The notes under the pieces: generated by a model
The model's database searches: none
The model's input: the letters and a program-made list of their open reading frames with translations, nothing else
Told to the model about the DNA's origin: nothing
Made by a program: the position numbers and the translations under genes
Assembly: GCA_026196495.1 (NCBI GenBank)
Contig: JAPHSY010000021.1
Coordinates: 1 to 64,000, forward strand
From: Magnetovibrio sp.
GTDB taxonomy: Bacteria > Pseudomonadota > Alphaproteobacteria > Rhodospirillales > Magnetovibrionaceae
DNA: 64,000 nucleotides
Direction of reading: 5' to 3'
Shown here: positions 1-64,000 of the stretch, piece after piece
Layout of the letters: each line of letters begins with the position of its first letter
Numbering within the stretch: the first letter of the stretch is position 1

Positions 1-1
1 C

Positions 2-913
2 CAATGGGGTAACTCTGAAGTGTTCTTCAGCGGTTCCACCACCTTGGACAACGGCTTGAAAGTTGCTGCCAAAGTCGAACTCGAAGCTAACCAAGGCGCT
101 GCTTCCGACAGTATCGATCGCAGCTACCTGACCATCAGCTCCGACGAAATGGGCGCTTTGACCATGGGTGCTGCTCCGCACGCTGCTGACGACATGGACG
201 TTCGCGCACCGAACGCCGGTAACCTGGATTGGCGTGACACCGACAACTTTGCTGGTTCTGCAACGGCTGCAACGGCTGCAACCACTGTATACACCAACTC
301 TTCCAACAGCATTTACCAATGGGGTAACCACGACGGCATTAAAGTTAAGTATGCTTCTCCGAACTTCTCCGGCGTGACCGTTGGCGGTTCTTGGTCTTCT
401 ATTGCCAATGGCGTTGAAACTGAAGATGGTCGTTTGATCACCACGGCCCAAGACGATACCTGGACTGTTGGTGCTAAGTACTCCGGCGACTTTGATGGCG
501 TTGGTGTGAACGCTTCTTTGGTTCACGGTACCGCTGTTAGCAACATTGAACAAACCGCTTTGGGTCTGTCTGTTTCTACCGCTGGTTTCACCATCGGTGG
601 TTCATACTCTGACTTCAACGATACCCGCAACAACCCGACCGATTCCAATGACGGCGAAGGTTGGGAATTGGGTGTTGGTTACGAAACCGGCCCGTACAGC
701 GTTTCTGCTGCTTACATGACGGCTTCCAACAAAGACACCACGGCGATTGCTGGTGACAACGAAGACACCAAGTGGAACGTTGTTGCAACCTACGACATGG
801 GTGCTGGTGTGGCTCTGTCCGCAACCTACTTCAAATCTGAAGCAGATGCAGAAGGCACCACGGCTGCTGTAGACGTGAATGGTCTGATCGCTGGTATCGA
901 AGTTGGCTTCTAA
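2..913 (+). CDS. Gram-negative porin, C-terminal part (5' end outside window)
   Basis: This is the C-terminal 303 residues of an outer-membrane beta-barrel porin that lets small hydrophilic solutes cross the outer membrane. The frame is open to the left edge and reads QWGNSEVFFSG before the GTG taken as start by the ORF track, so the gene begins outside the window and that GTG is an internal Val. The sequence alternates hydrophobic and polar residues, is rich in Gly, Asn and aromatic residues with repeated beta-strand segments such as YSVSAAYMTAS, and ends in the terminal Phe (GIEVGF) recognised by the BAM machinery. It resembles Porin_4 family proteins of alphaproteobacteria. Codon use is strongly biased toward a small set (GGT, AAC, ACC), as in highly expressed genes. 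A strong terminator follows. Confidence 0.9.
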   Translation, partial: QWGNSEVFFSGSTTLDNGLKVAAKVELEANQGAASDSIDRSYLTISSDEMGALTMGAAPHAADDMDVRAPNAGNLDWRDTDNFAGSATAATAATTVYTNSSNSIYQWGNHDGIKVKYASPNFSGVTVGGSWSSIANGVETEDGRLITTAQDDTWTVGAKYSGDFDGVGVNASLVHGTAVSNIEQTALGLSVSTAGFTIGGSYSDFNDTRNNPTDSNDGEGWELGVGYETGPYSVSAAYMTASNKDTTAIAGDNEDTKWNVVATYDMGAGVALSATYFKSEADAEGTTAAVDVNGLIAGIEVGF

Positions 914-944
914 GTTGAAGTAAACTTTGATCGAAAGATCTTGG

Positions 945-974
945 AAAGGGCGGCTTTAGCCGCCCTTTCTTTTT
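945..974 (+). terminator. Rho-independent terminator of the porin gene
   Basis: A perfect 10-bp stem AAAGGGCGGC/GCCGCCCTTT with a TTTA loop is followed by CTTTTT, 31 bp after the porin stop codon. Confidence 0.93.
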
Positions 975-1008
975 GCCTGAAGTTCAGGCACCCCCAAAAC
1001 AACAGCGC

Positions 1009-1038
1009 AAAAAAGCGCCACCTGAAACCAGGCGGCGC
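1009..1038 (-). terminator. Terminator of the DUF1192 gene (minus strand)
   Basis: On the minus strand GCGCCGCCTG pairs with CAGGTGGCGC (one G-U pair) around a GTTT loop and is followed by six T. It lies about 100 bp past the DUF1192 stop codon. Confidence 0.75.
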
Positions 1039-1135
1039 GAGTCTAACAGGGAGGCGTCTAGGTTGCGTGAAAGCCAACCTGACAATATAACTCTAGCAGG
1101 AACCACCTAAGAATTCGTTAACCATGCGAGACGTT

Positions 1136-1318
1136 TCAACTCTTGAAAAATGCATCCGCTCCCGCACGGGCTGCTTTCTTGGTCTCAATTGCTGCTTCAG
1201 CACGCAAAATCTCAGATTTTAAACTATCGATATATTCCCCCAAAGCCTCAATGGACATTTCATCGAAGTCTTTCTTGCCACCTTTGGGGACTATGGGCTC
1301 AAGGTCATCTGTATCCAT
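1136..1318 (-). CDS. DUF1192 family small protein
   Basis: This 60-residue protein matches the DUF1192 family: an acidic start (MDTDDLEPIVPK), the core MSIEALGEYIDSLKSEILRAE, an alanine-rich helix and a terminal FFKS. The function of the family is unknown. The middle looks like a single amphipathic helix or short coiled coil. The gene is divergent from a quinone oxidoreductase and close to trcR; this trio recurs in alphaproteobacteria (recalled gene order, not checked here). GAGCTAAAA upstream of the ATG gives a modest ribosome binding site. Confidence 0.85.
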   Translation of the reverse strand: MDTDDLEPIVPKGGKKDFDEMSIEALGEYIDSLKSEILRAEAAIETKKAARAGADAFFKS

Positions 1319-1404
1319 TTTTAGCTCCTGCTTGTCATCTTGCGTTGCATGATCATACTAGGCAAAGCCCCTCCCTGGGAAGACGTTGAAAGGTGACGAA
1401 AAAT

Positions 1405-2409
1405 ATGTCCAAAACCCTACCTAAAACAATGCGCTGCATTGAAATGTCCGAAGGCCGTGGTGCCGATATTTTACATCTGGCAGAACGCCCTGTACCCCAA
1501 GCCGGGGCTGGCCAAGTGCTGATTAAAATCCAAGCCGCAGGCATTAACCGCCCCGACGTCTTACAGCGCGATGGCCTCTATCCGGCTCCACCAGGCGCAA
1601 GCGACATTTTAGGTTTAGAAGCTGCGGGTGAAATCGTTGCTTTAGGCGAAAACGTTGAGACCCTCAAGGTGGGCGACACTGTAACTGCATTGCTCTCTGG
1701 TGGCGGCTATGCTGAATATGCCACCGCTTATGAAGGCTCCTGCCTACCGATCCCAGACGGGCTGAGCCTCGTTGAAGCTGCATCACTTCCCGAAACCTAT
1801 TTCACGGTGTGGAGCAACCTGTTTGACCGCGCGAACCTTCAAGAAGGTGAAACCCTGCTGATGCAAGGCGGCACCAGCGGCATCGGCACCACCGCCATTC
1901 AGATGTGTAGCCAATTGGGCGTTCGCGTAATCGCAACGGCAGGCAGCGATGATAAATGCCAAGCCTGCTTGGATTTGGGCGCTGAAAAAGCCGTGAACTA
2001 TCGCGAAGAAGACTATGTTAGTGTTGCCCGTGAATTCGGTGGAGGTAAAGGCGTCAACGTCATCCTCGACATGGTTGGTGGCGACTATGTCAGCCGCAAC
2101 ATCAAATCCCTGGCCCCAGATGGGCGTCTGGTGAATATCGCATTTTTGCAAGGCTCCAAGGTTGAAATTGATCTCATGCCGGTAATGCTCAAACGTCTGA
2201 TTTTAACAGGCTCAACGCTACGCGCGCGCGATCCGGGCTTCAAGGCTGCCATTGCCGACAATCTTAAGAAAACCGTGTGGCCATTGCTGGAAAACGGCGC
2301 GATCAAGCCTGTGGTTTTCAAGACTTTCCCTTTGGACCAAGCGGTTGAAGCTCATAAGCTCATGGAAAGCAGCCAACATATCGGCAAAATCGTACTCACC
2401 ATGGAATAA
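1405..2409 (+). CDS. NAD(P)H-quinone oxidoreductase, PIG3 type (zinc-free MDR family)
   Basis: A medium-chain dehydrogenase/reductase of the QOR/PIG3 group, expected to reduce quinones or related carbonyls with NADPH in the cytoplasm. The GroES-like N-terminal domain carries GINRPDVLQRDGLYP and LGLEAAGEIVALG; the Rossmann domain carries the nucleotide-binding motif MQGGTSGIGTTAIQM and the downstream LILTGSTLRAR typical of PIG3. No catalytic zinc Cys/His set is present. The track starts at GTG 1393, but ATG 1405 (MSKTLPKTMRC), preceded by AAAGG at normal spacing, is preferred; ATG 1429 is a third option. At 334 residues the length is normal. It is divergent from DUF1192 and upstream of trcR. 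Confidence 0.85.
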   Translation: MSKTLPKTMRCIEMSEGRGADILHLAERPVPQAGAGQVLIKIQAAGINRPDVLQRDGLYPAPPGASDILGLEAAGEIVALGENVETLKVGDTVTALLSGGGYAEYATAYEGSCLPIPDGLSLVEAASLPETYFTVWSNLFDRANLQEGETLLMQGGTSGIGTTAIQMCSQLGVRVIATAGSDDKCQACLDLGAEKAVNYREEDYVSVAREFGGGKGVNVILDMVGGDYVSRNIKSLAPDGRLVNIAFLQGSKVEIDLMPVMLKRLILTGSTLRARDPGFKAAIADNLKKTVWPLLENGAIKPVVFKTFPLDQAVEAHKLMESSQHIGKIVLTME

Positions 2410-2486
2410 GCGACTTATTGGGGTGGGTTAAAAACTCTCAGAAATGGTTGTCCCGCCCCGGTTTTTGCGATACATAAAGGCCATCA

Positions 2487-2517
2487 CAACCCCCGCAAAG
2501 GGGGTTGTTCTGTTTTT
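2487..2517 (+). terminator. Terminator between quinone oxidoreductase and trcR
   Basis: An 8-bp stem CAACCCCC/GGGGGTTG with loop GCAAA is followed by TTCTGTTTTT. It ends just before the trcR ribosome binding site, so it may terminate the upstream gene or act as a leader hairpin for trcR. Confidence 0.65.
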
Positions 2518-2535
2518 AAAATGAGGAATATCAAG

Positions 2536-3225
2536 ATGGCGCAGCCTTTGATGCCCAAAGCGACAGCCGTTTGGTTGGTCGAAAACACCGCCCTTTCGTT
2601 CGATCAGATCGCTGAATTTGTCGGTCTGCATGAACTGGAAATTCAAGCCATTGCCGATGGTGAAGTGGCCGTGGGGATGCAAGGTGCCAACCCGCTGACC
2701 TCTGGCGAGTTGACCCAAGAAGAAATCGATCGCTGCCAAGCCGATCCCATGGCGTCTTTGAAAATGGCCAAAGCCACCCTGCCGACCCCCAAAGCACGTG
2801 GCAAAGGGGCGCGTTACACCCCCGTTTCGAAACGACAAGATCGCCCAGACGCCATCGCGTGGTTGCTCAAACACCACCCGGAACTGACCGACGGTCAAAT
2901 TGGTCGCTTGATCGGCACCACCAAGCCGACCATCAAGTCTGTACGTGAACGCAGCCACTGGAACATTGCCAACATTAAACCGCAAAGTCCGGTGGGGCTT
3001 GGCCTAACCAACGAAGCTGATTTGGAAAAGGCCGTTGCCATTGCCCGCGCCAAAGCTGGCACCACACACGTGCCTGCACAAGTGGAAGAAGCACCGGTTG
3101 ATCCATTGGCTGAACCAGAATTGCCAACCATGGCACCTGGCCCGGCAGCAGAGCCGGAACCCACCCACACGGTGGAAAGTGTGTTTGGCCCCGCCAGCAC
3201 CACGGATGAAAAAACCGAGAACTAA
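2536..3225 (+). CDS. trcR: DUF1013 protein, cell-cycle transcriptional regulator TrcR
   Basis: The protein matches DUF1013/TrcR, an alphaproteobacterial transcription-associated regulator described in Caulobacter and Brucella. The N-terminal half (MPKATAVWLVENTALSFDQIAEFVGLHELEIQAIADGEVA) looks like a helix-turn-helix, and the centre (DAIAWLLKHHPELTDGQIGRLIGTTKPTIKSVRER) is a second HTH-like module. The last 60 residues are Pro/Ala/Glu-rich and probably disordered. The track starts at ATG 2521, but ATG 2536 (MAQPLMPKA) has AGGA upstream and matches the usual family start. It is followed by its own terminator. Confidence 0.85.
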   Translation: MAQPLMPKATAVWLVENTALSFDQIAEFVGLHELEIQAIADGEVAVGMQGANPLTSGELTQEEIDRCQADPMASLKMAKATLPTPKARGKGARYTPVSKRQDRPDAIAWLLKHHPELTDGQIGRLIGTTKPTIKSVRERSHWNIANIKPQSPVGLGLTNEADLEKAVAIARAKAGTTHVPAQVEEAPVDPLAEPELPTMAPGPAAEPEPTHTVESVFGPASTTDEKTEN

Positions 3226-3251
3226 AACCGTTTTCAGCCATCAAAAGAACA

Positions 3252-3282
3252 AGAGAGCCAGAGAAATTTGGCTCTCTTTTTT
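3252..3282 (+). terminator. Terminator of trcR
   Basis: Stem AGAGAGCCA/TGGCTCTCT with an 8-base loop and a run of T, 27 bp after the trcR stop. Confidence 0.9.
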
Positions 3283-3328
3283 GTAGCTTAGGTTACAGAT
3301 TGGACCTCTACGACCTGACAAACTCCTT

Positions 3329-3365
3329 CGTGTTGCAACGATAAATTTCTAATCAGCGCAACACG
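3329..3365. promoter_or_regulatory. 8-bp inverted repeat upstream of the exported hydrolase gene
   Basis: CGTGTTGC and GCAACACG are perfect inverted arms 21 bp apart, ending 23 bp before the start codon. It could be an operator or a leader hairpin. No regulator gene is adjacent. Confidence 0.35.
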
Positions 3366-3388
3366 TTCAAATAAGGAGAGTTCAAAAG

Positions 3389-4135
3389 ATGGATACCACA
3401 ACAACAACAACAACACTCACCAAAATGGTCGCTGTGATTTCAATCACCCTTGCGGCCCTTCAGGTGAGCACGTCTCAAGCTGACGATACACCCCCAGCCT
3501 TCTACCCCACACCATCAACCACAGCCGTTCTCATCACAGATCCACAAAATGACTTTATGAGCGAAAAAGGCGCTGCTTGGGGATTGGTGAAAGACAATGT
3601 CACGGCTGTCAAAACCAATGAAAATATTGCGAAATTGATGAAATCGGCAAAAGCAGCAAATATGCCACTATTCATTAGCCCCCATTCCTACTTCGACCAT
3701 GACAAGCATTGGCATGATCGTGGCCCAATCCAAGGCCTCATGAACAAAAACGATATGTTCCGGGTTAAAGGACCGACCACCTACGCCAGCTTTGAAGACA
3801 GTGGCGCCGATTTCTATAAACCATTGAAAAAATACATTTTGGATGGAAAAACAATTATTTCCTCTCCTCACAAGGTTTATGGCCCGGACTCAAACGATCT
3901 GGTCTTACAGCTACGCAAACGCGGTATTGAAACCGTCATCTTAGGCGGATTTGCAGCCAATCTCTGCACAGATTCCCACATGCGTGAATTGATGGAACAA
4001 GGCTTCAACGTTGTTGTGGTCAAAGACGCCGTTGGTGCACCGGGACAAGAAGCTTACGATGCCGCAGTTCTGAATTACGGCATGATCGCAAACGCCGTAT
4101 GGACCACGGCACAGGCACAAGATTTTATCAATTAA
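3389..4135 (+). CDS. Exported isochorismatase-family cysteine hydrolase
   Basis: A 248-residue amidohydrolase of the isochorismatase/nicotinamidase superfamily. The presumed catalytic triad is Asp in LITDPQNDF, Lys in SSPHKVYG and Cys in AANLCTDSH; the cis-peptide region GGFAANLC is also visible. Unusually for the family it has an N-terminal signal-like segment (MVAVISITLAALQVSTSQA, then DD), so it probably acts in the periplasm. The substrate is unknown. The N-terminus is a run of seven Thr, six of them encoded by a perfect (ACA)6 repeat. AAGGAGAG lies upstream at good distance. It is transcribed alone, between terminators. Confidence 0.8.
   Translation: MDTTTTTTTLTKMVAVISITLAALQVSTSQADDTPPAFYPTPSTTAVLITDPQNDFMSEKGAAWGLVKDNVTAVKTNENIAKLMKSAKAANMPLFISPHSYFDHDKHWHDRGPIQGLMNKNDMFRVKGPTTYASFEDSGADFYKPLKKYILDGKTIISSPHKVYGPDSNDLVLQLRKRGIETVILGGFAANLCTDSHMRELMEQGFNVVVVKDAVGAPGQEAYDAAVLNYGMIANAVWTTAQAQDFIN
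3398..3415 (+). repeat. (ACA)6 trinucleotide repeat in the signal peptide region
   Basis: Six tandem ACA codons directly after ATG GAT ACC encode Thr. Gain or loss of units keeps the frame and would only change the length of the N-terminal segment. Confidence 0.9.
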
Positions 4136-4190
4136 TCTCCTTGTGCGAAGGCCCTGTTTAAATACGTAGCTCAAGGACCTTCGTTCATCG

Positions 4191-4224
4191 AAAGCCGTAC
4201 CGAGGTTTCTCGGTGCGGCTTTTT
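4191..4224 (+). terminator. Terminator of the exported hydrolase gene
   Basis: A 14-bp stem (AAAGCCGTACCGAG with CTCGGTGCGGCTTT, one G-T pair) with loop GTTT, followed by TT and a short T run. Confidence 0.9.
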
Positions 4225-4225
4225 A

Positions 4226-4244
4226 CAATCATTTTAAATGATTG
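4226..4244. promoter_or_regulatory. Perfect 19-bp palindrome upstream of DUF2189 gene
   Basis: CAATCATTTTAAATGATTG is a perfect 9-1-9 inverted repeat. It lies two bases after the terminator and 60 bp before the DUF2189 start, where an operator would be expected. Confidence 0.5.
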
Positions 4245-4303
4245 CCATCCCCGTTCCGCCCCGCTAGCCTGATTTATGGGGTATCACACATTGGGGGTAT
4301 ACA

Positions 4304-5131
4304 TTGGACGAGACCAAAGCACAGCCCAGTACACAAAATCCTGGCGCACAAAAGCCCATCTCTCACTACATCAATGAAGTCAGTATCGAACAACCGTTTG
4401 TATGGCTCGGCAAAGGTTGGGCTGATTTCATCCGCGCCCCACGCCTCAGCATTGGGTATGGCCTGCTTTTCACCATGATCGGCTTTGCTTTGGTGGTGGG
4501 ACTGCACCTGCTGGAAATGGATTATTTAATCTATCCCCTGACGGCTGGCTTTATTTTGCTCGGCCCCATCCTCGCCATCGGCATGTACAATGTATCGCGA
4601 CGTATGGAACGTGGGCGTAACCCTCGCCCCTTAAAATGCTTTATGGCATGGAAACACAATCGCTATCACATTATGACAGCTGGCCTCGTATTCATGATCT
4701 TCGCCATGATCTGGAGTCGCATGGCGGTACTGTCTTTCGTGCTGTCCTTTCCCTACATTGGCCTGAACTTGGAAACCATTTTCAACCAAGTATTCTTTAC
4801 CACGGACGGCCTCATTTTCCTGGCCATAGAAACAATCATCGGCGCCATCTTGGCCGCCGTCGCCTTTGTTTTTGGCGTCGTTTCCCTTCCCATGATGCTG
4901 GACCGCAAAGTCGACATTTTCACCGCATCGTTGGTGAGCTTTTTGGTGGTGATGAAAAACAAAGGTGCGATGCTGACATGGGCTGGCTTAATTGTGATCT
5001 TCGTTGGTGCCGGATTGGCGACAGCCTACATCGGGCTTGCCATCACCCTGCCGCTGATTGGCTACGCCAGTTGGCACGCATACCGCGCCTGTGTTGATCC
5101 CAGAAAATGGCCCGAAACTCCGTTGGATTGA
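4304..5131 (+). CDS. DUF2189 family integral membrane protein
   Basis: A 275-residue inner-membrane protein of the DUF2189 family, function unknown. After a polar N-terminus (about 45 residues) come roughly six hydrophobic segments: SIGYGLLFTMIGFALVVGL, YPLTAGFILLGPILAIGM, TAGLVFMIFAMIWSRM, IFLAIETIIGAILAAVAFVFGVV, ASLVSFLVVM and LTWAGLIVIFVGAGLATAYIGLAI. The motif GMYNVSRRMERGRNP between the second and third segments is typical of the family. The start is TTG with GGGGG upstream; no in-frame ATG occurs until well inside the first membrane region, so TTG is accepted. The stop precedes the AEC gene start by 27 bp, so the two may be co-transcribed. Confidence 0.8.
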   Translation: MDETKAQPSTQNPGAQKPISHYINEVSIEQPFVWLGKGWADFIRAPRLSIGYGLLFTMIGFALVVGLHLLEMDYLIYPLTAGFILLGPILAIGMYNVSRRMERGRNPRPLKCFMAWKHNRYHIMTAGLVFMIFAMIWSRMAVLSFVLSFPYIGLNLETIFNQVFFTTDGLIFLAIETIIGAILAAVAFVFGVVSLPMMLDRKVDIFTASLVSFLVVMKNKGAMLTWAGLIVIFVGAGLATAYIGLAITLPLIGYASWHAYRACVDPRKWPETPLD

Positions 5132-5158
5132 GGCCTTGATGACTGCCGGAACAGCCCG

Positions 5159-6100
5159 ATGGATGCCCTGATCAACGTCGTCTTCCCCGTGTTTGCAATT
5201 GTCGGCCTCGGCTATCTTTCCGGTGTCATAAAAATCTTGGGACCAGAATCCGCACAAGCCTTAAACCGCTTTGTCTATTATTTCGCCTTACCACCGCTGT
5301 TGTTCATGTTTACAGCAACCACCACGGTGGGAGAAATTTTCAATGGTCCGTTCATTTTCAGTTATCTGTTGGGAACACTTATAACCCTGTGTATCGCTAT
5401 AGGTGTTAGCCGATTTGTATTTGGTGAGAACCTCGCCATTGTGTCTATGTTTGGGTTCGGTGCAGTGTTTGCTAACTCTGCCTATATGGGAATTCCCCTG
5501 TTTCTCACCGCCTTTGGCGAAGATGGCACCCTACCTGCCGTTGTCGCAACCTTGGCCAGCAATATTATCCTCATCGGCGCGATAATCGCCGCCCTAGAAA
5601 CAACCCGGGCCAAAGGCTCTTCGGCCTCTCGGGTTATGATTGAGGTCAGCACAACCTTGATCAAAAACCCCATATTAATGGCACCATTAGTGGGTATTGT
5701 GTTTTCCTTATTGGTTTGGCCAGTGCCCCGTCCCCTGACCAATTTCTTTGATTTGCTCGGCGCTTCTGCAGGACCAGCAGCGTTATTTGCCTTAGGTTTA
5801 TCCTTAGTCAACAAACCCCTGCTTGGCGATCTGGCAGAGATATCTTGGATGGTAGTGTTGAAGCTGACAGTCCAGCCATTTTTCACATTCATCATGGTAT
5901 ATTATGTGTTCGAGCTGGACCCATTTTGGGCCAAAAGCGCCGTCATCCTTGCGGCCTTGCCCAGTGGCGCAATGGTGTTCGTCATTGCACAGCAGTACAA
6001 CACCATGGTCAATCGTGCTGCGGCCGGAGTGGTCGCAAGTACCGCCCTGTCATTAGTCAGCATCTCAGTCTTGTTGGTGGTGCTGGGGCTCGAACCGTAA
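5159..6100 (+). CDS. AEC family (auxin efflux carrier-like) transporter
   Basis: A 313-residue inner-membrane transporter with about ten hydrophobic helices. It begins MDALINVVFPVFAIVGLGYLSG and carries the family pattern FGAVFANSAYMGIPLFLTAFGEDG in the first half and ALPSGAMVFVIAQQYN in the second half, with an inverted-repeat topology. AEC proteins move organic anions such as malate or malonate; the substrate cannot be read from the sequence. A second AEC gene lies at 31443-32318. It converges on prpE with a shared terminator. Confidence 0.85.
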   Translation: MDALINVVFPVFAIVGLGYLSGVIKILGPESAQALNRFVYYFALPPLLFMFTATTTVGEIFNGPFIFSYLLGTLITLCIAIGVSRFVFGENLAIVSMFGFGAVFANSAYMGIPLFLTAFGEDGTLPAVVATLASNIILIGAIIAALETTRAKGSSASRVMIEVSTTLIKNPILMAPLVGIVFSLLVWPVPRPLTNFFDLLGASAGPAALFALGLSLVNKPLLGDLAEISWMVVLKLTVQPFFTFIMVYYVFELDPFWAKSAVILAALPSGAMVFVIAQQYNTMVNRAAAGVVASTALSLVSISVLLVVLGLEP

Positions 6101-6161
6101 AGCCGTAACATCGGGACAAAGCTTATCAACTGAACACGCGCGCCTAACATCATAAACGACA

Positions 6162-6189
6162 AAGGCCGGAAGCTTTCGCTTCCGGCCTT
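6162..6189. terminator. Bidirectional terminator between AEC gene and prpE
   Basis: A perfect 12-bp stem AAGGCCGGAAGC/GCTTCCGGCCTT with a TTTC loop sits between two convergent genes. Confidence 0.85.
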
Positions 6190-6215
6190 GTTCGTTGAGC
6201 TGGTTTCGGTTGAGC

Positions 6216-8120
6216 TTAGCTGCGGGCTTTGCCGTAACCGATACCTTCCAGCGCCGTGGCGATTTCATCCAAGATGGACATATCGTCAATGGTCGCTGGT
6301 GCTTTGTATTCTTCGTTGTCGGCAATTTTTTGCATCGTACCACGCAAGATTTTACCGGAACGTGTTTTCGGCAAACGATCAACAACGGTCGCCAGTTTGA
6401 ACGCAGCAACCGGACCGATTTGGTCACGAACCATTTTCACCACTTCTTTGATGATGTCGGCATGGTCGCGGTCTACGCCCGCTTTCAACACCAACATACC
6501 CAGCGGCATTTGGCCCTTCAGTTGATCAGCAACGCCCATGACGGCACATTCAGCAACGTCGGGGTGTGCAGACAGAACTTCTTCCATAGCACCCGTGGAC
6601 AGACGATGGCCCGCCACGTTGATGATGTCATCAGTACGCGACATGACATAAACGTAACCGTCTTCATCCAAGTAACCCGCATCACCCGTTTTGTAGTAGC
6701 CAGGGAATTCATCCAAGTATGCTTCTTGATAACGCGCATCGGCGTTCCACAAACTGGGCAATGTTCCCGGAGGCAACGGCAACTTACAGCAGATCGAGCC
6801 AATTTTGCCGGCTTCAACCGGGTGACCGTCATCAGCCAGAACTTGTACATCCCAGCCCGGAGCCGCCTTGGTCGGTGAGCCCGGCTTGGTCGGGAATTCG
6901 TGCAGGCCTAAGCAGTTGGCCGCAATGGACCAACCGGTTTCGGTTTGCCACCAGTGATCAACCACAGGTGTGCCGAGGATTTTTTGTGACCATTCCAGGG
7001 TATCTGGATCGGTGCGTTCACCAGCCAGATAGAGCGCCTTGAGGTTGCTCATATCGTACTGTTTCATCAATTCGGCTTCGGAATCATCACGCTTGATCGC
7101 GCGCAGAGCCGTCGGTGCAGTGAACAGAACTCTGACGTTGTGCTCTGATACAACACGCCAGAACGCACCGGCGTCTGGTGTACCTACGGGCTTGCCTTCG
7201 TAAATTACCGTGGTGCAACCATGCAGCAGCGGGCCATAAACGATGTAGCTGTGCCCCACAACCCAACCCACGTCGGATGCAGCCCAGAACACATCGCCTG
7301 GCTCAACATCGTAAACGGCTTTCATGGTGTAGTTCAACGCTACCATGTGGCCGCCATTGTCACGCAAGATGCCCTTGGGAACACCGGTGGTGCCCGATGT
7401 GTACAAGATATACAGCGGATCGGTTGCCGCAACGGTTACGCATTCAGCAGGCTCTGCCGTTTCCATCTCTTTAAGCCAATCCACGTCGCGCTCACCCGAC
7501 AAATCGGCTTCGGCTTCGGGACGTTGCAGAACAATAATTTTTTCCGGCTTGTGCGTAGACAGCTCAACAGCTTGGTCCAGCAGCGGCTTGTATTCGATGG
7601 TACGGCCCGGCTCCAAACCACAAGATGCAGCGACAATGGCTTTGGGCTGTGCGTCATCAATACGGGTTGCCAATTCAGCAGCCGCAAAGCCACCAAACAC
7701 GACCGAGTGAATTGCACCCAAACGTGCAATCGCCAGCATCGCAATCGGGGCTTCAGCGATCATTGGCATATAAACAATGACGCGGTCGCCTTTGCCAACA
7801 CCGTTGGCGCGCAGAACACCCGCGAAGCGGGACACTTGGTCTTGCAGTTCTTTGTACGTGATGGTGCGCTTGGTACCGCCCGTCATGGGGCTGTCATAGA
7901 TGATCGCAGCTTGGTCGCCACGGGTGGCAACATGGCGGTCCACGGCGTTGTAACAGGTGTTACATTCAGCGCCCGAGAACCAGCGATAAAAAGGTGGATT
8001 GCTATCATCAAGGACTTTGTCCCAAGGTTTCACCCAGTCAATATCTTGGGCAATCTCGCCCCAAAAACCATTGGGGTCGGAAAGAGAGCGTGAATGCGCT
8101 TCTTCGTACTTATTGGACAA
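6216..8120 (-). CDS. prpE: Propionyl-CoA synthetase
   Basis: A 634-residue AMP-forming acyl-CoA synthetase that activates propionate (and less well acetate) to the CoA thioester. The N-terminus (DPNGFWGEIAQDIDWVKPWDKVL, SNPPFYRWF) and the segments YMPMIAEAPIAMLAIARLGAIHSVVFGGFA and NVAGHRLSTGAMEEVLSAHPDVAECAVMG are characteristic of PrpE rather than Acs. The P-loop is ILYTSGTTGVPKG and the acetylation-regulated Lys lies in PKTRSGKILRG near the end. The start is TTG with GGGAG eight bases upstream. It diverges from a second acyl-CoA ligase, giving a compact fatty and short-chain acid activation locus. No methylcitrate-cycle gene is in view. Confidence 0.9.
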   Translation of the reverse strand: MSNKYEEAHSRSLSDPNGFWGEIAQDIDWVKPWDKVLDDSNPPFYRWFSGAECNTCYNAVDRHVATRGDQAAIIYDSPMTGGTKRTITYKELQDQVSRFAGVLRANGVGKGDRVIVYMPMIAEAPIAMLAIARLGAIHSVVFGGFAAAELATRIDDAQPKAIVAASCGLEPGRTIEYKPLLDQAVELSTHKPEKIIVLQRPEAEADLSGERDVDWLKEMETAEPAECVTVAATDPLYILYTSGTTGVPKGILRDNGGHMVALNYTMKAVYDVEPGDVFWAASDVGWVVGHSYIVYGPLLHGCTTVIYEGKPVGTPDAGAFWRVVSEHNVRVLFTAPTALRAIKRDDSEAELMKQYDMSNLKALYLAGERTDPDTLEWSQKILGTPVVDHWWQTETGWSIAANCLGLHEFPTKPGSPTKAAPGWDVQVLADDGHPVEAGKIGSICCKLPLPPGTLPSLWNADARYQEAYLDEFPGYYKTGDAGYLDEDGYVYVMSRTDDIINVAGHRLSTGAMEEVLSAHPDVAECAVMGVADQLKGQMPLGMLVLKAGVDRDHADIIKEVVKMVRDQIGPVAAFKLATVVDRLPKTRSGKILRGTMQKIADNEEYKAPATIDDMSILDEIATALEGIGYGKARS

Positions 8121-8243
8121 TTGATGTCTCCCTCTAAAATCTGCCGGAGGAGGCCCTAAAACCTAGGCTAAAAGGCAGATAAAAACTCACAGTTACCCAG
8201 ACCACACCCCCACGCGTGTGCCAGGTTTACTCCCGAGCCCGGA

Positions 8244-8282
8244 TTTTGCGACAAAAGAGTGTTTTTTGCAATGCAGCAATGT
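8244..8282. promoter_or_regulatory. Candidate operator repeats between prpE and the acyl-CoA ligase gene
   Basis: TTTTGCGACAAAA (5-3-5 inverted repeat) at 8244-8256 is followed at 8266 by TTTGCAATGCAGCAATG, which resembles the TTTGCAA-type half-sites of short-chain acyl-CoA regulators such as PccR. Function is inferred from position and resemblance only. Confidence 0.3.
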
Positions 8283-8320
8283 GGCAGACTAGCGAAAATT
8301 TAAGCAATTGGAGGCCTCCC

Positions 8321-9952
8321 GTGAACATTTACGAAAAGAATTTGGATAAAAACGCAGCAAACTTTCAAAGCCTAAGCCCTTTGTCGTTTATCGAACGTTC
8401 AGCTAGGACTTATCCAGACAAAGAAAGCGTCGTTCACGGCAACCGCCGCTATACGTGGAAAGAAACTTTTGCACGTGCGAAGAAGCTGGCCTCGGCACTC
8501 ACCAAGCGCGGCATCCAAAAAGGCGACACCGTCGCGGTGATGCTGTCCAACACCCCGGAAATGTATGAATGCCACTTTGGTGTTCCGGTTACGGGCGCAG
8601 TTCTAAACGCACTCAACTATCGTCTGGATGCGGAAAACATCGCCTTCATTTTGAACCACGGCGAAGCCAAATTCTTGATCACCGACACCGAATTTTCCCC
8701 CATGGTCAAAGATGCCCTGGGCCAAATCGGTCGCGATGACATCACCGTTATCGACGTTGACGATGACCAAGCCGAAACGCGCGGCGACAAATTGGGTGAG
8801 AAAGATTACGAAGCCTTGTTGGAAGAAGGCGATGAAGACTTCCCGTGGGTTCTGCCCAATGATGAGTGGGACGCCATTTCACTGAACTACACATCCGGCA
8901 CCACCGGCAATCCCAAGGGCGTGGTGTATCATCACCGCGGCGCTTACCTAAACGCCATTTCCAATGTTGTTGGTTGGAACATGGGCCATCACCCACGTTA
9001 TCTTTGGACCCTGCCGATGTTTCATTGCAACGGCTGGTGCTTCCCCTGGACCTTGGCCGCCAACGCGGGTACCAGCCTGTGCTTGCGTCGTGTGAGTGCA
9101 GAAAACATCTACAAAGCCATATCAGAAGAAAAAGCCACCCACTTCTGTGGTGCCCCGATTGTGTTGAACTTTGTCATCAACGCGACAGAGGACGAAATCA
9201 AACCGTTTGACCACAAAGTCGAAGTTATGGTCGCCGCCGCACCACCGCCCGCAAGCACTTTGGAAAATATGCAAAAAGCTGGCTTCAACGTCACCCACGT
9301 ATACGGCCTGACCGAAACCTATGGCCCGGCTGTGCAGTGTGCTTGGCACCCGGAATGGGATGAGCTGTCTATTGAGCAGCAAACCTTGAAGAAAGGTCGC
9401 CAAGGTGTCCCCTATCATGTTCTTCAAGGCCTCGACATCATTGATCCGGAAACCATGGAACCCGTTCCTGCCGATGGTGAAACCATGGGTGAAACCATGT
9501 TCCAAGGCAACATCGTGATGAAGGGCTATCTGAAAAACCCAGATGCTACTGATGACGCGTTCAAGGGTGGCTGGTTCCATTCAGGCGACTTGGGCGTGAT
9601 GCAGCCGGATCTTTACATCAAACTGAAAGACCGTTCCAAAGACATCATTATTTCCGGTGGTGAAAACATTTCATCGATTGAGGTGGAAGATACCCTAAAC
9701 AAACACGATGCCGTGTTTGCTGCTGCCGTGGTCGCCAAGTCCGATGACAAATGGGGCGAAACACCATGTGCGTTCATCGAACTGAAGCCGGGAACTGAGG
9801 GCAGCGTTACAGAAGATGAAATGATCAAATTCTGCCGTGACAACTTGGCGCACTACAAGTGCCCACGCAACGTGGTATTTGCGGAACTACCCAAAACTTC
9901 TACAGGTAAGATTCAGAAGTTCAAACTGCGTGAAGTGGCGGAGGATTTGTAA
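8321..9952 (+). CDS. Medium/short-chain acyl-CoA ligase (AlkK/DmdB-like AMP-binding enzyme)
   Basis: A 543-residue AMP-dependent acyl-CoA synthetase. Motifs are NYTSGTTGNPKGVVYHHRG (P-loop), LPMFHCNGWCFPWTLAA, THVYGLTETYGPA, WFHSGDLGV and the catalytic Lys in PKTSTGKIQK. The HCNGW and HVYGLTETYGP segments place it in the AlkK/DmdB group, which includes 3-methylmercaptopropionyl-CoA ligase of marine bacteria and medium-chain ligases; the substrate is not determinable. The track begins at GTG 8216, but GTG 8321 (MNIYEKNLDKNAANF) is preceded by GGAGG and matches the usual family start. It is divergent from prpE. Confidence 0.85.
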   Translation: MNIYEKNLDKNAANFQSLSPLSFIERSARTYPDKESVVHGNRRYTWKETFARAKKLASALTKRGIQKGDTVAVMLSNTPEMYECHFGVPVTGAVLNALNYRLDAENIAFILNHGEAKFLITDTEFSPMVKDALGQIGRDDITVIDVDDDQAETRGDKLGEKDYEALLEEGDEDFPWVLPNDEWDAISLNYTSGTTGNPKGVVYHHRGAYLNAISNVVGWNMGHHPRYLWTLPMFHCNGWCFPWTLAANAGTSLCLRRVSAENIYKAISEEKATHFCGAPIVLNFVINATEDEIKPFDHKVEVMVAAAPPPASTLENMQKAGFNVTHVYGLTETYGPAVQCAWHPEWDELSIEQQTLKKGRQGVPYHVLQGLDIIDPETMEPVPADGETMGETMFQGNIVMKGYLKNPDATDDAFKGGWFHSGDLGVMQPDLYIKLKDRSKDIIISGGENISSIEVEDTLNKHDAVFAAAVVAKSDDKWGETPCAFIELKPGTEGSVTEDEMIKFCRDNLAHYKCPRNVVFAELPKTSTGKIQKFKLREVAEDL

Positions 9953-9965
9953 CTATACATGAGAG

Positions 9966-10454
9966 CTATTTCTCTTTTGTAAGTGACTTAGATTTCAAGC
10001 GATTGGCTTCAAGGATTGGCATCCCGGCTTCGGTCGGGATGTAAACTGTTTCGCGCCCTTTTCCACCAGTTTCCTGGAGCATCTCAATGTAGCGCCAACG
10101 TAAATATCCTTCCGGCCCGCCCAAACTATCGGCAATGATTTTATTTGCCTCTGCAACACCGTGAGCTCTCGCAATCTCTGCCTCAGCTTCAAATACTGCT
10201 GCTTCTTTTTTCGCTTTTGCCTCATTGATACGAATTTGACGGTTTTGTTCCGCACGCGCTAATTCTGCAGCCCCAGTCAGTCCCTGAACCCATACGTTAT
10301 AATGGGGATTGATCATTATAGCTGCCCCCATCGCACCAAGTCCGAACAATCCCGAAAAAAGCGAACCAAACGACAAACTATCGTTTTGCACAAACAGTGC
10401 AAATGCGATGTAACCAAATATCAGCATCAAAACGATTGCAAAAATAATCAACAT
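9966..10454 (-). CDS. Small membrane protein with SPFH/prohibitin-type C-terminal tail
   Basis: A 162-residue protein with two N-terminal hydrophobic helices (MLIIFAIVLMLIFGYIAFALFV and LFSGLFGLGAMGAAIMI), then a charged Ala/Glu helix (NEAKAKKEAAVFEAEAEIARAHGVAEANKIIA), then RWRYIEMLQE and VYIPTEAGMPILEA. The last part is very like the coiled-coil end of band-7/SPFH proteins, but the beta-rich SPFH core is missing, so the assignment is to the tail only. ATG 10454 is preferred over ATG 10469 because GGAGGG lies seven bases before it and overlaps the upper ATG. It converges on the ligase gene with a 13-bp gap. Confidence 0.6.
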   Translation of the reverse strand: MLIIFAIVLMLIFGYIAFALFVQNDSLSFGSLFSGLFGLGAMGAAIMINPHYNVWVQGLTGAAELARAEQNRQIRINEAKAKKEAAVFEAEAEIARAHGVAEANKIIADSLGGPEGYLRWRYIEMLQETGGKGRETVYIPTEAGMPILEANRLKSKSLTKEK

Positions 10455-10567
10455 GCTGAAGCCCTCCATAAATACGCAGATTAATCAATAAAAGTTAGAT
10501 TAGTACGGTCACACACCACTGTATACGGGCAAGAGCACCATCACCGTGCAGCACTTAATATAATCAC

Positions 10568-10597
10568 AAAAGCCCGGAGCTAAGCTCCGGGCTTTTT
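10568..10597. terminator. Terminator downstream of the zinc-ribbon gene
   Basis: A 13-bp stem AAAAGCCCGGAGC/GCTCCGGGCTTTT with loop TAA. The T run works on either strand; the nearest upstream gene is the minus-strand zinc-ribbon gene ending at 10624. Confidence 0.85.
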
Positions 10598-10623
10598 AAT
10601 TGGGGGGAGAACTTCATTTTTAA

Positions 10624-10815
10624 TTACGCTTTGCACACCATGTCTTGGCCGCAACATAACGGTGATTTGATTTTGCCGTGACCATTGGGGCATTCGGACA
10701 CTTGAACTTCGGAACCATCATCCAGTTCCAGTGATCCATTTTCCAAAGGCGCATCACACTTACCGCATGTGGCATTGACGGACATACCGCAGACTTCACA
10801 TTCGTAGGTGGCCAT
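10624..10815 (-). CDS. Small zinc-ribbon protein
   Basis: About 63 residues with four CxxC-like pairs: YECEVCGMSVNATCGKC, SECPNGHGK and PLCCGQDMVC. It probably binds zinc as a rubredoxin- or ribbon-like fold; the role is unknown. Similar short proteins with MATYECEVCGMSVNA starts are conserved in alphaproteobacteria (recalled, not searched). Three ATG codons in a row follow AAGGA; the third (MATYECEV) has the best spacing, although the track uses a start eight codons further upstream. Confidence 0.7.
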   Translation of the reverse strand: MATYECEVCGMSVNATCGKCDAPLENGSLELDDGSEVQVSECPNGHGKIKSPLCCGQDMVCKA

Positions 10816-10882
10816 CATCATTTCCTTTTTCAAAGTCATGAACTCATGATTTTCATATAAGGACCGTGGTGACAGTTACGAC

Positions 10883-10919
10883 AAAAAAATCGGCCTTTCC
10901 TAAGATGGAAAGGCCGATT
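10883..10919 (-). terminator. Terminator of the minus-strand ydcH-like gene
   Basis: On the minus strand a perfect 13-bp stem AATCGGCCTTTCC/GGAAAGGCCGATT with a 6-base loop is followed by seven T. Confidence 0.9.
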
Positions 10920-10956
10920 GTTGTTTTGGACCTCACGGCCTGATCATTGAACCTCG

Positions 10957-11124
10957 TCAATGATGGGCGAGGTCTTCCAATTCATCTTTTATTCGTAGCT
11001 TTTCTTTCTTGAGGGTATGGATCTCAACTTCGTCTTTAAACGGTTTGGCATTTTGAGCTTCAATGGCCTTTTCCAGCTCATGGTGGCGGTTTTTGAGCGA
11101 ATCGATCCGGTTCTCAAGCGACAT
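10957..11124 (-). CDS. YdcH/DUF465 family protein, copy A
   Basis: A 55-residue protein of the YdcH/DUF465 family: MSLENRIDSLKNRHHELEKAIEAQN, then the signature EIHTLKKEKLRIKDELEDL. It should form a short antiparallel helical hairpin; the function is unknown. ATG 11124 has GGGAG upstream and is chosen over the track start at 11139. It is divergent from a second family member at 11315, with a shared 190-bp intergenic region carrying an inverted repeat. Confidence 0.85.
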   Translation of the reverse strand: MSLENRIDSLKNRHHELEKAIEAQNAKPFKDEVEIHTLKKEKLRIKDELEDLAHH

Positions 11125-11227
11125 GGTAATTTCTCCCACTGTTAAGTGTCCCTACGAGCAAGAATCTTACACTTTTATGAAACTGAATGAAAGTCACCTT
11201 TGATCATTAAGTGATTACAGGGGCTTG

Positions 11228-11256
11228 TCAGAATGGTCATATTTACTCCATTCTGA
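11228..11256. promoter_or_regulatory. Inverted repeat between the two divergent YdcH genes
   Basis: TCAGAATGG and CCATTCTGA are perfect 9-bp arms separated by 11 bp, centred in the intergenic region between the two paralogues and about 60 bp from the plus-strand start. Confidence 0.45.
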
Positions 11257-11314
11257 GAGCTGTGATTTAGAGCAGAATCTGTGTTAAAGTTGCCTGAATC
11301 GAGACGGAATATTC

Positions 11315-11518
11315 ATGAACGACATCCTTGACGACCTACCCGTACGCCTTGAAGAACTAAAATCCGAACATCGTGATTTGGATGATATAATTTTGCGCAT
11401 TTCTGAAGACCCGGCACCGGATTTGTTGCAGCTTCAGCGTCTCAAAAAACGTAAGTTGATGATTAAAGATCAGATTGCAAAGCTGGAAAGTGGTTCCATT
11501 CCCGACATCATTGCCTAA
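11315..11518 (+). CDS. YdcH/DUF465 family protein, copy B
   Basis: A 67-residue paralogue of the gene at 10957, with the same core (LQRLKKRKLMIKDQIAKLES) but an acidic N-terminus (MNDILDDLPVRLEELKSEHRDLDD) and a different tail. The two share the helical-hairpin layout but have diverged strongly. The stop is 29 bp before the next gene, so it may be co-transcribed with the isomerase. Function unknown. Confidence 0.8.
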   Translation: MNDILDDLPVRLEELKSEHRDLDDIILRISEDPAPDLLQLQRLKKRKLMIKDQIAKLESGSIPDIIA

Positions 11519-11547
11519 ATACTAATAAGGCAAACTGGGAGGCATAC

Positions 11548-12150
11548 ATGACTGGCCCAAAAATTGATTACTATTTTTCCATTCTTTCACCATGGACCTA
11601 CATTGGCGATACACGGTTTCAAGACATTGCAAAACGCACAGGCGCAGCCGTCACCTACCACCCTTTAAGTTCCCCAGACCTGTTCCCGGCAACGGGCGGA
11701 CAGCTCTTGAAAGATCGCGCTCAACACCGCAAAGATTACCGCATGGCGGAATTGCAACGTTGGAAAGATCATTTGGGTATTCCACTCAATCTCAACCCAG
11801 CACACTTTCCAGTGCCTGAACCACCCGCATCTAAACTTATTCTTGCCGTTCAAGAAGATGGCAACGATGCTGGGCCGTTGCTCAGCGCTATTCTTAAGGC
11901 CGTATGGGTTGATGAAAAAAATGCATCTGATCCTGACATCTTGATTGCCTTGGCAAACGATTGCGGACTGGATGGTAATGCCATGATGACTGCATCTGGT
12001 GACGCTAGCTTCGACCAAGCTTTTTCCAGCTGTACCCAAAACGCCATTGCCGCCGGCGTGTTTGGCTATCCGTCATATATCTTCAACTCAGAACTGTTCT
12101 GGGGTCAAGATCGACTGGATTTCTTGGAACGTGCACTAGGACTGAGTTAG
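11548..12150 (+). CDS. DsbA-family oxidoreductase, 2-hydroxychromene-2-carboxylate isomerase-like
   Basis: A 200-residue protein of the DsbA-like/HCCA isomerase (GST kappa) family. The start IDYYFSILSPWTYIG has the family SPW(T/S)Y motif with Ser in place of the DsbA CxxC, and the end GVFGYPSYIFNSELFWGQDRLDFLERAL has the conserved G(V/T)FGxP and FWGQDRL. HCCA isomerases use glutathione in aromatic degradation, but many members are uncharacterised and no aromatic-degradation genes are present here, so only the fold is secure. GGGAGG precedes the ATG. Confidence 0.8.
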   Translation: MTGPKIDYYFSILSPWTYIGDTRFQDIAKRTGAAVTYHPLSSPDLFPATGGQLLKDRAQHRKDYRMAELQRWKDHLGIPLNLNPAHFPVPEPPASKLILAVQEDGNDAGPLLSAILKAVWVDEKNASDPDILIALANDCGLDGNAMMTASGDASFDQAFSSCTQNAIAAGVFGYPSYIFNSELFWGQDRLDFLERALGLS

Positions 12151-12173
12151 GCAGAATTATCAGTAAACTAAGC

Positions 12174-12962
12174 TCAAGAGCGGGCCTGAAGGTTGTCTTT
12201 GGCCCGTTGAATGGCTTGGTCGGCACTGTCTCCTTTTGTGATCTGTGTATCGCCAAAGCGGGCCTGAATTTCAAGGTTTTGACCTTGCCAGGAAAAGGTC
12301 CGCCCACTCATGATCGCGCTGAGACGTGCAACTTTGTTTTCAGCCGCTTCCAATGTGTCACCAGGCAAGATCACACCAAAGTCAAAATTTTCCAAACTTC
12401 CCAAGACATCACCAGCCTCTGCCCCTTCACGTAGAGCATCAGAGGCTTGGATCATCAAACTTTCGACCGCTCCATGACCGTAAGCGGCACGAATGTCCGC
12501 AGCATTGGAAATCTGGATGTACAAAAAAGCAAACGGGACGTTTTCTTCATCAACACGGCGCACAGCCAAACCCATCCGTGCCATGAAAGCACGTCTGCGC
12601 ATAACATGAAGCAAGCGATCCTTTTCAGCTTGTTCTTCCAAGTAGGCTTCGTGATTTTTCGCGCGCAAAAGCTCATTCCTTAACGTGTTGATTTCATCTA
12701 ACAACATCTGAATAGCCGAGCGCACATTTTCAGTCATTTCTTCTTTGGGTATACCTAAGATGCTGACATCGTCATCAATTTGTCCATGACCAAGTCCACC
12801 ATCTGAAGCACTGCCATCACTTCCATAACCGCCTTGTCCACCATGCTTTTGTTTTCGTTCGCGCTTGGCGGCTTGGAGCATACGGTCCTCTTCGGTCAAA
12901 CGGTTCCGACCGGGTCGCACGGATACTATAGGGGCAGATGGGCCTACATTTTCGTCGGCCAT
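12174..12962 (-). CDS. Degenerate GGDEF-domain protein
   Basis: A 262-residue soluble protein. Residues 1-70 are polar and Gly-rich; about 75-120 form a helical coiled coil (QMLLDEINTLRNELLRAKNHEAYLEEQAEKDRLLHVMRRRAF); the rest follows the GGDEF fold (FAFLYIQISNAADIRAAYGHGAVESLMIQASDALRE). The catalytic GG(D/E)EF is replaced by LENFDF and the metal-binding Asp of strand 1 by an Ile/Ser region, so diguanylate cyclase activity is unlikely; c-di-GMP sensing or a protein-interaction role is more plausible. It is divergent from purEK. Confidence 0.75.
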   Translation of the reverse strand: MADENVGPSAPIVSVRPGRNRLTEEDRMLQAAKRERKQKHGGQGGYGSDGSASDGGLGHGQIDDDVSILGIPKEEMTENVRSAIQMLLDEINTLRNELLRAKNHEAYLEEQAEKDRLLHVMRRRAFMARMGLAVRRVDEENVPFAFLYIQISNAADIRAAYGHGAVESLMIQASDALREGAEAGDVLGSLENFDFGVILPGDTLEAAENKVARLSAIMSGRTFSWQGQNLEIQARFGDTQITKGDSADQAIQRAKDNLQARS

Positions 12963-13106
12963 AAAGGCATCTCCTGATCGTCACACGACAAGCCAATACA
13001 CATATATACAGCCAAATTATTGACCTTTAACTTAACACGAATCACAAAAGCAGTGGTAATCCAACCCACATATTCAACCCATAAATATGCAAATTTGCTT
13101 AAGGGC

Positions 13107-13134
13107 TTGCCTGAAAGGGGCTAATCCCTATAAT
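13107..13134 (+). promoter_or_regulatory. Sigma-70 type promoter of purEK
   Basis: TTGCCT (-35) and a perfect TATAAT (-10) are separated by 16 bp, giving a leader of about 40 bases. GGGGATTCCTCCCC, a small hairpin, lies in the leader before the AAGGAG ribosome binding site. Confidence 0.7.
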
Positions 13135-13181
13135 TGCCCGCTTTCTCAATGGGGATTCCTCCCCGCTGAAGGAGCCAGAAT

Positions 13182-13676
13182 ATGACTTCCACCGCACCTG
13201 TTGTGGGTATCATCATGGGCAGCCAGTCCGACTGGGAAACCATGAAAAATGCAGCCGAAACCTTGGAAAAGCTGGGTGTAGCGTATGAGACCAAGATCGT
13301 CTCCGCCCACCGCACACCGGACCGACTGTATGACTACGCCAAATCCGCCAAGGATCGCGGCCTCAAAGTCATCATTGCGGGTGCAGGAGGTGCCGCCCAT
13401 CTGCCCGGCATGGCTGCCGCCATGACCCCAGTACCGGTGTTGGGTGTTCCGGTGGAAAGCAAATCCTTAAAAGGCATGGATTCCTTGTTGTCCATCGTAC
13501 AGATGCCCGGTGGTGTACCTGTTGGCACCTTGGCGATTGGAAAACCCGGCGCCATCAACGCAGGCTTGTTTGCCGGATCTATTGTTGCATTGGAAGACAA
13601 AGCCGTCGCAACCAAGCTTGATGAATGGCGTACGGCCCAAACCGCAGCCGTTGCTGAAGAACCCGTCGATCAGTAA
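13182..13676 (+). CDS. purE: N5-carboxyaminoimidazole ribonucleotide mutase
   Basis: Class I PurE converts N5-CAIR to CAIR in purine synthesis. The 164-residue protein shows [29 protein letters not shown] with the catalytic His, [27 protein letters not shown] and [19 protein letters not shown]. The length is normal with a short acidic tail. AAGGAG precedes the ATG. purK follows after 11 bp, and the PurE-PurK pair gives the bacterial N5-CAIR route. Confidence 0.96.
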
Positions 13677-13687
13677 AGGCCTGAAAC

Positions 13688-14788
13688 GTGAGCGATACTC
13701 TCAAAGCCATCCCCCCTGGATCCACCATTGGCATTATCGGTGGCGGACAACTGGGCCGCATGACCGCCGTTGCGGCATCACAGTTGGGCTATCGCGTTCA
13801 CGTTTTCACACCAGAACATGACAGTCCCACCGAACACGTAGCCGATGCGGCAACCATCGCCGCCTATGACGATCAAGACGCCATTGAAGCCTTCGGACAA
13901 ACCGTTGACGTGGTCACGTTTGAATTTGAAAATGTTCCTGCTGAAACCGTACGCCACTTAGAAGCGATTGTTCCGGTTCGCCCCAGCTGGGAATGCTTGG
14001 CCGTGGCCCAAGATCGCATTGCCGAAAAAACATTTTGCAACGAACTGGGCATTGAAACGGCACCTTGGAAGTCTGTTGAGAGCGCTGAAGAACTGGCCAT
14101 CGCAATCGAAGAGATCGGGGCGCCAGCCATCCTAAAAACCACACGTTTGGGATACGATGGCAAAGGCCAAGTTCGCATCAAACCCAATACCGATCCAGCC
14201 CAAGCTTGGAAAGATTTGAACGGCGGGCCGGCAATCTTGGAAGGCTTTGTCGATTTTGAACTGGAAGTTTCGGTCATCACAGCACGCAATGCACAAGGAC
14301 AGATGAAATCATTTGATGTGGTGGAAAACCGTCACAAAGACGGCATCTTGGATGTCACCATCGCACCTGCTGATATTTCTGGAACGCTCGCCATGAAGGC
14401 CTGCACCATTGGTCGTCAAATGATTGAAAAACTGGATTTGGTGGGGTTGTTGGCGGTGGAAATGTTCATCACCAAAGATGGTCATGTGCTGGTCAACGAA
14501 ATGGCTCCGCGCCCGCATAATTCTGGTCACTGGACCCAAGATGGCTGTACCACCAGCCAGTTTGAACAGTTTGTTCGTGCCGTCACCAACTTACCATTGG
14601 GCAGTACAGTACGTCACTCTGACACTGTCATGATAAACCTGTTGGGTGAAGACGCACTGAAATGGGAAGAGCATCTGTCAGTTCCAGAAAACAAATTGCA
14701 CCTGTATGGCAAAGCGGAGGCTAAGCCAGGTCGCAAGATGGGGCACATTAACCACCTTTATCCCAAAGGCTCCCAGCCTAAAGGCTAG
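13688..14788 (+). CDS. purK: N5-carboxyaminoimidazole ribonucleotide synthase
   Basis: A 366-residue ATP-grasp enzyme that carboxylates AIR with ATP and bicarbonate to N5-CAIR, the substrate of PurE. Motifs: GIIGGGQLGRMTAVAASQLGYRVHVF at the N-terminus, KTTRLGYDGKGQ in the ATP-grasp domain and VNEMAPRPHNSGHWTQDGC near the end. The start is GTG. The stop codon shares four bases (CTAG) with the stop of the convergent EamA gene. Confidence 0.95.
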   Translation: MSDTLKAIPPGSTIGIIGGGQLGRMTAVAASQLGYRVHVFTPEHDSPTEHVADAATIAAYDDQDAIEAFGQTVDVVTFEFENVPAETVRHLEAIVPVRPSWECLAVAQDRIAEKTFCNELGIETAPWKSVESAEELAIAIEEIGAPAILKTTRLGYDGKGQVRIKPNTDPAQAWKDLNGGPAILEGFVDFELEVSVITARNAQGQMKSFDVVENRHKDGILDVTIAPADISGTLAMKACTIGRQMIEKLDLVGLLAVEMFITKDGHVLVNEMAPRPHNSGHWTQDGCTTSQFEQFVRAVTNLPLGSTVRHSDTVMINLLGEDALKWEEHLSVPENKLHLYGKAEAKPGRKMGHINHLYPKGSQPKG

Positions 14789-15702
14789 GCCTTCACCAAC
14801 ACCTTGGATACTTCCAGCTTGGAGTGGCGTGTATGCGTCGCCAACCAAATACCTACGGCTATGGGCACAATGCCGATGAAGTCACCCAGCACAGTTTGTT
14901 CATCCAAAATCAACCAGCCAAACATCAAACCGAACGGTGGCATCAAGAAATGCAGTGCGCTGGCATCTGAAGCACTGCCATGGCTGAGCAGATAAAACCA
15001 CAACCCAACCCCACCAATACTAACGCCAATAACGATGTAAGCCATAATCCCCACAAAGTGCCAACCCAAGACAACGTCAGCGAAGCTTTCGTTGAACAGC
15101 CCGAAAGCGAACAGCAATACCCCTGCACTGACAAACTGCATGCCAACATTGACAGGCAAAGCAACATCCATCTTCCATTTCTTAAACAGCACCGCACCTA
15201 ACACCACCGAAGCCAAAGCAAAAATCATCAAGATAATCCCACCAATGTCTTCCCCACTGATGGCGATGCGGCTGTTGAGAACGATCACCACGCCAACAAT
15301 CCCAAGGGCAAGACCAAGGCCCCGACGAACAGTCATCTGCTCACCTAATATTGGTACAGCCAAAAGCGCTACAAAGATGGGGTTCATGGAAATAATTACA
15401 GCAGCCAAACCGGATGATACCTCACCCATTGCAATCCAGGCCAAGCCTTGAAAGCCTGCTTGGTTGAGCACCCCCAAAATAGCCAGCTTAGCCCAATCAC
15501 CGAGGCTCTGTGGCCACCTTCCGCCAATGAACAGATAAGCACTAAACAAGATCAAACCGGCGAGGGAAAAACGCAGCCCCAAAAACAACAACGGCGGGGC
15601 AACTTCCATCGCTACTTTTGCCGCGACGAAAGAAGAGCTCCACATCAAAACGAATACCATCACAGTGGCAAAATAAATCGGTTTGTTGTCACGAATCGGC
15701 AT
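14785..15702 (-). CDS. EamA/DMT family transporter
   Basis: A 305-residue inner-membrane protein with ten predicted helices in two EamA repeats (FATVMVFVLMWSSSFVAAKVAMEVAPPLLFLGLRF; second repeat GIILMIFALASVVLGAVLFKKW). It is a drug/metabolite exporter with no identifiable substrate. The track starts at 15735, but ATG 15702 (MPIRDNKPIYF) has AGGAG eight bases upstream. It is divergent from a LysR regulator across a short intergenic region with a perfect palindrome, so it is probably that regulator's target. Confidence 0.85.
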   Translation of the reverse strand: MPIRDNKPIYFATVMVFVLMWSSSFVAAKVAMEVAPPLLFLGLRFSLAGLILFSAYLFIGGRWPQSLGDWAKLAILGVLNQAGFQGLAWIAMGEVSSGLAAVIISMNPIFVALLAVPILGEQMTVRRGLGLALGIVGVVIVLNSRIAISGEDIGGIILMIFALASVVLGAVLFKKWKMDVALPVNVGMQFVSAGVLLFAFGLFNESFADVVLGWHFVGIMAYIVIGVSIGGVGLWFYLLSHGSASDASALHFLMPPFGLMFGWLILDEQTVLGDFIGIVPIAVGIWLATHTRHSKLEVSKVLVKA

Positions 15703-15752
15703 GGGGAGGCTCCTATTCAAAGTTGATAAAAGCACAGTAACGCGACACCTTT

Positions 15753-15771
15753 ACATTTAATAATTAAATGT
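15753..15771. promoter_or_regulatory. Perfect 19-bp palindrome, likely LysR operator
   Basis: ACATTTAATAATTAAATGT is a perfect 9-1-9 inverted repeat containing the T-N11-A pattern of LysR-type sites. It lies between the divergent EamA and LysR genes, 37 bp before the lysR start and 51 bp before the eamA start. Confidence 0.65.
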
Positions 15772-15807
15772 TACGATTATTTATATTCATTTTTTGGATG
15801 TTTTGAT

Positions 15808-16680
15808 ATGAACCTCGAATTGTTGAAATCTTTCGTTGCTGTGGCCGAAACAGGTGGGATTTCCAAAGCAGAAGACCGGATTCATCGCACCCAATCCACC
15901 ATCAGCCAACAAATTGCTCGGCTGGAAAGCGATCTGAGTACAGCCCTATTTGATCGGTCTAAACGGACTGTACAGCTCACCGAACGGGGGCGTCAGTATC
16001 TGGATTATGCCCGGCGCATTCTCGACTTAGATCAGGAATCTCGCGCACTCATCACCGATCAAGACCGCTTTCGTATCATTAATATTGGTCTGTCTGATAA
16101 CAATTCACAAAAAGACTGGTGGAGCTGCTTACGTGGTTTTGCAACCCAACACAAAGACATACGCGCCACCATTAAAACCGACATAAGCAACCAACTACTA
16201 TCACAGGTTCAAGAAGGCCATTTAGATTTAACACTTAGCAACGAACTCAACGAACCAAATGGCGTCCCTGACTATCACCCTGTTCAATTAAAATGGATTG
16301 CCGCAAAAGATTTCGATGTATCGGCGATGCGGCCTTTGCCCCTAATTCTTTACCGTCCAGGCTGCTCCTTTAGGACCCGTGCCATCACAGCACTGGAAAG
16401 CGCTGGAATACCTTGGCGCATCGCATTTGAAACAACTGATTGGCGCTCTATCCGCAAGGCCACTGAAGAAGGCTTTGGCGTTACGCTCTTGGACAGTTTA
16501 GATGGCATGACAGATGTGTGTGAACTTCCCCCAGGAAGCAATTTACCAGAAGTCGACCTGATATATCTAACATTGCGTTTACGGCCTGGGAGCCACAACG
16601 ACCCTGTTCTGCAAGATTTAGCAAAACACTTTCGTAGTATAATTAAGCCGCAAAAAAATCAGATAAACATACAAATGTAG
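15808..16680 (+). CDS. LysR family transcriptional regulator
   Basis: A 290-residue LysR-type regulator. The N-terminal winged HTH is clear (LELLKSFVAVAETGGISKAEDRIHRTQSTISQQIARLESDLSTALFDRSKRTVQLTERG), followed by a linker helix and a periplasmic-binding-like effector domain (IINIGLSDNNSQKDW onwards). The C-terminal domain is somewhat short. It is divergent from the EamA transporter gene and most likely controls it and itself through the intervening palindrome. The effector is unknown. Confidence 0.88.
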   Translation: MNLELLKSFVAVAETGGISKAEDRIHRTQSTISQQIARLESDLSTALFDRSKRTVQLTERGRQYLDYARRILDLDQESRALITDQDRFRIINIGLSDNNSQKDWWSCLRGFATQHKDIRATIKTDISNQLLSQVQEGHLDLTLSNELNEPNGVPDYHPVQLKWIAAKDFDVSAMRPLPLILYRPGCSFRTRAITALESAGIPWRIAFETTDWRSIRKATEEGFGVTLLDSLDGMTDVCELPPGSNLPEVDLIYLTLRLRPGSHNDPVLQDLAKHFRSIIKPQKNQINIQM

Positions 16681-16839
16681 GCCTGTTTTTCTTAGAGCAT
16701 TCAAAGTGAATATATATATATGTATTATAGGCCTTGTTTTAACCGTGCTTTGTCGGGTAGAACGCTTATAAACTACGCCATCATCTAGGGCACCACACAA
16801 CATAAAAGTCGATAACAAATAATCAATGGGGGCTTGATC

Positions 16840-17106
16840 ATGTCAGATATTTTGCACCAACAGCGTTTGCTTCTCGAACTCCTGGTCAAATCTGGTGACA
16901 TCGGCGTTCCCGACAATGATGATGGCTCACTGTTGTACCGTACCTTACAAGAATGCCTTGACGCAGGTTGGATCACGATGGGCCCATTTGGCGCAGGGGT
17001 TAATGTCGTAAAAATCACCGCCGCTGGACGTTCCGTCATCAAAGACCGTCGTTCAACCGGACAAGGGTACGGCGGGCAGGATCGCCGACGGAATAATTTG
17101 GGCTAG
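16840..17106 (+). CDS. Small protein of unknown function (winged-helix-like)
   Basis: An 88-residue protein. MSDILHQQRLLLELLVKSGDIGVPDNDDGSLLYRTLQECLDAGWITMGPFGAGVNVVKITAAGRSVIKDRR reads like a compact winged helix (helices, then a strand-turn-strand ending in ITAAGRSVIKDR, which resembles the wing of MarR/PadR-like domains), followed by a basic Gly-rich tail. No family is recognised with confidence. ATG 16840 has GGGGG upstream; the track start TTG 16834 is two codons earlier. The gene stands alone. Confidence 0.6.
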   Translation: MSDILHQQRLLLELLVKSGDIGVPDNDDGSLLYRTLQECLDAGWITMGPFGAGVNVVKITAAGRSVIKDRRSTGQGYGGQDRRRNNLG

Positions 17107-17195
17107 GCCAAGCGTCAATCAGCTTAAACTGTCTGATTCATTCGAATTCTGTAAGGCAAACAGCATTACGCTTGATAATGCGGCAATTGTGAAAA

Positions 17196-18080
17196 TTAAG
17201 CCCGACCACTAACACCGCTGTAACTTGCGGCCGTGTTGGCGCGGTTAAGGCTGTTTTCGATTTGACTTTCTGAAATGCGTTGTGTTTTCACCGCTTCCAA
17301 CAGCTCAATCTCAACCGCTTGGGGTTTGTCCAGATGCAGCGCAATGGTGTGGCGGATAAAATCTTTGGTAGCACGGTCCACAGCACCATGCGCCAAAGCA
17401 TTGGAAAGCAATTCACGTCGCACCAACGGAGGGAAGTTCATGACCTCTACCGCGACCATTTTCTTGACCTGAAGTGGGATCAACTGGGTCGCAAAAATTC
17501 GGTCCAAACAATAGCTGTAAATGCCAAAATCCAAACGACCCGCAACGGACTTGGTAAAATCAACAAAGTCATCAATAAAGGTTCCGGCTGCAATGCGACC
17601 TTCAATGAGTTGGCGCACCACTTCCAAAAACCCGCGATAACGTGCACGGGCCGGATTGAGGTCATCGCTGAGGACCGCTTCCAACTCACGAATACGGTTT
17701 TCACGAAAGCCCGATTGCAAAACCGCAGCCGCACCTTCGCGCACACTGTCAGATAACGTTTGGCGTTCAATCAGTTCGAACAATTCTTCAAACGCTTCGC
17801 GGCGTATATCATCCAAACTTGCTGCACGATGGGCCAACGGCATCAACGCAGCACGTGCAACCAAATCGTCTTTGGAACAGATGCTCGCCATGGCCTGGGC
17901 ATCTTTGGGAATGTTAAGTTTGCTTGATGCAAAATCATCCGTAATGAGGAAACGGCTGTTACCTTGGAACGTCAAGTAACGCCCCAGTTTGTTACACGTC
18001 ACGAAGTGATCAGCTAATCCAATGCCCTTCATGGCATTTATCTGTTGAACGGCATGTGCAACCTGAACGTTTTCAGTCAT
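17196..18080 (-). CDS. Unknown alpha-helical protein
   Basis: A 294-residue soluble protein with no family recognised. The composition is almost entirely helical, without signal peptide or membrane segments. The middle (DDIRREAFEELFELIERQTLSDSVREGAAAVLQSGF, RARYRGFLEVVRQLIEGRIAAGTFIDDFVDF) suggests tandem helical pairs; the N-terminal 60 residues may hold a small beta portion (GRYLTFQGNSRFLITDDFASS). It is upstream of nothing on its strand and 53 bp downstream of COQ9, so it may be the last gene of a def-COQ9 transcript. The overall look is of a lineage-restricted signalling or scaffold protein, which is an inference. Confidence 0.65.
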   Translation of the reverse strand: MTENVQVAHAVQQINAMKGIGLADHFVTCNKLGRYLTFQGNSRFLITDDFASSKLNIPKDAQAMASICSKDDLVARAALMPLAHRAASLDDIRREAFEELFELIERQTLSDSVREGAAAVLQSGFRENRIRELEAVLSDDLNPARARYRGFLEVVRQLIEGRIAAGTFIDDFVDFTKSVAGRLDFGIYSYCLDRIFATQLIPLQVKKMVAVEVMNFPPLVRRELLSNALAHGAVDRATKDFIRHTIALHLDKPQAVEIELLEAVKTQRISESQIENSLNRANTAASYSGVSGRA

Positions 18081-18133
18081 GGATAGTCTAGCCTTTGCTT
18101 TCCGTCCTCAAGCCGTTGAAATCATAATTTAAA

Positions 18134-18802
18134 TCAGTGACGCATTTCCAGATCGCTGTTGGATTTAACGAACGGCCCACCTTTCAAGAGATTTTCGAAC
18201 GCCTTGGTAATTTTTGATTTTATACCGGGAATCTTCAACACATCGTCAATACGGCGCTCTAAAAAGTCCCAAGTGTCTTGGCAATCTTCCGATTGATCAT
18301 TGAGCCAATACAAAACCGTTGCCGCATATACCGGGCCAAGAAGCCCGCGCTTGGTATAATAGTTGAAATCAGCCGAGCGATCGCCCGCCATGTACCAGAT
18401 GTTATCCACCGTGGTGTGAGTAATACGAGCCATCAACCCGGCATGTAATGGATTGGATAGCACGCTCAATCCCGCACGGACTGCTTCGCGGTGTGGCATC
18501 AAATATTCCAAACGTGCCCGCACCCCGAAAATCACCCGATCGCGCACGCGCATTTTATCGACACCGGCCTCCTCCATTGCTTTCATCATTTCGCGATCCG
18601 AAATAGCCGCAAACTGAGCAATGGCATCAACAGCACCGCCAGGAAACAAACGTTTGGCCGTATCGCCATCAAAGCCTGCATCCTCTGCACCCGCAGCCAA
18701 TGCTTCATCTCCCCACCCATCAAATGCCACATGGGCAGAAGCCGCTAAGACAATGGCATCTTTTTTGGCTTCACGGGATTTCAAGCGATCGGCAGCGCTC
18801 AT
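18134..18802 (-). CDS. COQ9 family protein (ubiquinone biosynthesis)
   Basis: A 222-residue COQ9 homologue. The N-terminus is TetR-like (AIVLAASAHVAFDGWGDEALAAGAEDAGFDGDTAKRLFPGGAVDAIAQF), and the C-terminal lipid-binding part shows DNIWYMAGDRSADFNYYTKRGLLGPVYAATVLYWLNDQSEDCQDTWDFLERRIDDV, the family signature. In eukaryotes COQ9 presents quinone intermediates to COQ7; in alphaproteobacteria a similar role is assumed. It lies 31 bp downstream of def on the same strand. Confidence 0.88.
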   Translation of the reverse strand: MSAADRLKSREAKKDAIVLAASAHVAFDGWGDEALAAGAEDAGFDGDTAKRLFPGGAVDAIAQFAAISDREMMKAMEEAGVDKMRVRDRVIFGVRARLEYLMPHREAVRAGLSVLSNPLHAGLMARITHTTVDNIWYMAGDRSADFNYYTKRGLLGPVYAATVLYWLNDQSEDCQDTWDFLERRIDDVLKIPGIKSKITKAFENLLKGGPFVKSNSDLEMRH

Positions 18803-18833
18803 CAGTGTCTTTCCTTCATTAGCGCCAGGGCCT

Positions 18834-19379
18834 CTATTCAGATTTAGGTGGCCCTTGGCGGGTCAATTCTTCGGTAAAACCAAATTTGCTCATATCCTCA
18901 ATCCGGAAAGGATACAGGATTCCATCCAAATGGTCACATTCGTGTTGAACCACACGGGCGTGAAAGCCCCGCGCTTCGCGCTCAAAACGATTACCATCCA
19001 GATCATACGCCGAATATCGAATGTGGGTAAAGCGCGGGACTTGGCCCATCATACCGGGGATTGAAAGGCACCCCTCCCACCCCTGTTCCGTTTCATCGCT
19101 CAGCGGTGTAATTTCGGGGTTGATCAGCACCGTCAACGGCACACCTGCTTGTTCACCATCACCTTCGGATTGGGCCCGCTCCGGATAAACCGTAAACACC
19201 ACAATGCGTTTGGAAACATGGACCTGCGGTGCTGCCAGCCCGGTTCCACCCGCATCGTACATGGTATCAATCATGTCTTCGATCAATTGCTTGATGTAAG
19301 GCGAGGTGGGGTTGTCCACGGGTGCCGATTTTTGACGCAAAACTGGGTGTCCTATACGCGCAATCTTCAATATGGCCAT
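18834..19379 (-). CDS. def: Peptide deformylase
   Basis: A 181-residue metalloprotease that removes the N-formyl group from new proteins. The three motifs are present: GGTGLAAPQ, EGCLSIP (metal-binding Cys) and QHECDHLDG (HExxH). The C-terminal helix is slightly extended. The usual partner fmt is not adjacent; instead the next gene downstream is COQ9. Confidence 0.95.
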   Translation of the reverse strand: MAILKIARIGHPVLRQKSAPVDNPTSPYIKQLIEDMIDTMYDAGGTGLAAPQVHVSKRIVVFTVYPERAQSEGDGEQAGVPLTVLINPEITPLSDETEQGWEGCLSIPGMMGQVPRFTHIRYSAYDLDGNRFEREARGFHARVVQHECDHLDGILYPFRIEDMSKFGFTEELTRQGPPKSE

Positions 19380-19540
19380 GTCCTATTAAACCCCTTGGAA
19401 ATGGGCTCTCCTCTTCACATATAGGGTTACGTGTGGTAAAACACGCACCGTTCTGCCCACTGTGGTGCGGAAACTGTTGAAAATCAAGGCTTCTGGCTCT
19501 GGTTTTTAGCTGAAATCAAACTTGAAAGGATGTGATTAAC

Positions 19541-19744
19541 GTGCAAGTTGTCGTTCGTGATAACAACGTTGATCAGGCGTTGAAAGTGTTGAAGAAGAAA
19601 ATGCAGCGTGAAGGTATCTTCCGCGAGCTGAAGCTTCGTAAGCACTTCGAAAAGCCTTCTGAAAAACGTGCCCGTGAGAAAGCTGAAGCTGTCTCTCGTG
19701 CCCGTAAGATGGAGCGCAAACGCCTGGAACGTGAAGGTTTCTAG
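19541..19744 (+). CDS. rpsU: 30S ribosomal protein S21
   Basis: A 67-residue basic protein ([50 protein letters not shown]) matching S21. GTG 19541 is preferred over the track GTG 19532, because AAGGA lies ten bases before 19541 but only two before 19532. A strong terminator follows. Confidence 0.95.
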
Positions 19745-19780
19745 CCCGTAAGGGTGGGAACCCGAAGTTCCAAATGAAAG

Positions 19781-19803
19781 ACCCGCCAGGTGGCGGGTTT
19801 TTT
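19781..19803 (+). terminator. Terminator of rpsU
   Basis: Stem ACCCGCC/GGCGGGT with loop AGGT and six T, 37 bp after the rpsU stop. Confidence 0.9.
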
Positions 19804-19858
19804 GTTGGGCAATGTGTACTTTACCTTTGTTAAAGCAACGTCATATAGTGATTGCTTT

Positions 19859-20155
19859 ATGAACGATTCACCAACCACACCACCCAAACAGTCTTTACCT
19901 AAAGGTTTTTCATCTCCTGAAGAGTTTTTGGAGATGCGAATAAACAAGGTCGCCACGGCTAAACCCTCAAAGCCAATAATCAAATACGGCTATCTTCATG
20001 CATTTTGGATTGGGGCCGCCTTATTGTTATGGGGCATGTTGATGGGCATTCCAATATTGCCAAAAATCGGTCTGTTGATGTGGTTTTTTGGATTTCTAAT
20101 GCATTATAAATCCATCAAAAAACGTAATATCTTCATAAACAAACGCAACCCTTAA
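19859..20155 (+). CDS. Small membrane protein of unknown function
   Basis: A 98-residue protein with a polar N-terminus (MNDSPTTPPKQSLPKGFSSPEEFLEMRINK) and two hydrophobic helices (AFWIGAALLLWGMLMGIPIL and IGLLMWFFGFLMHY), ending in a basic tail. The track begins inside the rpsU terminator at 19790; ATG 19859 is the realistic start, though it lacks a strong ribosome binding site. No family recognised. Confidence 0.5.
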   Translation: MNDSPTTPPKQSLPKGFSSPEEFLEMRINKVATAKPSKPIIKYGYLHAFWIGAALLLWGMLMGIPILPKIGLLMWFFGFLMHYKSIKKRNIFINKRNP

Positions 20156-20236
20156 GCTTGAGGGCTCACTTGCATTGTGTGACTGAATGAGGGACAAAGG
20201 CGTTCACCTCGTTAACGTCCAATTTGTGGAGCCCCC

Positions 20237-20575
20237 ATGGCCGACCTTCCCAGTTGCCCGAAATGCAATGAAGCTTACACCTATGAAGACGGTACCATGT
20301 TGATCTGCCCCATGTGTGCACACGAATGGGCAAAAGACGGCGCGCCAACCGAAGAAAGCACAGTCATCATCAAAGACGCCGTGGGCAACCCCTTAGCTGA
20401 TGGCGACACCGTGGTGGTCATCAAGGACCTGAAAGTCAAAGGAACGTCTTCTGTGGTAAAGGTGGGGACCAAGGTCAAAAACATTCGCTTGGTTGACGGC
20501 GATCACGATATAGATTGCAAAATATCTGGCATCGGTCAGATGGGGCTCAAATCAGAGTTTGTGAAGAAGGCTTAA
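20237..20575 (+). CDS. yjdM: PhnA/YjdM family zinc-ribbon protein
   Basis: A 112-residue PhnA-type protein. The N-terminal zinc ribbon [25 protein letters not shown] is followed by the beta domain ([54 protein letters not shown]). Despite its historical name the family is not a proven part of phosphonate breakdown. Its stop shares TTAA with the stop of the convergent histidine kinase gene. Confidence 0.9.
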
Positions 20576-21288
20576 GCCGCAACGCTTTCATCCATCGGCA
20601 AACGAACACACATAACGGTGCCACCGTTCATCGCACGTTCAATTTCCAATTCGCCCCCCAGCAGCTGTGCCTTTTCCATAACCGTTTGCATACCCACGCC
20701 CCAACCTTTGCGGTTGGTGTGCGCAAACGATGTGGTCACCTGACCACCTTTCATCAGGCTGTTGATGATGGTCGTCGGCATGCCTTTGCCAGTGTCTCGA
20801 ACGACAAGGATAAGGGCTTCGTTTTTGCGGTTCACTTCACCCTTGACCGTCACGTGCCCGCCCTTGGGCGTGAATTTGATGCCGTTCGCAATCAAGTTTG
20901 ACATGATCTCATAGAGCAGCACGGGGTCGGTCTGCATAATGGGGAAATCAGTTGCGATCTCATAATCAAGATTTACACCACGTTCCTTGGCATCAAACTC
21001 AAAGGTTTCGATAATTTCAATGCAGAATTCATTAAAATCCAAAGGTTCCTTGCGCGTGATTGAATGCCCCTGGATAGATTCGTCAAGAACCCGTTCACAC
21101 ACCTGAGCCAAGCGCCGGGTGGCTTTGCCAATCCGATCAGCATAATCTTTGATTTCAGTGCTAGAAAGCTTTTTCCCAGATTCGCCCTTGATAAGGTTGG
21201 CGTAGCCTAACATCGTATTCAATGGATTGCCTACTTCGTGCGCAAATTGACGCAGCAATTCCATTTCACTTTTCTTAAAGCCAGACAT
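20572..21288 (-). CDS. Small soluble sensor histidine kinase
   Basis: A 238-residue kinase that contains little more than HisKA and HATPase_c. The phosphoacceptor is in [23 protein letters not shown] (about residue 17), the N box is [20 protein letters not shown]1 is VRDTGKGM and G2 is [13 protein letters not shown]. There is no sensor domain or membrane segment, so it probably depends on a partner protein or reads a soluble signal. No response regulator is adjacent; the nearest single receiver domain is at 36494. Confidence 0.85.
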
Positions 21289-21370
21289 TGGAACCTGTAA
21301 TCTGTGGGCCCGAATTACATCGATTCCAGATAGTATATGATAAGTGCAATTTTGAATAGAGCGAATATAT

Positions 21371-21643
21371 TCACGTGCACTTCAAAGCCACATCAAGGAT
21401 AGAATCTGCATCATCTTCAGTGACTTCGTGGAAAAATGGACCACCGTGAATTTTTACATTTGGCCCTTCGCCACAATAGCCCATGCATTCCATGCGCTTC
21501 ACCACAATGTCGACTCCATCCTCCTCGATACGTTCCTTGGCATGTTTGCGCAACGCCCGAAACACTTCGCGTGACTTCGGGCCAATGCAAGCCTTACCAC
21601 CCTTTTTATTGATGCAAACGTATAGGATATGATCTGTCTTCAT
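21371..21643 (-). CDS. Thioredoxin-like [2Fe-2S] ferredoxin
   Basis: A 90-residue ferredoxin of the NuoE-C-terminal-like type. Cluster ligands are Cys10 and Cys19 (YVCINKKGGKACIGPKS) and the pair in RMECMGYCGEGPNV, with HGGPFFHEVTEDDADSIL at the end. It is a small electron carrier. The track start (21697) would put 18 residues inside the pnt terminator hairpin; ATG 21643 (MKTDHILYVC) is chosen. It is upstream of nothing on its strand except the pnt-side hairpin, so it is probably monocistronic. Confidence 0.85.
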   Translation of the reverse strand: MKTDHILYVCINKKGGKACIGPKSREVFRALRKHAKERIEEDGVDIVVKRMECMGYCGEGPNVKIHGGPFFHEVTEDDADSILDVALKCT

Positions 21644-21662
21644 GTTGGCTATATCTCTGAAT

Positions 21663-21693
21663 AAAAACGGCGGCCCATAAGAGCCGCCGTTTT
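21663..21693. terminator. Hairpin between the ferredoxin gene and pntB
   Basis: An 11-bp stem AAAACGGCGGC/GCCGCCGTTTT with an 8-base loop and T runs on both strands. It lies just upstream of the ferredoxin start and downstream of the pntB stop is at 21714, so it cannot serve pntB (which reads leftward into it after its stop): on the minus strand it follows pntB by 21 bp and therefore is the pnt operon terminator. Confidence 0.85.
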
Positions 21694-21713
21694 GCATTGA
21701 AGATGAACCGTTC

Positions 21714-23111
21714 TTAGTGCCCTAAAGCTTGAACAATTTCTTCGGTCATTTTTTTGGCATCACCAAACAACATCATAGTGTTGTCGGCGAAGAACAGGCT
21801 GTTCTCGACCCCGGCGTAACCGGAACTCATACCACGTTTCAAGAACAACACCGTACCGGCTTTTTCCACGTCCAGGATCGGCATACCGTAAATTGGGCTT
21901 TGCGGGTCCGTTTTCGCGGCCGGGTTGGTGACGTCATTGGCACCAATGACAAAGGCAACGTCTGCGGTGGAGAATTCAGAGTTGATTTCTTCCAGCTCAA
22001 ACACTTCGTCATAGGGCACGTTGGCTTCCGCCAACAACACGTTCATATGACCAGGCATACGACCGGCAACCGGGTGAATGGCGTATTTGACTTCAACGCC
22101 TTCATCCTTCAACAGATCGCCCATTTCACGCAGAGCATGTTGCGCTTGTGCCACCGCCATACCGTAACCGGGAACGATGATAACCTTGGATGCATTGCCC
22201 ATAATGAAGCTGGCGTCATCGGCAGAGCCTGACTTCACAGAGCCCCCGGAACCACCAGCTGGCGCAGCTGCACCGCCCGTTTCGGAACCAAAGCCACCCA
22301 ACAACACGTTCCAGATAGAACGGTTCATGCCTTTACACATGATATAGGACAGGATCGCACCCGAAGCACCAACCAGCGCACCGGTCACGATCAGCAATGG
22401 GTTGCCCAAGGTAAAGCCGATACCGGCTGCTGCCCAACCTGAATAGGAGTTCAGCATGGACACGACCACAGGCATATCCGCACCACCGATGGGGATAATG
22501 ATCAAGAAGCCCAGCACAAAGGCCAAAGCCGCCAACATCCAAAATGCGGTATATTGTTCAGTCGTTGCAAACAGATAGAACAAGAACACCATCACAACAC
22601 CCAGAACAGCGTTCAAAGCGTGCTGCATCGGGAAGGTGATCGGTGCACCGCTCATCACGCCTTGCAACTTAGCAAACGCAATCAGAGAGCCGGAGAACGT
22701 GATGGCACCAATGGCGGTACCCAGCCCCATTTCAATCAAGCTGGCCGGAGCAATCGAACCCGGTGCGCCAAGGCCATAAGCCAAAGGATTGTAAAGAGCT
22801 GCGGTTGCCACAAACACAGCGGCCAAACCAACCAAAGAGTGGAAGGCAGCAACCAACTGTGGCAAAGCCGTCATTTCGATCTTCAAAGCCACAACGGTAC
22901 CAATGGCACCACCGATCAGAAGACCCGCAATAATCACCGGATAGCTGACCACGTTGGGATCAATCAAGGTCGTCGCAATGGCGATAACCATACCGATGAT
23001 GCCGAGCATATTGCCGCGACGTGAGCTTTCCGGGTGAGAGAGACCACGCAGTGCCAAAATAAAGCACACAGACGCGATCAGATAAGCAAAAGCGCTCATG
23101 TTTTCAGTCAT
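21714..23111 (-). CDS. pntB: NAD(P) transhydrogenase subunit beta
   Basis: A 465-residue inner-membrane subunit of the proton-translocating transhydrogenase, which uses proton motive force to make NADPH from NADH. The N-terminal two thirds have about nine helices (SAFAYLIASVCFILALRGL, GMVIAIATTLI and so on); the C-terminal domain III binds NADP (VIIVPGYGMAVAQAQHALREM, HPVAGRMPGHMNVLLAEA, IGANDVTNPAAK, KRGMSSGYAGVEN). It is the last gene of pntA1-pntA2-pntB. Confidence 0.97.
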   Translation of the reverse strand: MTENMSAFAYLIASVCFILALRGLSHPESSRRGNMLGIIGMVIAIATTLIDPNVVSYPVIIAGLLIGGAIGTVVALKIEMTALPQLVAAFHSLVGLAAVFVATAALYNPLAYGLGAPGSIAPASLIEMGLGTAIGAITFSGSLIAFAKLQGVMSGAPITFPMQHALNAVLGVVMVFLFYLFATTEQYTAFWMLAALAFVLGFLIIIPIGGADMPVVVSMLNSYSGWAAAGIGFTLGNPLLIVTGALVGASGAILSYIMCKGMNRSIWNVLLGGFGSETGGAAAPAGGSGGSVKSGSADDASFIMGNASKVIIVPGYGMAVAQAQHALREMGDLLKDEGVEVKYAIHPVAGRMPGHMNVLLAEANVPYDEVFELEEINSEFSTADVAFVIGANDVTNPAAKTDPQSPIYGMPILDVEKAGTVLFLKRGMSSGYAGVENSLFFADNTMMLFGDAKKMTEEIVQALGH

Positions 23112-23123
23112 ATCAGCGCCCCC

Positions 23124-23537
23124 CTATTTCTTTTTCTTTTTGAACATCTGAAGCATACGCTGCGTCACAATGAAGCCACCGAAAATGTTTACGGAGGCCA
23201 AAGTCACGGCAACGAAGCCCATGATCTTCGAAAAGTTCATATCGGCCGGACCCGCGGCGATGAGAGCACCGACGATAATCACGGATGAAATGGCGTTGGT
23301 AACGCCCATGAGAGGCGAGTGCAGTGCAGGCGTCACGCTCCACACCACGAAGTAGCCGACAAAACACGCCAGCACGAAAACCGTAAACAGCGCAACGAAG
23401 GAAAAGCCTTCCGCCGGAGCTGCCGTTTGTACGGCCATCATTGCGGCATCACCTGCCAGTTGATTTGCCTGTATCGCAAGGTCGGTGGCACTTTCAGCCA
23501 ATTTTCCCGATTGCGCTGCAATTGAAGCTGCGTCCAT
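23124..23537 (-). CDS. pntA2: NAD(P) transhydrogenase subunit alpha 2 (membrane part)
   Basis: A 137-residue membrane subunit corresponding to the C-terminal membrane part of a fused PntA. Three to four helices are visible ([66 protein letters not shown]), with a Lys-rich tail. The N-terminal 45 residues are an Ala/Gln-rich extension. The split alpha subunit is usual in alphaproteobacteria. Three bases separate it from pntA1. Confidence 0.95.
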
Positions 23538-23540
23538 GAC

Positions 23541-24683
23541 TTAAGCCTCCTTGCCGGTCAACATCGGATGAACCAGTGCGCCGTCTTTGCACACGCAAGT
23601 GCCGGACACGGTTTCATCTTCGAAGTCGAAGTTGATGGTTTTCGCTTCCTTGTCCACATGTGGACTTAGGAAATTGAAGAGGTTCTTCGCAAACAGTTGG
23701 CTTGCGTCTTTGGGCAAACGACCCGGCACATTGGCGTGACCAATGATGCGTGCACCATTTTTGGCCTTCACCACTTTGCCCAGCTTTGAACCTTCGACAT
23801 TGCCACCCGCTTCCACCGCCAAATCCACCAACACAGAACCTGCACCCATGGAGGCCACCATTTCTTTGGTCACCAAAATCGGGGCTTTACGTCCCGGAAT
23901 CAGTGCCGTGGTGATGACGATGTCTTGCTTTTTGATGTGTTCAGCAACAACAGCTTTTTGCTTCTCGAAATATTCGGGAGGCATCTGCTTGGCGTAGCCA
24001 CCATCCGTCTCAGCGTCTTTTTCCATTTCCTCATCAACGGTAAGGAACTTGCCGCCAAGGCTTTCAACCTGTTCACGGGTTGCCGGACGGACGTCGGTGG
24101 CGGTCACAACCGCGCCCAAACGTTTGGCCGTAGCGATGGCTTGCAGCCCCGCAACACCAACACCCATGATAAAGACCTTGGCCGGAGCAATGGTGCCCGC
24201 CGCTGTCATCATCATCGGCATGGCCGATCCGTATTCGCTACAAGCATCCAAAACAGACTTGTAGCCCGCCAAGTTGGATTGGGAAGACAGGATGTCCATG
24301 GACTGGGCCCGCGAAATACGTGGCATCAATTCCATAGCAAATACCGTCAGGCCCGCTTTGGCCATGGCTTCCATATCCGCCTTTTCGGTCAAGGCTGACA
24401 TATGGGCGCAAACAACGGCACCCTTTTTCATCAGCTTGATCTCGTCCGCGCTGGGGCGTTGAATTTTCAACACCACATCCGCGTCCTTCAAGGCAGCAGA
24501 AGCACTGGCCGCAATACTTGCGCCCGCGTCTTTAAATTCTTTGTCGGTGATGGAAGCGGCAGCACCTGCGCCTTTTTCCACCGTTACGTCGAAGCCGAAG
24601 CCGACAAGCTTCTTCACCATCTCAGCTGATGCAGCAATGCGCGTCTCACCTTGATGGAGCTCCTTTGGAATTGCGATTTTCAT
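23541..24683 (-). CDS. pntA1: NAD(P) transhydrogenase subunit alpha 1 (NAD-binding)
   Basis: A 380-residue soluble subunit carrying the NAD-binding domain I. The N-terminus MKIAIPKELHQGETRIAASAEMVKKL, the RAQSMDILSSQSNLAGYKSVL segment, the Rossmann motif VFIMGVGVAGLQAIATAKRLGAVVTATDVRPA and the PGRKAPILV region are as in PntA/alanine dehydrogenases. It is the first gene of the operon. Confidence 0.96.
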   Translation of the reverse strand: MKIAIPKELHQGETRIAASAEMVKKLVGFGFDVTVEKGAGAAASITDKEFKDAGASIAASASAALKDADVVLKIQRPSADEIKLMKKGAVVCAHMSALTEKADMEAMAKAGLTVFAMELMPRISRAQSMDILSSQSNLAGYKSVLDACSEYGSAMPMMMTAAGTIAPAKVFIMGVGVAGLQAIATAKRLGAVVTATDVRPATREQVESLGGKFLTVDEEMEKDAETDGGYAKQMPPEYFEKQKAVVAEHIKKQDIVITTALIPGRKAPILVTKEMVASMGAGSVLVDLAVEAGGNVEGSKLGKVVKAKNGARIIGHANVPGRLPKDASQLFAKNLFNFLSPHVDKEAKTINFDFEDETVSGTCVCKDGALVHPMLTGKEA

Positions 24684-24933
24684 AATGAACCGTCTTAACC
24701 TGGGAGATCCCTAAAATTACTCAGTCAATTTTTATGCCCGCTTGTTTCGGGTTACACAAGTGTTGCGTTGCACAAAAACGAAAAAACTATGTATTTTTTT
24801 TAATGGTACCTCAGATGTTACACCTACCCATTTGGGCAGCTAAAGCCCTTAAGTTCCGGGCTATATTAGATTTTTTTTATGTATTATCACGTCAAACTTG
24901 GCGTACAACAGAAGCTTGGTTATGCTGGGATTC

Positions 24934-25824
24934 ATGAAGCATTTCTCACACACTTTAAAAACCCTAGGTTTAGCTCTGGCTGTGTTTTTGGGCACCTCCC
25001 CATTGGGGTTGTCTTGGGCTGCAGAACCCGCAAAAAACATACAAGAGCTTCATTTGCGCTATGAAGCTTACTGGTCCGGCTTTCACATCGCCGACTTCAC
25101 CCTTTCCATGTTGAACGGTGGCGGCACCTATAAAAACAATTTCATTTTGGAATCACGGGGGCTGGTGGGATTTTTTACCGACTTGGACGCCACCGCCCAA
25201 AGCCACGGCCAAATCGTTCACTCCCAGGCTTCACCGTCAGCAGAATACAAACCACAACACTACCACACCAAATACACCAGCAAAAAACACCTACGCTGGG
25301 TTGACATCTCGTTCGAAAACGACACTGCCCCAGCCATCGCTAAAACCGGCACATCCCCAATTCCTGGGTGGGAAGAACGCTGGAACCCCAAAGACAAAGG
25401 TCCGGAAATTCTTGAAAAGGTCGAGCCCAAACACCGTGTGGACGTCAATGATCCGCTCACATTAATCCCACAATTGATGGCGACCATACGTTCACATTTT
25501 GAAGGCGGTCCGAAAGAAGCCGTTCTCAAAGGCTTTGATGGGCGTCGACGGTTCGATGCCAAAATCACCTATCTAGGTCCTGCAACCCGTAATGTTCGAG
25601 ACACCATTTATGAAACGTATCGGGTGCGCATAAAGCCCATCCCCGTGGCTGGTTTTAAAAAACGTCACCAAAAAATCTGGAACAAAGCAGCCTATGACTT
25701 TTATCTCAGCCGAGACGGAAACTTCATACCTGTTCAAATCGCACCCGTAGGATCGGGACCGACGATGAACCTTTTACGTATTTGTGATGAGCCGTGCAGC
25801 CTGGAAGACGAAGGCGAGAGCTAG
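24934..25824 (+). CDS. DUF3108 periplasmic protein
   Basis: A 296-residue exported protein of the DUF3108 family, function unknown. The signal peptide is MKHFSHTLKTLGLALAVFLGTSPLGLSWAAEP with a likely AxA cleavage. The family features are the start LHLRYEAYWSGFHIADFTLSM, GLVGFFTDLDATAQSHGQI, and the calycin-like strands through GFDGRRRFDAKITYLG and the end FYLSRDGNFIPVQIAPVG. The track starts at 24898; ATG 24934 fits the signal peptide best. Its stop shares CTAG with the convergent gene at 25821. Confidence 0.8.
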   Translation: MKHFSHTLKTLGLALAVFLGTSPLGLSWAAEPAKNIQELHLRYEAYWSGFHIADFTLSMLNGGGTYKNNFILESRGLVGFFTDLDATAQSHGQIVHSQASPSAEYKPQHYHTKYTSKKHLRWVDISFENDTAPAIAKTGTSPIPGWEERWNPKDKGPEILEKVEPKHRVDVNDPLTLIPQLMATIRSHFEGGPKEAVLKGFDGRRRFDAKITYLGPATRNVRDTIYETYRVRIKPIPVAGFKKRHQKIWNKAAYDFYLSRDGNFIPVQIAPVGSGPTMNLLRICDEPCSLEDEGES

Positions 25825-26717
25825 CCCGCCTTGGCTACCGCATTTTGGGCACGGACACGTTCCATGACTTCAGCTTTATAGACTTTAAAGTGATCACGGA
25901 TACCGTCGAGACGGTCTGCTGTTCCTTCACCAAACATAAAGTCTAGTTTCAGGCTTTCTTCATCATCCCACAAAGCCCTGAAGAGATCAGAGAACAACGC
26001 CGTAAACAGCAGTTGGAAGTGTTGGTCTTCAAACAAGAACCCTGATTTTCGTTCGGTCACATTGTTCAGGATGGAGATAAAATTGCGACGCGCCCAATCG
26101 AAATCTTCAAATTTCAACAAAATACGGATCAAGATGTTATAGGCAAATCGTTTGTGACGATCATTGGCACCGATCATCTTCCAGATCTCACCATCATCAT
26201 CCGTCTGGAACTGGCTCAGCAGTTCTTGAGCTTCAACATTAAGTTCACTGTAAAGAACTTCGCCCAGCAGTTTATCCAGATAATTATCAAACCCCATGAC
26301 CACTTCGCGCGGGAATATAGGGTTTTCTGGGTCGGCAAACAGATGTGAGAACCGCCCAGCAATCAAACGCAACAGGAACTTTGAACGATTACCTGTTTCT
26401 TCGGGAGCTTCGGCCTTTTGATCAACCGGTTTATCCGTGCTCTTGTTTTGCGCATAAAGCGGCTGTTCCTTGCGGAGATGTTCGGCGACTTCGTTTCCAT
26501 GATTAAGCAGATTGGTGCGGACCACCACTTCGATTTCACGCACCAGCTCTTTAATATCATCATCCAGCTTGGCGGTTTTTTTATCACGCGTGAGCAACCC
26601 ATGACGCATCATCAGGTCCAACGTTGACCGAATAATGGTCTTTGTTGCAGCTGTCGAACGGTGTGCAACCTGAATGGTGCCTCCACCTTCATATGGATCG
26701 TCTTCGAGTTCGAACAT
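25821..26717 (-). CDS. Unknown helical protein
   Basis: A 298-residue protein with no family recognised. It has no signal peptide or membrane segments. The N-terminal half contains RSTLDLMMRHGLLTRDKKTAKLDDDIKELVREIEVVVRTNLLNHG, a short charged linker (KSTDKPVDQKAEAPEE), and an aromatic-rich helical C-terminal half (FLLRLIAGRFSHLFADPENPIFPREVVMGFDNYLDKLLGEVLY). The length and style resemble conserved Rhodospirillales hypotheticals, which is an impression only. An AT-rich upstream region precedes it. Confidence 0.65.
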   Translation of the reverse strand: MFELEDDPYEGGGTIQVAHRSTAATKTIIRSTLDLMMRHGLLTRDKKTAKLDDDIKELVREIEVVVRTNLLNHGNEVAEHLRKEQPLYAQNKSTDKPVDQKAEAPEETGNRSKFLLRLIAGRFSHLFADPENPIFPREVVMGFDNYLDKLLGEVLYSELNVEAQELLSQFQTDDDGEIWKMIGANDRHKRFAYNILIRILLKFEDFDWARRNFISILNNVTERKSGFLFEDQHFQLLFTALFSDLFRALWDDEESLKLDFMFGEGTADRLDGIRDHFKVYKAEVMERVRAQNAVAKAG

Positions 26718-26891
26718 CTTCGAAATCCGCTGGGCTCTGCAGGTTTTCTGCGTGTAATTCTATATTATATATAGTGCACAAGTGGCGCTGACAGATGAGA
26801 ATCACCCCGACAGCGTAAATATATGTTTAACACACTTAACCCTAACAGTTCCCTAAGGGCTTGTAAGCAAGGATTTAACCACAGCTCATTC

Positions 26892-28667
26892 TTAGTTGAG
26901 CATCTCCAGCTCATCAATAAAGCCCGACACCACTTTTAGACCCCGCGTCCAAAATTCAGGATCACTGGCATCCAAGCCAAAGGGGGCCAGCAACTCCTTA
27001 TGTCGCTTGGTGCCGCCAGCGGCCAACATCTCCAAGTATTTCTGCTGAAAACCTTCATGGCCTTGGGCAAACACGTCATAAAGCGAATTCACCAAACAGT
27101 CGCCAAACGCATAGGCATAGACATAAAACGGGGTGTGCACAAAGTGTGGAATGTAGGCCCAATAATTTTGATAACTATCATCAAAACGAATTGCCGGGCC
27201 TAAGCTTTCGCCTTGGACCTCCATCCAGATTTCCCCCAGACGTTCAACCGACAGCTCACCTTTTTTACGTTCATCATGGACATGACGCTCAAATTCATGG
27301 AAGGCCACCTGGCGCACAACGGTGTTGAGCATGTCTTCAACTTTGCCCGCCAACAAGATACGACGACGCGCCGGGTCTTGTTCACCATCCACCATTTTAC
27401 GAAACGTCAGCATCTCACCAAAGACTGAAGCTGTTTCCGCCGTTGTCAACGGAGTGTCTGCCATCAAAGCGCCCTGATCAGCCGCCAAGACTTGATGAAC
27501 GCCATGGCCCAATTCATGTGCCAAAGTCATCACATCACGGGCTTTGCCATGGAAGTTCAGCAAAATATATGGATGCACACTGGGTACGACCGGGTGCGAG
27601 AACGCACCTGAATCTTTGCCTTCACGAGGTTTGGCATCAATCCAATCCTCATCAAAGAACCGTCCGGCGACGTCCTTCATCGAAGGTTCAAACGCATGAT
27701 AGGCATCCAACACCATGGATTTGGCTTGATCCCATTTAAACTTGGCTGCACTGTCATCAGGCAGCGGCGCATTGCGGTCCCAATAATCCAGAACCTCTTT
27801 ACCAAACCACTTAGCCTTCAATTTGTAATAGCGATGGGCCAAATTGGCGTACTGTGAGCGCACCGATGACACCAACGCATCCACCACTTCGTCTTCAACT
27901 TGGTTGGATAGGTTGCGTTCAGATACTGGGCGTTCATATTTACGCCAGCGGTCTTCGATGTCTTTGTCTTTGGCCAGCGTATTGGTGATCAAAGCCAGCA
28001 AGCGAACATTACTGTCTAAGACTTTACCAAATCCAGCAGATGCTGCTTTGCGTTTATTTTCATCTTTATCCGATAATAAGTTTAAGACCTCTGATTGGGT
28101 CAGGCCTTCGCCCACGCCCTCAACGTCAAAACGCATATCGGCAAAGGTTTCTTCGAACAACCGCACCCAGGCAGACCGCCCGGTGACGGATTTTTCCAAC
28201 AACAACTTTTCAATATCATCGCTGAGCTGATGATCACGATACATACGCACTTCACCGAGCCATGGCTGATAACGTGCAGAAGCATCGTCTTTGAGCTTTT
28301 CAGCCAAGACACCATCTTCAAGGCGATTGATTTCCAAGGTGAAAAACAAGGTATCAGACGAAATCTCGGTCACACGTTCTTGTAGGGTTTGATAAAATCG
28401 CCCCACTTCACCATCGCCAGTATTGACGGAAAACAGCAGTTGGCCGTAGCTCATGGTTTTGTGGAGAATTTCCGAGATTACTTCGTATTCAGCAATCGCA
28501 GTGCCGAATTGAGCACCACTGAGGCCCGCAAGCTTCCCCGCATAGTTATCCGCAAAGCTCTTTGAACGTTTCATTGCCTCTTCTAAATCGGATTCGAGCT
28601 GAGAATCATCAGGCCCAGAATAGAGGTGTGAAAGGTCCCATTGGGGGAGTTCTGCGGTTTGCGCCAT
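26892..28667 (-). CDS. pepF: M3 family oligoendopeptidase F
   Basis: A 591-residue zinc metallopeptidase that degrades oligopeptides in the cytoplasm. The zinc motif is LAHELGHGVHQ, with FGEMLTF providing the third ligand region; the N-terminal part (WDLSHLYSGPDDSQLESDLEEAMKRSKSFADNYAGKL) and YAYAFGDCLVNSLYDVF near the end are typical of the PepF/M3B group. The track start at 28793 adds a 42-residue non-family extension; ATG 28667 (MAQTAELPQWDLS) with AGGAG upstream is used. Divergent from the fadD-type gene. Confidence 0.92.
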   Translation of the reverse strand: MAQTAELPQWDLSHLYSGPDDSQLESDLEEAMKRSKSFADNYAGKLAGLSGAQFGTAIAEYEVISEILHKTMSYGQLLFSVNTGDGEVGRFYQTLQERVTEISSDTLFFTLEINRLEDGVLAEKLKDDASARYQPWLGEVRMYRDHQLSDDIEKLLLEKSVTGRSAWVRLFEETFADMRFDVEGVGEGLTQSEVLNLLSDKDENKRKAASAGFGKVLDSNVRLLALITNTLAKDKDIEDRWRKYERPVSERNLSNQVEDEVVDALVSSVRSQYANLAHRYYKLKAKWFGKEVLDYWDRNAPLPDDSAAKFKWDQAKSMVLDAYHAFEPSMKDVAGRFFDEDWIDAKPREGKDSGAFSHPVVPSVHPYILLNFHGKARDVMTLAHELGHGVHQVLAADQGALMADTPLTTAETASVFGEMLTFRKMVDGEQDPARRRILLAGKVEDMLNTVVRQVAFHEFERHVHDERKKGELSVERLGEIWMEVQGESLGPAIRFDDSYQNYWAYIPHFVHTPFYVYAYAFGDCLVNSLYDVFAQGHEGFQQKYLEMLAAGGTKRHKELLAPFGLDASDPEFWTRGLKVVSGFIDELEMLN

Positions 28668-28759
28668 GTTTTCTTCTCCTAAAAGGCCATCTTGACCGAT
28701 AACCTGATATAAGGTTGGAATGTGCTTCAGCACAATACGCAATGTGGGGATTATCGACC

Positions 28760-30547
28760 ATGACGACACAAAACTGGCCCAACCTGGTCTCAATGTTCTT
28801 CGACCAGGTGGAAAAACACGGCGAACACCCGTTTTTGTGGGCCAAACGTGATGGAAAGTGGCATGCCCTTACGTGGCGTGAAGTGGCCATGCAGGTCACG
28901 GAATTGGCACGCGGGCTTCAAGCTTTGGGCGTCAAAAACGGCGAACGCGTCGTATTGGTATCCGAAAATCGCCCCGAATGGCTGATTGCCGATATGGCGA
29001 TTATGGCAGCTGGCGGCATCACAGTCCCTGCCTATACCACCAATACCGTGGATGATCACCGCCACATCGTCGAACATTCCCAAGCTGTGGGGATGATCAT
29101 TTCCACCCCTAAACTTGCCGAAAAAGCATTGCAAGCGGGACATCTCTCAGATCTCACCCACTTTGCGGTGATGATCGAAGAGATGGAGTTGAAACAAAGC
29201 CTCAACCTGGATGTTTTGAGTTGGCAAGCCGCACTGAACCGTGGCGGTCATACCCAAACCAACATTTCAGAAGAGGCTGTGCAGCTTAACAAATACGACA
29301 CCGCCTGTATCATTTACACATCCGGCACAGGCGGAACCCCCAAAGGGGTGATGCTCAGCCATGCATCCATAATGCACAATCTTAGCGGTGCGACTTATGT
29401 CTTAAAAAAATTGGGCCTGAACGATGAAGTGTTTTTGTCATTCCTGCCTTTGTCTCACAGCTATGAACACACCGCCGGTCAGTTCTGGCCAATGGCTTTG
29501 GGGGCACAAATTTATTATGCAGAAGGTGCCGACCAGCTTTTGAACAACATGGCAGAAGTGAAACCCACCATCATGATGGCGGTGCCAAGGCTTTATGAAA
29601 TGATGCATGCCCGCATTTCCCGCGGCGTCGAAAAGCAAGGCGGTAAAAAAGAAAAGCTGTTCAACAAAACTGTCGAACTCGGCGTCAAAATGTTTGAAGC
29701 CTCTAACTCTTTAAGTTTTTGGGAAAAAGTTCAGAACGCCGTACTTGAACGCTTGGTACGCGCGAAGGTTCGCGAAAAGTTTGGAGGCCGTCTTAAAGCC
29801 TTTGTCTCCGGTGGCGCTCCCCTCAACCCTGATATCGGATTGTTCTTCACCGCCATCGGCATTCGTATTCTCCAAGGCTATGGACAAACGGAATCTGGTC
29901 CGGTGGTTAGCGCCAATGTACCTGAAAAAGTTAAAATGCACGGTGTCGGCCCAATCTTCCCCGACACCGAAGTTCGCATTGCCGAAGACGGCGAAATTTT
30001 GGTCAAAGGTGAGCTGGTGATGAACGGCTACTGGCGCGATAGTCCCGCCACCGATGCCGCCATTGTTGATGGCTGGCTCCACACTGGTGACATCGGCATC
30101 ATTGATGAAGATGGACATCTACACATCACGGATCGCAAAAAAGACATCATCGTCAATTCCGGCGGTGACAACATAGCCCCGCAAAGGGTCGAAGGAATTC
30201 TTACACTTGAGCCTCAAATCGCACAGGCTATGGTCTTTGGTGACAAGCGTCCACACTTGGTGGCGTTGTTGGTACCGGACCAAGACTGGTTAAAAGAATG
30301 GGCCCAGGAAAACAGCAAGCCTAATAACTTGGTAGATCTTGCAACTGACGAAGACCTACACAAAGCGCTCTCAACTTCCGTGACACACGTGAACAAGCAA
30401 CTTTCAAACATTGAAAAGGTGCGCAAGTTCATCATTGCACAAGAACCGTTCAGCATTGATAACGCGCAAATGACACCGACCCTAAAAGTGCGGCGTCATA
30501 AAATCAAAGATGTATATGGTGATGCCTTAAAAGCACTCTACGGTTAA
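28760..30547 (+). CDS. Long-chain acyl-CoA synthetase (FadD15-like)
   Basis: A 595-residue AMP-forming ligase of the long-chain type: CIIYTSGTGGTPKGVMLSHASIMHNL (P-loop, with GTGG in place of the usual GTTG), SFLPLSHSYEHTAG, ILQGYGQTESGPVVSAN, WLHTGDIGIIDEDGHLHITDRKKDIIVNSGGDNI and PTLKVRRHKI near the end. It should activate long-chain fatty acids at the inner membrane. ATG 28760 is the likely start. The stop shares TTAA with the convergent EamA gene. Confidence 0.9.
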   Translation: MTTQNWPNLVSMFFDQVEKHGEHPFLWAKRDGKWHALTWREVAMQVTELARGLQALGVKNGERVVLVSENRPEWLIADMAIMAAGGITVPAYTTNTVDDHRHIVEHSQAVGMIISTPKLAEKALQAGHLSDLTHFAVMIEEMELKQSLNLDVLSWQAALNRGGHTQTNISEEAVQLNKYDTACIIYTSGTGGTPKGVMLSHASIMHNLSGATYVLKKLGLNDEVFLSFLPLSHSYEHTAGQFWPMALGAQIYYAEGADQLLNNMAEVKPTIMMAVPRLYEMMHARISRGVEKQGGKKEKLFNKTVELGVKMFEASNSLSFWEKVQNAVLERLVRAKVREKFGGRLKAFVSGGAPLNPDIGLFFTAIGIRILQGYGQTESGPVVSANVPEKVKMHGVGPIFPDTEVRIAEDGEILVKGELVMNGYWRDSPATDAAIVDGWLHTGDIGIIDEDGHLHITDRKKDIIVNSGGDNIAPQRVEGILTLEPQIAQAMVFGDKRPHLVALLVPDQDWLKEWAQENSKPNNLVDLATDEDLHKALSTSVTHVNKQLSNIEKVRKFIIAQEPFSIDNAQMTPTLKVRRHKIKDVYGDALKALYG

Positions 30548-31446
30548 GCCTTGGTCCGAGTTGCTGGCCCAGTACTGGCGATAGCAATTCCCGTAAAGAT
30601 CATCACAAGCGCTGTGATGATTTCGGCAGTGATGGCTTCGTTCAAGAACAAATACCCCCACGCCACCCCCATCAATGGGATCAAGTAATTGTTCAGCGCC
30701 AAGAATGTCACACCGCGTGATGCAATGACAATAATCAGCAACACCGTCGCCAATGCTGTTGGGAAGACACCCAAATAGACCGCCGCCCAAACAGATGTCC
30801 AAGTGTAGTCCACCGCCAAGGGTTGCTCAAAAGCCAATGACATCGGCACCAACACGGCAGCAGAGGCAATCAACACGCCCGTTCCATGCTCCAATGGCTT
30901 AGCGGTGGGTAACTTCCGCACCAAGATGCCTGCAATCGCATAACAAATCGCAGCGATTACCACGGCCAATTGACGCAAAGCTTGATCTCCCAGGGCAAGC
31001 AGTTCTTCTGGTCCCATCAGCACGATCACACCGCCGAAGCCCACCAACACACCAACAATCCGCCGGGCGTTGAGAACTTCATCGGAAAAGACCCGCCCTA
31101 ACACCAACGCAGCCAAAGGCATCGCCGCAATCACAATGGCGGCCAAACCAGACGGAATGTGCTGCTCCCCCCAGTTGATCAAACTGAACGGCACCGCATT
31201 GCCCAACAAACCGATCAAAAAGAACGACCACCAAACCTTTGGCGCGGTTGGCAGTTTATGACCTTTGGCTTTCAGCCACACATACAAAACCACAGCACCA
31301 ACCACCACACGAAGCATCGCCAGGGTGATAGGTGGCACAGTTTCCACACCGACCTTGATCACTGTGAACGAAGAGCTCCAGATCATTGCGAGGACAAACA
31401 ACAAGCCAAGATCACGGCCAATATGGGGGATGTTCGTATGGCTCAC
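30544..31446 (-). CDS. EamA/DMT family transporter
   Basis: A 300-residue inner-membrane exporter with ten predicted helices in two EamA repeats (LFVLAMIWSSSFTVIKVGVETVPPITLAMLRV; VIAAICYAIAGILVRKL). The track begins at GTG 31458; GTG 31446 (MSHTNIPHIGRD) is preferred because it overlaps the stop of the upstream AEC gene as GTGA, a translational coupling arrangement. Substrate unknown. The two transporters form an operon. Confidence 0.85.
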   Translation of the reverse strand: MSHTNIPHIGRDLGLLFVLAMIWSSSFTVIKVGVETVPPITLAMLRVVVGAVVLYVWLKAKGHKLPTAPKVWWSFFLIGLLGNAVPFSLINWGEQHIPSGLAAIVIAAMPLAALVLGRVFSDEVLNARRIVGVLVGFGGVIVLMGPEELLALGDQALRQLAVVIAAICYAIAGILVRKLPTAKPLEHGTGVLIASAAVLVPMSLAFEQPLAVDYTWTSVWAAVYLGVFPTALATVLLIIVIASRGVTFLALNNYLIPLMGVAWGYLFLNEAITAEIITALVMIFTGIAIASTGPATRTKA

Positions 31447-32318
31447 AGGACAAACCACATTAATGCTGGCAACGTGGCAAAGGAAATCACCGTTGACAAC
31501 ACCACCGACCCGGCCACGGCTTCGGGTTCGGTGTCGTAACGCGCCGCAAACAGATAATTAAAGACAGCAACAGGCAATGTAGATTGCAAAATCAGCACGC
31601 CTTTCATAGCCCCTTCAAAATCCAGAACCTCTGCTAAGATTAAAGCCACTGCAAACCCCATCCCCATGCGCATTAGGGCGATGGTCAGGCTTTTTCCCAT
31701 GTCACCAATTTTTAACTGCTGCAAGGAAATACCCAATGTAATAAGCATCAGTGGAATGGTGAAACCGCTGAGGATTTCAACCGTATTACCTGCCCAGTCT
31801 GGAACCACCGTACCGGAAATTTTAAACGCAAGCGCCAAAATCATGGCATAAATGGTGGGCACCCGTAAAAGTGCTGTCGCCGAAGTCGACCCCGTGCTCA
31901 CCGCCACCCCAGCGGTAAACTGAAAAATGATGCACACGGTGAAGTAAGCCACCGCCAAGGCCATGCCTTCATCACCAAAAGCCAACAACGCCAAAGGAAG
32001 CCCCATGTTTCCTGTATTGGGAAACACCAATGATGGCAAAAATGCGGGGACGGACTGTCCCCAGGTCCGCAAAAAGACAAAGCCGACGCTGCCCATCACG
32101 ACCAAGGCCGCAACACTGGCCCCTGCCATTTTTGCCAGGGCATTCATATCAATGTTGACGTTAACCAAGGTGGTAAAGACCAGACACGGCACACCGATGG
32201 TCGAAACCAAATGGGTCACCATCTCAGTATTGTAAGGTCGCCCCATTTTTGCCCAGCCATAACCAATAGCGGCACAAATCAAAACTGGTGCAATGATGGC
32301 AATCAGAGTTTCAAACAT
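31443..32318 (-). CDS. AEC family transporter
   Basis: A 291-residue membrane protein of the auxin efflux carrier family, with FPNTGNMGLPLALLAFGDEGMALAVAYFTVCIIFQF in the first half and STLPVAVFNYLFAARYDTEPEAVAGSVVLST at the end; about ten helices. It is the second AEC gene here and is not closely similar to the first. It is translationally coupled to the EamA gene downstream. Organic anion efflux is the general family role. Confidence 0.85.
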   Translation of the reverse strand: MFETLIAIIAPVLICAAIGYGWAKMGRPYNTEMVTHLVSTIGVPCLVFTTLVNVNIDMNALAKMAGASVAALVVMGSVGFVFLRTWGQSVPAFLPSLVFPNTGNMGLPLALLAFGDEGMALAVAYFTVCIIFQFTAGVAVSTGSTSATALLRVPTIYAMILALAFKISGTVVPDWAGNTVEILSGFTIPLMLITLGISLQQLKIGDMGKSLTIALMRMGMGFAVALILAEVLDFEGAMKGVLILQSTLPVAVFNYLFAARYDTEPEAVAGSVVLSTVISFATLPALMWFVL

Positions 32319-32378
32319 TGGGGAGGTACACTTACAGAGGTGAGAACCAAAAGATGATCTACGCTAGCCCTATCGGGG

Positions 32379-32418
32379 AAAAAAAGAAAGCGGCGTCCAC
32401 ACCATATGTGAACGCCGC
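32379..32418 (-). terminator. Terminator of pyk
   Basis: On the minus strand GCGGCGT and ACGCCGC pair, with an inner CACA/TGTG extension, followed by TTTCTTTTTTT. It lies 28 bp past the pyk stop. Confidence 0.88.
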
Positions 32419-32445
32419 CGGATATTTACAAGATTGATAAATGCC

Positions 32446-33864
32446 CTATTCGACCTTTGCAATATGCATAATGTTGGTCCCGCCCGGCACGCCAAATGGA
32501 ATACCCGCAACGATGACAATGGTGTCACCCTTTTGTGCAAAATCCTGGCGTTCAGAAACACGAACCGATTTACCCATCATTTCACCAAAGCTATCGACGT
32601 CTTTGGTGCGGATGGAGTGAACACCCCAGGCTAACACCAAACGGCGGGCAATTTTCTTATTCGGCGTCAAACCCAAAATAGGTACATTGGGGCGTTCACG
32701 GGCAATCCGCAACGTGGTCGAGCCCGTAGAAGAGAACGACACAATGGCTTGTGCCGAAACCGTTTCCGCGGTTTGACGTGCAGCAGCCGAAATCGCATCA
32801 GCTGCCGTAGCTTCCGGTGCCGCACGGGCAGCCTCTGTAATCTTGCGATACAGACGATCACGTTCCACACGATTGATAATGCGGTCCATGATGGAAACAG
32901 ATTCAATAGGGTAATCACCCACAGCCGTTTCCGCAGACAACATCACCGCATCGGCACCATCATAAATGGCCGTTGCAACATCAGAGGCTTCCGCACGTGT
33001 TGGAGTTGGCGCTGAAACCATACTGTCCAACATCTGTGTTGCCACCACCACCGGCTTACCGGCAATGCGACATGCGTTGATAATGCGTTTTTGTTGTACG
33101 GGGACATCTTCGGGGGGAAGTTCCACACCCAAATCACCACGCGCAACCATAATCGCATCGGCCAATTCAACAATACCGTGGAGATGCTCAATAGCAGAAG
33201 GTTTCTCCAACTTCGCCATTACACCGGCTTTGTCACCAACGATTTTCTTAATTTCTGTGACATCAGATGGTCGCTGCACAAACGACAACGCGACCCAATC
33301 AACGCCCAGTTTCAAACCATACTCCAGATCAGCACGGTCTTTTTCAGTCAATGGCGACAATTCCAAAATGGCACTGGGGACATTAACGCCCTTGTGATTG
33401 GACAGTTCACCACCGAACACAACTTCGGTCTCAGCAAAATCTTTGCCGACTTTATCTACGCGTAATCTGATTTTGCCATCATCCAACAGCAAATCCATAC
33501 CCGGGCGCAAAGCCGCGAAAATTTCAGGATGCGGGAGTGGAGCTACCGTTTCGTTACCCTTCGTATCGGTCAGTTCCAAACGGAACGGTTGCCCCTTGGT
33601 CAACTGGATACGATCATTTTCGAACTCACCCACACGCAATTTAGGACCCTGAAGGTCCATCAAAATACCAATTGGGCGTTGATATTTTTCTTCCAAGCTG
33701 CGGATGACGTTATAACGGCGTTGATGATCTTCATGCACACCGTGAGAGAAATTCAAGCGGAATACGTCGGCACCTGCCTCAATCAAATCCGCAATGTCTT
33801 GTTCCGAAGAACGGCCAGGCCCTAGCGTGGCGATAATCTTAGCTTTTCTTGTTCTTTTCATCAT
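32446..33864 (-). CDS. pyk: Pyruvate kinase
   Basis: A glycolytic enzyme of about 472 residues that makes pyruvate and ATP from phosphoenolpyruvate and ADP. Motifs: AKIIATLGPGRSS, VFRLNFSHG, VDWVALSFVQRPSDV, MAKLEKPSAIEHL (catalytic Lys), IMVARGDLGVELPPEDVPVQQKRII and KPVVVATQMLDSM. The C-terminal domain is complete. The start is uncertain among the track ATG 33876 and two adjacent ATGs at 33864 and 33861; none has a strong ribosome binding site. Confidence 0.95.
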   Translation of the reverse strand: MMKRTRKAKIIATLGPGRSSEQDIADLIEAGADVFRLNFSHGVHEDHQRRYNVIRSLEEKYQRPIGILMDLQGPKLRVGEFENDRIQLTKGQPFRLELTDTKGNETVAPLPHPEIFAALRPGMDLLLDDGKIRLRVDKVGKDFAETEVVFGGELSNHKGVNVPSAILELSPLTEKDRADLEYGLKLGVDWVALSFVQRPSDVTEIKKIVGDKAGVMAKLEKPSAIEHLHGIVELADAIMVARGDLGVELPPEDVPVQQKRIINACRIAGKPVVVATQMLDSMVSAPTPTRAEASDVATAIYDGADAVMLSAETAVGDYPIESVSIMDRIINRVERDRLYRKITEAARAAPEATAADAISAAARQTAETVSAQAIVSFSSTGSTTLRIARERPNVPILGLTPNKKIARRLVLAWGVHSIRTKDVDSFGEMMGKSVRVSERQDFAQKGDTIVIVAGIPFGVPGGTNIMHIAKVE

Positions 33865-33921
33865 GTTCCGCAACATACTGCGCTTCGCGTTAAAGCGCCA
33901 TTAATTTTCTAAGAAGCATTT

Positions 33922-34077
33922 ATGAAAGCAATTAAATACGGCTTCCACAGCAATGCCACAAACGAACCTTGTACGAGATGCTCAGCACAAAGCCATCAAC
34001 CAAATCTGGGGAGGTGGAAATCTGAGCCCATCCTAGTCAGACTTGCGTTAAATGCAATCTCCAAAACTGAATTTTAA
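33922..34077 (+). CDS. Possible 51-residue small ORF
   Basis: An ORF below the track length limit fills most of the 296-bp gap between pyk and the next gene: MKAIKYGFHSNATNEPC, TRCSAQSHQP and a hydrophobic end. It contains one CTRC pair. The ribosome binding site is weak (AGAAG) and no family is recognised, so it may be non-coding. Nothing else was seen in this gap. Confidence 0.2.
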   Translation: MKAIKYGFHSNATNEPCTRCSAQSHQPNLGRWKSEPILVRLALNAISKTEF

Positions 34078-34172
34078 GGTTCTGCGTATATGACTGAATT
34101 TGGAAACAGTACAGAATCACGCTAACCTATCCATGATCCGGCACAGATTGTATCCAGAAAGGCCTTAGAGTT

Positions 34173-34532
34173 ATGTCTAAAATCAGCAAAGCCTTGATGT
34201 CTCTGCTCCTAGACAAACGCGCACGTTCGGCCTTGGAAGAAAATCAAGCTGCACCAAAGAGCCCAAACACCCCCAAACGCATACCACGCCAGGCCCATCA
34301 CCAAACTCAAACTGAAATCAAACAACAACTTGATAGCAAAATTGACGAAATCCACAATCGTCCCGAGAAAAAGGCTTCTCTATCGCGCCAAGAGATCATC
34401 GCAGAAGCTCAGAGAGTCCGTGCGGCAAAGCAAACAGTATTGGAAGAATTGAGCAAAGAACAGAGACTCAAGCTCCAAGTTATTGCTATGAAGGCTATGA
34501 TGCCAAACAAAACAAACGCACCAGACAACTGA
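34173..34532 (+). CDS. Small charged protein of unknown function
   Basis: A 119-residue hydrophilic, Lys/Gln-rich protein. The N-terminus (MSKISKALMSLLLDKRARSAL) is an amphipathic helix; the middle is probably disordered; the C-terminal SRQEIIAEAQRVRAAKQTVLEELSKEQRLKLQVIAMKAMM is a long helix. AAAGG precedes the ATG. It lies upstream of the CheZ-like gene with a 126-bp gap containing an inverted repeat, so co-function is possible but not shown. Confidence 0.55.
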   Translation: MSKISKALMSLLLDKRARSALEENQAAPKSPNTPKRIPRQAHHQTQTEIKQQLDSKIDEIHNRPEKKASLSRQEIIAEAQRVRAAKQTVLEELSKEQRLKLQVIAMKAMMPNKTNAPDN

Positions 34533-34563
34533 AATCCCATAAAAAGTGGGTATTTTTAACAAC

Positions 34564-34587
34564 CTTTAACTGTTTTAGCTGTTAAAG
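34564..34587. promoter_or_regulatory. Inverted repeat upstream of the CheZ-like gene
   Basis: CTTTAAC and GTTAAAG are perfect 7-bp arms 10 bp apart, about 70 bp before the cheZ-like start. It has the TTAA half-sites of CtrA boxes but at the wrong spacing (12 bp). Confidence 0.3.
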
Positions 34588-34658
34588 TGTATAGACCTAT
34601 AGCTACAAACATCGCTATAAGGTAACAGTATACTTTCGGTTTAGGGGAAGCGCTTGCC

Positions 34659-35201
34659 ATGACAGCGCCAATTGAAGAACAAGATTCAGCCGCTCTTTAC
34701 AGTGAGCTTCAAGGCTTACTGCACTACATCAACCGTGTACGTGAAGAAATCGCCAGTATTTCACGCCCCGCAGATGACGACCATGAATTTTCCACCATGT
34801 CTGATCAATTGGATGCGGTGATTCAAGCTACGGATGAAGCTTCCAATACGATCATGGCCTGCGCCGAAAGCAACGAAGATGCTGTTCAAAAGCTACGCGG
34901 ACTCATTAAAGACCCTGAGCAAGTGAAATTGTTGGACGTCATTGCCAATAACGACATGAACACCATTCAAGCATGTAGCTTCCAAGACATCACTGGCCAA
35001 CGCGTAACAAAAGTTGCCCGGTCATTGACCTATGTTGAAGATCGTGTTGCCGCCCTGACAGAACTCTGGGGCCGTGCTGAGATTGAAAAAGTCGAAGTCA
35101 AAGGCAACGAAAAGACTGCCGATGAGGAATTGCTCAACGGCCCGGCGCTTGACCCAACACGTTCCATCAGCCAGGACGAAATCGACGCACTTTTCGATTA
35201 A
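34659..35201 (+). CDS. CheZ-like chemotaxis phosphatase
   Basis: A 180-residue helical protein with a CheZ-like core. The segment LLDVIANNDMNTIQACSFQDITGQRVTKVARSLTYVEDRVAAL matches the long-helix active region of CheZ, with the FQDITGQ pattern that carries the catalytic Gln and acidic residue. The C-terminus ISQDEIDALFD is like the CheY-P-binding tail peptide seen in FliM (SQxEIDALL), consistent with docking to a CheY. No other che genes are in the window. A terminator follows. Confidence 0.75.
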   Translation: MTAPIEEQDSAALYSELQGLLHYINRVREEIASISRPADDDHEFSTMSDQLDAVIQATDEASNTIMACAESNEDAVQKLRGLIKDPEQVKLLDVIANNDMNTIQACSFQDITGQRVTKVARSLTYVEDRVAALTELWGRAEIEKVEVKGNEKTADEELLNGPALDPTRSISQDEIDALFD

Positions 35202-35226
35202 TCCAGATATTTTCCTAAAATTGATG

Positions 35227-35255
35227 CCCTGCCCTACGGCGGGGTTTTGGTTTTG
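35227..35255 (+). terminator. Terminator of the CheZ-like gene
   Basis: Stem CCCTGCC/GGCGGGG (one G-T pair) with loop CTAC, followed by TTTTGGTTTTG, 26 bp past the stop. Confidence 0.75.
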
Positions 35256-35310
35256 TGCACTCCGTGCTAATTTCCCTGCTCGTTTTTCTTTTCACATCTT
35301 GAGGAACACT

Positions 35311-35859
35311 ATGAAACGTTTTTTCCTCGCGTTTGCTGCACTATTCACCGGAGTTTTAATCATGTCTGAAGAGGCCCTGGCCCTGGATCTTGAAAACACA
35401 TTGTACATGGACCTCAAAGACGGCCGTGTTGTCATCGAAATGCGTGATGACTTGGCGCCTAAGCACGTTAAGCGTATCAAGCAATTGACCCGCGAAGGTT
35501 TTTACGATGGCTTAAAGTTCCACCGTGTCATCGAAGGCTTCATGGCCCAAGGTGGTGACCCAGATGGTAACGGTATGGGCGGTTCTGGCGTGAATATCCC
35601 TGCTGAATTTACCCGCACACCATTTGAACGCGGTACCGTCGGCATGGCACGCAACGGACATGACATCAACAGCGGCGACAGCCAGTTCTACATCATGTTT
35701 GATCGCGCTCCTTACCTAGACAACCAATACACAGTCTGGGGCCAAGTGGTAAAGGGCATGGAATTCATCGACAACATCAAACGTGGCGACGGTCCCAACG
35801 GTGCTGTTGAAGACCCCGACGTCATCGTCAAAATGCAAGTTGCTGCTGACGCACAATAA
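35311..35859 (+). CDS. Exported cyclophilin-type peptidyl-prolyl isomerase, copy 1
   Basis: A 182-residue PpiA/PpiB-like isomerase that helps proteins fold in the periplasm. A Sec signal peptide (MKRFFLAFAALFTGVLIMSEEALA, then LDLEN) precedes the cyclophilin domain: FYDGLKFHRVIEGFMAQGGDP, GTVGMARNGHDINSGDSQFYIMF and YTVWGQVVKGMEFID. The catalytic Arg (FHRV) and Phe/Gln positions are present. The track merges it with an upstream frame; ATG 35311 with GAGGA upstream is the true start. The second copy follows after 11 bp. Confidence 0.92.
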   Translation: MKRFFLAFAALFTGVLIMSEEALALDLENTLYMDLKDGRVVIEMRDDLAPKHVKRIKQLTREGFYDGLKFHRVIEGFMAQGGDPDGNGMGGSGVNIPAEFTRTPFERGTVGMARNGHDINSGDSQFYIMFDRAPYLDNQYTVWGQVVKGMEFIDNIKRGDGPNGAVEDPDVIVKMQVAADAQ

Positions 35860-35870
35860 GGCGCAACACA

Positions 35871-36488
35871 ATGCGCCTCGTTGTACTTGCATTGATTGTC
35901 ATAGCCATCGCCACGGGTGTTTGGTTTTTAACGTCTCAAGGTGCCGTCCAATCGGACGGCGCCATGAGCCTTTACCAAGGCACCGGTGAGACCAACTTAA
36001 ACCTTAACAGTGATGACAATATTTTGCTGTTGGAGATTCCTGCAGGTACAGTGGTCATCACGATGCGCCCCGATCTTGCGCCCATTCATGTCCAACGGAT
36101 CAAAGAATTGGTGCGCAAAGGGTTTTACGATGGACTGAAATTCCACCGTGTTATCGAAGGTTTTATGGCTCAAGGTGGTGACCCGGATGGTACCGGACGT
36201 GGCGGCAGTGGTTTCAACCTTCCTGCTGAGTTTTCTCAAGAAAAATTTGAGCGTGGTGTTTTGGGCATGGCCCGCGCGCGCTCCATCAACAGCGCCGATT
36301 CACAGTTTTTCATCATGCTGGGCGATGCCCCACACTTGAGCGGTCAATACACCATTTGGGGGCAAGTTACCAAAGGCATGGAATTTGTAGACGCTTTGAA
36401 AAAGGGCAACAAGAACGCCAACGGCCAGATTTCTGGCAAGCCTGACCGTATCAAACGCATGCGAATCAAATCAGACACACTGAACTGA
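35871..36488 (+). CDS. Membrane-anchored cyclophilin-type isomerase, copy 2
   Basis: A 205-residue tandem paralogue of the preceding gene, with near-identical blocks (GFYDGLKFHRVIEGFMAQGGDPDG, GGSGFNLPAEF, MEFVDALKKGN). The N-terminus MRLVVLALIVIAIATGVWFLTSQ is a hydrophobic anchor or uncleaved signal followed by an acidic linker, so the domain should sit in the periplasm attached to the inner membrane. Co-transcribed with copy 1. Confidence 0.92.
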   Translation: MRLVVLALIVIAIATGVWFLTSQGAVQSDGAMSLYQGTGETNLNLNSDDNILLLEIPAGTVVITMRPDLAPIHVQRIKELVRKGFYDGLKFHRVIEGFMAQGGDPDGTGRGGSGFNLPAEFSQEKFERGVLGMARARSINSADSQFFIMLGDAPHLSGQYTIWGQVTKGMEFVDALKKGNKNANGQISGKPDRIKRMRIKSDTLN

Positions 36489-36493
36489 TCGAC

Positions 36494-36865
36494 TCAATCC
36501 GCTGATTTTGCCAACACTCGATCTACACAAGTCTCTAAATCTCTCATGGAAAAGGGTTTGGTCAGGGCACATGTGGCTCCAATTTCGTAAGTCGTGTCCA
36601 TCACATCGAGATTCTTCTTATCACCAGAAATGGCGATAATTTTTAAATCTGGCTGCACGACCTTCAATTCCAAGATGGTTTCAACACCGTCTTTTTCGGG
36701 CATGATAAGGTCGGTAATAACCAAATCAAAGTGGCTCAGCTTAAAGACCTCAACACCCTCACGCCCATTAATGGCGGTCTTGACCGTGTGTCCCATACTT
36801 GTCAATGCAGATTCCAGCGAGGCGCGAACCTGTTCATTATCTTCAATGAGTAGAACGTGAACCAA
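36494..36865 (-). CDS. Single-domain response regulator (CheY-like)
   Basis: A 123-residue receiver domain without output domain. Acidic pocket EDN at the start, phosphoacceptor Asp in DLVITDLIMPEKDG, Thr/Ser in IAISGD and Lys in ALTKPFSMRDL. It could serve chemotaxis or one of the orphan kinases in the window. It converges on the cyclophilin pair with a 5-bp gap. Confidence 0.9.
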   Translation of the reverse strand: MVHVLLIEDNEQVRASLESALTSMGHTVKTAINGREGVEVFKLSHFDLVITDLIMPEKDGVETILELKVVQPDLKIIAISGDKKNLDVMDTTYEIGATCALTKPFSMRDLETCVDRVLAKSAD

Positions 36866-37000
36866 TGCCCTCTTTCCCTGAACTTAGGTCGTCTGTGAAG
36901 CGGGTGGTCGGGCCGCATCATGATTGATGCCACCACCTTACACCGCGACTATAGCGTCACGGTTCACGAGACCCAAGTCTCCAATTTAAAATTGGATTTT

Positions 37001-38203
37001 TTATTCTGCAGCGGAAGGTTGCTTCACGGCAGACAAAACCGTTTCACGCCCCTCAGCGGGATTATGTGGGATCAAAAATGCCAACATCAACGACCCCATC
37101 GCCATTCCAGCACCAGCCAAAAACACCAAAGCATGATCGTTCACCCAGATGGCACCAAAAACGACCGGGATCACCACAGCGGCAATGTGATTGATGGTGA
37201 AGCTCACACCAGAAGTGGAGGCAATGTCTTGGGGATCGGCAATTTTTTGGAAGTATGTCTTCGACGCAAAGGACATGGCAAAAAACAAATGATCAAGTAA
37301 ATAGAGCCCCACCGCAATCCATGCATTGTCAACAAACGCATAGGCCAAAAACACCACGACCAAGCCACTGTATTCGATAATCAATACCCGGCGTTCACCC
37401 AACTTACCAATCATCCGCCCAACTTTGGGCGAGAACCAAATTGCCATGGCGCTGGTGGCAAGGAACATCAAACTCATCGCTGCCGCATCAAAGCCGAATT
37501 TTTCCACCATCAAGAACCCAGCAAACACCACAAAAATTTGACGTCTAGCCCCCCACAAAAAGGTTAACGCATAAAACAGCCAATACCGTTTGCGCAGAAC
37601 CAAGTGTTTGTGTTGCTCGGCCTTGCCGACAAAGCGTGGGAAGGCCAGCCAACACCACAGCGTGATGATCAACGTCAAACCACCACCCGCGACGTATACC
37701 CAAACCATATCAACCTTCAAAACATCCAAGCTCAACCAGATCAGACCAAAGGCGATCAATCCCGCAAACGATCCTGCAGACACCATCCGCCCCATGGCAA
37801 CTGGGGCTTTGTCCACATCCAGCCATTGCAGTGCTAAAGACTGGCGCAAAGTTTCAAAGTAGTGGAAGCCGATAGACATAATCACCGTGGTGACGTAAAG
37901 CCCCAGCTCTGACGGGAAAAAGCCCGTTGCAGCCGTTCCCAATCCCAATAGCACCAAGGCCATAAATGCCAAGGGCTGTTCACGTACAACCAACAACAAA
38001 AAAATCACCCCAAAGGCCAAAAAACCCGGGACTTCTCGCAAGCTTTGTAAGATACCAATTTCCACCCCGGTAAACTGTGCGCGCTCAATGGTGAAGTTGT
38101 TGAGCAAGGCCTGCCATGTGCTAAAGCTCAGTGGCAAGGCAATAGACATCAAAATCAACAAAACTTCGGGACGTTTCCAGAGCGAAGTAGGCTGTACAGA
38201 CAT
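37001..38203 (-). CDS. MFS transporter
   Basis: A 400-residue major facilitator with about twelve helices (LLILMSIALPLSFSTWQALLNNF, FLAFGVIFLLLVV, GLYVTTVIMSIGFHYFE, and so on) and a basic loop LPLSFSTW...VGRMIGKLGERRVLIIEY between the halves. Substrate unknown. It is divergent from an AraC-type regulator 100 bp away, which probably controls it. The C-terminus is acidic and not conserved in pattern. Confidence 0.82.
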   Translation of the reverse strand: MSVQPTSLWKRPEVLLILMSIALPLSFSTWQALLNNFTIERAQFTGVEIGILQSLREVPGFLAFGVIFLLLVVREQPLAFMALVLLGLGTAATGFFPSELGLYVTTVIMSIGFHYFETLRQSLALQWLDVDKAPVAMGRMVSAGSFAGLIAFGLIWLSLDVLKVDMVWVYVAGGGLTLIITLWCWLAFPRFVGKAEQHKHLVLRKRYWLFYALTFLWGARRQIFVVFAGFLMVEKFGFDAAAMSLMFLATSAMAIWFSPKVGRMIGKLGERRVLIIEYSGLVVVFLAYAFVDNAWIAVGLYLLDHLFFAMSFASKTYFQKIADPQDIASTSGVSFTINHIAAVVIPVVFGAIWVNDHALVFLAGAGMAMGSLMLAFLIPHNPAEGRETVLSAVKQPSAAE

Positions 38204-38257
38204 TCATGTCTCCAGGGACTTTTTTGTGTTTTAGAATAATTTGAAAATACCCAAGTT

Positions 38258-38276
38258 GTGTACTAGGCTTATACAC
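38258..38276. promoter_or_regulatory. Inverted repeat between MFS and AraC-type genes
   Basis: GTGTA-N9-TACAC lies 28 bp before the AraC-type start and 55 bp before the MFS start. It overlaps the N-terminal extension in the track ORF, supporting ATG 38304 as the real start. Confidence 0.35.
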
Positions 38277-38303
38277 ACAATTCAGACAATTTATATCGCA
38301 AAT

Positions 38304-39095
38304 ATGCCAAAACAACGTCCCATATCATCCATTCCTGGTGTCATCTTGGACACCCGCGACATTCCACGCTCTGTAGTGATCCGCCCAAAATTCATCGAGC
38401 GCGGTGACGATGGCCCTGTTCACCACCACAATCGTGAGCAACTGGTCTATGCTGACCGTGGTGTGATGTTGGTGTCCACGGACAGTGGATCATGGGTGGT
38501 GCCACCTAATCGTGCTGTATGGGTCCCCAGCAAAATGGACCACGGCGTCAAAACCATCACCGATTGCCGCATGCTGAATGTCTTCTTTGATCCAGGGCTT
38601 CTGGCAAAATTACCCAAAACTTGTTCCGTAGTATCCGTACCACCTTTGCTGCAAGAGCTTCTACGTCACGCCAGCACCTTCCCTGACCTTTATGACGAAG
38701 ATGGGCCAGAAGGTCGCGTTATTGACGTGATTGTCGATTCAGTACAGTCCCTCGACACTGTCCCCCTGCACTTACCCATGCCCACCGACAAACGTCTGCG
38801 CCGAGTGGCAGAAGCAATCATCGCTGATCCAGCGGACAAACGCTCCCAAACCGATTGGGCAAAGACATGTGGTGCCAGCGTACGTACCTTGGCACGGCTA
38901 TTTCCGGAACAAACAGGTATGACCTTCAGCGCCTGGCGACAACAAGCCCGTCTCATGGCTGCACTTGAACGCCTCGCAGCCGGAGAAGCTGTCGTCAGCA
39001 TTGCACTGGATCTCGGCTACGCCAGCCAAAGCGCCTTCATCACCATGTTCAAAAAAGCACTTGGGACTACCCCGGGAAAATATTTTTCGAATTAG
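38304..39095 (+). CDS. AraC family transcriptional regulator
   Basis: A 263-residue regulator with an N-terminal cupin ([48 protein letters not shown]) and a C-terminal AraC double HTH ([79 protein letters not shown]). The track start at 38241 (TTG) runs through the intergenic repeat; ATG 38304 is preferred, though its ribosome binding site is poor. The stop overlaps the alaS stop by four bases. Confidence 0.88.
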
Positions 39096-41731
39096 CCTAC
39101 TAACGCAGCTTCGATAGCATCTAAGCCTGCTTGGGCTTTATCAGCATCGGGGCCACCGGCTTGCGCCATATCAGGACGACCGCCACCACCTTTACCGCCC
39201 ACGGCTGCAGAGCCTGCGCGGACCAAATCAACAGCACTGATTTTACTGGTAAGATCTTCGGTTACACCGACAACCAGCGACACTTTGCCATCAGACACGC
39301 CAACCAAAGCCACAACACCGGAACCAATTTGTCCCTTCATGTCATCAGCCAAGCCTTTGAGTTCCTTACCTGGAACGTCTTTCAACAGTTTTGGGGCGAA
39401 CTTAATACCCGCGACCTCTTTGGTTTCTTGGGCAGCACCCGATCCACCACCGGATGCCAGCTTCTTGCGCAGATCCGCAATTTCACGTTCCATTTTTTTG
39501 CGATCTTCAACCAACTGCTGAACACGGGTCGGCACATCGGCAGGTGCCGATTTCAATACGGCCGCCGCAGATTGCAATGCAGCTTCTTGAGATTCCAAAT
39601 ACTCAACCGCCGCCGCACCAGTCAGGGCTTCAATCCGGCGGACACCAGATGCCACTGCACCTTCTGAGACAACTTTCAACAAGCCAATATCACCCGTGCG
39701 GGTCACATGGGTACCACCACACAGTTCGACCGAGTAATCCTTGTCGTTTTCCGTGCCCATGGACACCACGCGGACTTCGTCACCGTATTTTTCACCAAAC
39801 AAAGCCATCGCGCCTGCTTCCACGGCTTCTTCCGGTGCCATTAAACGGGTGGTAACTTCAGTGTTGGTGCGCACTTGAGAGTTTACAGCCAACTCAATTG
39901 CCATCAGCTCTTCAGATGTAACCGCTTTGGGGTGGCTCACATCAAAACGCAGCCGCTCGCTGGACACCATCGAGCCCTTCTGCGTGACATGATCACCCAG
40001 TGCATCACGCATCGCAGCATGCAACAGGTGCGTGGCAGAGTGGTTGGCACGGATCGCAGCACGGTTGGTCGCGTTCACACTCAGTGTGACTTCATCGCCT
40101 ACCTTTAATGTACCTTCACTGACTTTACCCACATGAATGTGAACATCGCCCAATTTCTTTTGCGTATCGGTAATGTCAACAATCAGACCATCAGCCGTGA
40201 CAATACCAACGTCACCCATCTGACCACCGGACTCCCCATAAAACGGGGTTTGGTTGGCAACCAACATGACTTCATCACCCGCTGCGGCCTCATCCACACG
40301 TGCACCATCTTTAACAATGGCAGTGACTTGCCCCTGGGCTTCTTCGGTTTTGTAGCCCAAGAAATCGGTGGCACCAATTTCGTCACGCAGATCAAACCAG
40401 ACTTCTTCCGTCGCCGCTTGACCGGAACCGGACCAGCTGGCGCGTGCGGCAGCTTTTTGTTTTTCCATGGCCGTATTGAAACCGTCTTCATCCACGGCAA
40501 TGCCCTTGGACTTCAGCGCGTCTTGGGTCAAATCCAATGGGAAGCCATAGGTATCATAAAGCTTGAAGGCCGTTTCACCGTCAAGTTCACCACCCTCAGC
40601 CATATCTCCTGTGGCTTCATCCAGCAGCTTCAAGCCACGATCCAAGGTTTTCTTAAAGCGTGTTTCTTCAAGCTTTAAAGTTTCAGTGATCAACGCTTCA
40701 GCACGGTTTAATTCCGGAAATGCGGCCGACATCTTGGCTTGCAGTGCCGGGAACAGTTTGTAGATAACCGGATCGGTCGCGCCAATCATATGGGCATGGC
40801 GCATGGCACGACGCATGATCCGGCGCAATACATAACCGCGACCTTCGTTGCTGGGCAACACACCATCGGCAATCAAGAACGCACTGGCGCGGAGGTGATC
40901 GGCAATAACGCGGTGGGATACGCGGTGATCACCATCCGGGTCGGTATTGGTTTCACCGGCAGAGGCTTCGATCAGGGCACGCATCAAATCGATGTCGTAG
41001 TTGTCATGGCTGCCTTGCATGACGGCGGCAATGCGTTCCAAGCCCATACCAGTGTCGATGGACGGCTTCGGCAGATCAACCCGGGTGTCGGCATCAACCT
41101 GTTCATATTGCATGAATACCAGATTCCAGATCTCAACAAAGCGGTCACCGTCTTCTTCCGGTGTGCCCGGAGGGCCACCCCAGATGTGATCACCATGGTC
41201 GTAGAAGATTTCAGAGCACGGGCCACACGGACCGGTGTCGCCCATGGACCAAAAATTATCAGAGGTCGGGATACGGATGATGCGCTCATCCGGCAGACCC
41301 GCAACTTTTTTCCAGATGTCGAACGCTTGATCGTCTGTGTGATAGACCGTGACCAACAGACGGTCTTTGTCCAGGCCGTATTCCTTGGTGATCAGGTTCC
41401 ACGCCATATCGATGGCATCGTCTTTGAAATAATCACCGAACGAGAAGTTACCCAGCATTTCAAAGAACGTGTGGTGGCGTGCCGTGTGACCGACGTTTTC
41501 CAAATCATTATGCTTACCGCCTGCACGGACACATTTTTGTGATGTGGTGGCGCGGCTATAATCGCGCGTTTCCATGCCTGTAAAAACGTTTTTGAACTGC
41601 ACCATACCGGCGTTAACGAACATCAGGGTCGGATCATTGTGCGGCACAAGGGGGCTCGACGACACCACTTGGTGATCATTCTTGGCAAAGAAGTCGAGGA
41701 AGGCCTTGCGGATGTCGTTGGCGGTTTGCAT
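39092..41731 (-). CDS. alaS: Alanyl-tRNA synthetase
   Basis: An 879-residue class II synthetase that charges tRNA-Ala. Seen are [54 protein letters not shown], the editing domain [19 protein letters not shown], the zinc motif [15 protein letters not shown] and the C-terminal C-Ala domain ([12 protein letters not shown]). ATG 41731 is chosen over the track start 22 codons earlier. It stands 237 bp downstream of recA on the same strand, with the recA terminator between. Confidence 0.97.
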
Positions 41732-41873
41732 ATGCTGTGTGTCCGACTGGTTCGTATTGAGTTTCTGTGACCCTAAAAGCAGAGTATATCCCCACAAAAA
41801 GGCCGAAAACTGCTTTTACTAGGGATCATGCCCCCTGTCCACTCTCCCAGCCCCTAAGCAGGGCCGATTTTCA

Positions 41874-41922
41874 ACGAAAACGCGGCCCCAAACGATCTGG
41901 AATGTCGTTCATTGGGGCCGCG
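41874..41922 (-). terminator. Terminator of recA
   Basis: CGCGGCCCCAA and TTGGGGCCGCG form an 11-bp stem with an inner ACGA/TCGT extension. On the minus strand TTTTCGTT follows. It lies 47 bp past the recA stop. Confidence 0.8.
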
Positions 41923-41968
41923 CCCTGCGCATGGGGATCATGCGGCAACGGGTTATCTGAGGCTAGAC

Positions 41969-43048
41969 TTATTCCTCAGCATCATCGGCGGGATCGCTAT
42001 CAGGACCACCGACCAGCATTTCATCGGCAATCAAGCCTGCATTGGCGCGGATTTGGCGTTCCAACTCTTCGGCCATTTCTGGATTTTCACGCAGGTAGTT
42101 TTTGGCATTCTCACGGCCTTGACCGATACGCACCGAGTTACACGAGAACCAGGAACCGGATTTCTCCACCAATTCGGCTTTTAAGCCCAAATCGAGCAAT
42201 TCACCCATTTTGGAGACGCCTTCGCCATACATGATGTCGAATTCGACCATTTTGAATGGCGGGGCCATTTTGTTTTTGACCACTTTGACCCGGGTTTGGT
42301 TGCCGACCACTTCATCACGATCTTTGATCGCACCGATGCGACGGATTTCCATGCGAACCGAGCTGTAGAACTTCAATGCGTTACCGCCCGTGGTGGTTTC
42401 GGGGTTGCCGAACATCACACCAATTTTCATGCGGATTTGGTTGATGAAGATCACCAGCGTGCCCGAGCGCGCCACAGATGCCGTCAATTTACGCAATGCT
42501 TGGCTCATCAGGCGGGCTTGCAGACCAACGTGGTGGTCACCCATTTCGCCCTCCAACTCAGCACGTGGCACCAAGGCAGCAACCGAGTCCACCACCAACA
42601 CATCCACAGCGCCGGAACGTACCAAAGTGTCGGTGATTTCCAATGCTTGCTCACCGCCATCGGGCTGCGAGATTAGCAATTCGTCAATGTTAACGCCCAG
42701 TTTCCTGGCATAAATCGGGTCAAGTGCGTGTTCGGCATCAACAAAGGCACAGGTGCCACCGGTTTTTTGTGCCTCGGCTACAACATGCAGTGCCAAGGTG
42801 GTTTTACCGGAGCTTTCAGGCCCATAAACCTCAACAATGCGGCCCTTAGGCAGGCCACCGATACCCAAACCGATATCCAGACCAATCGAACCCGTAGAGA
42901 TGGCTTCATGTTCCACGGTTTCGCGTTGGCCCAGTTTCATCACCGAGCCCTTGCCAAAAGCGCGCTCAATTTGTGAGACGGCGGCTTCCAGCGCTTTGTT
43001 TTTATCCACGGAGTTTTTCTCCACTAAGCGTAAAGCTGATTGCGACAT
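41969..43048 (-). CDS. recA: Recombinase A
   Basis: A 359-residue RecA that drives homologous recombination and activates the SOS response. Walker [37 protein letters not shown] (Walker B and loop 1), [28 protein letters not shown] (loop 2) and an acidic C-terminus. Full length. A GTTC-N7-GTTC box lies 124 bp upstream. Confidence 0.98.
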
Positions 43049-43100
43049 GATCCCCTAGCTCCAATCTTTCATAACGTTTCCAGATGTTCAATGAAGCCAG

Positions 43101-43128
43101 GATGTACCTATTTTGTTCTTGTTGTCAA
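43101..43128 (-). promoter_or_regulatory. Candidate recA promoter
   Basis: On the minus strand TTGACA (-35) and TACATC (-10, three of six matches to TATAAT) are 16 bp apart, giving a leader of about 45 bases. The -35 is strong and the -10 is weak. Confidence 0.4.
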
Positions 43129-43171
43129 AACTTTTTTTAATATATTGATATAAAACAATAAAATAACATAT

Positions 43172-43186
43172 GTTCCTTATGTGTTC
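43172..43186. promoter_or_regulatory. LexA (SOS) box upstream of recA
   Basis: GTTCCTTATGTGTTC is an exact GTTC-N7-GTTC direct repeat, the established LexA operator of alphaproteobacteria. It lies 124 bp before recA. On the minus strand TTGTGA and TGTTAT flank it as a weak -35/-10 pair with 16-bp spacing, which would put the box within a promoter. Confidence 0.75.
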
Positions 43187-43432
43187 ACAAAAAATTGAGT
43201 AAAGTTGGAACATTCAGCCCCACTGGTTAGTGCGCCATTTGGATCAAGAATCGCACCATAATCGATAATTTTGGGTCTACGCATTTTTTCACACCATAGC
43301 TTCAATCCTATCAATGACGTTCTAAAATATTTGTGTATGATGATAACACGACCATTACGGGCACAAGACCATATGGAAACCAGATAAAGCTTTTTGCTCA
43401 ATCTATTGACATGGCGTTTACTTCTACAACCT
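43187..43432. other. Intergenic region between the SOS box and the binding-protein gene
   Basis: This AT-rich stretch belongs to the 391-bp gap between recA and the binding protein. A 96-residue minus-strand ORF crosses it but has no family resemblance and no ribosome binding site. No RNA gene or terminator was seen. Confidence 0.4.
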
Positions 43433-43440
43433 GGGGGGGG
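43433..43440 (+). repeat. G8 homopolymer at the start of the binding-protein gene
   Basis: Eight G in a row end at the G of the GTG start codon at 43440. Slippage here would change ribosome binding spacing or, if translation begins upstream, the frame. Confidence 0.85.
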
Positions 43441-44288
43441 TGAGATTGGCGGACCACATACAAGCATTTCGTTTATATCAAGTGGTGCAAAGCGCCATGA
43501 CGGTTTGCACGGAACACGCCCAGAAATGGGGAAAAAGCATCGGAATCATTTGTATTGGCGTGCTCTGCTCCAATCAGGACGTATCCGCGCAAGAGCCACA
43601 AACCCGCACCATTGCCGCCGCCAATTCGACCTGCACAACCATCAAAAAAGCCGCAGAAATATTTGCCCAGCGCCACGGCATTTCCTTTTCCTATATCTGT
43701 AAATCCTCAGGACGTCTGGCCAAAGGCATCAAGGGCGGCATGATCACCCCCGACTATTTTATTTCAGCCAATGAAATGTGGATGAAAGAGCTCACAAAAA
43801 ACGGGCACATAAAGGCTGAGGTCGTTAAAGAACTCTGGGGTAATGAGCTGGTACTTGCCCACCCCCGAAATCATCCTCTCAACATAACCACCTGGGAAGA
43901 TATCGCCACGGACAAAATCGCCCAACTTTTGATTGGTGACCCAGGCACTGCACCGTTTGGACGTTATTCGAAACAGGCTCTTCAGTCCGTTGGTTTATGG
44001 AACAAAGTCAAATCGAAGATCAGTACTCGTAAACACATCACGCTGTTGTCCAACGACCTTGCCAACGCAGGGGCCGCAACTGCAGGAATGTTGTTTTCCA
44101 CCAACCTAACTGAAGATCTACAAACCGTTTTGCATGTGCCGTCTGTATGGCATGACCCAATCCGCTACTACGGCGCCCCCACCGCAGACAATGGCCATGA
44201 CAAAGTGATGACCTCTTTCGTTTCATATCTCAAAAGTCCAGAAGCTCAAGATGTTTTCAGTAAAGCAGGCTTCAAAATATTGCCTTAG
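43440..44288 (+). CDS. Periplasmic substrate-binding protein (ModA/type 2 PBP-like)
   Basis: A 282-residue secreted binding protein. The N-terminus carries a long signal-like region (IGIICIGVLCSNQDVSAQEP), and the mature part follows a ModA-type fold: TIAAANSTCTTIKKAAEIFAQRHGISFSYICKSSGRLAKGI, then GNELVLAHPRNHPLNITTWEDIATDKIAQLLIGDPGTAPFGRYSKQALQSVGLW. The ligand (molybdate or another anion) is not certain. The start is either GTG 43440, after the G8 run, or ATG 43497 (MTVCTEHAQKWGKS), which gives a more normal signal peptide. No ABC permease is adjacent; a histidine kinase starts 59 bp downstream. Confidence 0.75.
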   Translation: MRLADHIQAFRLYQVVQSAMTVCTEHAQKWGKSIGIICIGVLCSNQDVSAQEPQTRTIAAANSTCTTIKKAAEIFAQRHGISFSYICKSSGRLAKGIKGGMITPDYFISANEMWMKELTKNGHIKAEVVKELWGNELVLAHPRNHPLNITTWEDIATDKIAQLLIGDPGTAPFGRYSKQALQSVGLWNKVKSKISTRKHITLLSNDLANAGAATAGMLFSTNLTEDLQTVLHVPSVWHDPIRYYGAPTADNGHDKVMTSFVSYLKSPEAQDVFSKAGFKILP

Positions 44289-44347
44289 TCGCAACATGAA
44301 CCAACAAGGCTAAGTGAACTAAAGTTAATAAGTAGAGTGAAGAAACC

Positions 44348-45943
44348 ATGACTTACCATGACCGACCACTCCTATGGCAAATGTTGCTTCCGCTGTTGTT
44401 TGTCGGTTTTTTATGGGTGGGTGCAACGGCATTTACCGTTTCAAGTTTGAACGAGTCTCAATCACTCACACGCCAACTCCATGCTGGCCATGTAACTTTG
44501 GTGCTCAGACTCGAAAGCCTTAAAAACAGTTTCTCCACACTCAATCAAAATCTCTTGGAAATTTTGGCATCGGAAGAAGCTGCTCGAATAAAAGCTCTCG
44601 ACGAAAGCATACGCAAACGCCAGTCAAGATTACATGAAGAAATGCTTCAATTGGCAGATGCCCTGGAAAAAGAACATCCCGATGAAATTCCTCTGTTTAA
44701 CACCCTTCACAACCACTTCGACCAATATACAGCTTCCGTTAAGCACGTAACCTACCTGATCAAAGATTTTGAAAAAGAAGCCGCTTTTAACGAATACCAA
44801 AAAACAGCCAGTAAGCTACATGTCAAAATTGATAAGGCACTCCAGAATATGACCCGCATTGAGGTCGCAAGCATGAATGTTGCGTTTGATGAATCTGGAA
44901 AACGGGAAGCTGGAAATACCTATCTCGCTTTACTGTTCAGCATGATCTCTGGGGTTCTATCACTGTTGATTTTGGGGTGGACTGCACGACGCACCGTCAA
45001 ACGGCTGAATGCTGTGGGCAAGTACGCATCGGCTTTAGAAAAGGGTAATTTATCGGTCCCCAGCCCCAAAGCAGCAAAAGACGAGATCGGGCAACTCAGC
45101 AGCAACCTGCAGCATATGGCACAACATCTCGAAAGCTCCATGAAAGAACTGGACACCTACCACCGCCATCTTGAAGAGCTGGTCGATGATCGGACCAATG
45201 AACTGACCGCTGCAAAAAATAATGCGGAAGTGGCGAACCGTACCAAATCGGAATTTTTAGCCAATATGAGCCACGAACTTCGAACCCCGCTGAACGCTGT
45301 CATTGGTTTTTCCAGTGCAATACAATCTGAAATTTTTGGCAGCCTGGGGGATGAAAGATACGCAGAATACATCAACAACATTCACGAATCAGGTTCTCAC
45401 CTGCTTGAACTGATCAATGATATTTTGGACCTGTCACGCATCGAAGCCGGTGCCTTTACACTCGACGAAGACACCATCGATTTGCCAGAACTTTGCCAAC
45501 AAATCACAACGTTGGCGCAACCCCGTGCAGAAAGCGGGCAGATAAAACTTGAAAACCACGTGGATTGGAACACGCCGTTGTTGTTTGGTGATAAGCGCCG
45601 TATCAAACAAATCCTGTTCAATCTCTTGACCAATGCAACCAAATTCACTGAACCCGGTGGAACGGTCACATTAAAAGCAGACATGAACGGCAATGAATCC
45701 TTGTCTGTCACCGTTACGGATACTGGGCTTGGCATGACGGAGGAAGAAATTGAACTTGCTCGGTCTCGTTTTGGTCAGGTTGATGGGTCCTTGTCCAGAA
45801 CACACGAAGGCACAGGCCTCGGTTTGCCTTTGACTGAAGCCCTCATACAGCTGCATGGCGGGGAAATGAAAATACTCAGTAAAAAAGGGCAAGGCACCGC
45901 TGTTTGCGTTTCCTTCCCACCGGAACGCATCATTACCACGTAG
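44348..45943 (+). CDS. Membrane sensor histidine kinase
   Basis: A 531-residue kinase. TM1 ([20 protein letters not shown]) and TM2 ([19 protein letters not shown]) bracket about 160 helical periplasmic residues; HAMP and coiled coil follow ([53 protein letters not shown]); then HisKA ([15 protein letters not shown]) and HATPase_c ([32 protein letters not shown]). There is no receiver domain. It probably forms a binding-protein/kinase pair with the preceding gene, like TorT-TorS. No response regulator is adjacent. Confidence 0.9.
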
Positions 45944-46031
45944 ACACATGGCACTATGTTTTTCAAAATATACCCAACAAAACAAAAAAAACGCTCCCAA
46001 TACCAATTCTCCGTTCTCATTTATTGCCTTT

Positions 46032-46050
46032 TATCTCAAGTCATGAGATA
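46032..46050. promoter_or_regulatory. Perfect 7-5-7 inverted repeat upstream of the helicase gene
   Basis: TATCTCA-N5-TGAGATA is centred 71 bp before the helicase start. It overlaps a possible -10 (TAGAAT at 46049), so it has the position of a repressor operator. Confidence 0.5.
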
Positions 46051-46111
46051 GAATAGCCGTTTGCGCCTCCCCTGCTATCGCCCAATAGCTATTCTAACGA
46101 ACTGGTCCCTT

Positions 46112-47938
46112 ATGCAGCTTAGAAACTGGCAACAAGAAATCATCGATCAATTTCCGATGATTTTGAAACAATATAAGAAATTTATCCTCAAGGCCCCCAC
46201 GGGCGCAGGTAAAACCGTGCTCGCCAGCGAAATTGTTGAGCGTTTCTACCCGGACCAAAAAATCATCGTGCTGTGCCACCGTCTGGTGCTGTTGGAGCAA
46301 CTCCAACGCGCACTGAGTAAAAAGCATTCTGTGCACAAACTGAAAGCATCTGACACGGGCGATGCTTTTGACGGTTACGACATTTTGCTGTCCACCAACA
46401 TGCGTGCCAAGGAAATGTTGGATGATGCCATCTCCAAAGCCGACCTGATCATCGTCGACGAAGCCCACCGGGTTTCTCCCAATGGCGTAGCGTACAAGCG
46501 CATCATCGACCGCTTTCACGAAGCCGGAAAACCCGAAGCTCACTTCGTCGGCCTCACCGCATCACCAGAACGCAGCACCAACGACCAACGTGATCAGCTC
46601 AACCTCGCCTTTGATGCGATCATTGATTGCGCCAACATCAACGACCTGATCAACGAAGGCGTGTTGGTTCAGCCGATCTATCGCCCCCACTTCGTCCATG
46701 ATCTGGAAATCAACGACATTGATGTCAGCTCTGGCGATTTCCCGGTGGCAAAGCTATCGCCCGCGATCATCAAATCCTCAATGATCGACTACGCCATGTG
46801 GAGCTACAAGGAAGAGCGCGAAAAAGTCGACCAGCCGATCTCTGCCTGGTTTTGTTCCGACATCAGCGTCGCCGAAGCGACACTTGAAACCATTGAGCTC
46901 AATGGTATCAAGGGTGCGATCATCACCGCGGGAACGCCGCTGAAAGAGCGCATGGAACTTTTGGCCCAGCACGAAAATGGTGAGATCGAAGCCATGGTCT
47001 CCGTCGGTGTATTGGCCGAAGGCTGGGACAATCCGCTGTGTAACATCATCGTTCATTTGCGCCCGACCCTGTCCAAAGTGCTCTGGGGGCAAACCGTGGG
47101 GCGTGGTTTGCGCTCCGCCCCCGGCAAAGACAAATGCATCGTTATTGACGTGAGTTCCAACTGGAGCACCTTCGGCCCCGTTGAGCATTTGGAATGGAGC
47201 CTGTGGAGCAACCGCCGATCCCACCAACAATTCATGAACCGTTTCAACTGGATCGGACAACAGCACGACTCTGAGGACAGCGAAACCTATCTGCTGTGCA
47301 AAAGCGAGCTCGCCAACAAAACCCGATGTTCGCACATCTATAAAAAGGGTGAGCACAAAGACGACACCTGCCCCATCTGCGGCACCTATGCTGCGACCGA
47401 CATTTACCGCGAACAAAAACTCGACAGTTCCTTGAACGAAAGCGGTTTGCATCACTTGTTCTTTGATCGTGTTCCGCGTGTGTTTGAAGAGATGAACATG
47501 TCGGTGTGGGAAAGCCTGGGCGGCACGGCATGGAAAACCGCATCTGAAGATGAAAAAGTCTTCCTCAGCTTCTGCATGGCGTTTGCTGCTGTGTCCGGTG
47601 ACGAAACCCATTCCGAAACCGATTACTGGGATGCAGCCTTGGCGGCCGAAGCCTCAATTCGCGGTTACTTGGTGGAAAACCAGTTTGCTATGAAAAAGCA
47701 AGAAGACTTCGAATTGTCCCTGATCGCCGACGGCATGCTGGCGGGCAAGAAAATCCGAACCTTGCAAGCACACTATGGCATTTCGGTCTGCGGCACCGCA
47801 TTCCAATCGTGCGACCCATCCGAGAACGAGCGCAAATATCAAAAGGCGATCAAGGTCGCCGAACGCCTCGCCATACTCGGCTGTTCAGCCAAAGACAACC
47901 TGCCGTATTTCAATGCAGAAGAGTATATGGCCGGGTAA
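46112..47938 (+). CDS. RadD-like superfamily 2 helicase
   Basis: A 608-residue SF2 helicase: Walker A KAPTGAGKTVLASEI, DEAH box IIVDEAHRV, motif III GLTASPE, and motif VI QTVGRGLRSAPGKDKCIVIDV, with VGVLAEGWDNPLCNIIVHLRPT before it. A zinc-finger segment (CKSELANKTRCSHIYKKGEHKDDTCPICG) follows the helicase core. The architecture (SF2 core, zinc finger, C-terminal helical domain) is that of RadD/YejH, which acts in crosslink and replication-fork repair in E. coli. Start ATG 46112 (MQLRNWQQEII) replaces the track start at 46061. The last 171 bp are repeated at 48842. Confidence 0.82.
   Translation: MQLRNWQQEIIDQFPMILKQYKKFILKAPTGAGKTVLASEIVERFYPDQKIIVLCHRLVLLEQLQRALSKKHSVHKLKASDTGDAFDGYDILLSTNMRAKEMLDDAISKADLIIVDEAHRVSPNGVAYKRIIDRFHEAGKPEAHFVGLTASPERSTNDQRDQLNLAFDAIIDCANINDLINEGVLVQPIYRPHFVHDLEINDIDVSSGDFPVAKLSPAIIKSSMIDYAMWSYKEEREKVDQPISAWFCSDISVAEATLETIELNGIKGAIITAGTPLKERMELLAQHENGEIEAMVSVGVLAEGWDNPLCNIIVHLRPTLSKVLWGQTVGRGLRSAPGKDKCIVIDVSSNWSTFGPVEHLEWSLWSNRRSHQQFMNRFNWIGQQHDSEDSETYLLCKSELANKTRCSHIYKKGEHKDDTCPICGTYAATDIYREQKLDSSLNESGLHHLFFDRVPRVFEEMNMSVWESLGGTAWKTASEDEKVFLSFCMAFAAVSGDETHSETDYWDAALAAEASIRGYLVENQFAMKKQEDFELSLIADGMLAGKKIRTLQAHYGISVCGTAFQSCDPSENERKYQKAIKVAERLAILGCSAKDNLPYFNAEEYMAG
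47768..47938 (+). repeat. Direct repeat copy 1: intact 3' end of the helicase gene
   Basis: The final 171 bp of the helicase gene, from GCACACTATGGC to the TAA, recur at 48842-49012 with 11 differences (about 94 percent identity by hand alignment). This copy forms the functional gene end. Confidence 0.9.
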
Positions 47939-48059
47939 ATTCTGAGATCGCACTTTGGAAGTGTTTAGTTTTTTTATTTTGGACAGGGTTGAGCTAAAGC
48001 CTTGTAATAAAACAGAGACGGCCAATATAGAAATCATAAATAACTATTGGTCATTACCA

Positions 48060-48809
48060 ATGTTCAAATTTCTAACAACATGGGTGTTTTGTCTTTTCTT
48101 GAGCATTCCCGTTGCTTGGTCTGCACAAGAAGTACCGTTTCTTACCTATCACAATGCCCCACCATTTATTGTAGATGCCGATAAACAAGAAGGGCTGACA
48201 TATGATTTGGCACGCCTACTATCTGATCGCTCAAATGGAAAATACCAATTTGTTGTTTCATTGCTTCCCCGCAAACGCCTCAACATATTTATAGAGAAAT
48301 TAAATACCTGTGTCGTTCCATGGGTAAACCCCGCCTGGTTTCAGGATAAAAAAATGAACAAGTATTCATGGACCGACGGGTTCATGAAAGACAGCAACTC
48401 TGTCATTTCCCATGCCGCAAAGCCAGTTGAGTACAGCGATCCAGAATCGTTAGTGGGAATGAATGTGATTGGACTACAAGGCGGGCAGCTCGTTAATTTA
48501 ACCGAACTCATCAAAACCAAAAAAATCAAAAAGGTCGAAGTGAGAAGCTACTTTCAAGCCTTAAAGATGATTGCTGCCAAACGGGGCGACGCTGCGATCA
48601 TTCCAACCAGTGCAGCAAAACATCTTATTTTTCAGCATCGCATGAAGAATACATTTCATTTTTCTTCAACACGCCACACGCAATATGAGCGCCGCTTCCT
48701 CGTTCGGGGCGACCCAGGCATTTTAATATTTTTGCAAAAACAAATTTCATTTTTGAAAACATCACCCGCTTGGCAAGCCAAATTTGCAAAATATGGATTG
48801 ATCCAATAG
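48060..48809 (+). CDS. Periplasmic substrate-binding protein (PBP2/SBP_bac_3-like)
   Basis: A 249-residue exported protein. Signal peptide MFKFLTTWVFCLFLSIPVAWSAQE; mature part FLTYHNAPPFIVDADKQEGLTYDLARLLSDRSNGKYQF is the opening of an amino-acid-type binding protein, followed by LVGMNVIGLQGGQLVNLTEL and the end FLKTSPAWQAKFAKYGLIQ. Ligand unknown. It is more AT-rich than the helicase gene and lies wholly between the two copies of the helicase 3' end. The start ATG 48060 (MFKFL) replaces the track start. No transporter genes are nearby. Confidence 0.78.
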   Translation: MFKFLTTWVFCLFLSIPVAWSAQEVPFLTYHNAPPFIVDADKQEGLTYDLARLLSDRSNGKYQFVVSLLPRKRLNIFIEKLNTCVVPWVNPAWFQDKKMNKYSWTDGFMKDSNSVISHAAKPVEYSDPESLVGMNVIGLQGGQLVNLTELIKTKKIKKVEVRSYFQALKMIAAKRGDAAIIPTSAAKHLIFQHRMKNTFHFSSTRHTQYERRFLVRGDPGILIFLQKQISFLKTSPAWQAKFAKYGLIQ

Positions 48810-48841
48810 TTCAAAATATCATCGTTTGTCAAAGGCGTGTT

Positions 48842-49012
48842 GCACACTACGGCATTTCGGTCTGCGGCACCGCATTCCAATCGTGCGATCCGTCCGAGAA
48901 CGAGCGCAAATATCAAAAGGCTATCAAGGTTGCCGAACGCCTCGCCATACTCGGCTGTTCATCCAAAGACAATCTACCGTATTTCAATGCAGAAGAGTAT
49001 ATAGCGGGGTGA
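48842..49012 (+). pseudogene. Direct repeat copy 2: orphan 3' end of a helicase gene
   Basis: This copy encodes AHYGISVCGTAFQSCDPSEN onward in frame with the helicase end and stops at TGA. Only Ala to Ser and Met to Ile change the protein; eight further differences are silent and one swaps TAA for TGA. No helicase core lies upstream; the preceding frame is chance reading of the binding-protein gene end. It is a gene remnant that diverged under coding selection. Confidence 0.88.
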
Positions 49013-49131
49013 GGGCCAGGATGGTTTTAGTCAATTCAGCCATAACCATGAGCTGTATTTACATTGACAAACACACCTATTTAGCATCATCATCTACTCT
49101 CTGCCAGATATAATTTAAGGTGGGGGAGTAT

Positions 49132-50334
49132 ATGAATACCCACAATGATAAAGGTAGGTATACACCACATTCTCAGTTAGAACGTTGGAAACGCTTCCAA
49201 GAAGCAGCCCACGGTGAAAAGTCGTGGATAAATGATCGCATGAGCTGGATGCTCGTGGCTCAGGGGTTTCTGTTTGCCGCACTTGCATGGATTATGAATC
49301 CACAAAAAGGAAGTGATCCCGATCAACTCAAAAATATTGCTGCCATAATATCTATGTTAGGTGCAAGCATCGCATTAATTGGTTTCGGCGGAGCTCTAGC
49401 TGCAGGAAGAATGCATTACCTATGGACGACTAAGCTCAACAAAATAGCAATTGCCCTTCCAAATGAAGTCACATTCGGACTGAAGCCACACTGGCCTGCA
49501 AGAACGACATCCGTTTTACCTGCTGTAGCCGCACTTGCATTTTTTTTCACGTGGGTAGGAGTAGTCTGTGTAATCCCCGATATAAACAAACAGATGTTTT
49601 GGGGTGTTATTGTCGCTTCCACTTTTATAGTCGTCATATTTATCTCGTGGATTACTTCTCGTAGCAATGCCCGCCCGCCCAAAATCAAAGCCGTTTTTTT
49701 TGATGTAGATGGAGTATTACTCAACTCCTTACCTGAGCACATCAAAGCATGTGAGCAGCTTAACGCAGAATACACGCTAGATCTCTCCATCCCAAATGCA
49801 AAAGAATTCAAAAATAAAATCGTCCGAGCCGGTATACAAGTTGCGCCTATGCGGCGTTTTTTTGAAGCCGTCAAGTTCCCTGAAAATCACCTTGATGATG
49901 CCGTTACGTGGTATGATGAATATTTTTCAGAAAAATATTCATCACCTTATTTCGAAGGTGTTGAATGCATGATCACGGAATTACATGGTGAGTACATGCT
50001 TGGCATCGTGACATCGAACGTTCAAAAAAATATAGAGAATTCTCTGGCTCACATTTATGAAATGTTCGAACAAAAATGCATCTTCACTGAAGATGTGGGA
50101 CTAAGCAAATCTGAGGCCATTAAACTTGGAGCTTCACGTTTGGGGATTTCAACAAATGAAGTTCTATTTATTGGGGACCAAGAGCGAGATCGCGAAGCAG
50201 CAGAAACTGCAGCTGCTAACTTTCTTGGCGTTGCCTACGGTTGGCAATTTAGTAGAAATGACCAATTGGACTTCACACTCGTCAACACACCCAATCAAAT
50301 CGTTGCACACATACGCAAAATCAATTGTTTATAA
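49132..50334 (+). CDS. Four-TM membrane domain fused to a HAD phosphatase
   Basis: A 400-residue fusion. Residues 1-185 hold four hydrophobic helices (SWMLVAQGFLFAALAWIM, AAIISMLGASIALIGFGGALAAG, SVLPAVAALAFFFTWVGVVCVI, GVIVASTFIVVIFISWI) after a Trp/Arg-rich start (LERWKRFQEAAHGEKSWINDRMSW). Residues 190-400 are a HAD hydrolase: AVFFDVDGVLLNSLPEHI, IVTSN, LSKSEAIKLGASRLGI and VLFIGDQERDREAAETAAANFLGVAYGW. All four HAD motifs are intact. ATG 49132 with GGGGAG upstream replaces the track start. I do not know a characterised protein with this layout. Confidence 0.72.
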   Translation: MNTHNDKGRYTPHSQLERWKRFQEAAHGEKSWINDRMSWMLVAQGFLFAALAWIMNPQKGSDPDQLKNIAAIISMLGASIALIGFGGALAAGRMHYLWTTKLNKIAIALPNEVTFGLKPHWPARTTSVLPAVAALAFFFTWVGVVCVIPDINKQMFWGVIVASTFIVVIFISWITSRSNARPPKIKAVFFDVDGVLLNSLPEHIKACEQLNAEYTLDLSIPNAKEFKNKIVRAGIQVAPMRRFFEAVKFPENHLDDAVTWYDEYFSEKYSSPYFEGVECMITELHGEYMLGIVTSNVQKNIENSLAHIYEMFEQKCIFTEDVGLSKSEAIKLGASRLGISTNEVLFIGDQERDREAAETAAANFLGVAYGWQFSRNDQLDFTLVNTPNQIVAHIRKINCL

Positions 50335-50403
50335 AACCATTTCCTCAAACACACTGCATTAAAGACAAAGAAAACGTGTAACTCACTTTCAATCATACTT
50401 TGG

Positions 50404-50412
50404 CCCCATATA
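50404..50412 (+). repeat. CCCCATATA, left flank of the transposase gene
   Basis: The same nine bases recur at 51201-51209, on the other side of the transposase gene. They may mark element borders or be chance. Confidence 0.25.
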
Positions 50413-50461
50413 CGACTTAATAATCCAGGATCATAGGGCAGTTGAGATCAAATCATGCCAA

Positions 50462-51124
50462 TCACTTCTTCTTCGGCTTACGCCCACGCTTTTGCGGACG
50501 CAGAACGCGACCCAACTGATCTTCGAGTTTGTCCAAGAACCGTTTGTTGCCTAGCGGGCGTCCGGTGCTGGAATGGGCTTGGAGTTTCTTGACCATATCC
50601 GGGTCATCTTTGCCCTTAATCAGGTCGGCCCAATCGTCGCACTTCTTCAACAATGGTTTGACCTTCACCAGTTGATCATCTTCACCTTTCAAATGAGCCT
50701 TGGCGCTGCTCCATTTGTATTGGCGGGCAGAGCGGGCAAGGCCTGCGCCCACCGGGGTGCGTTCGACATAGGCCGCAGCGGGCAGCACATGGGCATTGTC
50801 CATGGGAAATGAGGCAAAGCGGCCTTGCCATAAATACCCCGACCACCCTTCACGATCATTGATATAGCGGGTATAGCGTCGATGGGCTTCACCCACCGCG
50901 CGGGCCAAGCCATCATCCGTTTTCGGCACCAAAATCATCTGCACATGGTCAGGCATCAAGCAATAGGCCAAGACCTGCACCTTGCACTTGGCGCACCACT
51001 CGCTCATCAAATCAATATAGGTTTGATAGTCTTCATCGCAGAAGAACGTTTCTTGATTGCGATTGCCCCGCTGCACCAAGTGATGCGGTGTACCGGGGAC
51101 GACAACACGAGCCAAACGCGCCAT
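50462..51124 (-). CDS. RAYT/IS200-like Y1 transposase, degenerate
   Basis: A 220-residue REP-associated tyrosine transposase-type protein: MARLARVVVPGTPHHLVQRGNRNQETFF, YCLMPDHVQMILVPKTDDGLARAVGEAHRRYTRYIN, GYLWQGRFASFPMD, AAAYVERTPVGAGLARSARQYKWSSAKAHL. The HUH signature that is normally MPNHVHL reads MPDHVQM, so the second His is Gln, and ELNPVRA reads ERTPVGA. The presumed catalytic Tyr (RRYTRYIN) remains. Activity is doubtful. A hairpin covers the ribosome binding site. Confidence 0.82.
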   Translation of the reverse strand: MARLARVVVPGTPHHLVQRGNRNQETFFCDEDYQTYIDLMSEWCAKCKVQVLAYCLMPDHVQMILVPKTDDGLARAVGEAHRRYTRYINDREGWSGYLWQGRFASFPMDNAHVLPAAAYVERTPVGAGLARSARQYKWSSAKAHLKGEDDQLVKVKPLLKKCDDWADLIKGKDDPDMVKKLQAHSSTGRPLGNKRFLDKLEDQLGRVLRPQKRGRKPKKK

Positions 51125-51133
51125 AGGGAAGTC

Positions 51134-51158
51134 CTTTCGTCTCTAATCCAGACGAAAG
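51134..51158 (-). promoter_or_regulatory. Hairpin over the transposase ribosome binding site
   Basis: CTTTCGTCT and AGACGAAAG form a perfect 9-bp stem with a 7-base loop. On the minus strand it ends nine bases before the start codon and includes part of GAAAGGA, the likely ribosome binding site. Confidence 0.5.
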
Positions 51159-51200
51159 CATAGCGACAACGACATGAAACGGCAATATTGGATACTATGT

Positions 51201-51209
51201 CCCCATATA
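51201..51209 (+). repeat. CCCCATATA, right flank of the transposase gene
   Basis: Second copy of the nine-base repeat at 50404-50412; the two are 797 bp apart with the transposase gene between. Confidence 0.25.
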
Positions 51210-51269
51210 GCGCTGGAATTATTCGCAACACTTGTGCACGATGGTGTTATTGCAAGGGAGTTCATCTAA

Positions 51270-51698
51270 ATGCGTTATGTATTATCCGTTTGTGCCATTT
51301 TAAGCCTATCCACAACAGCTATGGCCGAAGATGTTCAAAGTGATTACACCGAAAACACGGTCACACCTTTGTTGTCTTCACCTAAATCCGTAATTGGCGA
51401 AACCATCACATATCCCGGTGGCACCAAAGCGAATATCGTTTCTGCCATTGTCACCATAGCACCCGGCAAAGAAACAGGATGGCACAAACACGGTGTGCCG
51501 CTTTATGCCTATATGATTTCCGGTGAGTTGACCGTGGATTACGGCGACAAAGGCGTCAAAACCTACACCCCAGGCATGGCATTTATGGAAGCCATGGACA
51601 AAATGCACAATGGCATGAACAAAACGGATAAGCCCGCCAGCGTCCTAGCTGTTTATATGGGGGCAGAAGGTTTTGATAACGTCATTCGGCCGAAATAA
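51270..51698 (+). CDS. Exported cupin-domain protein
   Basis: A 142-residue periplasmic cupin. Signal peptide MRYVLSVCAILSLSTTAMAED; cupin motif 1 IAPGKETGWHKHGVPLYAYMISGELTVDY with two His and motif 2 YTPGMAFMEAMDKMHNGMN with one His, so a metal site is likely. The function is unknown. It converges on cckA with a 4-bp gap. Confidence 0.8.
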   Translation: MRYVLSVCAILSLSTTAMAEDVQSDYTENTVTPLLSSPKSVIGETITYPGGTKANIVSAIVTIAPGKETGWHKHGVPLYAYMISGELTVDYGDKGVKTYTPGMAFMEAMDKMHNGMNKTDKPASVLAVYMGAEGFDNVIRPK

Positions 51699-51702
51699 GT
51701 GA

Positions 51703-54531
51703 TTATTCTGCAAGAACCGATTTGACCTTGGCCGCCAAATCTTTCAGCGAAAACGGCTTGGGCAAGAAATTAAAACCGGCATTTTCATCAATACCGCCGG
51801 GGATCACATTTTCCGCAAAACCGGAAATCAAAATCACTTTCATATCCGGGATTTCTTGGCGCACGAACTGTACCAAGGTGTGCCCGTCCATGCCCGGCAT
51901 CACCACATCGGTGACGATCAGATCAATGGGTTTTTCGGTGGCGTTGATAACTTCCAAGGCTTCTTCGCCGTTGGCGGCTTCCAGTACGGTGTAGCCTTTG
52001 TTGCGCAGGGCGCGTGATCCGAACATACGCACGGCATCTTCATCTTCCACCAACAAAATGGTGCCGACACCCGTTAAGTCCGTGTCATCGGAACCATCGC
52101 GTTCGGCTTTCAGTTCCGGTTGCGGTGTCAGTACGGGTTCAGAGGTTGCACCTTCTACTTTAGGGCCATCAAGCGCCGGTTTGGTGTTTGCCTGCACCTG
52201 TTGAACGGTGGGCGTGCCAGCGCTTTCATCAAAGCGCGGTAAACACACGGTGAACGCCGCACCTTCACCCGGTGCGCTGTCGACAAATATATAGCCGCCA
52301 GTTTGGTGAACGATACCGTAGACTGTGGACAAGCCCAGCCCCGTCCCCTCACCCACTTCTTTGGTTGAAAAGAACGGCTCAAAAATACGGCTAAGGTCTT
52401 CTTTGCGGATGCCTTCCCCCGTATCGATCACATCAATGGTGACGTAATCACCAGCGGGAACCAACTCCATGCCTTTTTGTGACGGCTCATCCAAGCTCAT
52501 ATTCGATGTGCGAATGGTCAACGTGCCACCGCCGGGCATGGCGTCACGCGCGTTCACCGCCAAGTTCAAAATCACTTGGTCAAACTGGGTCGGATCGACA
52601 CGGATGGGACCAAGATCACGGGAATGTTCAATGTTCAATTCGATGGTCGGGCCGATCAGGCGGCCCATCACTTCAGACAAATCAGACAGCTTTTCCTTGG
52701 CATCGATGACTTGCGGTTCCAGCGTTTGTTTGCGCGAAAACGCCAAAAGCTGTCGCACCAATGACGTTGCCCGCACCGCATTTTGGCGAATTTGGTTGAT
52801 GTCGTTAAAGGACGGGTCCTGCGGCCCATGACGGGTCAACAACAGATCGGAGAAGCCAATCATAGCTGTCAACAAGTTGTTGAAATCGTGCGCAATTCCA
52901 CCAGCCAACTGACCAATGGATTGCATCTTTTGCGATTGCGCGAACTGCACTTCCAAATGTTTTTGTTCAGTCGTGTCGATGAAGTGCAAGATCAACCCCG
53001 TCACTTCACCAAAGGCATCTTCCATGCGCGAGGCATAAAGTGACGCCGTTACATCGTGACCGCTGCGCGCGGGCATGCGCACTTCAATATGGGCGGCGCG
53101 CATGATGCCCATGACCACTTTCGACAACTGGCCACCCACTTCACCTTGATCCTCGCGGGCCAACCGCTCGGTAAAGGGCTGGTTGATGACATCGTCTTTA
53201 TGCAAGCCCAGCATTTTCAAGAACGCACCATTACAATCGGTGATGTTGGCCTTCATGTCCAACATGGCGATGGAAACCGGGGCTTCGTCAAACAGCCAAT
53301 ACAAACGCCGCGCGATATCGGAGATGTTTTCATCATTTCCTGAATGCACAACCACGGCCGTTTCCGGTGGCGGTTGTTTGCGCACCAAATCACGCACAAC
53401 GATGGAGCGGGTATAAAGCAATTCACCCTCATCACTGATGCGTCCTGATTGCAGCAAAAAGGCCTTAAACACTTCCCCGGCGCGTGATTGCAACGTCACT
53501 TGGCCATTGTCACCATCATTCTCATCGCCTTCGGATGGGGCCAGCTCAGTAACAAATTCAGCAAAGCCCAAGTTACCATCACGAATTTCGCCAAGTGTCA
53601 CACCCAGCCACTGGCAAAGAACATCATTGACATAGACCATACGCCCAGTGCCATCGACAGAGAAAAAGCCCACTGGCAAATTATCTAACAAATCCGCCAG
53701 CAAAGCTTCTTCAGCACTGCGGACTTCATCTAGCTCACGTTGTGCCGTAATATCGCGCGCGGCCCATCCGACAAGGCCACTTCCCGGCTTGCCTGCAGGG
53801 CGCGCTTTGAACTTCCACAACGTTTGATGCCCACCCGCAAAGGTAATGGGGACCTCGGTCCAATCCTTGGCTCCACTCGCAGCCGCACTCAGCATGCGCC
53901 GCAAAGACATAGGCGATTGGCTATCTTGTTCAGAGACCCTCACCGCATTGGGAATTTCCGCCACCGCATTGTGATGGAACAATGCCCGCATGGATTCATT
54001 GGCATATAAAATATGCCCCGCGGCATCCGAAAGCATCAACGGCTCACCCGTTTCGCCTGCAGCCATGTAAACTAACAAGGCTTCTTCATCTACGCGTGCG
54101 CGGCGACCAAGGCTCCACGCAAATGCAAAGGCCAAGGCACCGCTCGCGGTCAACAAACCCGTGGAAATTAAGTCTGGAGCAATTGGCAAACTTGGCAGCG
54201 ATACAAGACCTGTCTGCAAGACCGCATAAACACCACCCAATGCCAATCCCAAAATCCCAAATAAAGCAGGATTGGGACCTCGTGGCGGGCGGAAAGGTTT
54301 ATGTGAAACTTCGAGCTGTTGAGAACCTTTATTTGCTTTTGCCGATGCCTGATCAGATGCCGCATGATCATCAGGCGTCAATGGACCAGCGCGCAGCAAT
54401 TCCGGCGCTGGATGCAGCTTATGTTGATCCTCATCGGCATCCTCAACTGACGTATCCAGGGGATTACTCGCCACCAGATCTTCAAGGCCCGGCAAGTCAG
54501 GTTCATCTGTTGATGGTTTGTCCACCGCCAC
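51703..54531 (-). CDS. cckA: Hybrid histidine kinase CckA
   Basis: A 942-residue hybrid kinase with a long Pro/Asp-rich N-terminus, two TM helices (about 89-145), three PAS domains (about 150-270, 285-400, 415-530), HisKA (GGIAHDFNNLLTAMIGFSDLLLTRHGP), HATPase_c and a C-terminal receiver (DLIVTDVVMPGMDGHTL). The HisKA block and VRQLLAFSRKQTLEPQVID are close to CckA, the start of the CckA-ChpT-CtrA relay that controls cell cycle and motility in alphaproteobacteria. It is longer than Caulobacter CckA (about 690). The start overlaps flhB by 29 bp (GTG 54531, or GTG 54525 with AAGG upstream). Confidence 0.88.
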   Translation of the reverse strand: MAVDKPSTDEPDLPGLEDLVASNPLDTSVEDADEDQHKLHPAPELLRAGPLTPDDHAASDQASAKANKGSQQLEVSHKPFRPPRGPNPALFGILGLALGGVYAVLQTGLVSLPSLPIAPDLISTGLLTASGALAFAFAWSLGRRARVDEEALLVYMAAGETGEPLMLSDAAGHILYANESMRALFHHNAVAEIPNAVRVSEQDSQSPMSLRRMLSAAASGAKDWTEVPITFAGGHQTLWKFKARPAGKPGSGLVGWAARDITAQRELDEVRSAEEALLADLLDNLPVGFFSVDGTGRMVYVNDVLCQWLGVTLGEIRDGNLGFAEFVTELAPSEGDENDGDNGQVTLQSRAGEVFKAFLLQSGRISDEGELLYTRSIVVRDLVRKQPPPETAVVVHSGNDENISDIARRLYWLFDEAPVSIAMLDMKANITDCNGAFLKMLGLHKDDVINQPFTERLAREDQGEVGGQLSKVVMGIMRAAHIEVRMPARSGHDVTASLYASRMEDAFGEVTGLILHFIDTTEQKHLEVQFAQSQKMQSIGQLAGGIAHDFNNLLTAMIGFSDLLLTRHGPQDPSFNDINQIRQNAVRATSLVRQLLAFSRKQTLEPQVIDAKEKLSDLSEVMGRLIGPTIELNIEHSRDLGPIRVDPTQFDQVILNLAVNARDAMPGGGTLTIRTSNMSLDEPSQKGMELVPAGDYVTIDVIDTGEGIRKEDLSRIFEPFFSTKEVGEGTGLGLSTVYGIVHQTGGYIFVDSAPGEGAAFTVCLPRFDESAGTPTVQQVQANTKPALDGPKVEGATSEPVLTPQPELKAERDGSDDTDLTGVGTILLVEDEDAVRMFGSRALRNKGYTVLEAANGEEALEVINATEKPIDLIVTDVVMPGMDGHTLVQFVRQEIPDMKVILISGFAENVIPGGIDENAGFNFLPKPFSLKDLAAKVKSVLAE

Positions 54532-55597
54532 CTTGGTTGTTTCCTTTCAAGCCCATGACGTAGCCGATAACTTCGGCCACGGCTTGGTAGTGTTCTACCG
54601 GAATCTCTTCATCCAATTCCGCCGTCGCATAGAGTGCACGTGCCAATGGTGGGTTCTCAACAATCGGCACATCGTTCTCTTCGGCAACTTCTCTTATTCT
54701 AAATGCCAGAGAATCAACGCCTTTTGCAACCAACTTCGGTGCTTGCATATTCTCAGCTTTGTATTCCAACGCCACAGCATAGTGGGTCGGGTTGGTAATC
54801 ACCACATCAGCATCAGGTACATTGCTCATCATCCGCTGCTGTGCACGTTCCACACGTATTTTACGAATACGCGCCTTAATCTGTGGGTCGCCTTCTGTAT
54901 CTTTATGCTCATCCTTGATTTCTTGGCGGCTCATTTTCAACGATTTGATAAACTCGAATTTTTGATACGCATAGTCCAAGACAGCCACAGCAAACATGAC
55001 AAACAAAGCACCTGCAAAGATGCTTAATGCGACAACATAAATTCGGTCTAGAACCCCCCATAAATCGACATCTGGCATCAAAGTGATGTCAACCATCCAC
55101 GGTGCAGCCATATAGAACGATATGGTCCCCAACACCGTTAACTTAAACAAGCCTTTGAGAAACTCAACAACGGAGCGCACGGAGAACATCCGTTTCACCC
55201 CTTTCAACAATGATATATTGCTGGGTTGAGGCATAATTTTACTGGGGGCAACAAGAAGTCCACTTTGTGCCACATTTGCAACCAAAGCCAAAATAACCAA
55301 CATGCCAAAGAATGGAGCTGCCGTCAGAATAATGTGCAGCAAAATGTCCCCAACCAGACTTGGCATCATAGCGCGGGATAGATGAATATCTTCTACTTTT
55401 TCAATGAGTATGAAATTAAACGTTAGAACACGTTTCATCATCCACGGCGCCAATAGGGCTAGGCCCATACCGCCGCCTAACAAAATTGCCCAGTTTTTAA
55501 CTTCTGGAGATGACCCGACTTGGCCTTTTTCTCGTGCTTTTGAGAGTTTTCGGGCTGTCGGGTCTTCAGTTTTCTGGGAGTCGTCTTCGTCTGCCAT
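54503..55597 (-). CDS. flhB: Flagellar export switch protein FlhB
   Basis: A 364-residue FlhB that sets substrate specificity of the flagellar export apparatus. Four TM helices occupy the N-terminal 210 residues; the self-cleavage site is VVITNPTHYAVALEYK. C-terminal FlhBc follows (FRIREVAEENDVPIVENPPLARALYATAELDEEIPVEHYQAVAEVIGYV). Full length. It overlaps cckA. Confidence 0.96.
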   Translation of the reverse strand: MADEDDSQKTEDPTARKLSKAREKGQVGSSPEVKNWAILLGGGMGLALLAPWMMKRVLTFNFILIEKVEDIHLSRAMMPSLVGDILLHIILTAAPFFGMLVILALVANVAQSGLLVAPSKIMPQPSNISLLKGVKRMFSVRSVVEFLKGLFKLTVLGTISFYMAAPWMVDITLMPDVDLWGVLDRIYVVALSIFAGALFVMFAVAVLDYAYQKFEFIKSLKMSRQEIKDEHKDTEGDPQIKARIRKIRVERAQQRMMSNVPDADVVITNPTHYAVALEYKAENMQAPKLVAKGVDSLAFRIREVAEENDVPIVENPPLARALYATAELDEEIPVEHYQAVAEVIGYVMGLKGNNQGGGGQTINR

Positions 55598-55624
55598 GGC
55601 ACTCCTATCCTATTTCAAGCCTTC

Positions 55625-56386
55625 TCAAAATGATCCGAAGGCATGGAGGCCATTTTCGAAATAGCGCATAAAAACCAGCATCATGACACTAAATGACGAA
55701 ATCAGAATCCAGAACTGCAAGGCAATCTGGATTGGCATACCAAAGAAGAACACAGGCAATTGCGGCATTAAGCGCCCCATAATGCCCAACACGATGTAAT
55801 AAGCCAGCCCTGACACGATGAGCGGCGATGCAATTTGAAGTCCAATCCGAAAACTGTCAGCCACCCTGTGCGCAATGTAATCAGACATATCGCCGATTAA
55901 AGGTACACTGGTTGGAGCAAAAAGTGTGTAGCTGTCGACCACGGCTGCCAACATCAAATGATGAGTATTGGTCACAAACACAAGTGTAATTCCAGCAGTC
56001 GAAATAAATGTTGATAGAACTGAGCTTTGCGATTCAGAAATTGGATCTTGCGTAAACGCGTTCGACATGGATGAAACCAACGCCAAGATCGTTCCTGCAG
56101 TTTGCAATGAAGCCATAAAGATACGTGGAATAATTCCTAAAAACAAACCGACAACTGCTTCTGTTACAATCAACAAAGCCAGTAAAGATGCACTTGTGGG
56201 CTCTCCTGGCAATACAGGCAATAGGACTGGCGTCAGCAAAAAGCTGATCAAGAGAGCAAAAGTTAGACGAATGGGAACGGGAACCTGCATGGACCCAAAG
56301 CCTGGCATTACAGACATTGCCGTTCCAAGACGTACAAAAATAAGCAAAAAGGCAAATAAATTCAGGTTAATGATCTGGCTTAACAT
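55625..56386 (-). CDS. fliR: Flagellar biosynthesis protein FliR
   Basis: A 253-residue membrane component of the flagellar export gate with about six helices (NLFAFLLIFVRLGTAMSVMPGFGSMQVPVPIRLTFALLISFLLTPVLL; GLAYYIVLGIMGRLMPQLPVFFFGMPIQIALQFWILISSFSVMMLVFM). Normal length. It lies between fliQ and flhB in the operon, with 12-bp and 27-bp gaps. Confidence 0.95.
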   Translation of the reverse strand: MLSQIINLNLFAFLLIFVRLGTAMSVMPGFGSMQVPVPIRLTFALLISFLLTPVLLPVLPGEPTSASLLALLIVTEAVVGLFLGIIPRIFMASLQTAGTILALVSSMSNAFTQDPISESQSSVLSTFISTAGITLVFVTNTHHLMLAAVVDSYTLFAPTSVPLIGDMSDYIAHRVADSFRIGLQIASPLIVSGLAYYIVLGIMGRLMPQLPVFFFGMPIQIALQFWILISSFSVMMLVFMRYFENGLHAFGSF

Positions 56387-56398
56387 CTCACCCCCTCA

Positions 56399-56662
56399 TT
56401 ATCCCGTCGCAATACGTTCAAATACAGTGAGTGCAAATTCGATCACAGTGGTCATCATAAAGGGCAGAAAGACAACAATGGCTACGAAAATCACCAAAAT
56501 TTTCGGCACAAATGTCAACGTCATTTCTTGAATCGTTGTAAGGGCTTGGAACAACGCAATAATCAAACCGATAAGCAGACCAGCCATCATAATAGGTCCA
56601 GCGGCCATCAAAACCACCCAGAGTGCGCCTTGCGCAATCTCAAGAACATCTACTTGATTCAT
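56399..56662 (-). CDS. fliQ: Flagellar biosynthesis protein FliQ
   Basis: An 87-residue export-gate subunit with two hydrophobic helices (ALWVVLMAAGPIMMAGLLIGLIIALFQALTTIQEMTLTFVPKIL). Normal length; between fliE and fliR. Confidence 0.95.
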   Translation of the reverse strand: MNQVDVLEIAQGALWVVLMAAGPIMMAGLLIGLIIALFQALTTIQEMTLTFVPKILVIFVAIVVFLPFMMTTVIEFALTVFERIATG

Positions 56663-56762
56663 GGCTCAGTTTAAGACCTTTAGATACCGGCTTCACACTG
56701 AAATCCTCGCATCTTTCAGGCTTGCCAATACGTTATCACATACGTACGGCTCCCCCACCTAA

Positions 56763-57095
56763 TTAGATAGGCATACGGAGAATCTCTTTGTAAGCTTCAA
56801 CGACCTTGTCGCGGATAGCAACAACCGTCTGCAAAGTAACTTCAGCTTCGCTCACAGCCGTCACAACATCAGTTAAATTTGCCTGATTCTGAATGCCCTG
56901 GATGCTCATCTGCTCGCTGCGCTTACCGATCTCATTGGCCTGCTCTAAGTACGAGCCCAGCAGGTTTGAAAACTTGCCTTGGGATGGATCACCCTGATCT
57001 TGATCCGGGATCGAACTAGGGGCAACACCATTTTGTTGAGCCTGAGTGTAAAGCTGTGCGGCTTTTGCAATATTCACATTGGGATCGATAGCCAT
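56763..57095 (-). CDS. fliE: Flagellar hook-basal body protein FliE
   Basis: A 110-residue adaptor between MS ring and rod. The conserved end VVTAVSEAEVTLQTVVAIRDKVVEAYKEILRMPI is the FliE signature. It follows flgC after 36 bp. Confidence 0.95.
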   Translation of the reverse strand: MAIDPNVNIAKAAQLYTQAQQNGVAPSSIPDQDQGDPSQGKFSNLLGSYLEQANEIGKRSEQMSIQGIQNQANLTDVVTAVSEAEVTLQTVVAIRDKVVEAYKEILRMPI

Positions 57096-57131
57096 GCCTT
57101 ACACTCCTGATCTTATTGTTGTTTTAGCGGT

Positions 57132-57542
57132 TTAACGCAAAATGCCGATGGTTTGTTGCAACATTGTTTTGGACGATTTGATAACGTTCAAGTTGGCTTC
57201 ATAAGAGCGTTGAGCTTCACGCATATCCATCATTTCCACCAAAGAACTTACATTTGGGGCCTGAACGTAACCGTCGGGACCAGCCGCCGGGTGAGCAGGA
57301 TCGTAACGACGTTGGAAATCAGAACGGTCAGCTTGGATTCGATCAACCTTTACCGTATCCACACCCAAAGAGCGGTCTAATTCGTTACGAAATGTCACGA
57401 CTTTTCGTCGATAGGGCGTTTCTCCGGGCTGAGTTGGCAACGAATCGGCATTGGCAACGTTCTCAGAAACCACACGCAAACGTGTACCTTGGGCTTTCAT
57501 ACCTGCAGCCGATATACGCAATGTTTTAAGTAATTCGTCCAT
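57132..57542 (-). CDS. flgC: Flagellar rod protein FlgC
   Basis: A 136-residue proximal rod protein. N-terminal ISAAGMKAQGTRLRVVSENVANADS and C-terminal NVSSLVEMMDMREAQRSYEANLNVIKSSKTMLQQTIGIL are the rod/hook family ends. Exported by the flagellar apparatus without a Sec signal. Confidence 0.96.
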   Translation of the reverse strand: MDELLKTLRISAAGMKAQGTRLRVVSENVANADSLPTQPGETPYRRKVVTFRNELDRSLGVDTVKVDRIQADRSDFQRRYDPAHPAAGPDGYVQAPNVSSLVEMMDMREAQRSYEANLNVIKSSKTMLQQTIGILR

Positions 57543-57577
57543 AACGCCTGACCTGTTTACCCTTTAGCCGTTAAACC

Positions 57578-57985
57578 TTAACGCTGTTTGCCAATGGCAA
57601 TTTTAATCATACTGATGTGTTTGCGATAGAGCTCGTTGGTGAGCTGATATTTCATCTGAGTTTCACCGATTTTTGCCATTTGCTCTTCCAACACCACGCC
57701 ATTGCCATCGGGGGAAGTTTCATAAGGGCTACGGTTTTCTTCGGTTTTATAGCCATTTGCACTGCTTTGAGAGCTCGCGACCGTAGTCCCGGACATGGTG
57801 TTCATCACGTCACGTTTGTGCTGGCGGTGCATCATTTCACGAAAATCAACGGCCTTAAGGTCTTTGGGCTTATATCCAGGGGTGTCGGAGTTAGCAACGT
57901 TTTGCGCCAAGACTTCCTGGCGGCGGCCAAGCCACTTCATCTGCCCCTTAACCATGCCAAACAGTGTTAATTTACCGAGTTCCAT
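57578..57985 (-). CDS. flgB: Flagellar rod protein FlgB
   Basis: A 135-residue proximal rod protein and the first gene of the operon: MELGKLTLFGMVKGQMKWLGRRQEVLAQNVANSDTPGYKPKDL, ending KIGETQMKYQLTNELYRKHISMIKIAIGKQ. A sigma-54-like promoter lies about 80 bp upstream. Confidence 0.95.
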   Translation of the reverse strand: MELGKLTLFGMVKGQMKWLGRRQEVLAQNVANSDTPGYKPKDLKAVDFREMMHRQHKRDVMNTMSGTTVASSQSSANGYKTEENRSPYETSPDGNGVVLEEQMAKIGETQMKYQLTNELYRKHISMIKIAIGKQR

Positions 57986-58061
57986 AACTCTGCCTTCTTA
58001 AGTCCATAAGTACGTTGAAAAACAACGTAGATTCGCAGTCCCAGCGAAGTTAATCCCTTTC

Positions 58062-58090
58062 TGGGCAAAATATGTTCCGTTCTGGAACGG
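58062..58090 (-). promoter_or_regulatory. Sigma-54-like promoter of the flgB operon with overlapping palindrome
   Basis: On the minus strand CGGAACATATTTTGCC has GG and GC 10 bp apart and the TTGC core, a good match to the -24/-12 sigma-54 element. CCGTTCTGGAACGG, a palindrome at 58077-58090, overlaps its upstream edge. A start site near 58053 would give a leader of about 70 bases. Confidence 0.5.
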
Positions 58091-58244
58091 GAAAAGCTTA
58101 CTGTTCGAGTCTCTCCCAGACCTTTTAAGATTCAATGAATCACCCTCAAAGCACACGTATAACGATTCTTTTTGGGGTGATTCAGAGGATGTTAAGCGCC
58201 ATCTGTCAGAGTCCAGGCAAGTATTTGATACAGAATCGGAATTT

Positions 58245-58592
58245 GTGAACGTGCAAAGCGATGATAAGCCCCTTGATGTGAAGCCAACCAACCCCGATGA
58301 CATCACCGGGGAAGAAGTTGCGGTTGCATTGACTTATTCGCCCGTATCCGACCAAGCCCCCCGGGTGGTCGCGAAGGGCCAAGGGTGGCTTGCACGTCAA
58401 ATTATAGAAGTTGCCGAGGCCAATGGCGTCGAGATTCGATCTGATTCCGACCTAGCCTTGTTACTGGCACAGGTTGATGTGGACAGCGAAATCCCCCTCG
58501 AAGCGTTTACCGTTGTGGCTGAGATGCTGTCGTATATCTATGAAAAGAACAAAGAATGGCCCGATGGTATGGGCCCTAAGGGCAAATCTTAA
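58245..58592 (+). CDS. flhX: FlhB C-terminal domain paralogue (FlhX)
   Basis: A 115-residue protein with only the cytoplasmic FlhB-like domain: EEVAVALTYSPVSDQAPRVVAKGQGWLARQIIEVAEANGVEIRSDSDLALLLAQVDVDSEIPLEAFTVVAEMLSYIY. The NPTH cleavage motif of FlhB is absent (the segment reads ALTYSP), as in FlhX proteins. It is divergent from the operon that ends in full-length flhB and probably assists export switching. The start is GTG. Confidence 0.85.
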   Translation: MNVQSDDKPLDVKPTNPDDITGEEVAVALTYSPVSDQAPRVVAKGQGWLARQIIEVAEANGVEIRSDSDLALLLAQVDVDSEIPLEAFTVVAEMLSYIYEKNKEWPDGMGPKGKS

Positions 58593-58610
58593 GGGAAACG
58601 GGCAAGTGTG

Positions 58611-58931
58611 ATGAGTGATGAAGTTGAAAACCGTATCCGGGAAGAGTTGGAAAAGGCCGCAAGCCTGATATCTGGCTCACGTCATCTGATGGCCGAGGGA
58701 CGCCACGTGGACCTCAGTGCTATGGAGGAACGCATTCGTGCTGTTAATGAGGCCATCACAGCCGCGCCAGAACAGATTGCCAATACCTACAAAGACCATC
58801 TCATCGCCCTACTCGAAGCCCTAGATGCTTTGGAACAAGACTTGGAAACGCACCACAAAGAGCGTGAAGATGGCTTAAACACCATTCGCATGCGTGAGGC
58901 TCAAGACGCCTATGGACCGCCCAAAAAGTAG
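58611..58931 (+). CDS. Small coiled-coil protein in the flagellar cluster
   Basis: A 106-residue, all-helical, highly charged protein (ENRIREELEKAASLISGSRHLMAEGRHVDLSAMEERIRAVNEAI; HLIALLEALDALEQDLETHHKERED). No family is recognised, but size, charge and position between flhX and fliO suggest a FliT-like chaperone or other flagellar helper. ATG 58611 is used (GTG 58608 is adjacent). Confidence 0.65.
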   Translation: MSDEVENRIREELEKAASLISGSRHLMAEGRHVDLSAMEERIRAVNEAITAAPEQIANTYKDHLIALLEALDALEQDLETHHKEREDGLNTIRMREAQDAYGPPKK

Positions 58932-59004
58932 GACTCCCAACACCATATAAACCGAATCGGAAACTCAAGCGCATACACAAATACAATGCTATCCACAGTG
59001 TCAT

Positions 59005-59030
59005 GCCCAAAAACCTTAAGGTTTCTGGGC
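59005..59030. promoter_or_regulatory. 26-bp near-perfect palindrome upstream of fliO
   Basis: Twelve of thirteen base pairs match around the centre AAACCTTAAGGTTT. It lies 53 bp before fliO. No T run follows, so it is more likely an operator or transcript-stability hairpin than a terminator. Confidence 0.5.
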
Positions 59031-59082
59031 GTTAAGGTGGATCAGTTTAACCCAACCCCAAGAACGTCTATTGTCTGTGCCT

Positions 59083-59418
59083 ATGGATTATGGAAATTAC
59101 TTTCGCTTCGTTTTCGCCTTTCTCTTCGTATTGGGGCTCATTGGTGTGCTCACCGTATTGGTGCGCCGCTATGGTTTGGGTATGGTTCCCGCCAACATGC
59201 GTAAAGGCCAAGACCGACGCCTCAGCCTTGTTGAAGTGTTGCCCATTGATGCTAAACGTCGCGCAATTTTAATCCGTCGTGATGACGTCGAACATTTGGT
59301 CATCGTCGGTTCCGATAGCGATACCGTGGTTGAAACAGGGATCAAAACCCGCCCAGACTTTTCAAAAGTCCTTGATGAAACAACCACGCCCCCATCAGAC
59401 AAAGTGGGGGATACATGA
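59083..59418 (+). CDS. fliO: Flagellar biosynthesis protein FliO
   Basis: A 111-residue FliO with one N-terminal helix (FRFVFAFLFVLGLIGVLTVLVRRYGLG) and a small cytoplasmic domain (DRRLSLVEVLPIDAKRRAILIRRDDVEHLVIVGSDSDTVVETGI). It helps FliP assembly. Its end overlaps the fliP start by four bases (ATGA). ATG 59083 is preferred over the track TTG. Confidence 0.85.
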   Translation: MDYGNYFRFVFAFLFVLGLIGVLTVLVRRYGLGMVPANMRKGQDRRLSLVEVLPIDAKRRAILIRRDDVEHLVIVGSDSDTVVETGIKTRPDFSKVLDETTTPPSDKVGDT

Positions 59419-60212
59419 GACCCTTCAGCCTAACCCGCAAATTATTGAGCCCAGCCATCAAGCCAATGTTGAAAATGACTGTGTTTTGCTTGGCCGTGGC
59501 AGGTTTCTTTGCGTTCACCCCCTTGGACGCCTTAGCGCAAAGCCTGACCTTGGACATGGGACCAGATGCCGGTGCCTCGACCACCGGACGCGTGATTCAG
59601 CTGGTATTGCTGCTCACCATTTTATCGTTAGCCCCTTCAATCTTGGTGATGATGACATCATTCACCCGCATCATTGTGGTGTTATCGTTTTTACGCACCG
59701 CGTTGGGAACACAACAAACGCCACCTAACCAAGTGCTGGTATCATTGGCCCTTTTCATGACCATGTTCATCATGATGCCAACCTTCCAAACGACTTATGA
59801 TGATGCTGTACAGCCGCTGCTCGACGGAACAATTGATGAAACCATGGCCTTCAATCGCGCTATTGTTCCCTTTGAAACCTTTATGAAGGATCATGTGCGC
59901 GAACAGGACTTGGCCCTGTTCGTAGACATGGCTAAGCTGAAAGATGAAGACGTGGCTGAAAACATGCCCATGCGGGTCTTAATCCCGGCTTTCATGATTT
60001 CAGAATTGCGCCGCGCCTTTGAAATTGGATTCTTGTTGTTTGTGCCGTTTCTGATCATCGACATGGTGGTCGCCTCCGTTTTGATGGCGATGGGTATGAT
60101 GATGTTGCCGCCAATTATGATTGCTTTGCCCTTCAAGATCATCTTCTTCGTTCTTGTTGATGGTTGGTACATGATTGTGGGGTCATTGGTGCGCAGTTAC
60201 GGCGGCGTATAA
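59415..60212 (+). CDS. fliP: Flagellar biosynthesis protein FliP
   Basis: A 265-residue core subunit of the export gate with a cleavable signal-like N-terminus (MTVFCLAVAGFFAFTPLDALAQS). Typical blocks: LAPSILVMMTSFTRIIVVLSFLRTALGTQQTPPNQVLVSLALFMTMFIM, VLIPAFMISELRRAFEIGFLLFVPFLIIDMVVASVLMAMGMMMLPP and LPFKIIFFVLVDGWYMIVGSLV. Co-transcribed with fliO. Confidence 0.96.
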   Translation: MRPFSLTRKLLSPAIKPMLKMTVFCLAVAGFFAFTPLDALAQSLTLDMGPDAGASTTGRVIQLVLLLTILSLAPSILVMMTSFTRIIVVLSFLRTALGTQQTPPNQVLVSLALFMTMFIMMPTFQTTYDDAVQPLLDGTIDETMAFNRAIVPFETFMKDHVREQDLALFVDMAKLKDEDVAENMPMRVLIPAFMISELRRAFEIGFLLFVPFLIIDMVVASVLMAMGMMMLPPIMIALPFKIIFFVLVDGWYMIVGSLVRSYGGV

Positions 60213-60267
60213 CCCCCCATGTCTTCAAAAAATGGTTTTTTTGTGCTACAATTCCCTCGGGAAGTGT

Positions 60268-60338
60268 GGAGGATGTCCTCCTGCCCAAGGTGATGAAAAG
60301 ATCGAACGATCACACCGGTTTTCTCAAATAAGAGGAGG
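60268..60338 (+). promoter_or_regulatory. Possible RNA switch in the hsp20 leader
   Basis: CCTCC at 60277-60281 can pair with GGAGG at 60268-60272 (loop ATGT) or, as CCTCCT, with the ribosome binding site AGGAGG at 60333-60338. The two pairings exclude each other. A GATC-GAAC-GATC mini-hairpin sits between. A plausible promoter (TTCAAA-N17-TACAAT at 60224-60252) would transcribe all these parts. Confidence 0.45.
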
Positions 60339-60343
60339 CTGAA

Positions 60344-60931
60344 ATGTCGGTCAAAGTCAAGAAAACCAAAGACGTTGCGACGCCAGAAACGCACGCTGCA
60401 GAACCAAAATCCACAATGGAAAGCCGTCTGCAACACCCGTTATTAACACTGCGAGAAGAAGTCGATCATCTGTTTGATAACTTCTTTTCCGGTTTTGCCT
60501 TAGGCCCATTTGGTTCATCACGGCGCGACCCGATGCATGCACCGGCCTTTCGTCGTTTTGAAAATGCATTTTCCGGCCTAAGCAGTCCATTCGAAGGTTT
60601 GCACATGAAAACCGATGTGCGCGAAACCGATGATGTTTATCGCATTCAAGCCGAACTGCCGGGTTTGGATGAAAAGGACATCGAAGTTAGCGCTACGGAT
60701 GGCATGCTCACCATCACTGGTAAAAAAAATGAAGAAACCAAGGACGAAAAGGAAGACTACCATCTCACCGAACGCCACTATGGCACGGTGAAACGGAGCT
60801 TCCCAATCCCAGATGGAGTTGAACTCACCAAGGCCAAAGCCAGCTTTAAGAACGGTGTTTTGAACATCACTATTCCCAAACAAAAGCTGACTAAACCCAA
60901 AGCCAAAAAAATTCCCATCTCAGGTGATTGA
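60344..60931 (+). CDS. Small heat-shock protein (Hsp20/alpha-crystallin)
   Basis: A 195-residue Hsp20 that holds unfolding proteins. The N-terminal 80 residues are variable and Phe-rich; the alpha-crystallin domain runs from KTDVRETDDVYRIQAELPGLDEKDIEVSATDGMLTITGKK through KASFKNGVLNITIPK, and the C-terminal anchor is KKIPISGD (I-x-I motif). AGGAGG at six bases is a strong ribosome binding site that may be masked by the leader. Confidence 0.94.
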   Translation: MSVKVKKTKDVATPETHAAEPKSTMESRLQHPLLTLREEVDHLFDNFFSGFALGPFGSSRRDPMHAPAFRRFENAFSGLSSPFEGLHMKTDVRETDDVYRIQAELPGLDEKDIEVSATDGMLTITGKKNEETKDEKEDYHLTERHYGTVKRSFPIPDGVELTKAKASFKNGVLNITIPKQKLTKPKAKKIPISGD

Positions 60932-60943
60932 GGGCCTCAAATA

Positions 60944-60970
60944 CAAAGCCCGGTATTCGCCGGGCTTTGT
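60944..60970. terminator. Terminator between hsp20 and speE
   Basis: CAAAGCCCGG/CCGGGCTTTG stem with a 6-base loop between convergent genes; short T runs on both strands. Confidence 0.8.
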
Positions 60971-60977
60971 TATGTCT

Positions 60978-61823
60978 TTAGATGCACAAATCTATAATGA
61001 ACTGAGGCAAGGCAAATGCAGCTTTGTGGACTTCGGGTGTGTAGTAACGTGTCGTTAGGCTAGCAGCTTGAAAACGTTGATTGAGCGTTTCAACATCTAC
61101 ATTGCGCATTTCGCCATCATCTGTGCCCCACCCCAAGGCCATCATGCCGCCCACATAGGTCGGCACCACGGCTGTATAAAAACCATTATCGACAAAGGAC
61201 TTGCCCATCCGCTGATAGGTGTTGGTGACTTCATCGCCTTGGTAAAACGGAACACCATTTTGGGTTACGAGGACGCCACCGTCTTTCAAACAACGATGGC
61301 AATCAGCATAAAAGCTCTCAGTAAAAAGAACTTCACCCGGACCGATGGGATCTGTGGAATCAACAATGATGACGTCAAAACGTTTGTCTGTTTCCGCCAC
61401 AAATTTGACCCCGTCCGCAATCACCAAATCCGTACGTGGATCATCAAACGCCCCATTGGAAATTTCTGGAAGATATTCCAAGCTTAAGTCAACAACAGAC
61501 CGATCCAATTCGACCATTGTCGCGCGCTCAATAGACTTGTGACGTAATGCTTCACGCAAGATACCACCATCGCCACCACCAATAATCAAAACGTCGGTAA
61601 CATCCCCCTTCGCCAAGACTGGCACATGGGTCAGCATTTCGTGATAGACGTATTCATCTCTCGTTGTGACTTGAACAATATTGTCCAAGGCCATGACACG
61701 GCCATAGATCGGCGTATCGAAAATCACCAAATCTTGGTGTTCTGTTTTTTCATGAAACAGAACTTTGGTAACCTCGAAGCTTTGCGAATATCCATTGTGG
61801 AGGATTTCGTCAAAACGCTTCAC
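60978..61823 (-). CDS. speE: Spermidine synthase
   Basis: A 281-residue aminopropyltransferase that makes spermidine from putrescine and decarboxylated SAM. Motifs: QDLVIFDTPIYGRVMALDNIVQVTTRDEYVYHEMLTHVPVLA, VLIIGGGDGGILREALRHKSIERATMVELD, FDVIIVDSTDPIGPGEVLFTESFY (catalytic Asp). Its start overlaps the speD stop by four bases. Confidence 0.96.
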   Translation of the reverse strand: MKRFDEILHNGYSQSFEVTKVLFHEKTEHQDLVIFDTPIYGRVMALDNIVQVTTRDEYVYHEMLTHVPVLAKGDVTDVLIIGGGDGGILREALRHKSIERATMVELDRSVVDLSLEYLPEISNGAFDDPRTDLVIADGVKFVAETDKRFDVIIVDSTDPIGPGEVLFTESFYADCHRCLKDGGVLVTQNGVPFYQGDEVTNTYQRMGKSFVDNGFYTAVVPTYVGGMMALGWGTDDGEMRNVDVETLNQRFQAASLTTRYYTPEVHKAAFALPQFIIDLCI

Positions 61824-62290
61824 TTGATGACACCTCGCCTGTGAGTGGAAACGTCCATATCTTCAGGCTGGAATGCCTTCTTAATAGCAGGCAGCGCATC
61901 CTTGGGATTGCAATCGCCGCACATAAAAATGTCGATCGCCGCATAGGATTTTTCCGGCCACGTATGGATGGAGATATGACTTTCCGCCAACACCACAACA
62001 CCAGATACGCCTGAGTACGGTGAAAAGTGATGGAAATGGCTGTGCAAAATCGTTGCACCGGCGGCCAATGCGCCTGTGTTCAGCGCATCCTCAATAATCT
62101 TAGGATCATCAAGGTTCACAGCACCCCATAATTCAACTAAGACATGGTTGCCCGCATAGCGAACACCGTCTTGTTCGATAAAGTAATCTTTGGTGTTGTC
62201 CACCACTGGATAGAGAGGCTGGGGAGTTATTTGCTTTTCAGCAACCTCCTCCAGGTTCGTAGCCAATTCAGCAAGCGCGGATTTGTCCAT
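61820..62290 (-). CDS. speD: S-adenosylmethionine decarboxylase proenzyme
   Basis: A 156-residue SpeD proenzyme, of the small bacterial type with an extended N-terminus. Self-cleavage at the Ser in VVLAESHISIHTWPEKSYAAIDIFMCGDCNP would yield the pyruvoyl cofactor. It supplies decarboxylated SAM to SpeE, with which it is translationally coupled. Confidence 0.96.
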   Translation of the reverse strand: MDKSALAELATNLEEVAEKQITPQPLYPVVDNTKDYFIEQDGVRYAGNHVLVELWGAVNLDDPKIIEDALNTGALAAGATILHSHFHHFSPYSGVSGVVVLAESHISIHTWPEKSYAAIDIFMCGDCNPKDALPAIKKAFQPEDMDVSTHRRGVIK

Positions 62291-62421
62291 CTACACGTCC
62301 ATAAATTAGAGTAACCCGAAAGGGATAATCGCCGCTAAATACGCCAATGCGCATAGTGGATCAAGCAAAATTCTTGAAAAATGATACAGATTTAAAACAT
62401 TGCTTACAGACAGGCACTTAC

Positions 62422-64000
62422 TCAGTACAGAGAGCTCAATTGTCCATCGTTTACACGCTCGCGATACAGCTCCATAAACCCTTGAAAATTCTCAACTTTT
62501 TCAACAATTGGCTCTAGACCTCTAAAGTCCACCAAGCCTGTTTCCGGCGGCTCGGCAATCAACTTAAAGGCATCTGCATACGGCCCGTTCACCATAGCAT
62601 CCCCAAAATTGTCCTGGGTTCGGGCGATGGCAACTTCATTTCCGTCCAGGGTGTATGCAATGGCCAGGGCTAAAACCACAGCGGCTTGCATATCATCAAT
62701 AGGTTTGCGTGGACGAATACCCAATTCACGGGTTAGCTTCGCCAGCGATTTGGATGCATTTTTCCAATCCCCCGCATCCCAATATATGCCTGAGCGCAAC
62801 AACTCGGCCTCTCGCCCCACTTCAGAGAGCAACAATTCCAGTGCTTTTTCAGTTTCCCCCAAGCCAATATGGGCCTGTGCCCGCAACAACTGGCGTTGCG
62901 ACTTCAGATCATTTTCAAGGTTAGGTGTATCCGTAACATTCAAGGTGCTGATGGCACTATCATACTGACGATCAAACAATTGGATCAAAGCCAACCGCGC
63001 CCCCACACGTGATTTCAGTTCACCTTTTAAGCGAAATTCGATTTGCGATTCCAGCAGTGCCGCAGCCCGATCAAGGAGATCAACCCCGACCAAACGATCG
63101 GCAAGGTTACGGATCATCTCATCACCCAGTTCACCCGGTGGTGTCAATTCCCGGAATTCATCATAAAGGGCAATGGCCGTCACAGGCGGCAAAACATCTG
63201 CCCCATTTTCCAAATAAAGCTTATGGAACGCATCACTCATTTGCTTGGTGACTTGGTTGGTACTTTCATGATCCGGGAAATATGTTGCAGCCTGACGCAA
63301 TGTACGCAATCCATCACGGAATAGTTTTTGTTCCAGGTACAAAGTTCCCAAACGACGCAACAATTTGAATTCAAAGTCATCGCCGCGCCAAACGAAACGC
63401 AGTTTTTCATACTCTTCAATTGCATCTGCTGGCGTGTAGTGTTCCAGTTTCAACAGCAGTTCCGTTCGGGCCACAGCAGCACGTGCACGTGATGGACGGT
63501 GTCGCCCTTCCATCACACCTTCCCAATCGGCAACGGCCCCTTCGTCATCACCACTGACTTCTTTGACGCGCCCGGCAACCAATTCAATTTGATCACGTTG
63601 TGCACGCGTTGGATTGTCAACACTAAGCACTTCCAAATATTGACTAGCCTGCTTTACGTCACCCAATTCAATGGCAGCATCCGCGACCAACGTTGCCATC
63701 GGCATTTTGATGGCTTTGGGATACGGCTGTGTGATGGCCCCTGTTTGACGAATTTCATAAGCTGAATCAGGTAATTTCCCTTCACCCGCAATCACAGCAG
63801 CACGCCAAAACGTGGCTTCATCAAATTCATCAAGCTTTGAATTAAACAGGGCTTCACGGGCATCGGCCATACGCCCCATCAACCAACTGGCCGCTCCCTT
63901 AACCAATAGATATTCTGGTTCTTGCACATAGTCGGGGTTTACCCGAACCATTTCGTGAAGCAAGCCAACAGTTTCGGCGTTAAATCCATTTGAGAATAAG
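62422..64000 (-). CDS. Large TPR-repeat protein, 5' end outside the window
   Basis: At least 525 residues of a helical-repeat protein. The frame is open to the right edge (LFSNGFNAETVG precedes the track start TTG), so the gene continues outside. Repeated helix pairs are visible: AREALFNSKLDEFDEATFWRAAVIAGE, LGDVKQASQYLEVLSVDNPTRAQRDQIELVAGRVKEVSGDDEGAVADWEGVM, FRDGLRTLRQAATYFPDHESTNQVTKQMSDAFHKLY, LDRAAALLESQIEFR. Such proteins are often exported scaffolds; no signal is in view. Similar TPR proteins near flagellar clusters of Rhodospirillales are recalled but not verified. Confidence 0.7.
   Translation of the reverse strand, partial: LFSNGFNAETVGLLHEMVRVNPDYVQEPEYLLVKGAASWLMGRMADAREALFNSKLDEFDEATFWRAAVIAGEGKLPDSAYEIRQTGAITQPYPKAIKMPMATLVADAAIELGDVKQASQYLEVLSVDNPTRAQRDQIELVAGRVKEVSGDDEGAVADWEGVMEGRHRPSRARAAVARTELLLKLEHYTPADAIEEYEKLRFVWRGDDFEFKLLRRLGTLYLEQKLFRDGLRTLRQAATYFPDHESTNQVTKQMSDAFHKLYLENGADVLPPVTAIALYDEFRELTPPGELGDEMIRNLADRLVGVDLLDRAAALLESQIEFRLKGELKSRVGARLALIQLFDRQYDSAISTLNVTDTPNLENDLKSQRQLLRAQAHIGLGETEKALELLLSEVGREAELLRSGIYWDAGDWKNASKSLAKLTRELGIRPRKPIDDMQAAVVLALAIAYTLDGNEVAIARTQDNFGDAMVNGPYADAFKLIAEPPETGLVDFRGLEPIVEKVENFQGFMELYRERVNDGQLSSLY

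Follow-up and report, generated by a model that had tools for sequence, protein, structure and literature searches.

A second, orphan helicase 3' end beyond a one-gene insert in the recA-cckA interval of a Magnetovibrio genome: a candidate recombination scar

In the window analysed here (the whole 64-kb stretch of Magnetovibrio DNA), the last 171 bp of an intact RadD-like helicase gene occur a second time, on the far side of a 903-bp insert that holds a single complete gene, as an orphan 3' end without a helicase body. The most plausible reading is a recombination scar of a known type, of which this would be a new example. With slightly better than even confidence, we propose that a related strain supplied DNA that recombined at the helicase gene, that its far junction was illegitimate or arose through a truncated circle, and that the old 3' end was thereby left behind. 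In the following, the 3' end of the functional helicase is called END1 and the orphan copy END2; the features of the locus are listed in Table 1.

Table 1. Position and character of the features in and around the duplicated helicase end (window coordinates).
Feature	Position	Strand	Remarks
recA	41969-43048		
Variable recA-cckA interval	43049-51702		8.66 kb; encloses the whole feature
RadD-like superfamily 2 helicase gene	46112-47938	+	Intact; 608 aa from ATG 46112; Pfam ResIII/DEAD/Helicase_C
END1	47768-47938	+	Last 57 codons of the functional helicase gene; stop TAA
Insert between the helicase ends	47939-48841		903 bp, AT-rich
Passenger gene	48060-48809	+	249 aa; only complete ORF of the insert; signal-peptide-like start
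END2	48842-49012	+	Orphan second helicase 3' end without body; stop TGA
HAD gene	49120-50334	+	AT-rich accessory gene downstream of END2; N-terminal membrane region and HAD hydrolase
Y1_Tnp transposase gene	50462-51124		RAYT-type, IS200-like; 1.45 kb past END2
cckA	51703-54531		Large hybrid histidine kinase; named by size and place

END1 and END2 form a gapless direct repeat with a start-to-start spacing of 1074 bp and 160 of 171 positions identical, which confirms to the base the recurrence claimed in the original prediction. A recount likewise returned the predicted 11 mismatches (at offsets 8, 47, 50, 80, 89, 120, 131, 134, 161, 164, and 169), comprising eight silent differences, two residue changes (A to S and M to I), and the exchange of TAA for TGA. 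With an E value of 4e-34 for the match of END2 to the helicase tail, the resemblance cannot be due to chance. The right border of the repeat is the stop codon, i.e., the gene end, after which the 3' flanks of the two copies show no detectable similarity, while the 5' border is an arbitrary point within the helicase gene, with only 20% identity between the 60 bp to the left of either copy. An inverted repeat marking the start of the repeat was not found, neither a premature stop nor an indel was seen in END2, the window contains no tRNA, and the locus itself has no Rfam RNA. END1 and END2 are the only two copies of the helicase tail in the genome, and theirs is one of two direct-repeat families of at least 45 bp in the window. 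The other is a tandem pair of genes for cyclophilin-type peptidyl-prolyl isomerases (35074-36488), which are 71% identical over 225 bp.

The helicase itself has the RadD structure 6jde as its nearest neighbour among solved structures (E 1e-19), but matches the NCBIfam RadD profile over residues 1-349 only and with 115.3 bits against a cut-off of 720. Judged by these matches, it is a relative of RadD (YejH) with a similar helicase core and not RadD proper, as the equivalog cut-off is missed and the profile covers the N-terminal 349 residues only. The nearest helicase among the relatives examined is about 84% identical in protein. In relatives, the gene is patchy and non-syntenic, with unrelated neighbourhoods in different family members. 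In one relative (G016, L036:7901-10444 on G016:C81), the helicase is split into two frames with ambiguous bases and lies, as judged by eye, between infC-like and rpmI-rplT-pheS-like genes, surroundings that are unusual for an accessory gene.

The insert has a GC content of 41.9% as compared to 52.7% for the helicase gene, and it contains the complete, AT-richer binding-protein gene that had been predicted for it. When searched alone, the passenger protein fell below the cut-off for Pfam SBP_bac_3 (E 0.036), while a profile of its family (five homologues) retrieved amino-acid-binding proteins from the PDB (best E 9e-5). Judging from these matches, the passenger probably is a secreted protein that binds solutes, of the amino-acid-binding type SBP_bac_3. 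It was probably carried along as an ordinary sensor or uptake protein of the periplasm. Its homologues occur in genomes of the genus and the order. The closest of them (37%), in a genome of the same genus (G001:C323, L195:2401-4750), lies directly upstream of a histidine kinase gene whose product is 49% identical over 295 aa to the kinase encoded at 44348-45943 of the window. Given this neighbourhood, the passenger may belong with the window kinase, the helicase gene now standing between them.

The divergence of the two ends bears on how END2 arose. Nei-Gojobori counting gave a dS of 0.25 and a dN of 0.016, with eight of the ten sense differences silent. If a single copy had decayed, 35-42% silent differences would be expected (transition bias 1 to 4), and eight or more of ten have a probability of only P = 0.005-0.016; the silent bias is thus improbable under decay in place and points to two alleles that diverged under constraint. 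A model in which both copies were constrained predicts about 83-86% silent differences, which the observed proportion fits, although this fit is not independent since the omega of 0.06 was derived from the END1/END2 pair itself. All of these statistics are based on ten substitutions. With modest statistical support, it holds that most of the divergence accrued while both copies were working gene ends, whether these belonged to different strains or to two full genes. The claim that the silent-biased pattern argues against a tandem duplication decaying in place is therefore borne out by the codon-substitution analysis. As the 131 non-synonymous sites show only two amino-acid changes, the orphaning of END2 is dated late, to about the final eighth of the period since the two alleles diverged (0.0155 vs 0.126 per lineage). 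Which lineage acquired which difference cannot be polarised, because over the helicase tail even the closest relatives reach only 70-75% identity and third positions look saturated.

The arrangement did not recur in relatives. No true second helicase tail was present in any other genome among 318 genomes of the order, 40 of which contain the tail, nor was one found in the helicase loci of about 50 relatives, where the 41 named loci (Rhodospirillales/Thalassospiraceae metagenome bins) reach up to 8 kb downstream. This downstream reach was at least 1.1 kb in 45 of 52 sequences and at least 3 kb in 35 of 52, the window itself being among these sequences and some genomes being present twice. Strains with other passenger genes between the same ends, which the original prediction had suggested looking for, were not encountered among the relatives examined, and these included neither the ancestral arrangement, in which the HAD gene would follow immediately on a helicase end, nor the donor arrangement. 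Two candidates were rejected: an apparent second tail at a contig start in G011 belongs to a contig that shares a 364-bp overlap (98.9%) with the helicase contig, and a helicase pair in SAT1367 lies on contigs that are 99.5% identical over 8.4 kb, indicating a redundant assembly or strain copies. In G080, a decayed orphan helicase tail (L196:2561-2683, G080:C48:14560-14682) is present with no other tail match in the genome, and accordingly helicase tails can survive as relics. This decayed tail adjoins a probable rsmJ-like methyltransferase gene.

The whole feature lies between recA and cckA, an interval that is a hotspot of gene content across the family, with differing genes and lengths from about 0.24 to 8.66 kb. 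Computed from coordinates, the lengths in relatives are 236 bp (G006), about 250 bp (G015), 1.4 kb (G001, G011, and G013), 2.6 kb (G003), 3.2 kb (G005), 4.0 kb (G016), 4.7 kb (G010 and G012), and 7.8 kb (G002), while recA and cckA are on separate contigs in G004, G007, and G008. The intervening genes differ between most genomes and are common to close pairs such as G010/G012 and G011/G013; the G002 interval contains an IS-type transposase gene, as recognised by eye from the translation. In the window, the interval encodes two binding proteins, a histidine kinase, the helicase, the HAD protein, a Y1/RAYT-type transposase, and a cupin protein. The helicase, passenger, and HAD genes are absent from the intervals measured in relatives, and a full-length relative of the HAD gene was not found among the family members that were searched. 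Within bacterial species, conserved genes are commonly separated by short variable segments, which are mostly credited to illegitimate recombination (PMC2884548).

According to the proposed scenario, the ancestral recA-cckA interval would have carried one allele of the helicase (allele a) with today's downstream genes, such as the HAD gene, behind it, while the incoming DNA from a related strain would have carried another allele of the helicase end (allele b), followed by the binding-protein gene. On the entry side, ordinary RecA-type homologous recombination within the helicase gene would have sufficed. As the far side lacks shared sequence, the join there would have been illegitimate, by homology-facilitated illegitimate recombination (HFIR), or a circle containing no more than a truncated helicase end would have been joined in a single crossover. 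This would leave a complete helicase gene with END1 as its terminus, followed by the new gene and then by the displaced END2 of 171 bp on the old downstream DNA. The two ends and their divergence under constraint, the variability of the locus, and the lack of this arrangement in relatives are observations; the direction of the event (which end was resident), the donor, and the recombination route are inferred, none of the steps having been directly observed. Unrelated DNA after each stop codon is to be expected if two strains had different genes after the same helicase.

Several known systems resemble this scar. The one-sided homology characteristic of HFIR and of truncated-circle crossovers is found here, with 171 bp of homology and unrelated flanks beyond, and in those events, too, one side is homologous and the other is truncated or illegitimate, and foreign DNA is flanked by a partial gene duplication (PMC3240628). 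Where circles lacked a portion of the homology, single crossovers yielded partial lacZ duplications of 109-950 bp, and this was commoner than HFIR (PMC3240628). These events came from laboratory selections, whereas the present case is read from one natural locus. Orphan 3' ends are also left downstream when type VI secretion (T6SS) effectors (PMC5361080) or Rhs tips (PMC2935791) are displaced by recombination of incoming DNA at a shared upstream part. In those systems, however, tip sequences are different and arrays arise repeatedly, while the tails described here are alleles of one helicase and the event was seen once.

The closest rival would make END2 the remnant of a complete second helicase gene: two diverged alleles, stemming from transfer or an old duplication, would have flanked the binding-protein gene until a recent deletion left only the terminal 171 bp of the second. 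With both genes constrained, this explains the silent bias equally well, and bodiless tails such as that of G080 do occur. The original prediction had itself listed a recently deleted second helicase gene as a refutation; its inference of two constrained alleles holds under either explanation. Nonetheless, we consider this rival unlikely: it is the less economical account, in which two full genes must first be present and one must then be deleted, close helicases of the subfamily were in no case distinct loci in the genomes examined, and no other fragment of a second body is left in this genome. A tandem duplication of the tail and insert, decaying in place, would give identical geometry and is very unlikely in view of the silent bias (P as above) and of an END2 free of indels and premature stops. 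Still less credence is due to an assembly artefact, i.e., a chimera of strain variants: the genome is indeed a draft (3.1 Mb in 86 contigs), and the look-alike tail of G011 proved to be a contig overlap of variants, but here the feature lies inside a 71-kb contig, the longest exact word common to the copies is at most 38 bp, and the estimated contamination is 0.22%.

A site-specific integrative element (prophage, satellite, or island) could also have entered at the helicase 3' end, END1 then being the replacement and END2 the original, with the integrase and all but one gene lost since. The analogy drawn in the original prediction with integrative elements at other gene ends is a good one. In E. 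coli K-12, prophage e14 keeps icd whole through a replacement end and orphans the original on its far side as icdC; the duplicated 3' end there measures 165 bp with 12 differences, ten silent and two changing amino acids (PMC11148124, PMC4759930), as compared to 171 bp and 11 differences, including the stop swap, at the present locus. This nearly identical anatomy, an intact helicase with END1 and an orphan END2 beyond, keeps a stripped element among the rivals. We nevertheless regard it as rather improbable: e14 is a prophage with an integrase, while here 903 bp carry one gene and no integrase, the site does not recur in the 318 genomes or the 41 named loci, and the passenger has its homologues in genomes of the genus and order and no relatives in viral contigs or plasmids. 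The prediction that no recombinase is in sight applies to the insert, which encodes the binding protein only, and to tyrosine integrases, none of which is on the source contig (the PF00589 matches of the genome are all on others), but it overlooks the Y1_Tnp gene farther downstream. Neither the insert nor the helicase has close relatives in the phage, plasmid, or viral collections: searches of viral contigs with the helicase, the passenger, the HAD gene, and an exact 20-mer came up empty, plasmid searches did likewise, and helicase matches in phage records were distant (<30% identity among the matches listed). The integrase search of the relatives' flanks was weak, having as queries only the host's own integrases and Xer-like proteins. 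It appears extremely doubtful that the helicase 3' end serves generally as a docking site for small cassettes without a recombinase, which would bring replacement ends of their own and so let single passenger genes spread between strains. Such a cassette, as first proposed, found no support in second tails or integrases; it is not singled out by the silent bias, which also fits a deleted second helicase, and general recombination at the recA-cckA hotspot can explain the scar. There is no sign of a new mobile element at the locus.

Read as a recombination scar, the locus would be a small fossil of gene gain, of fairly recent date, with the resident and incoming alleles both still legible. It would illustrate how an accessory gene may be added beside an intact gene with no dedicated recombinase, a principle that is already established.
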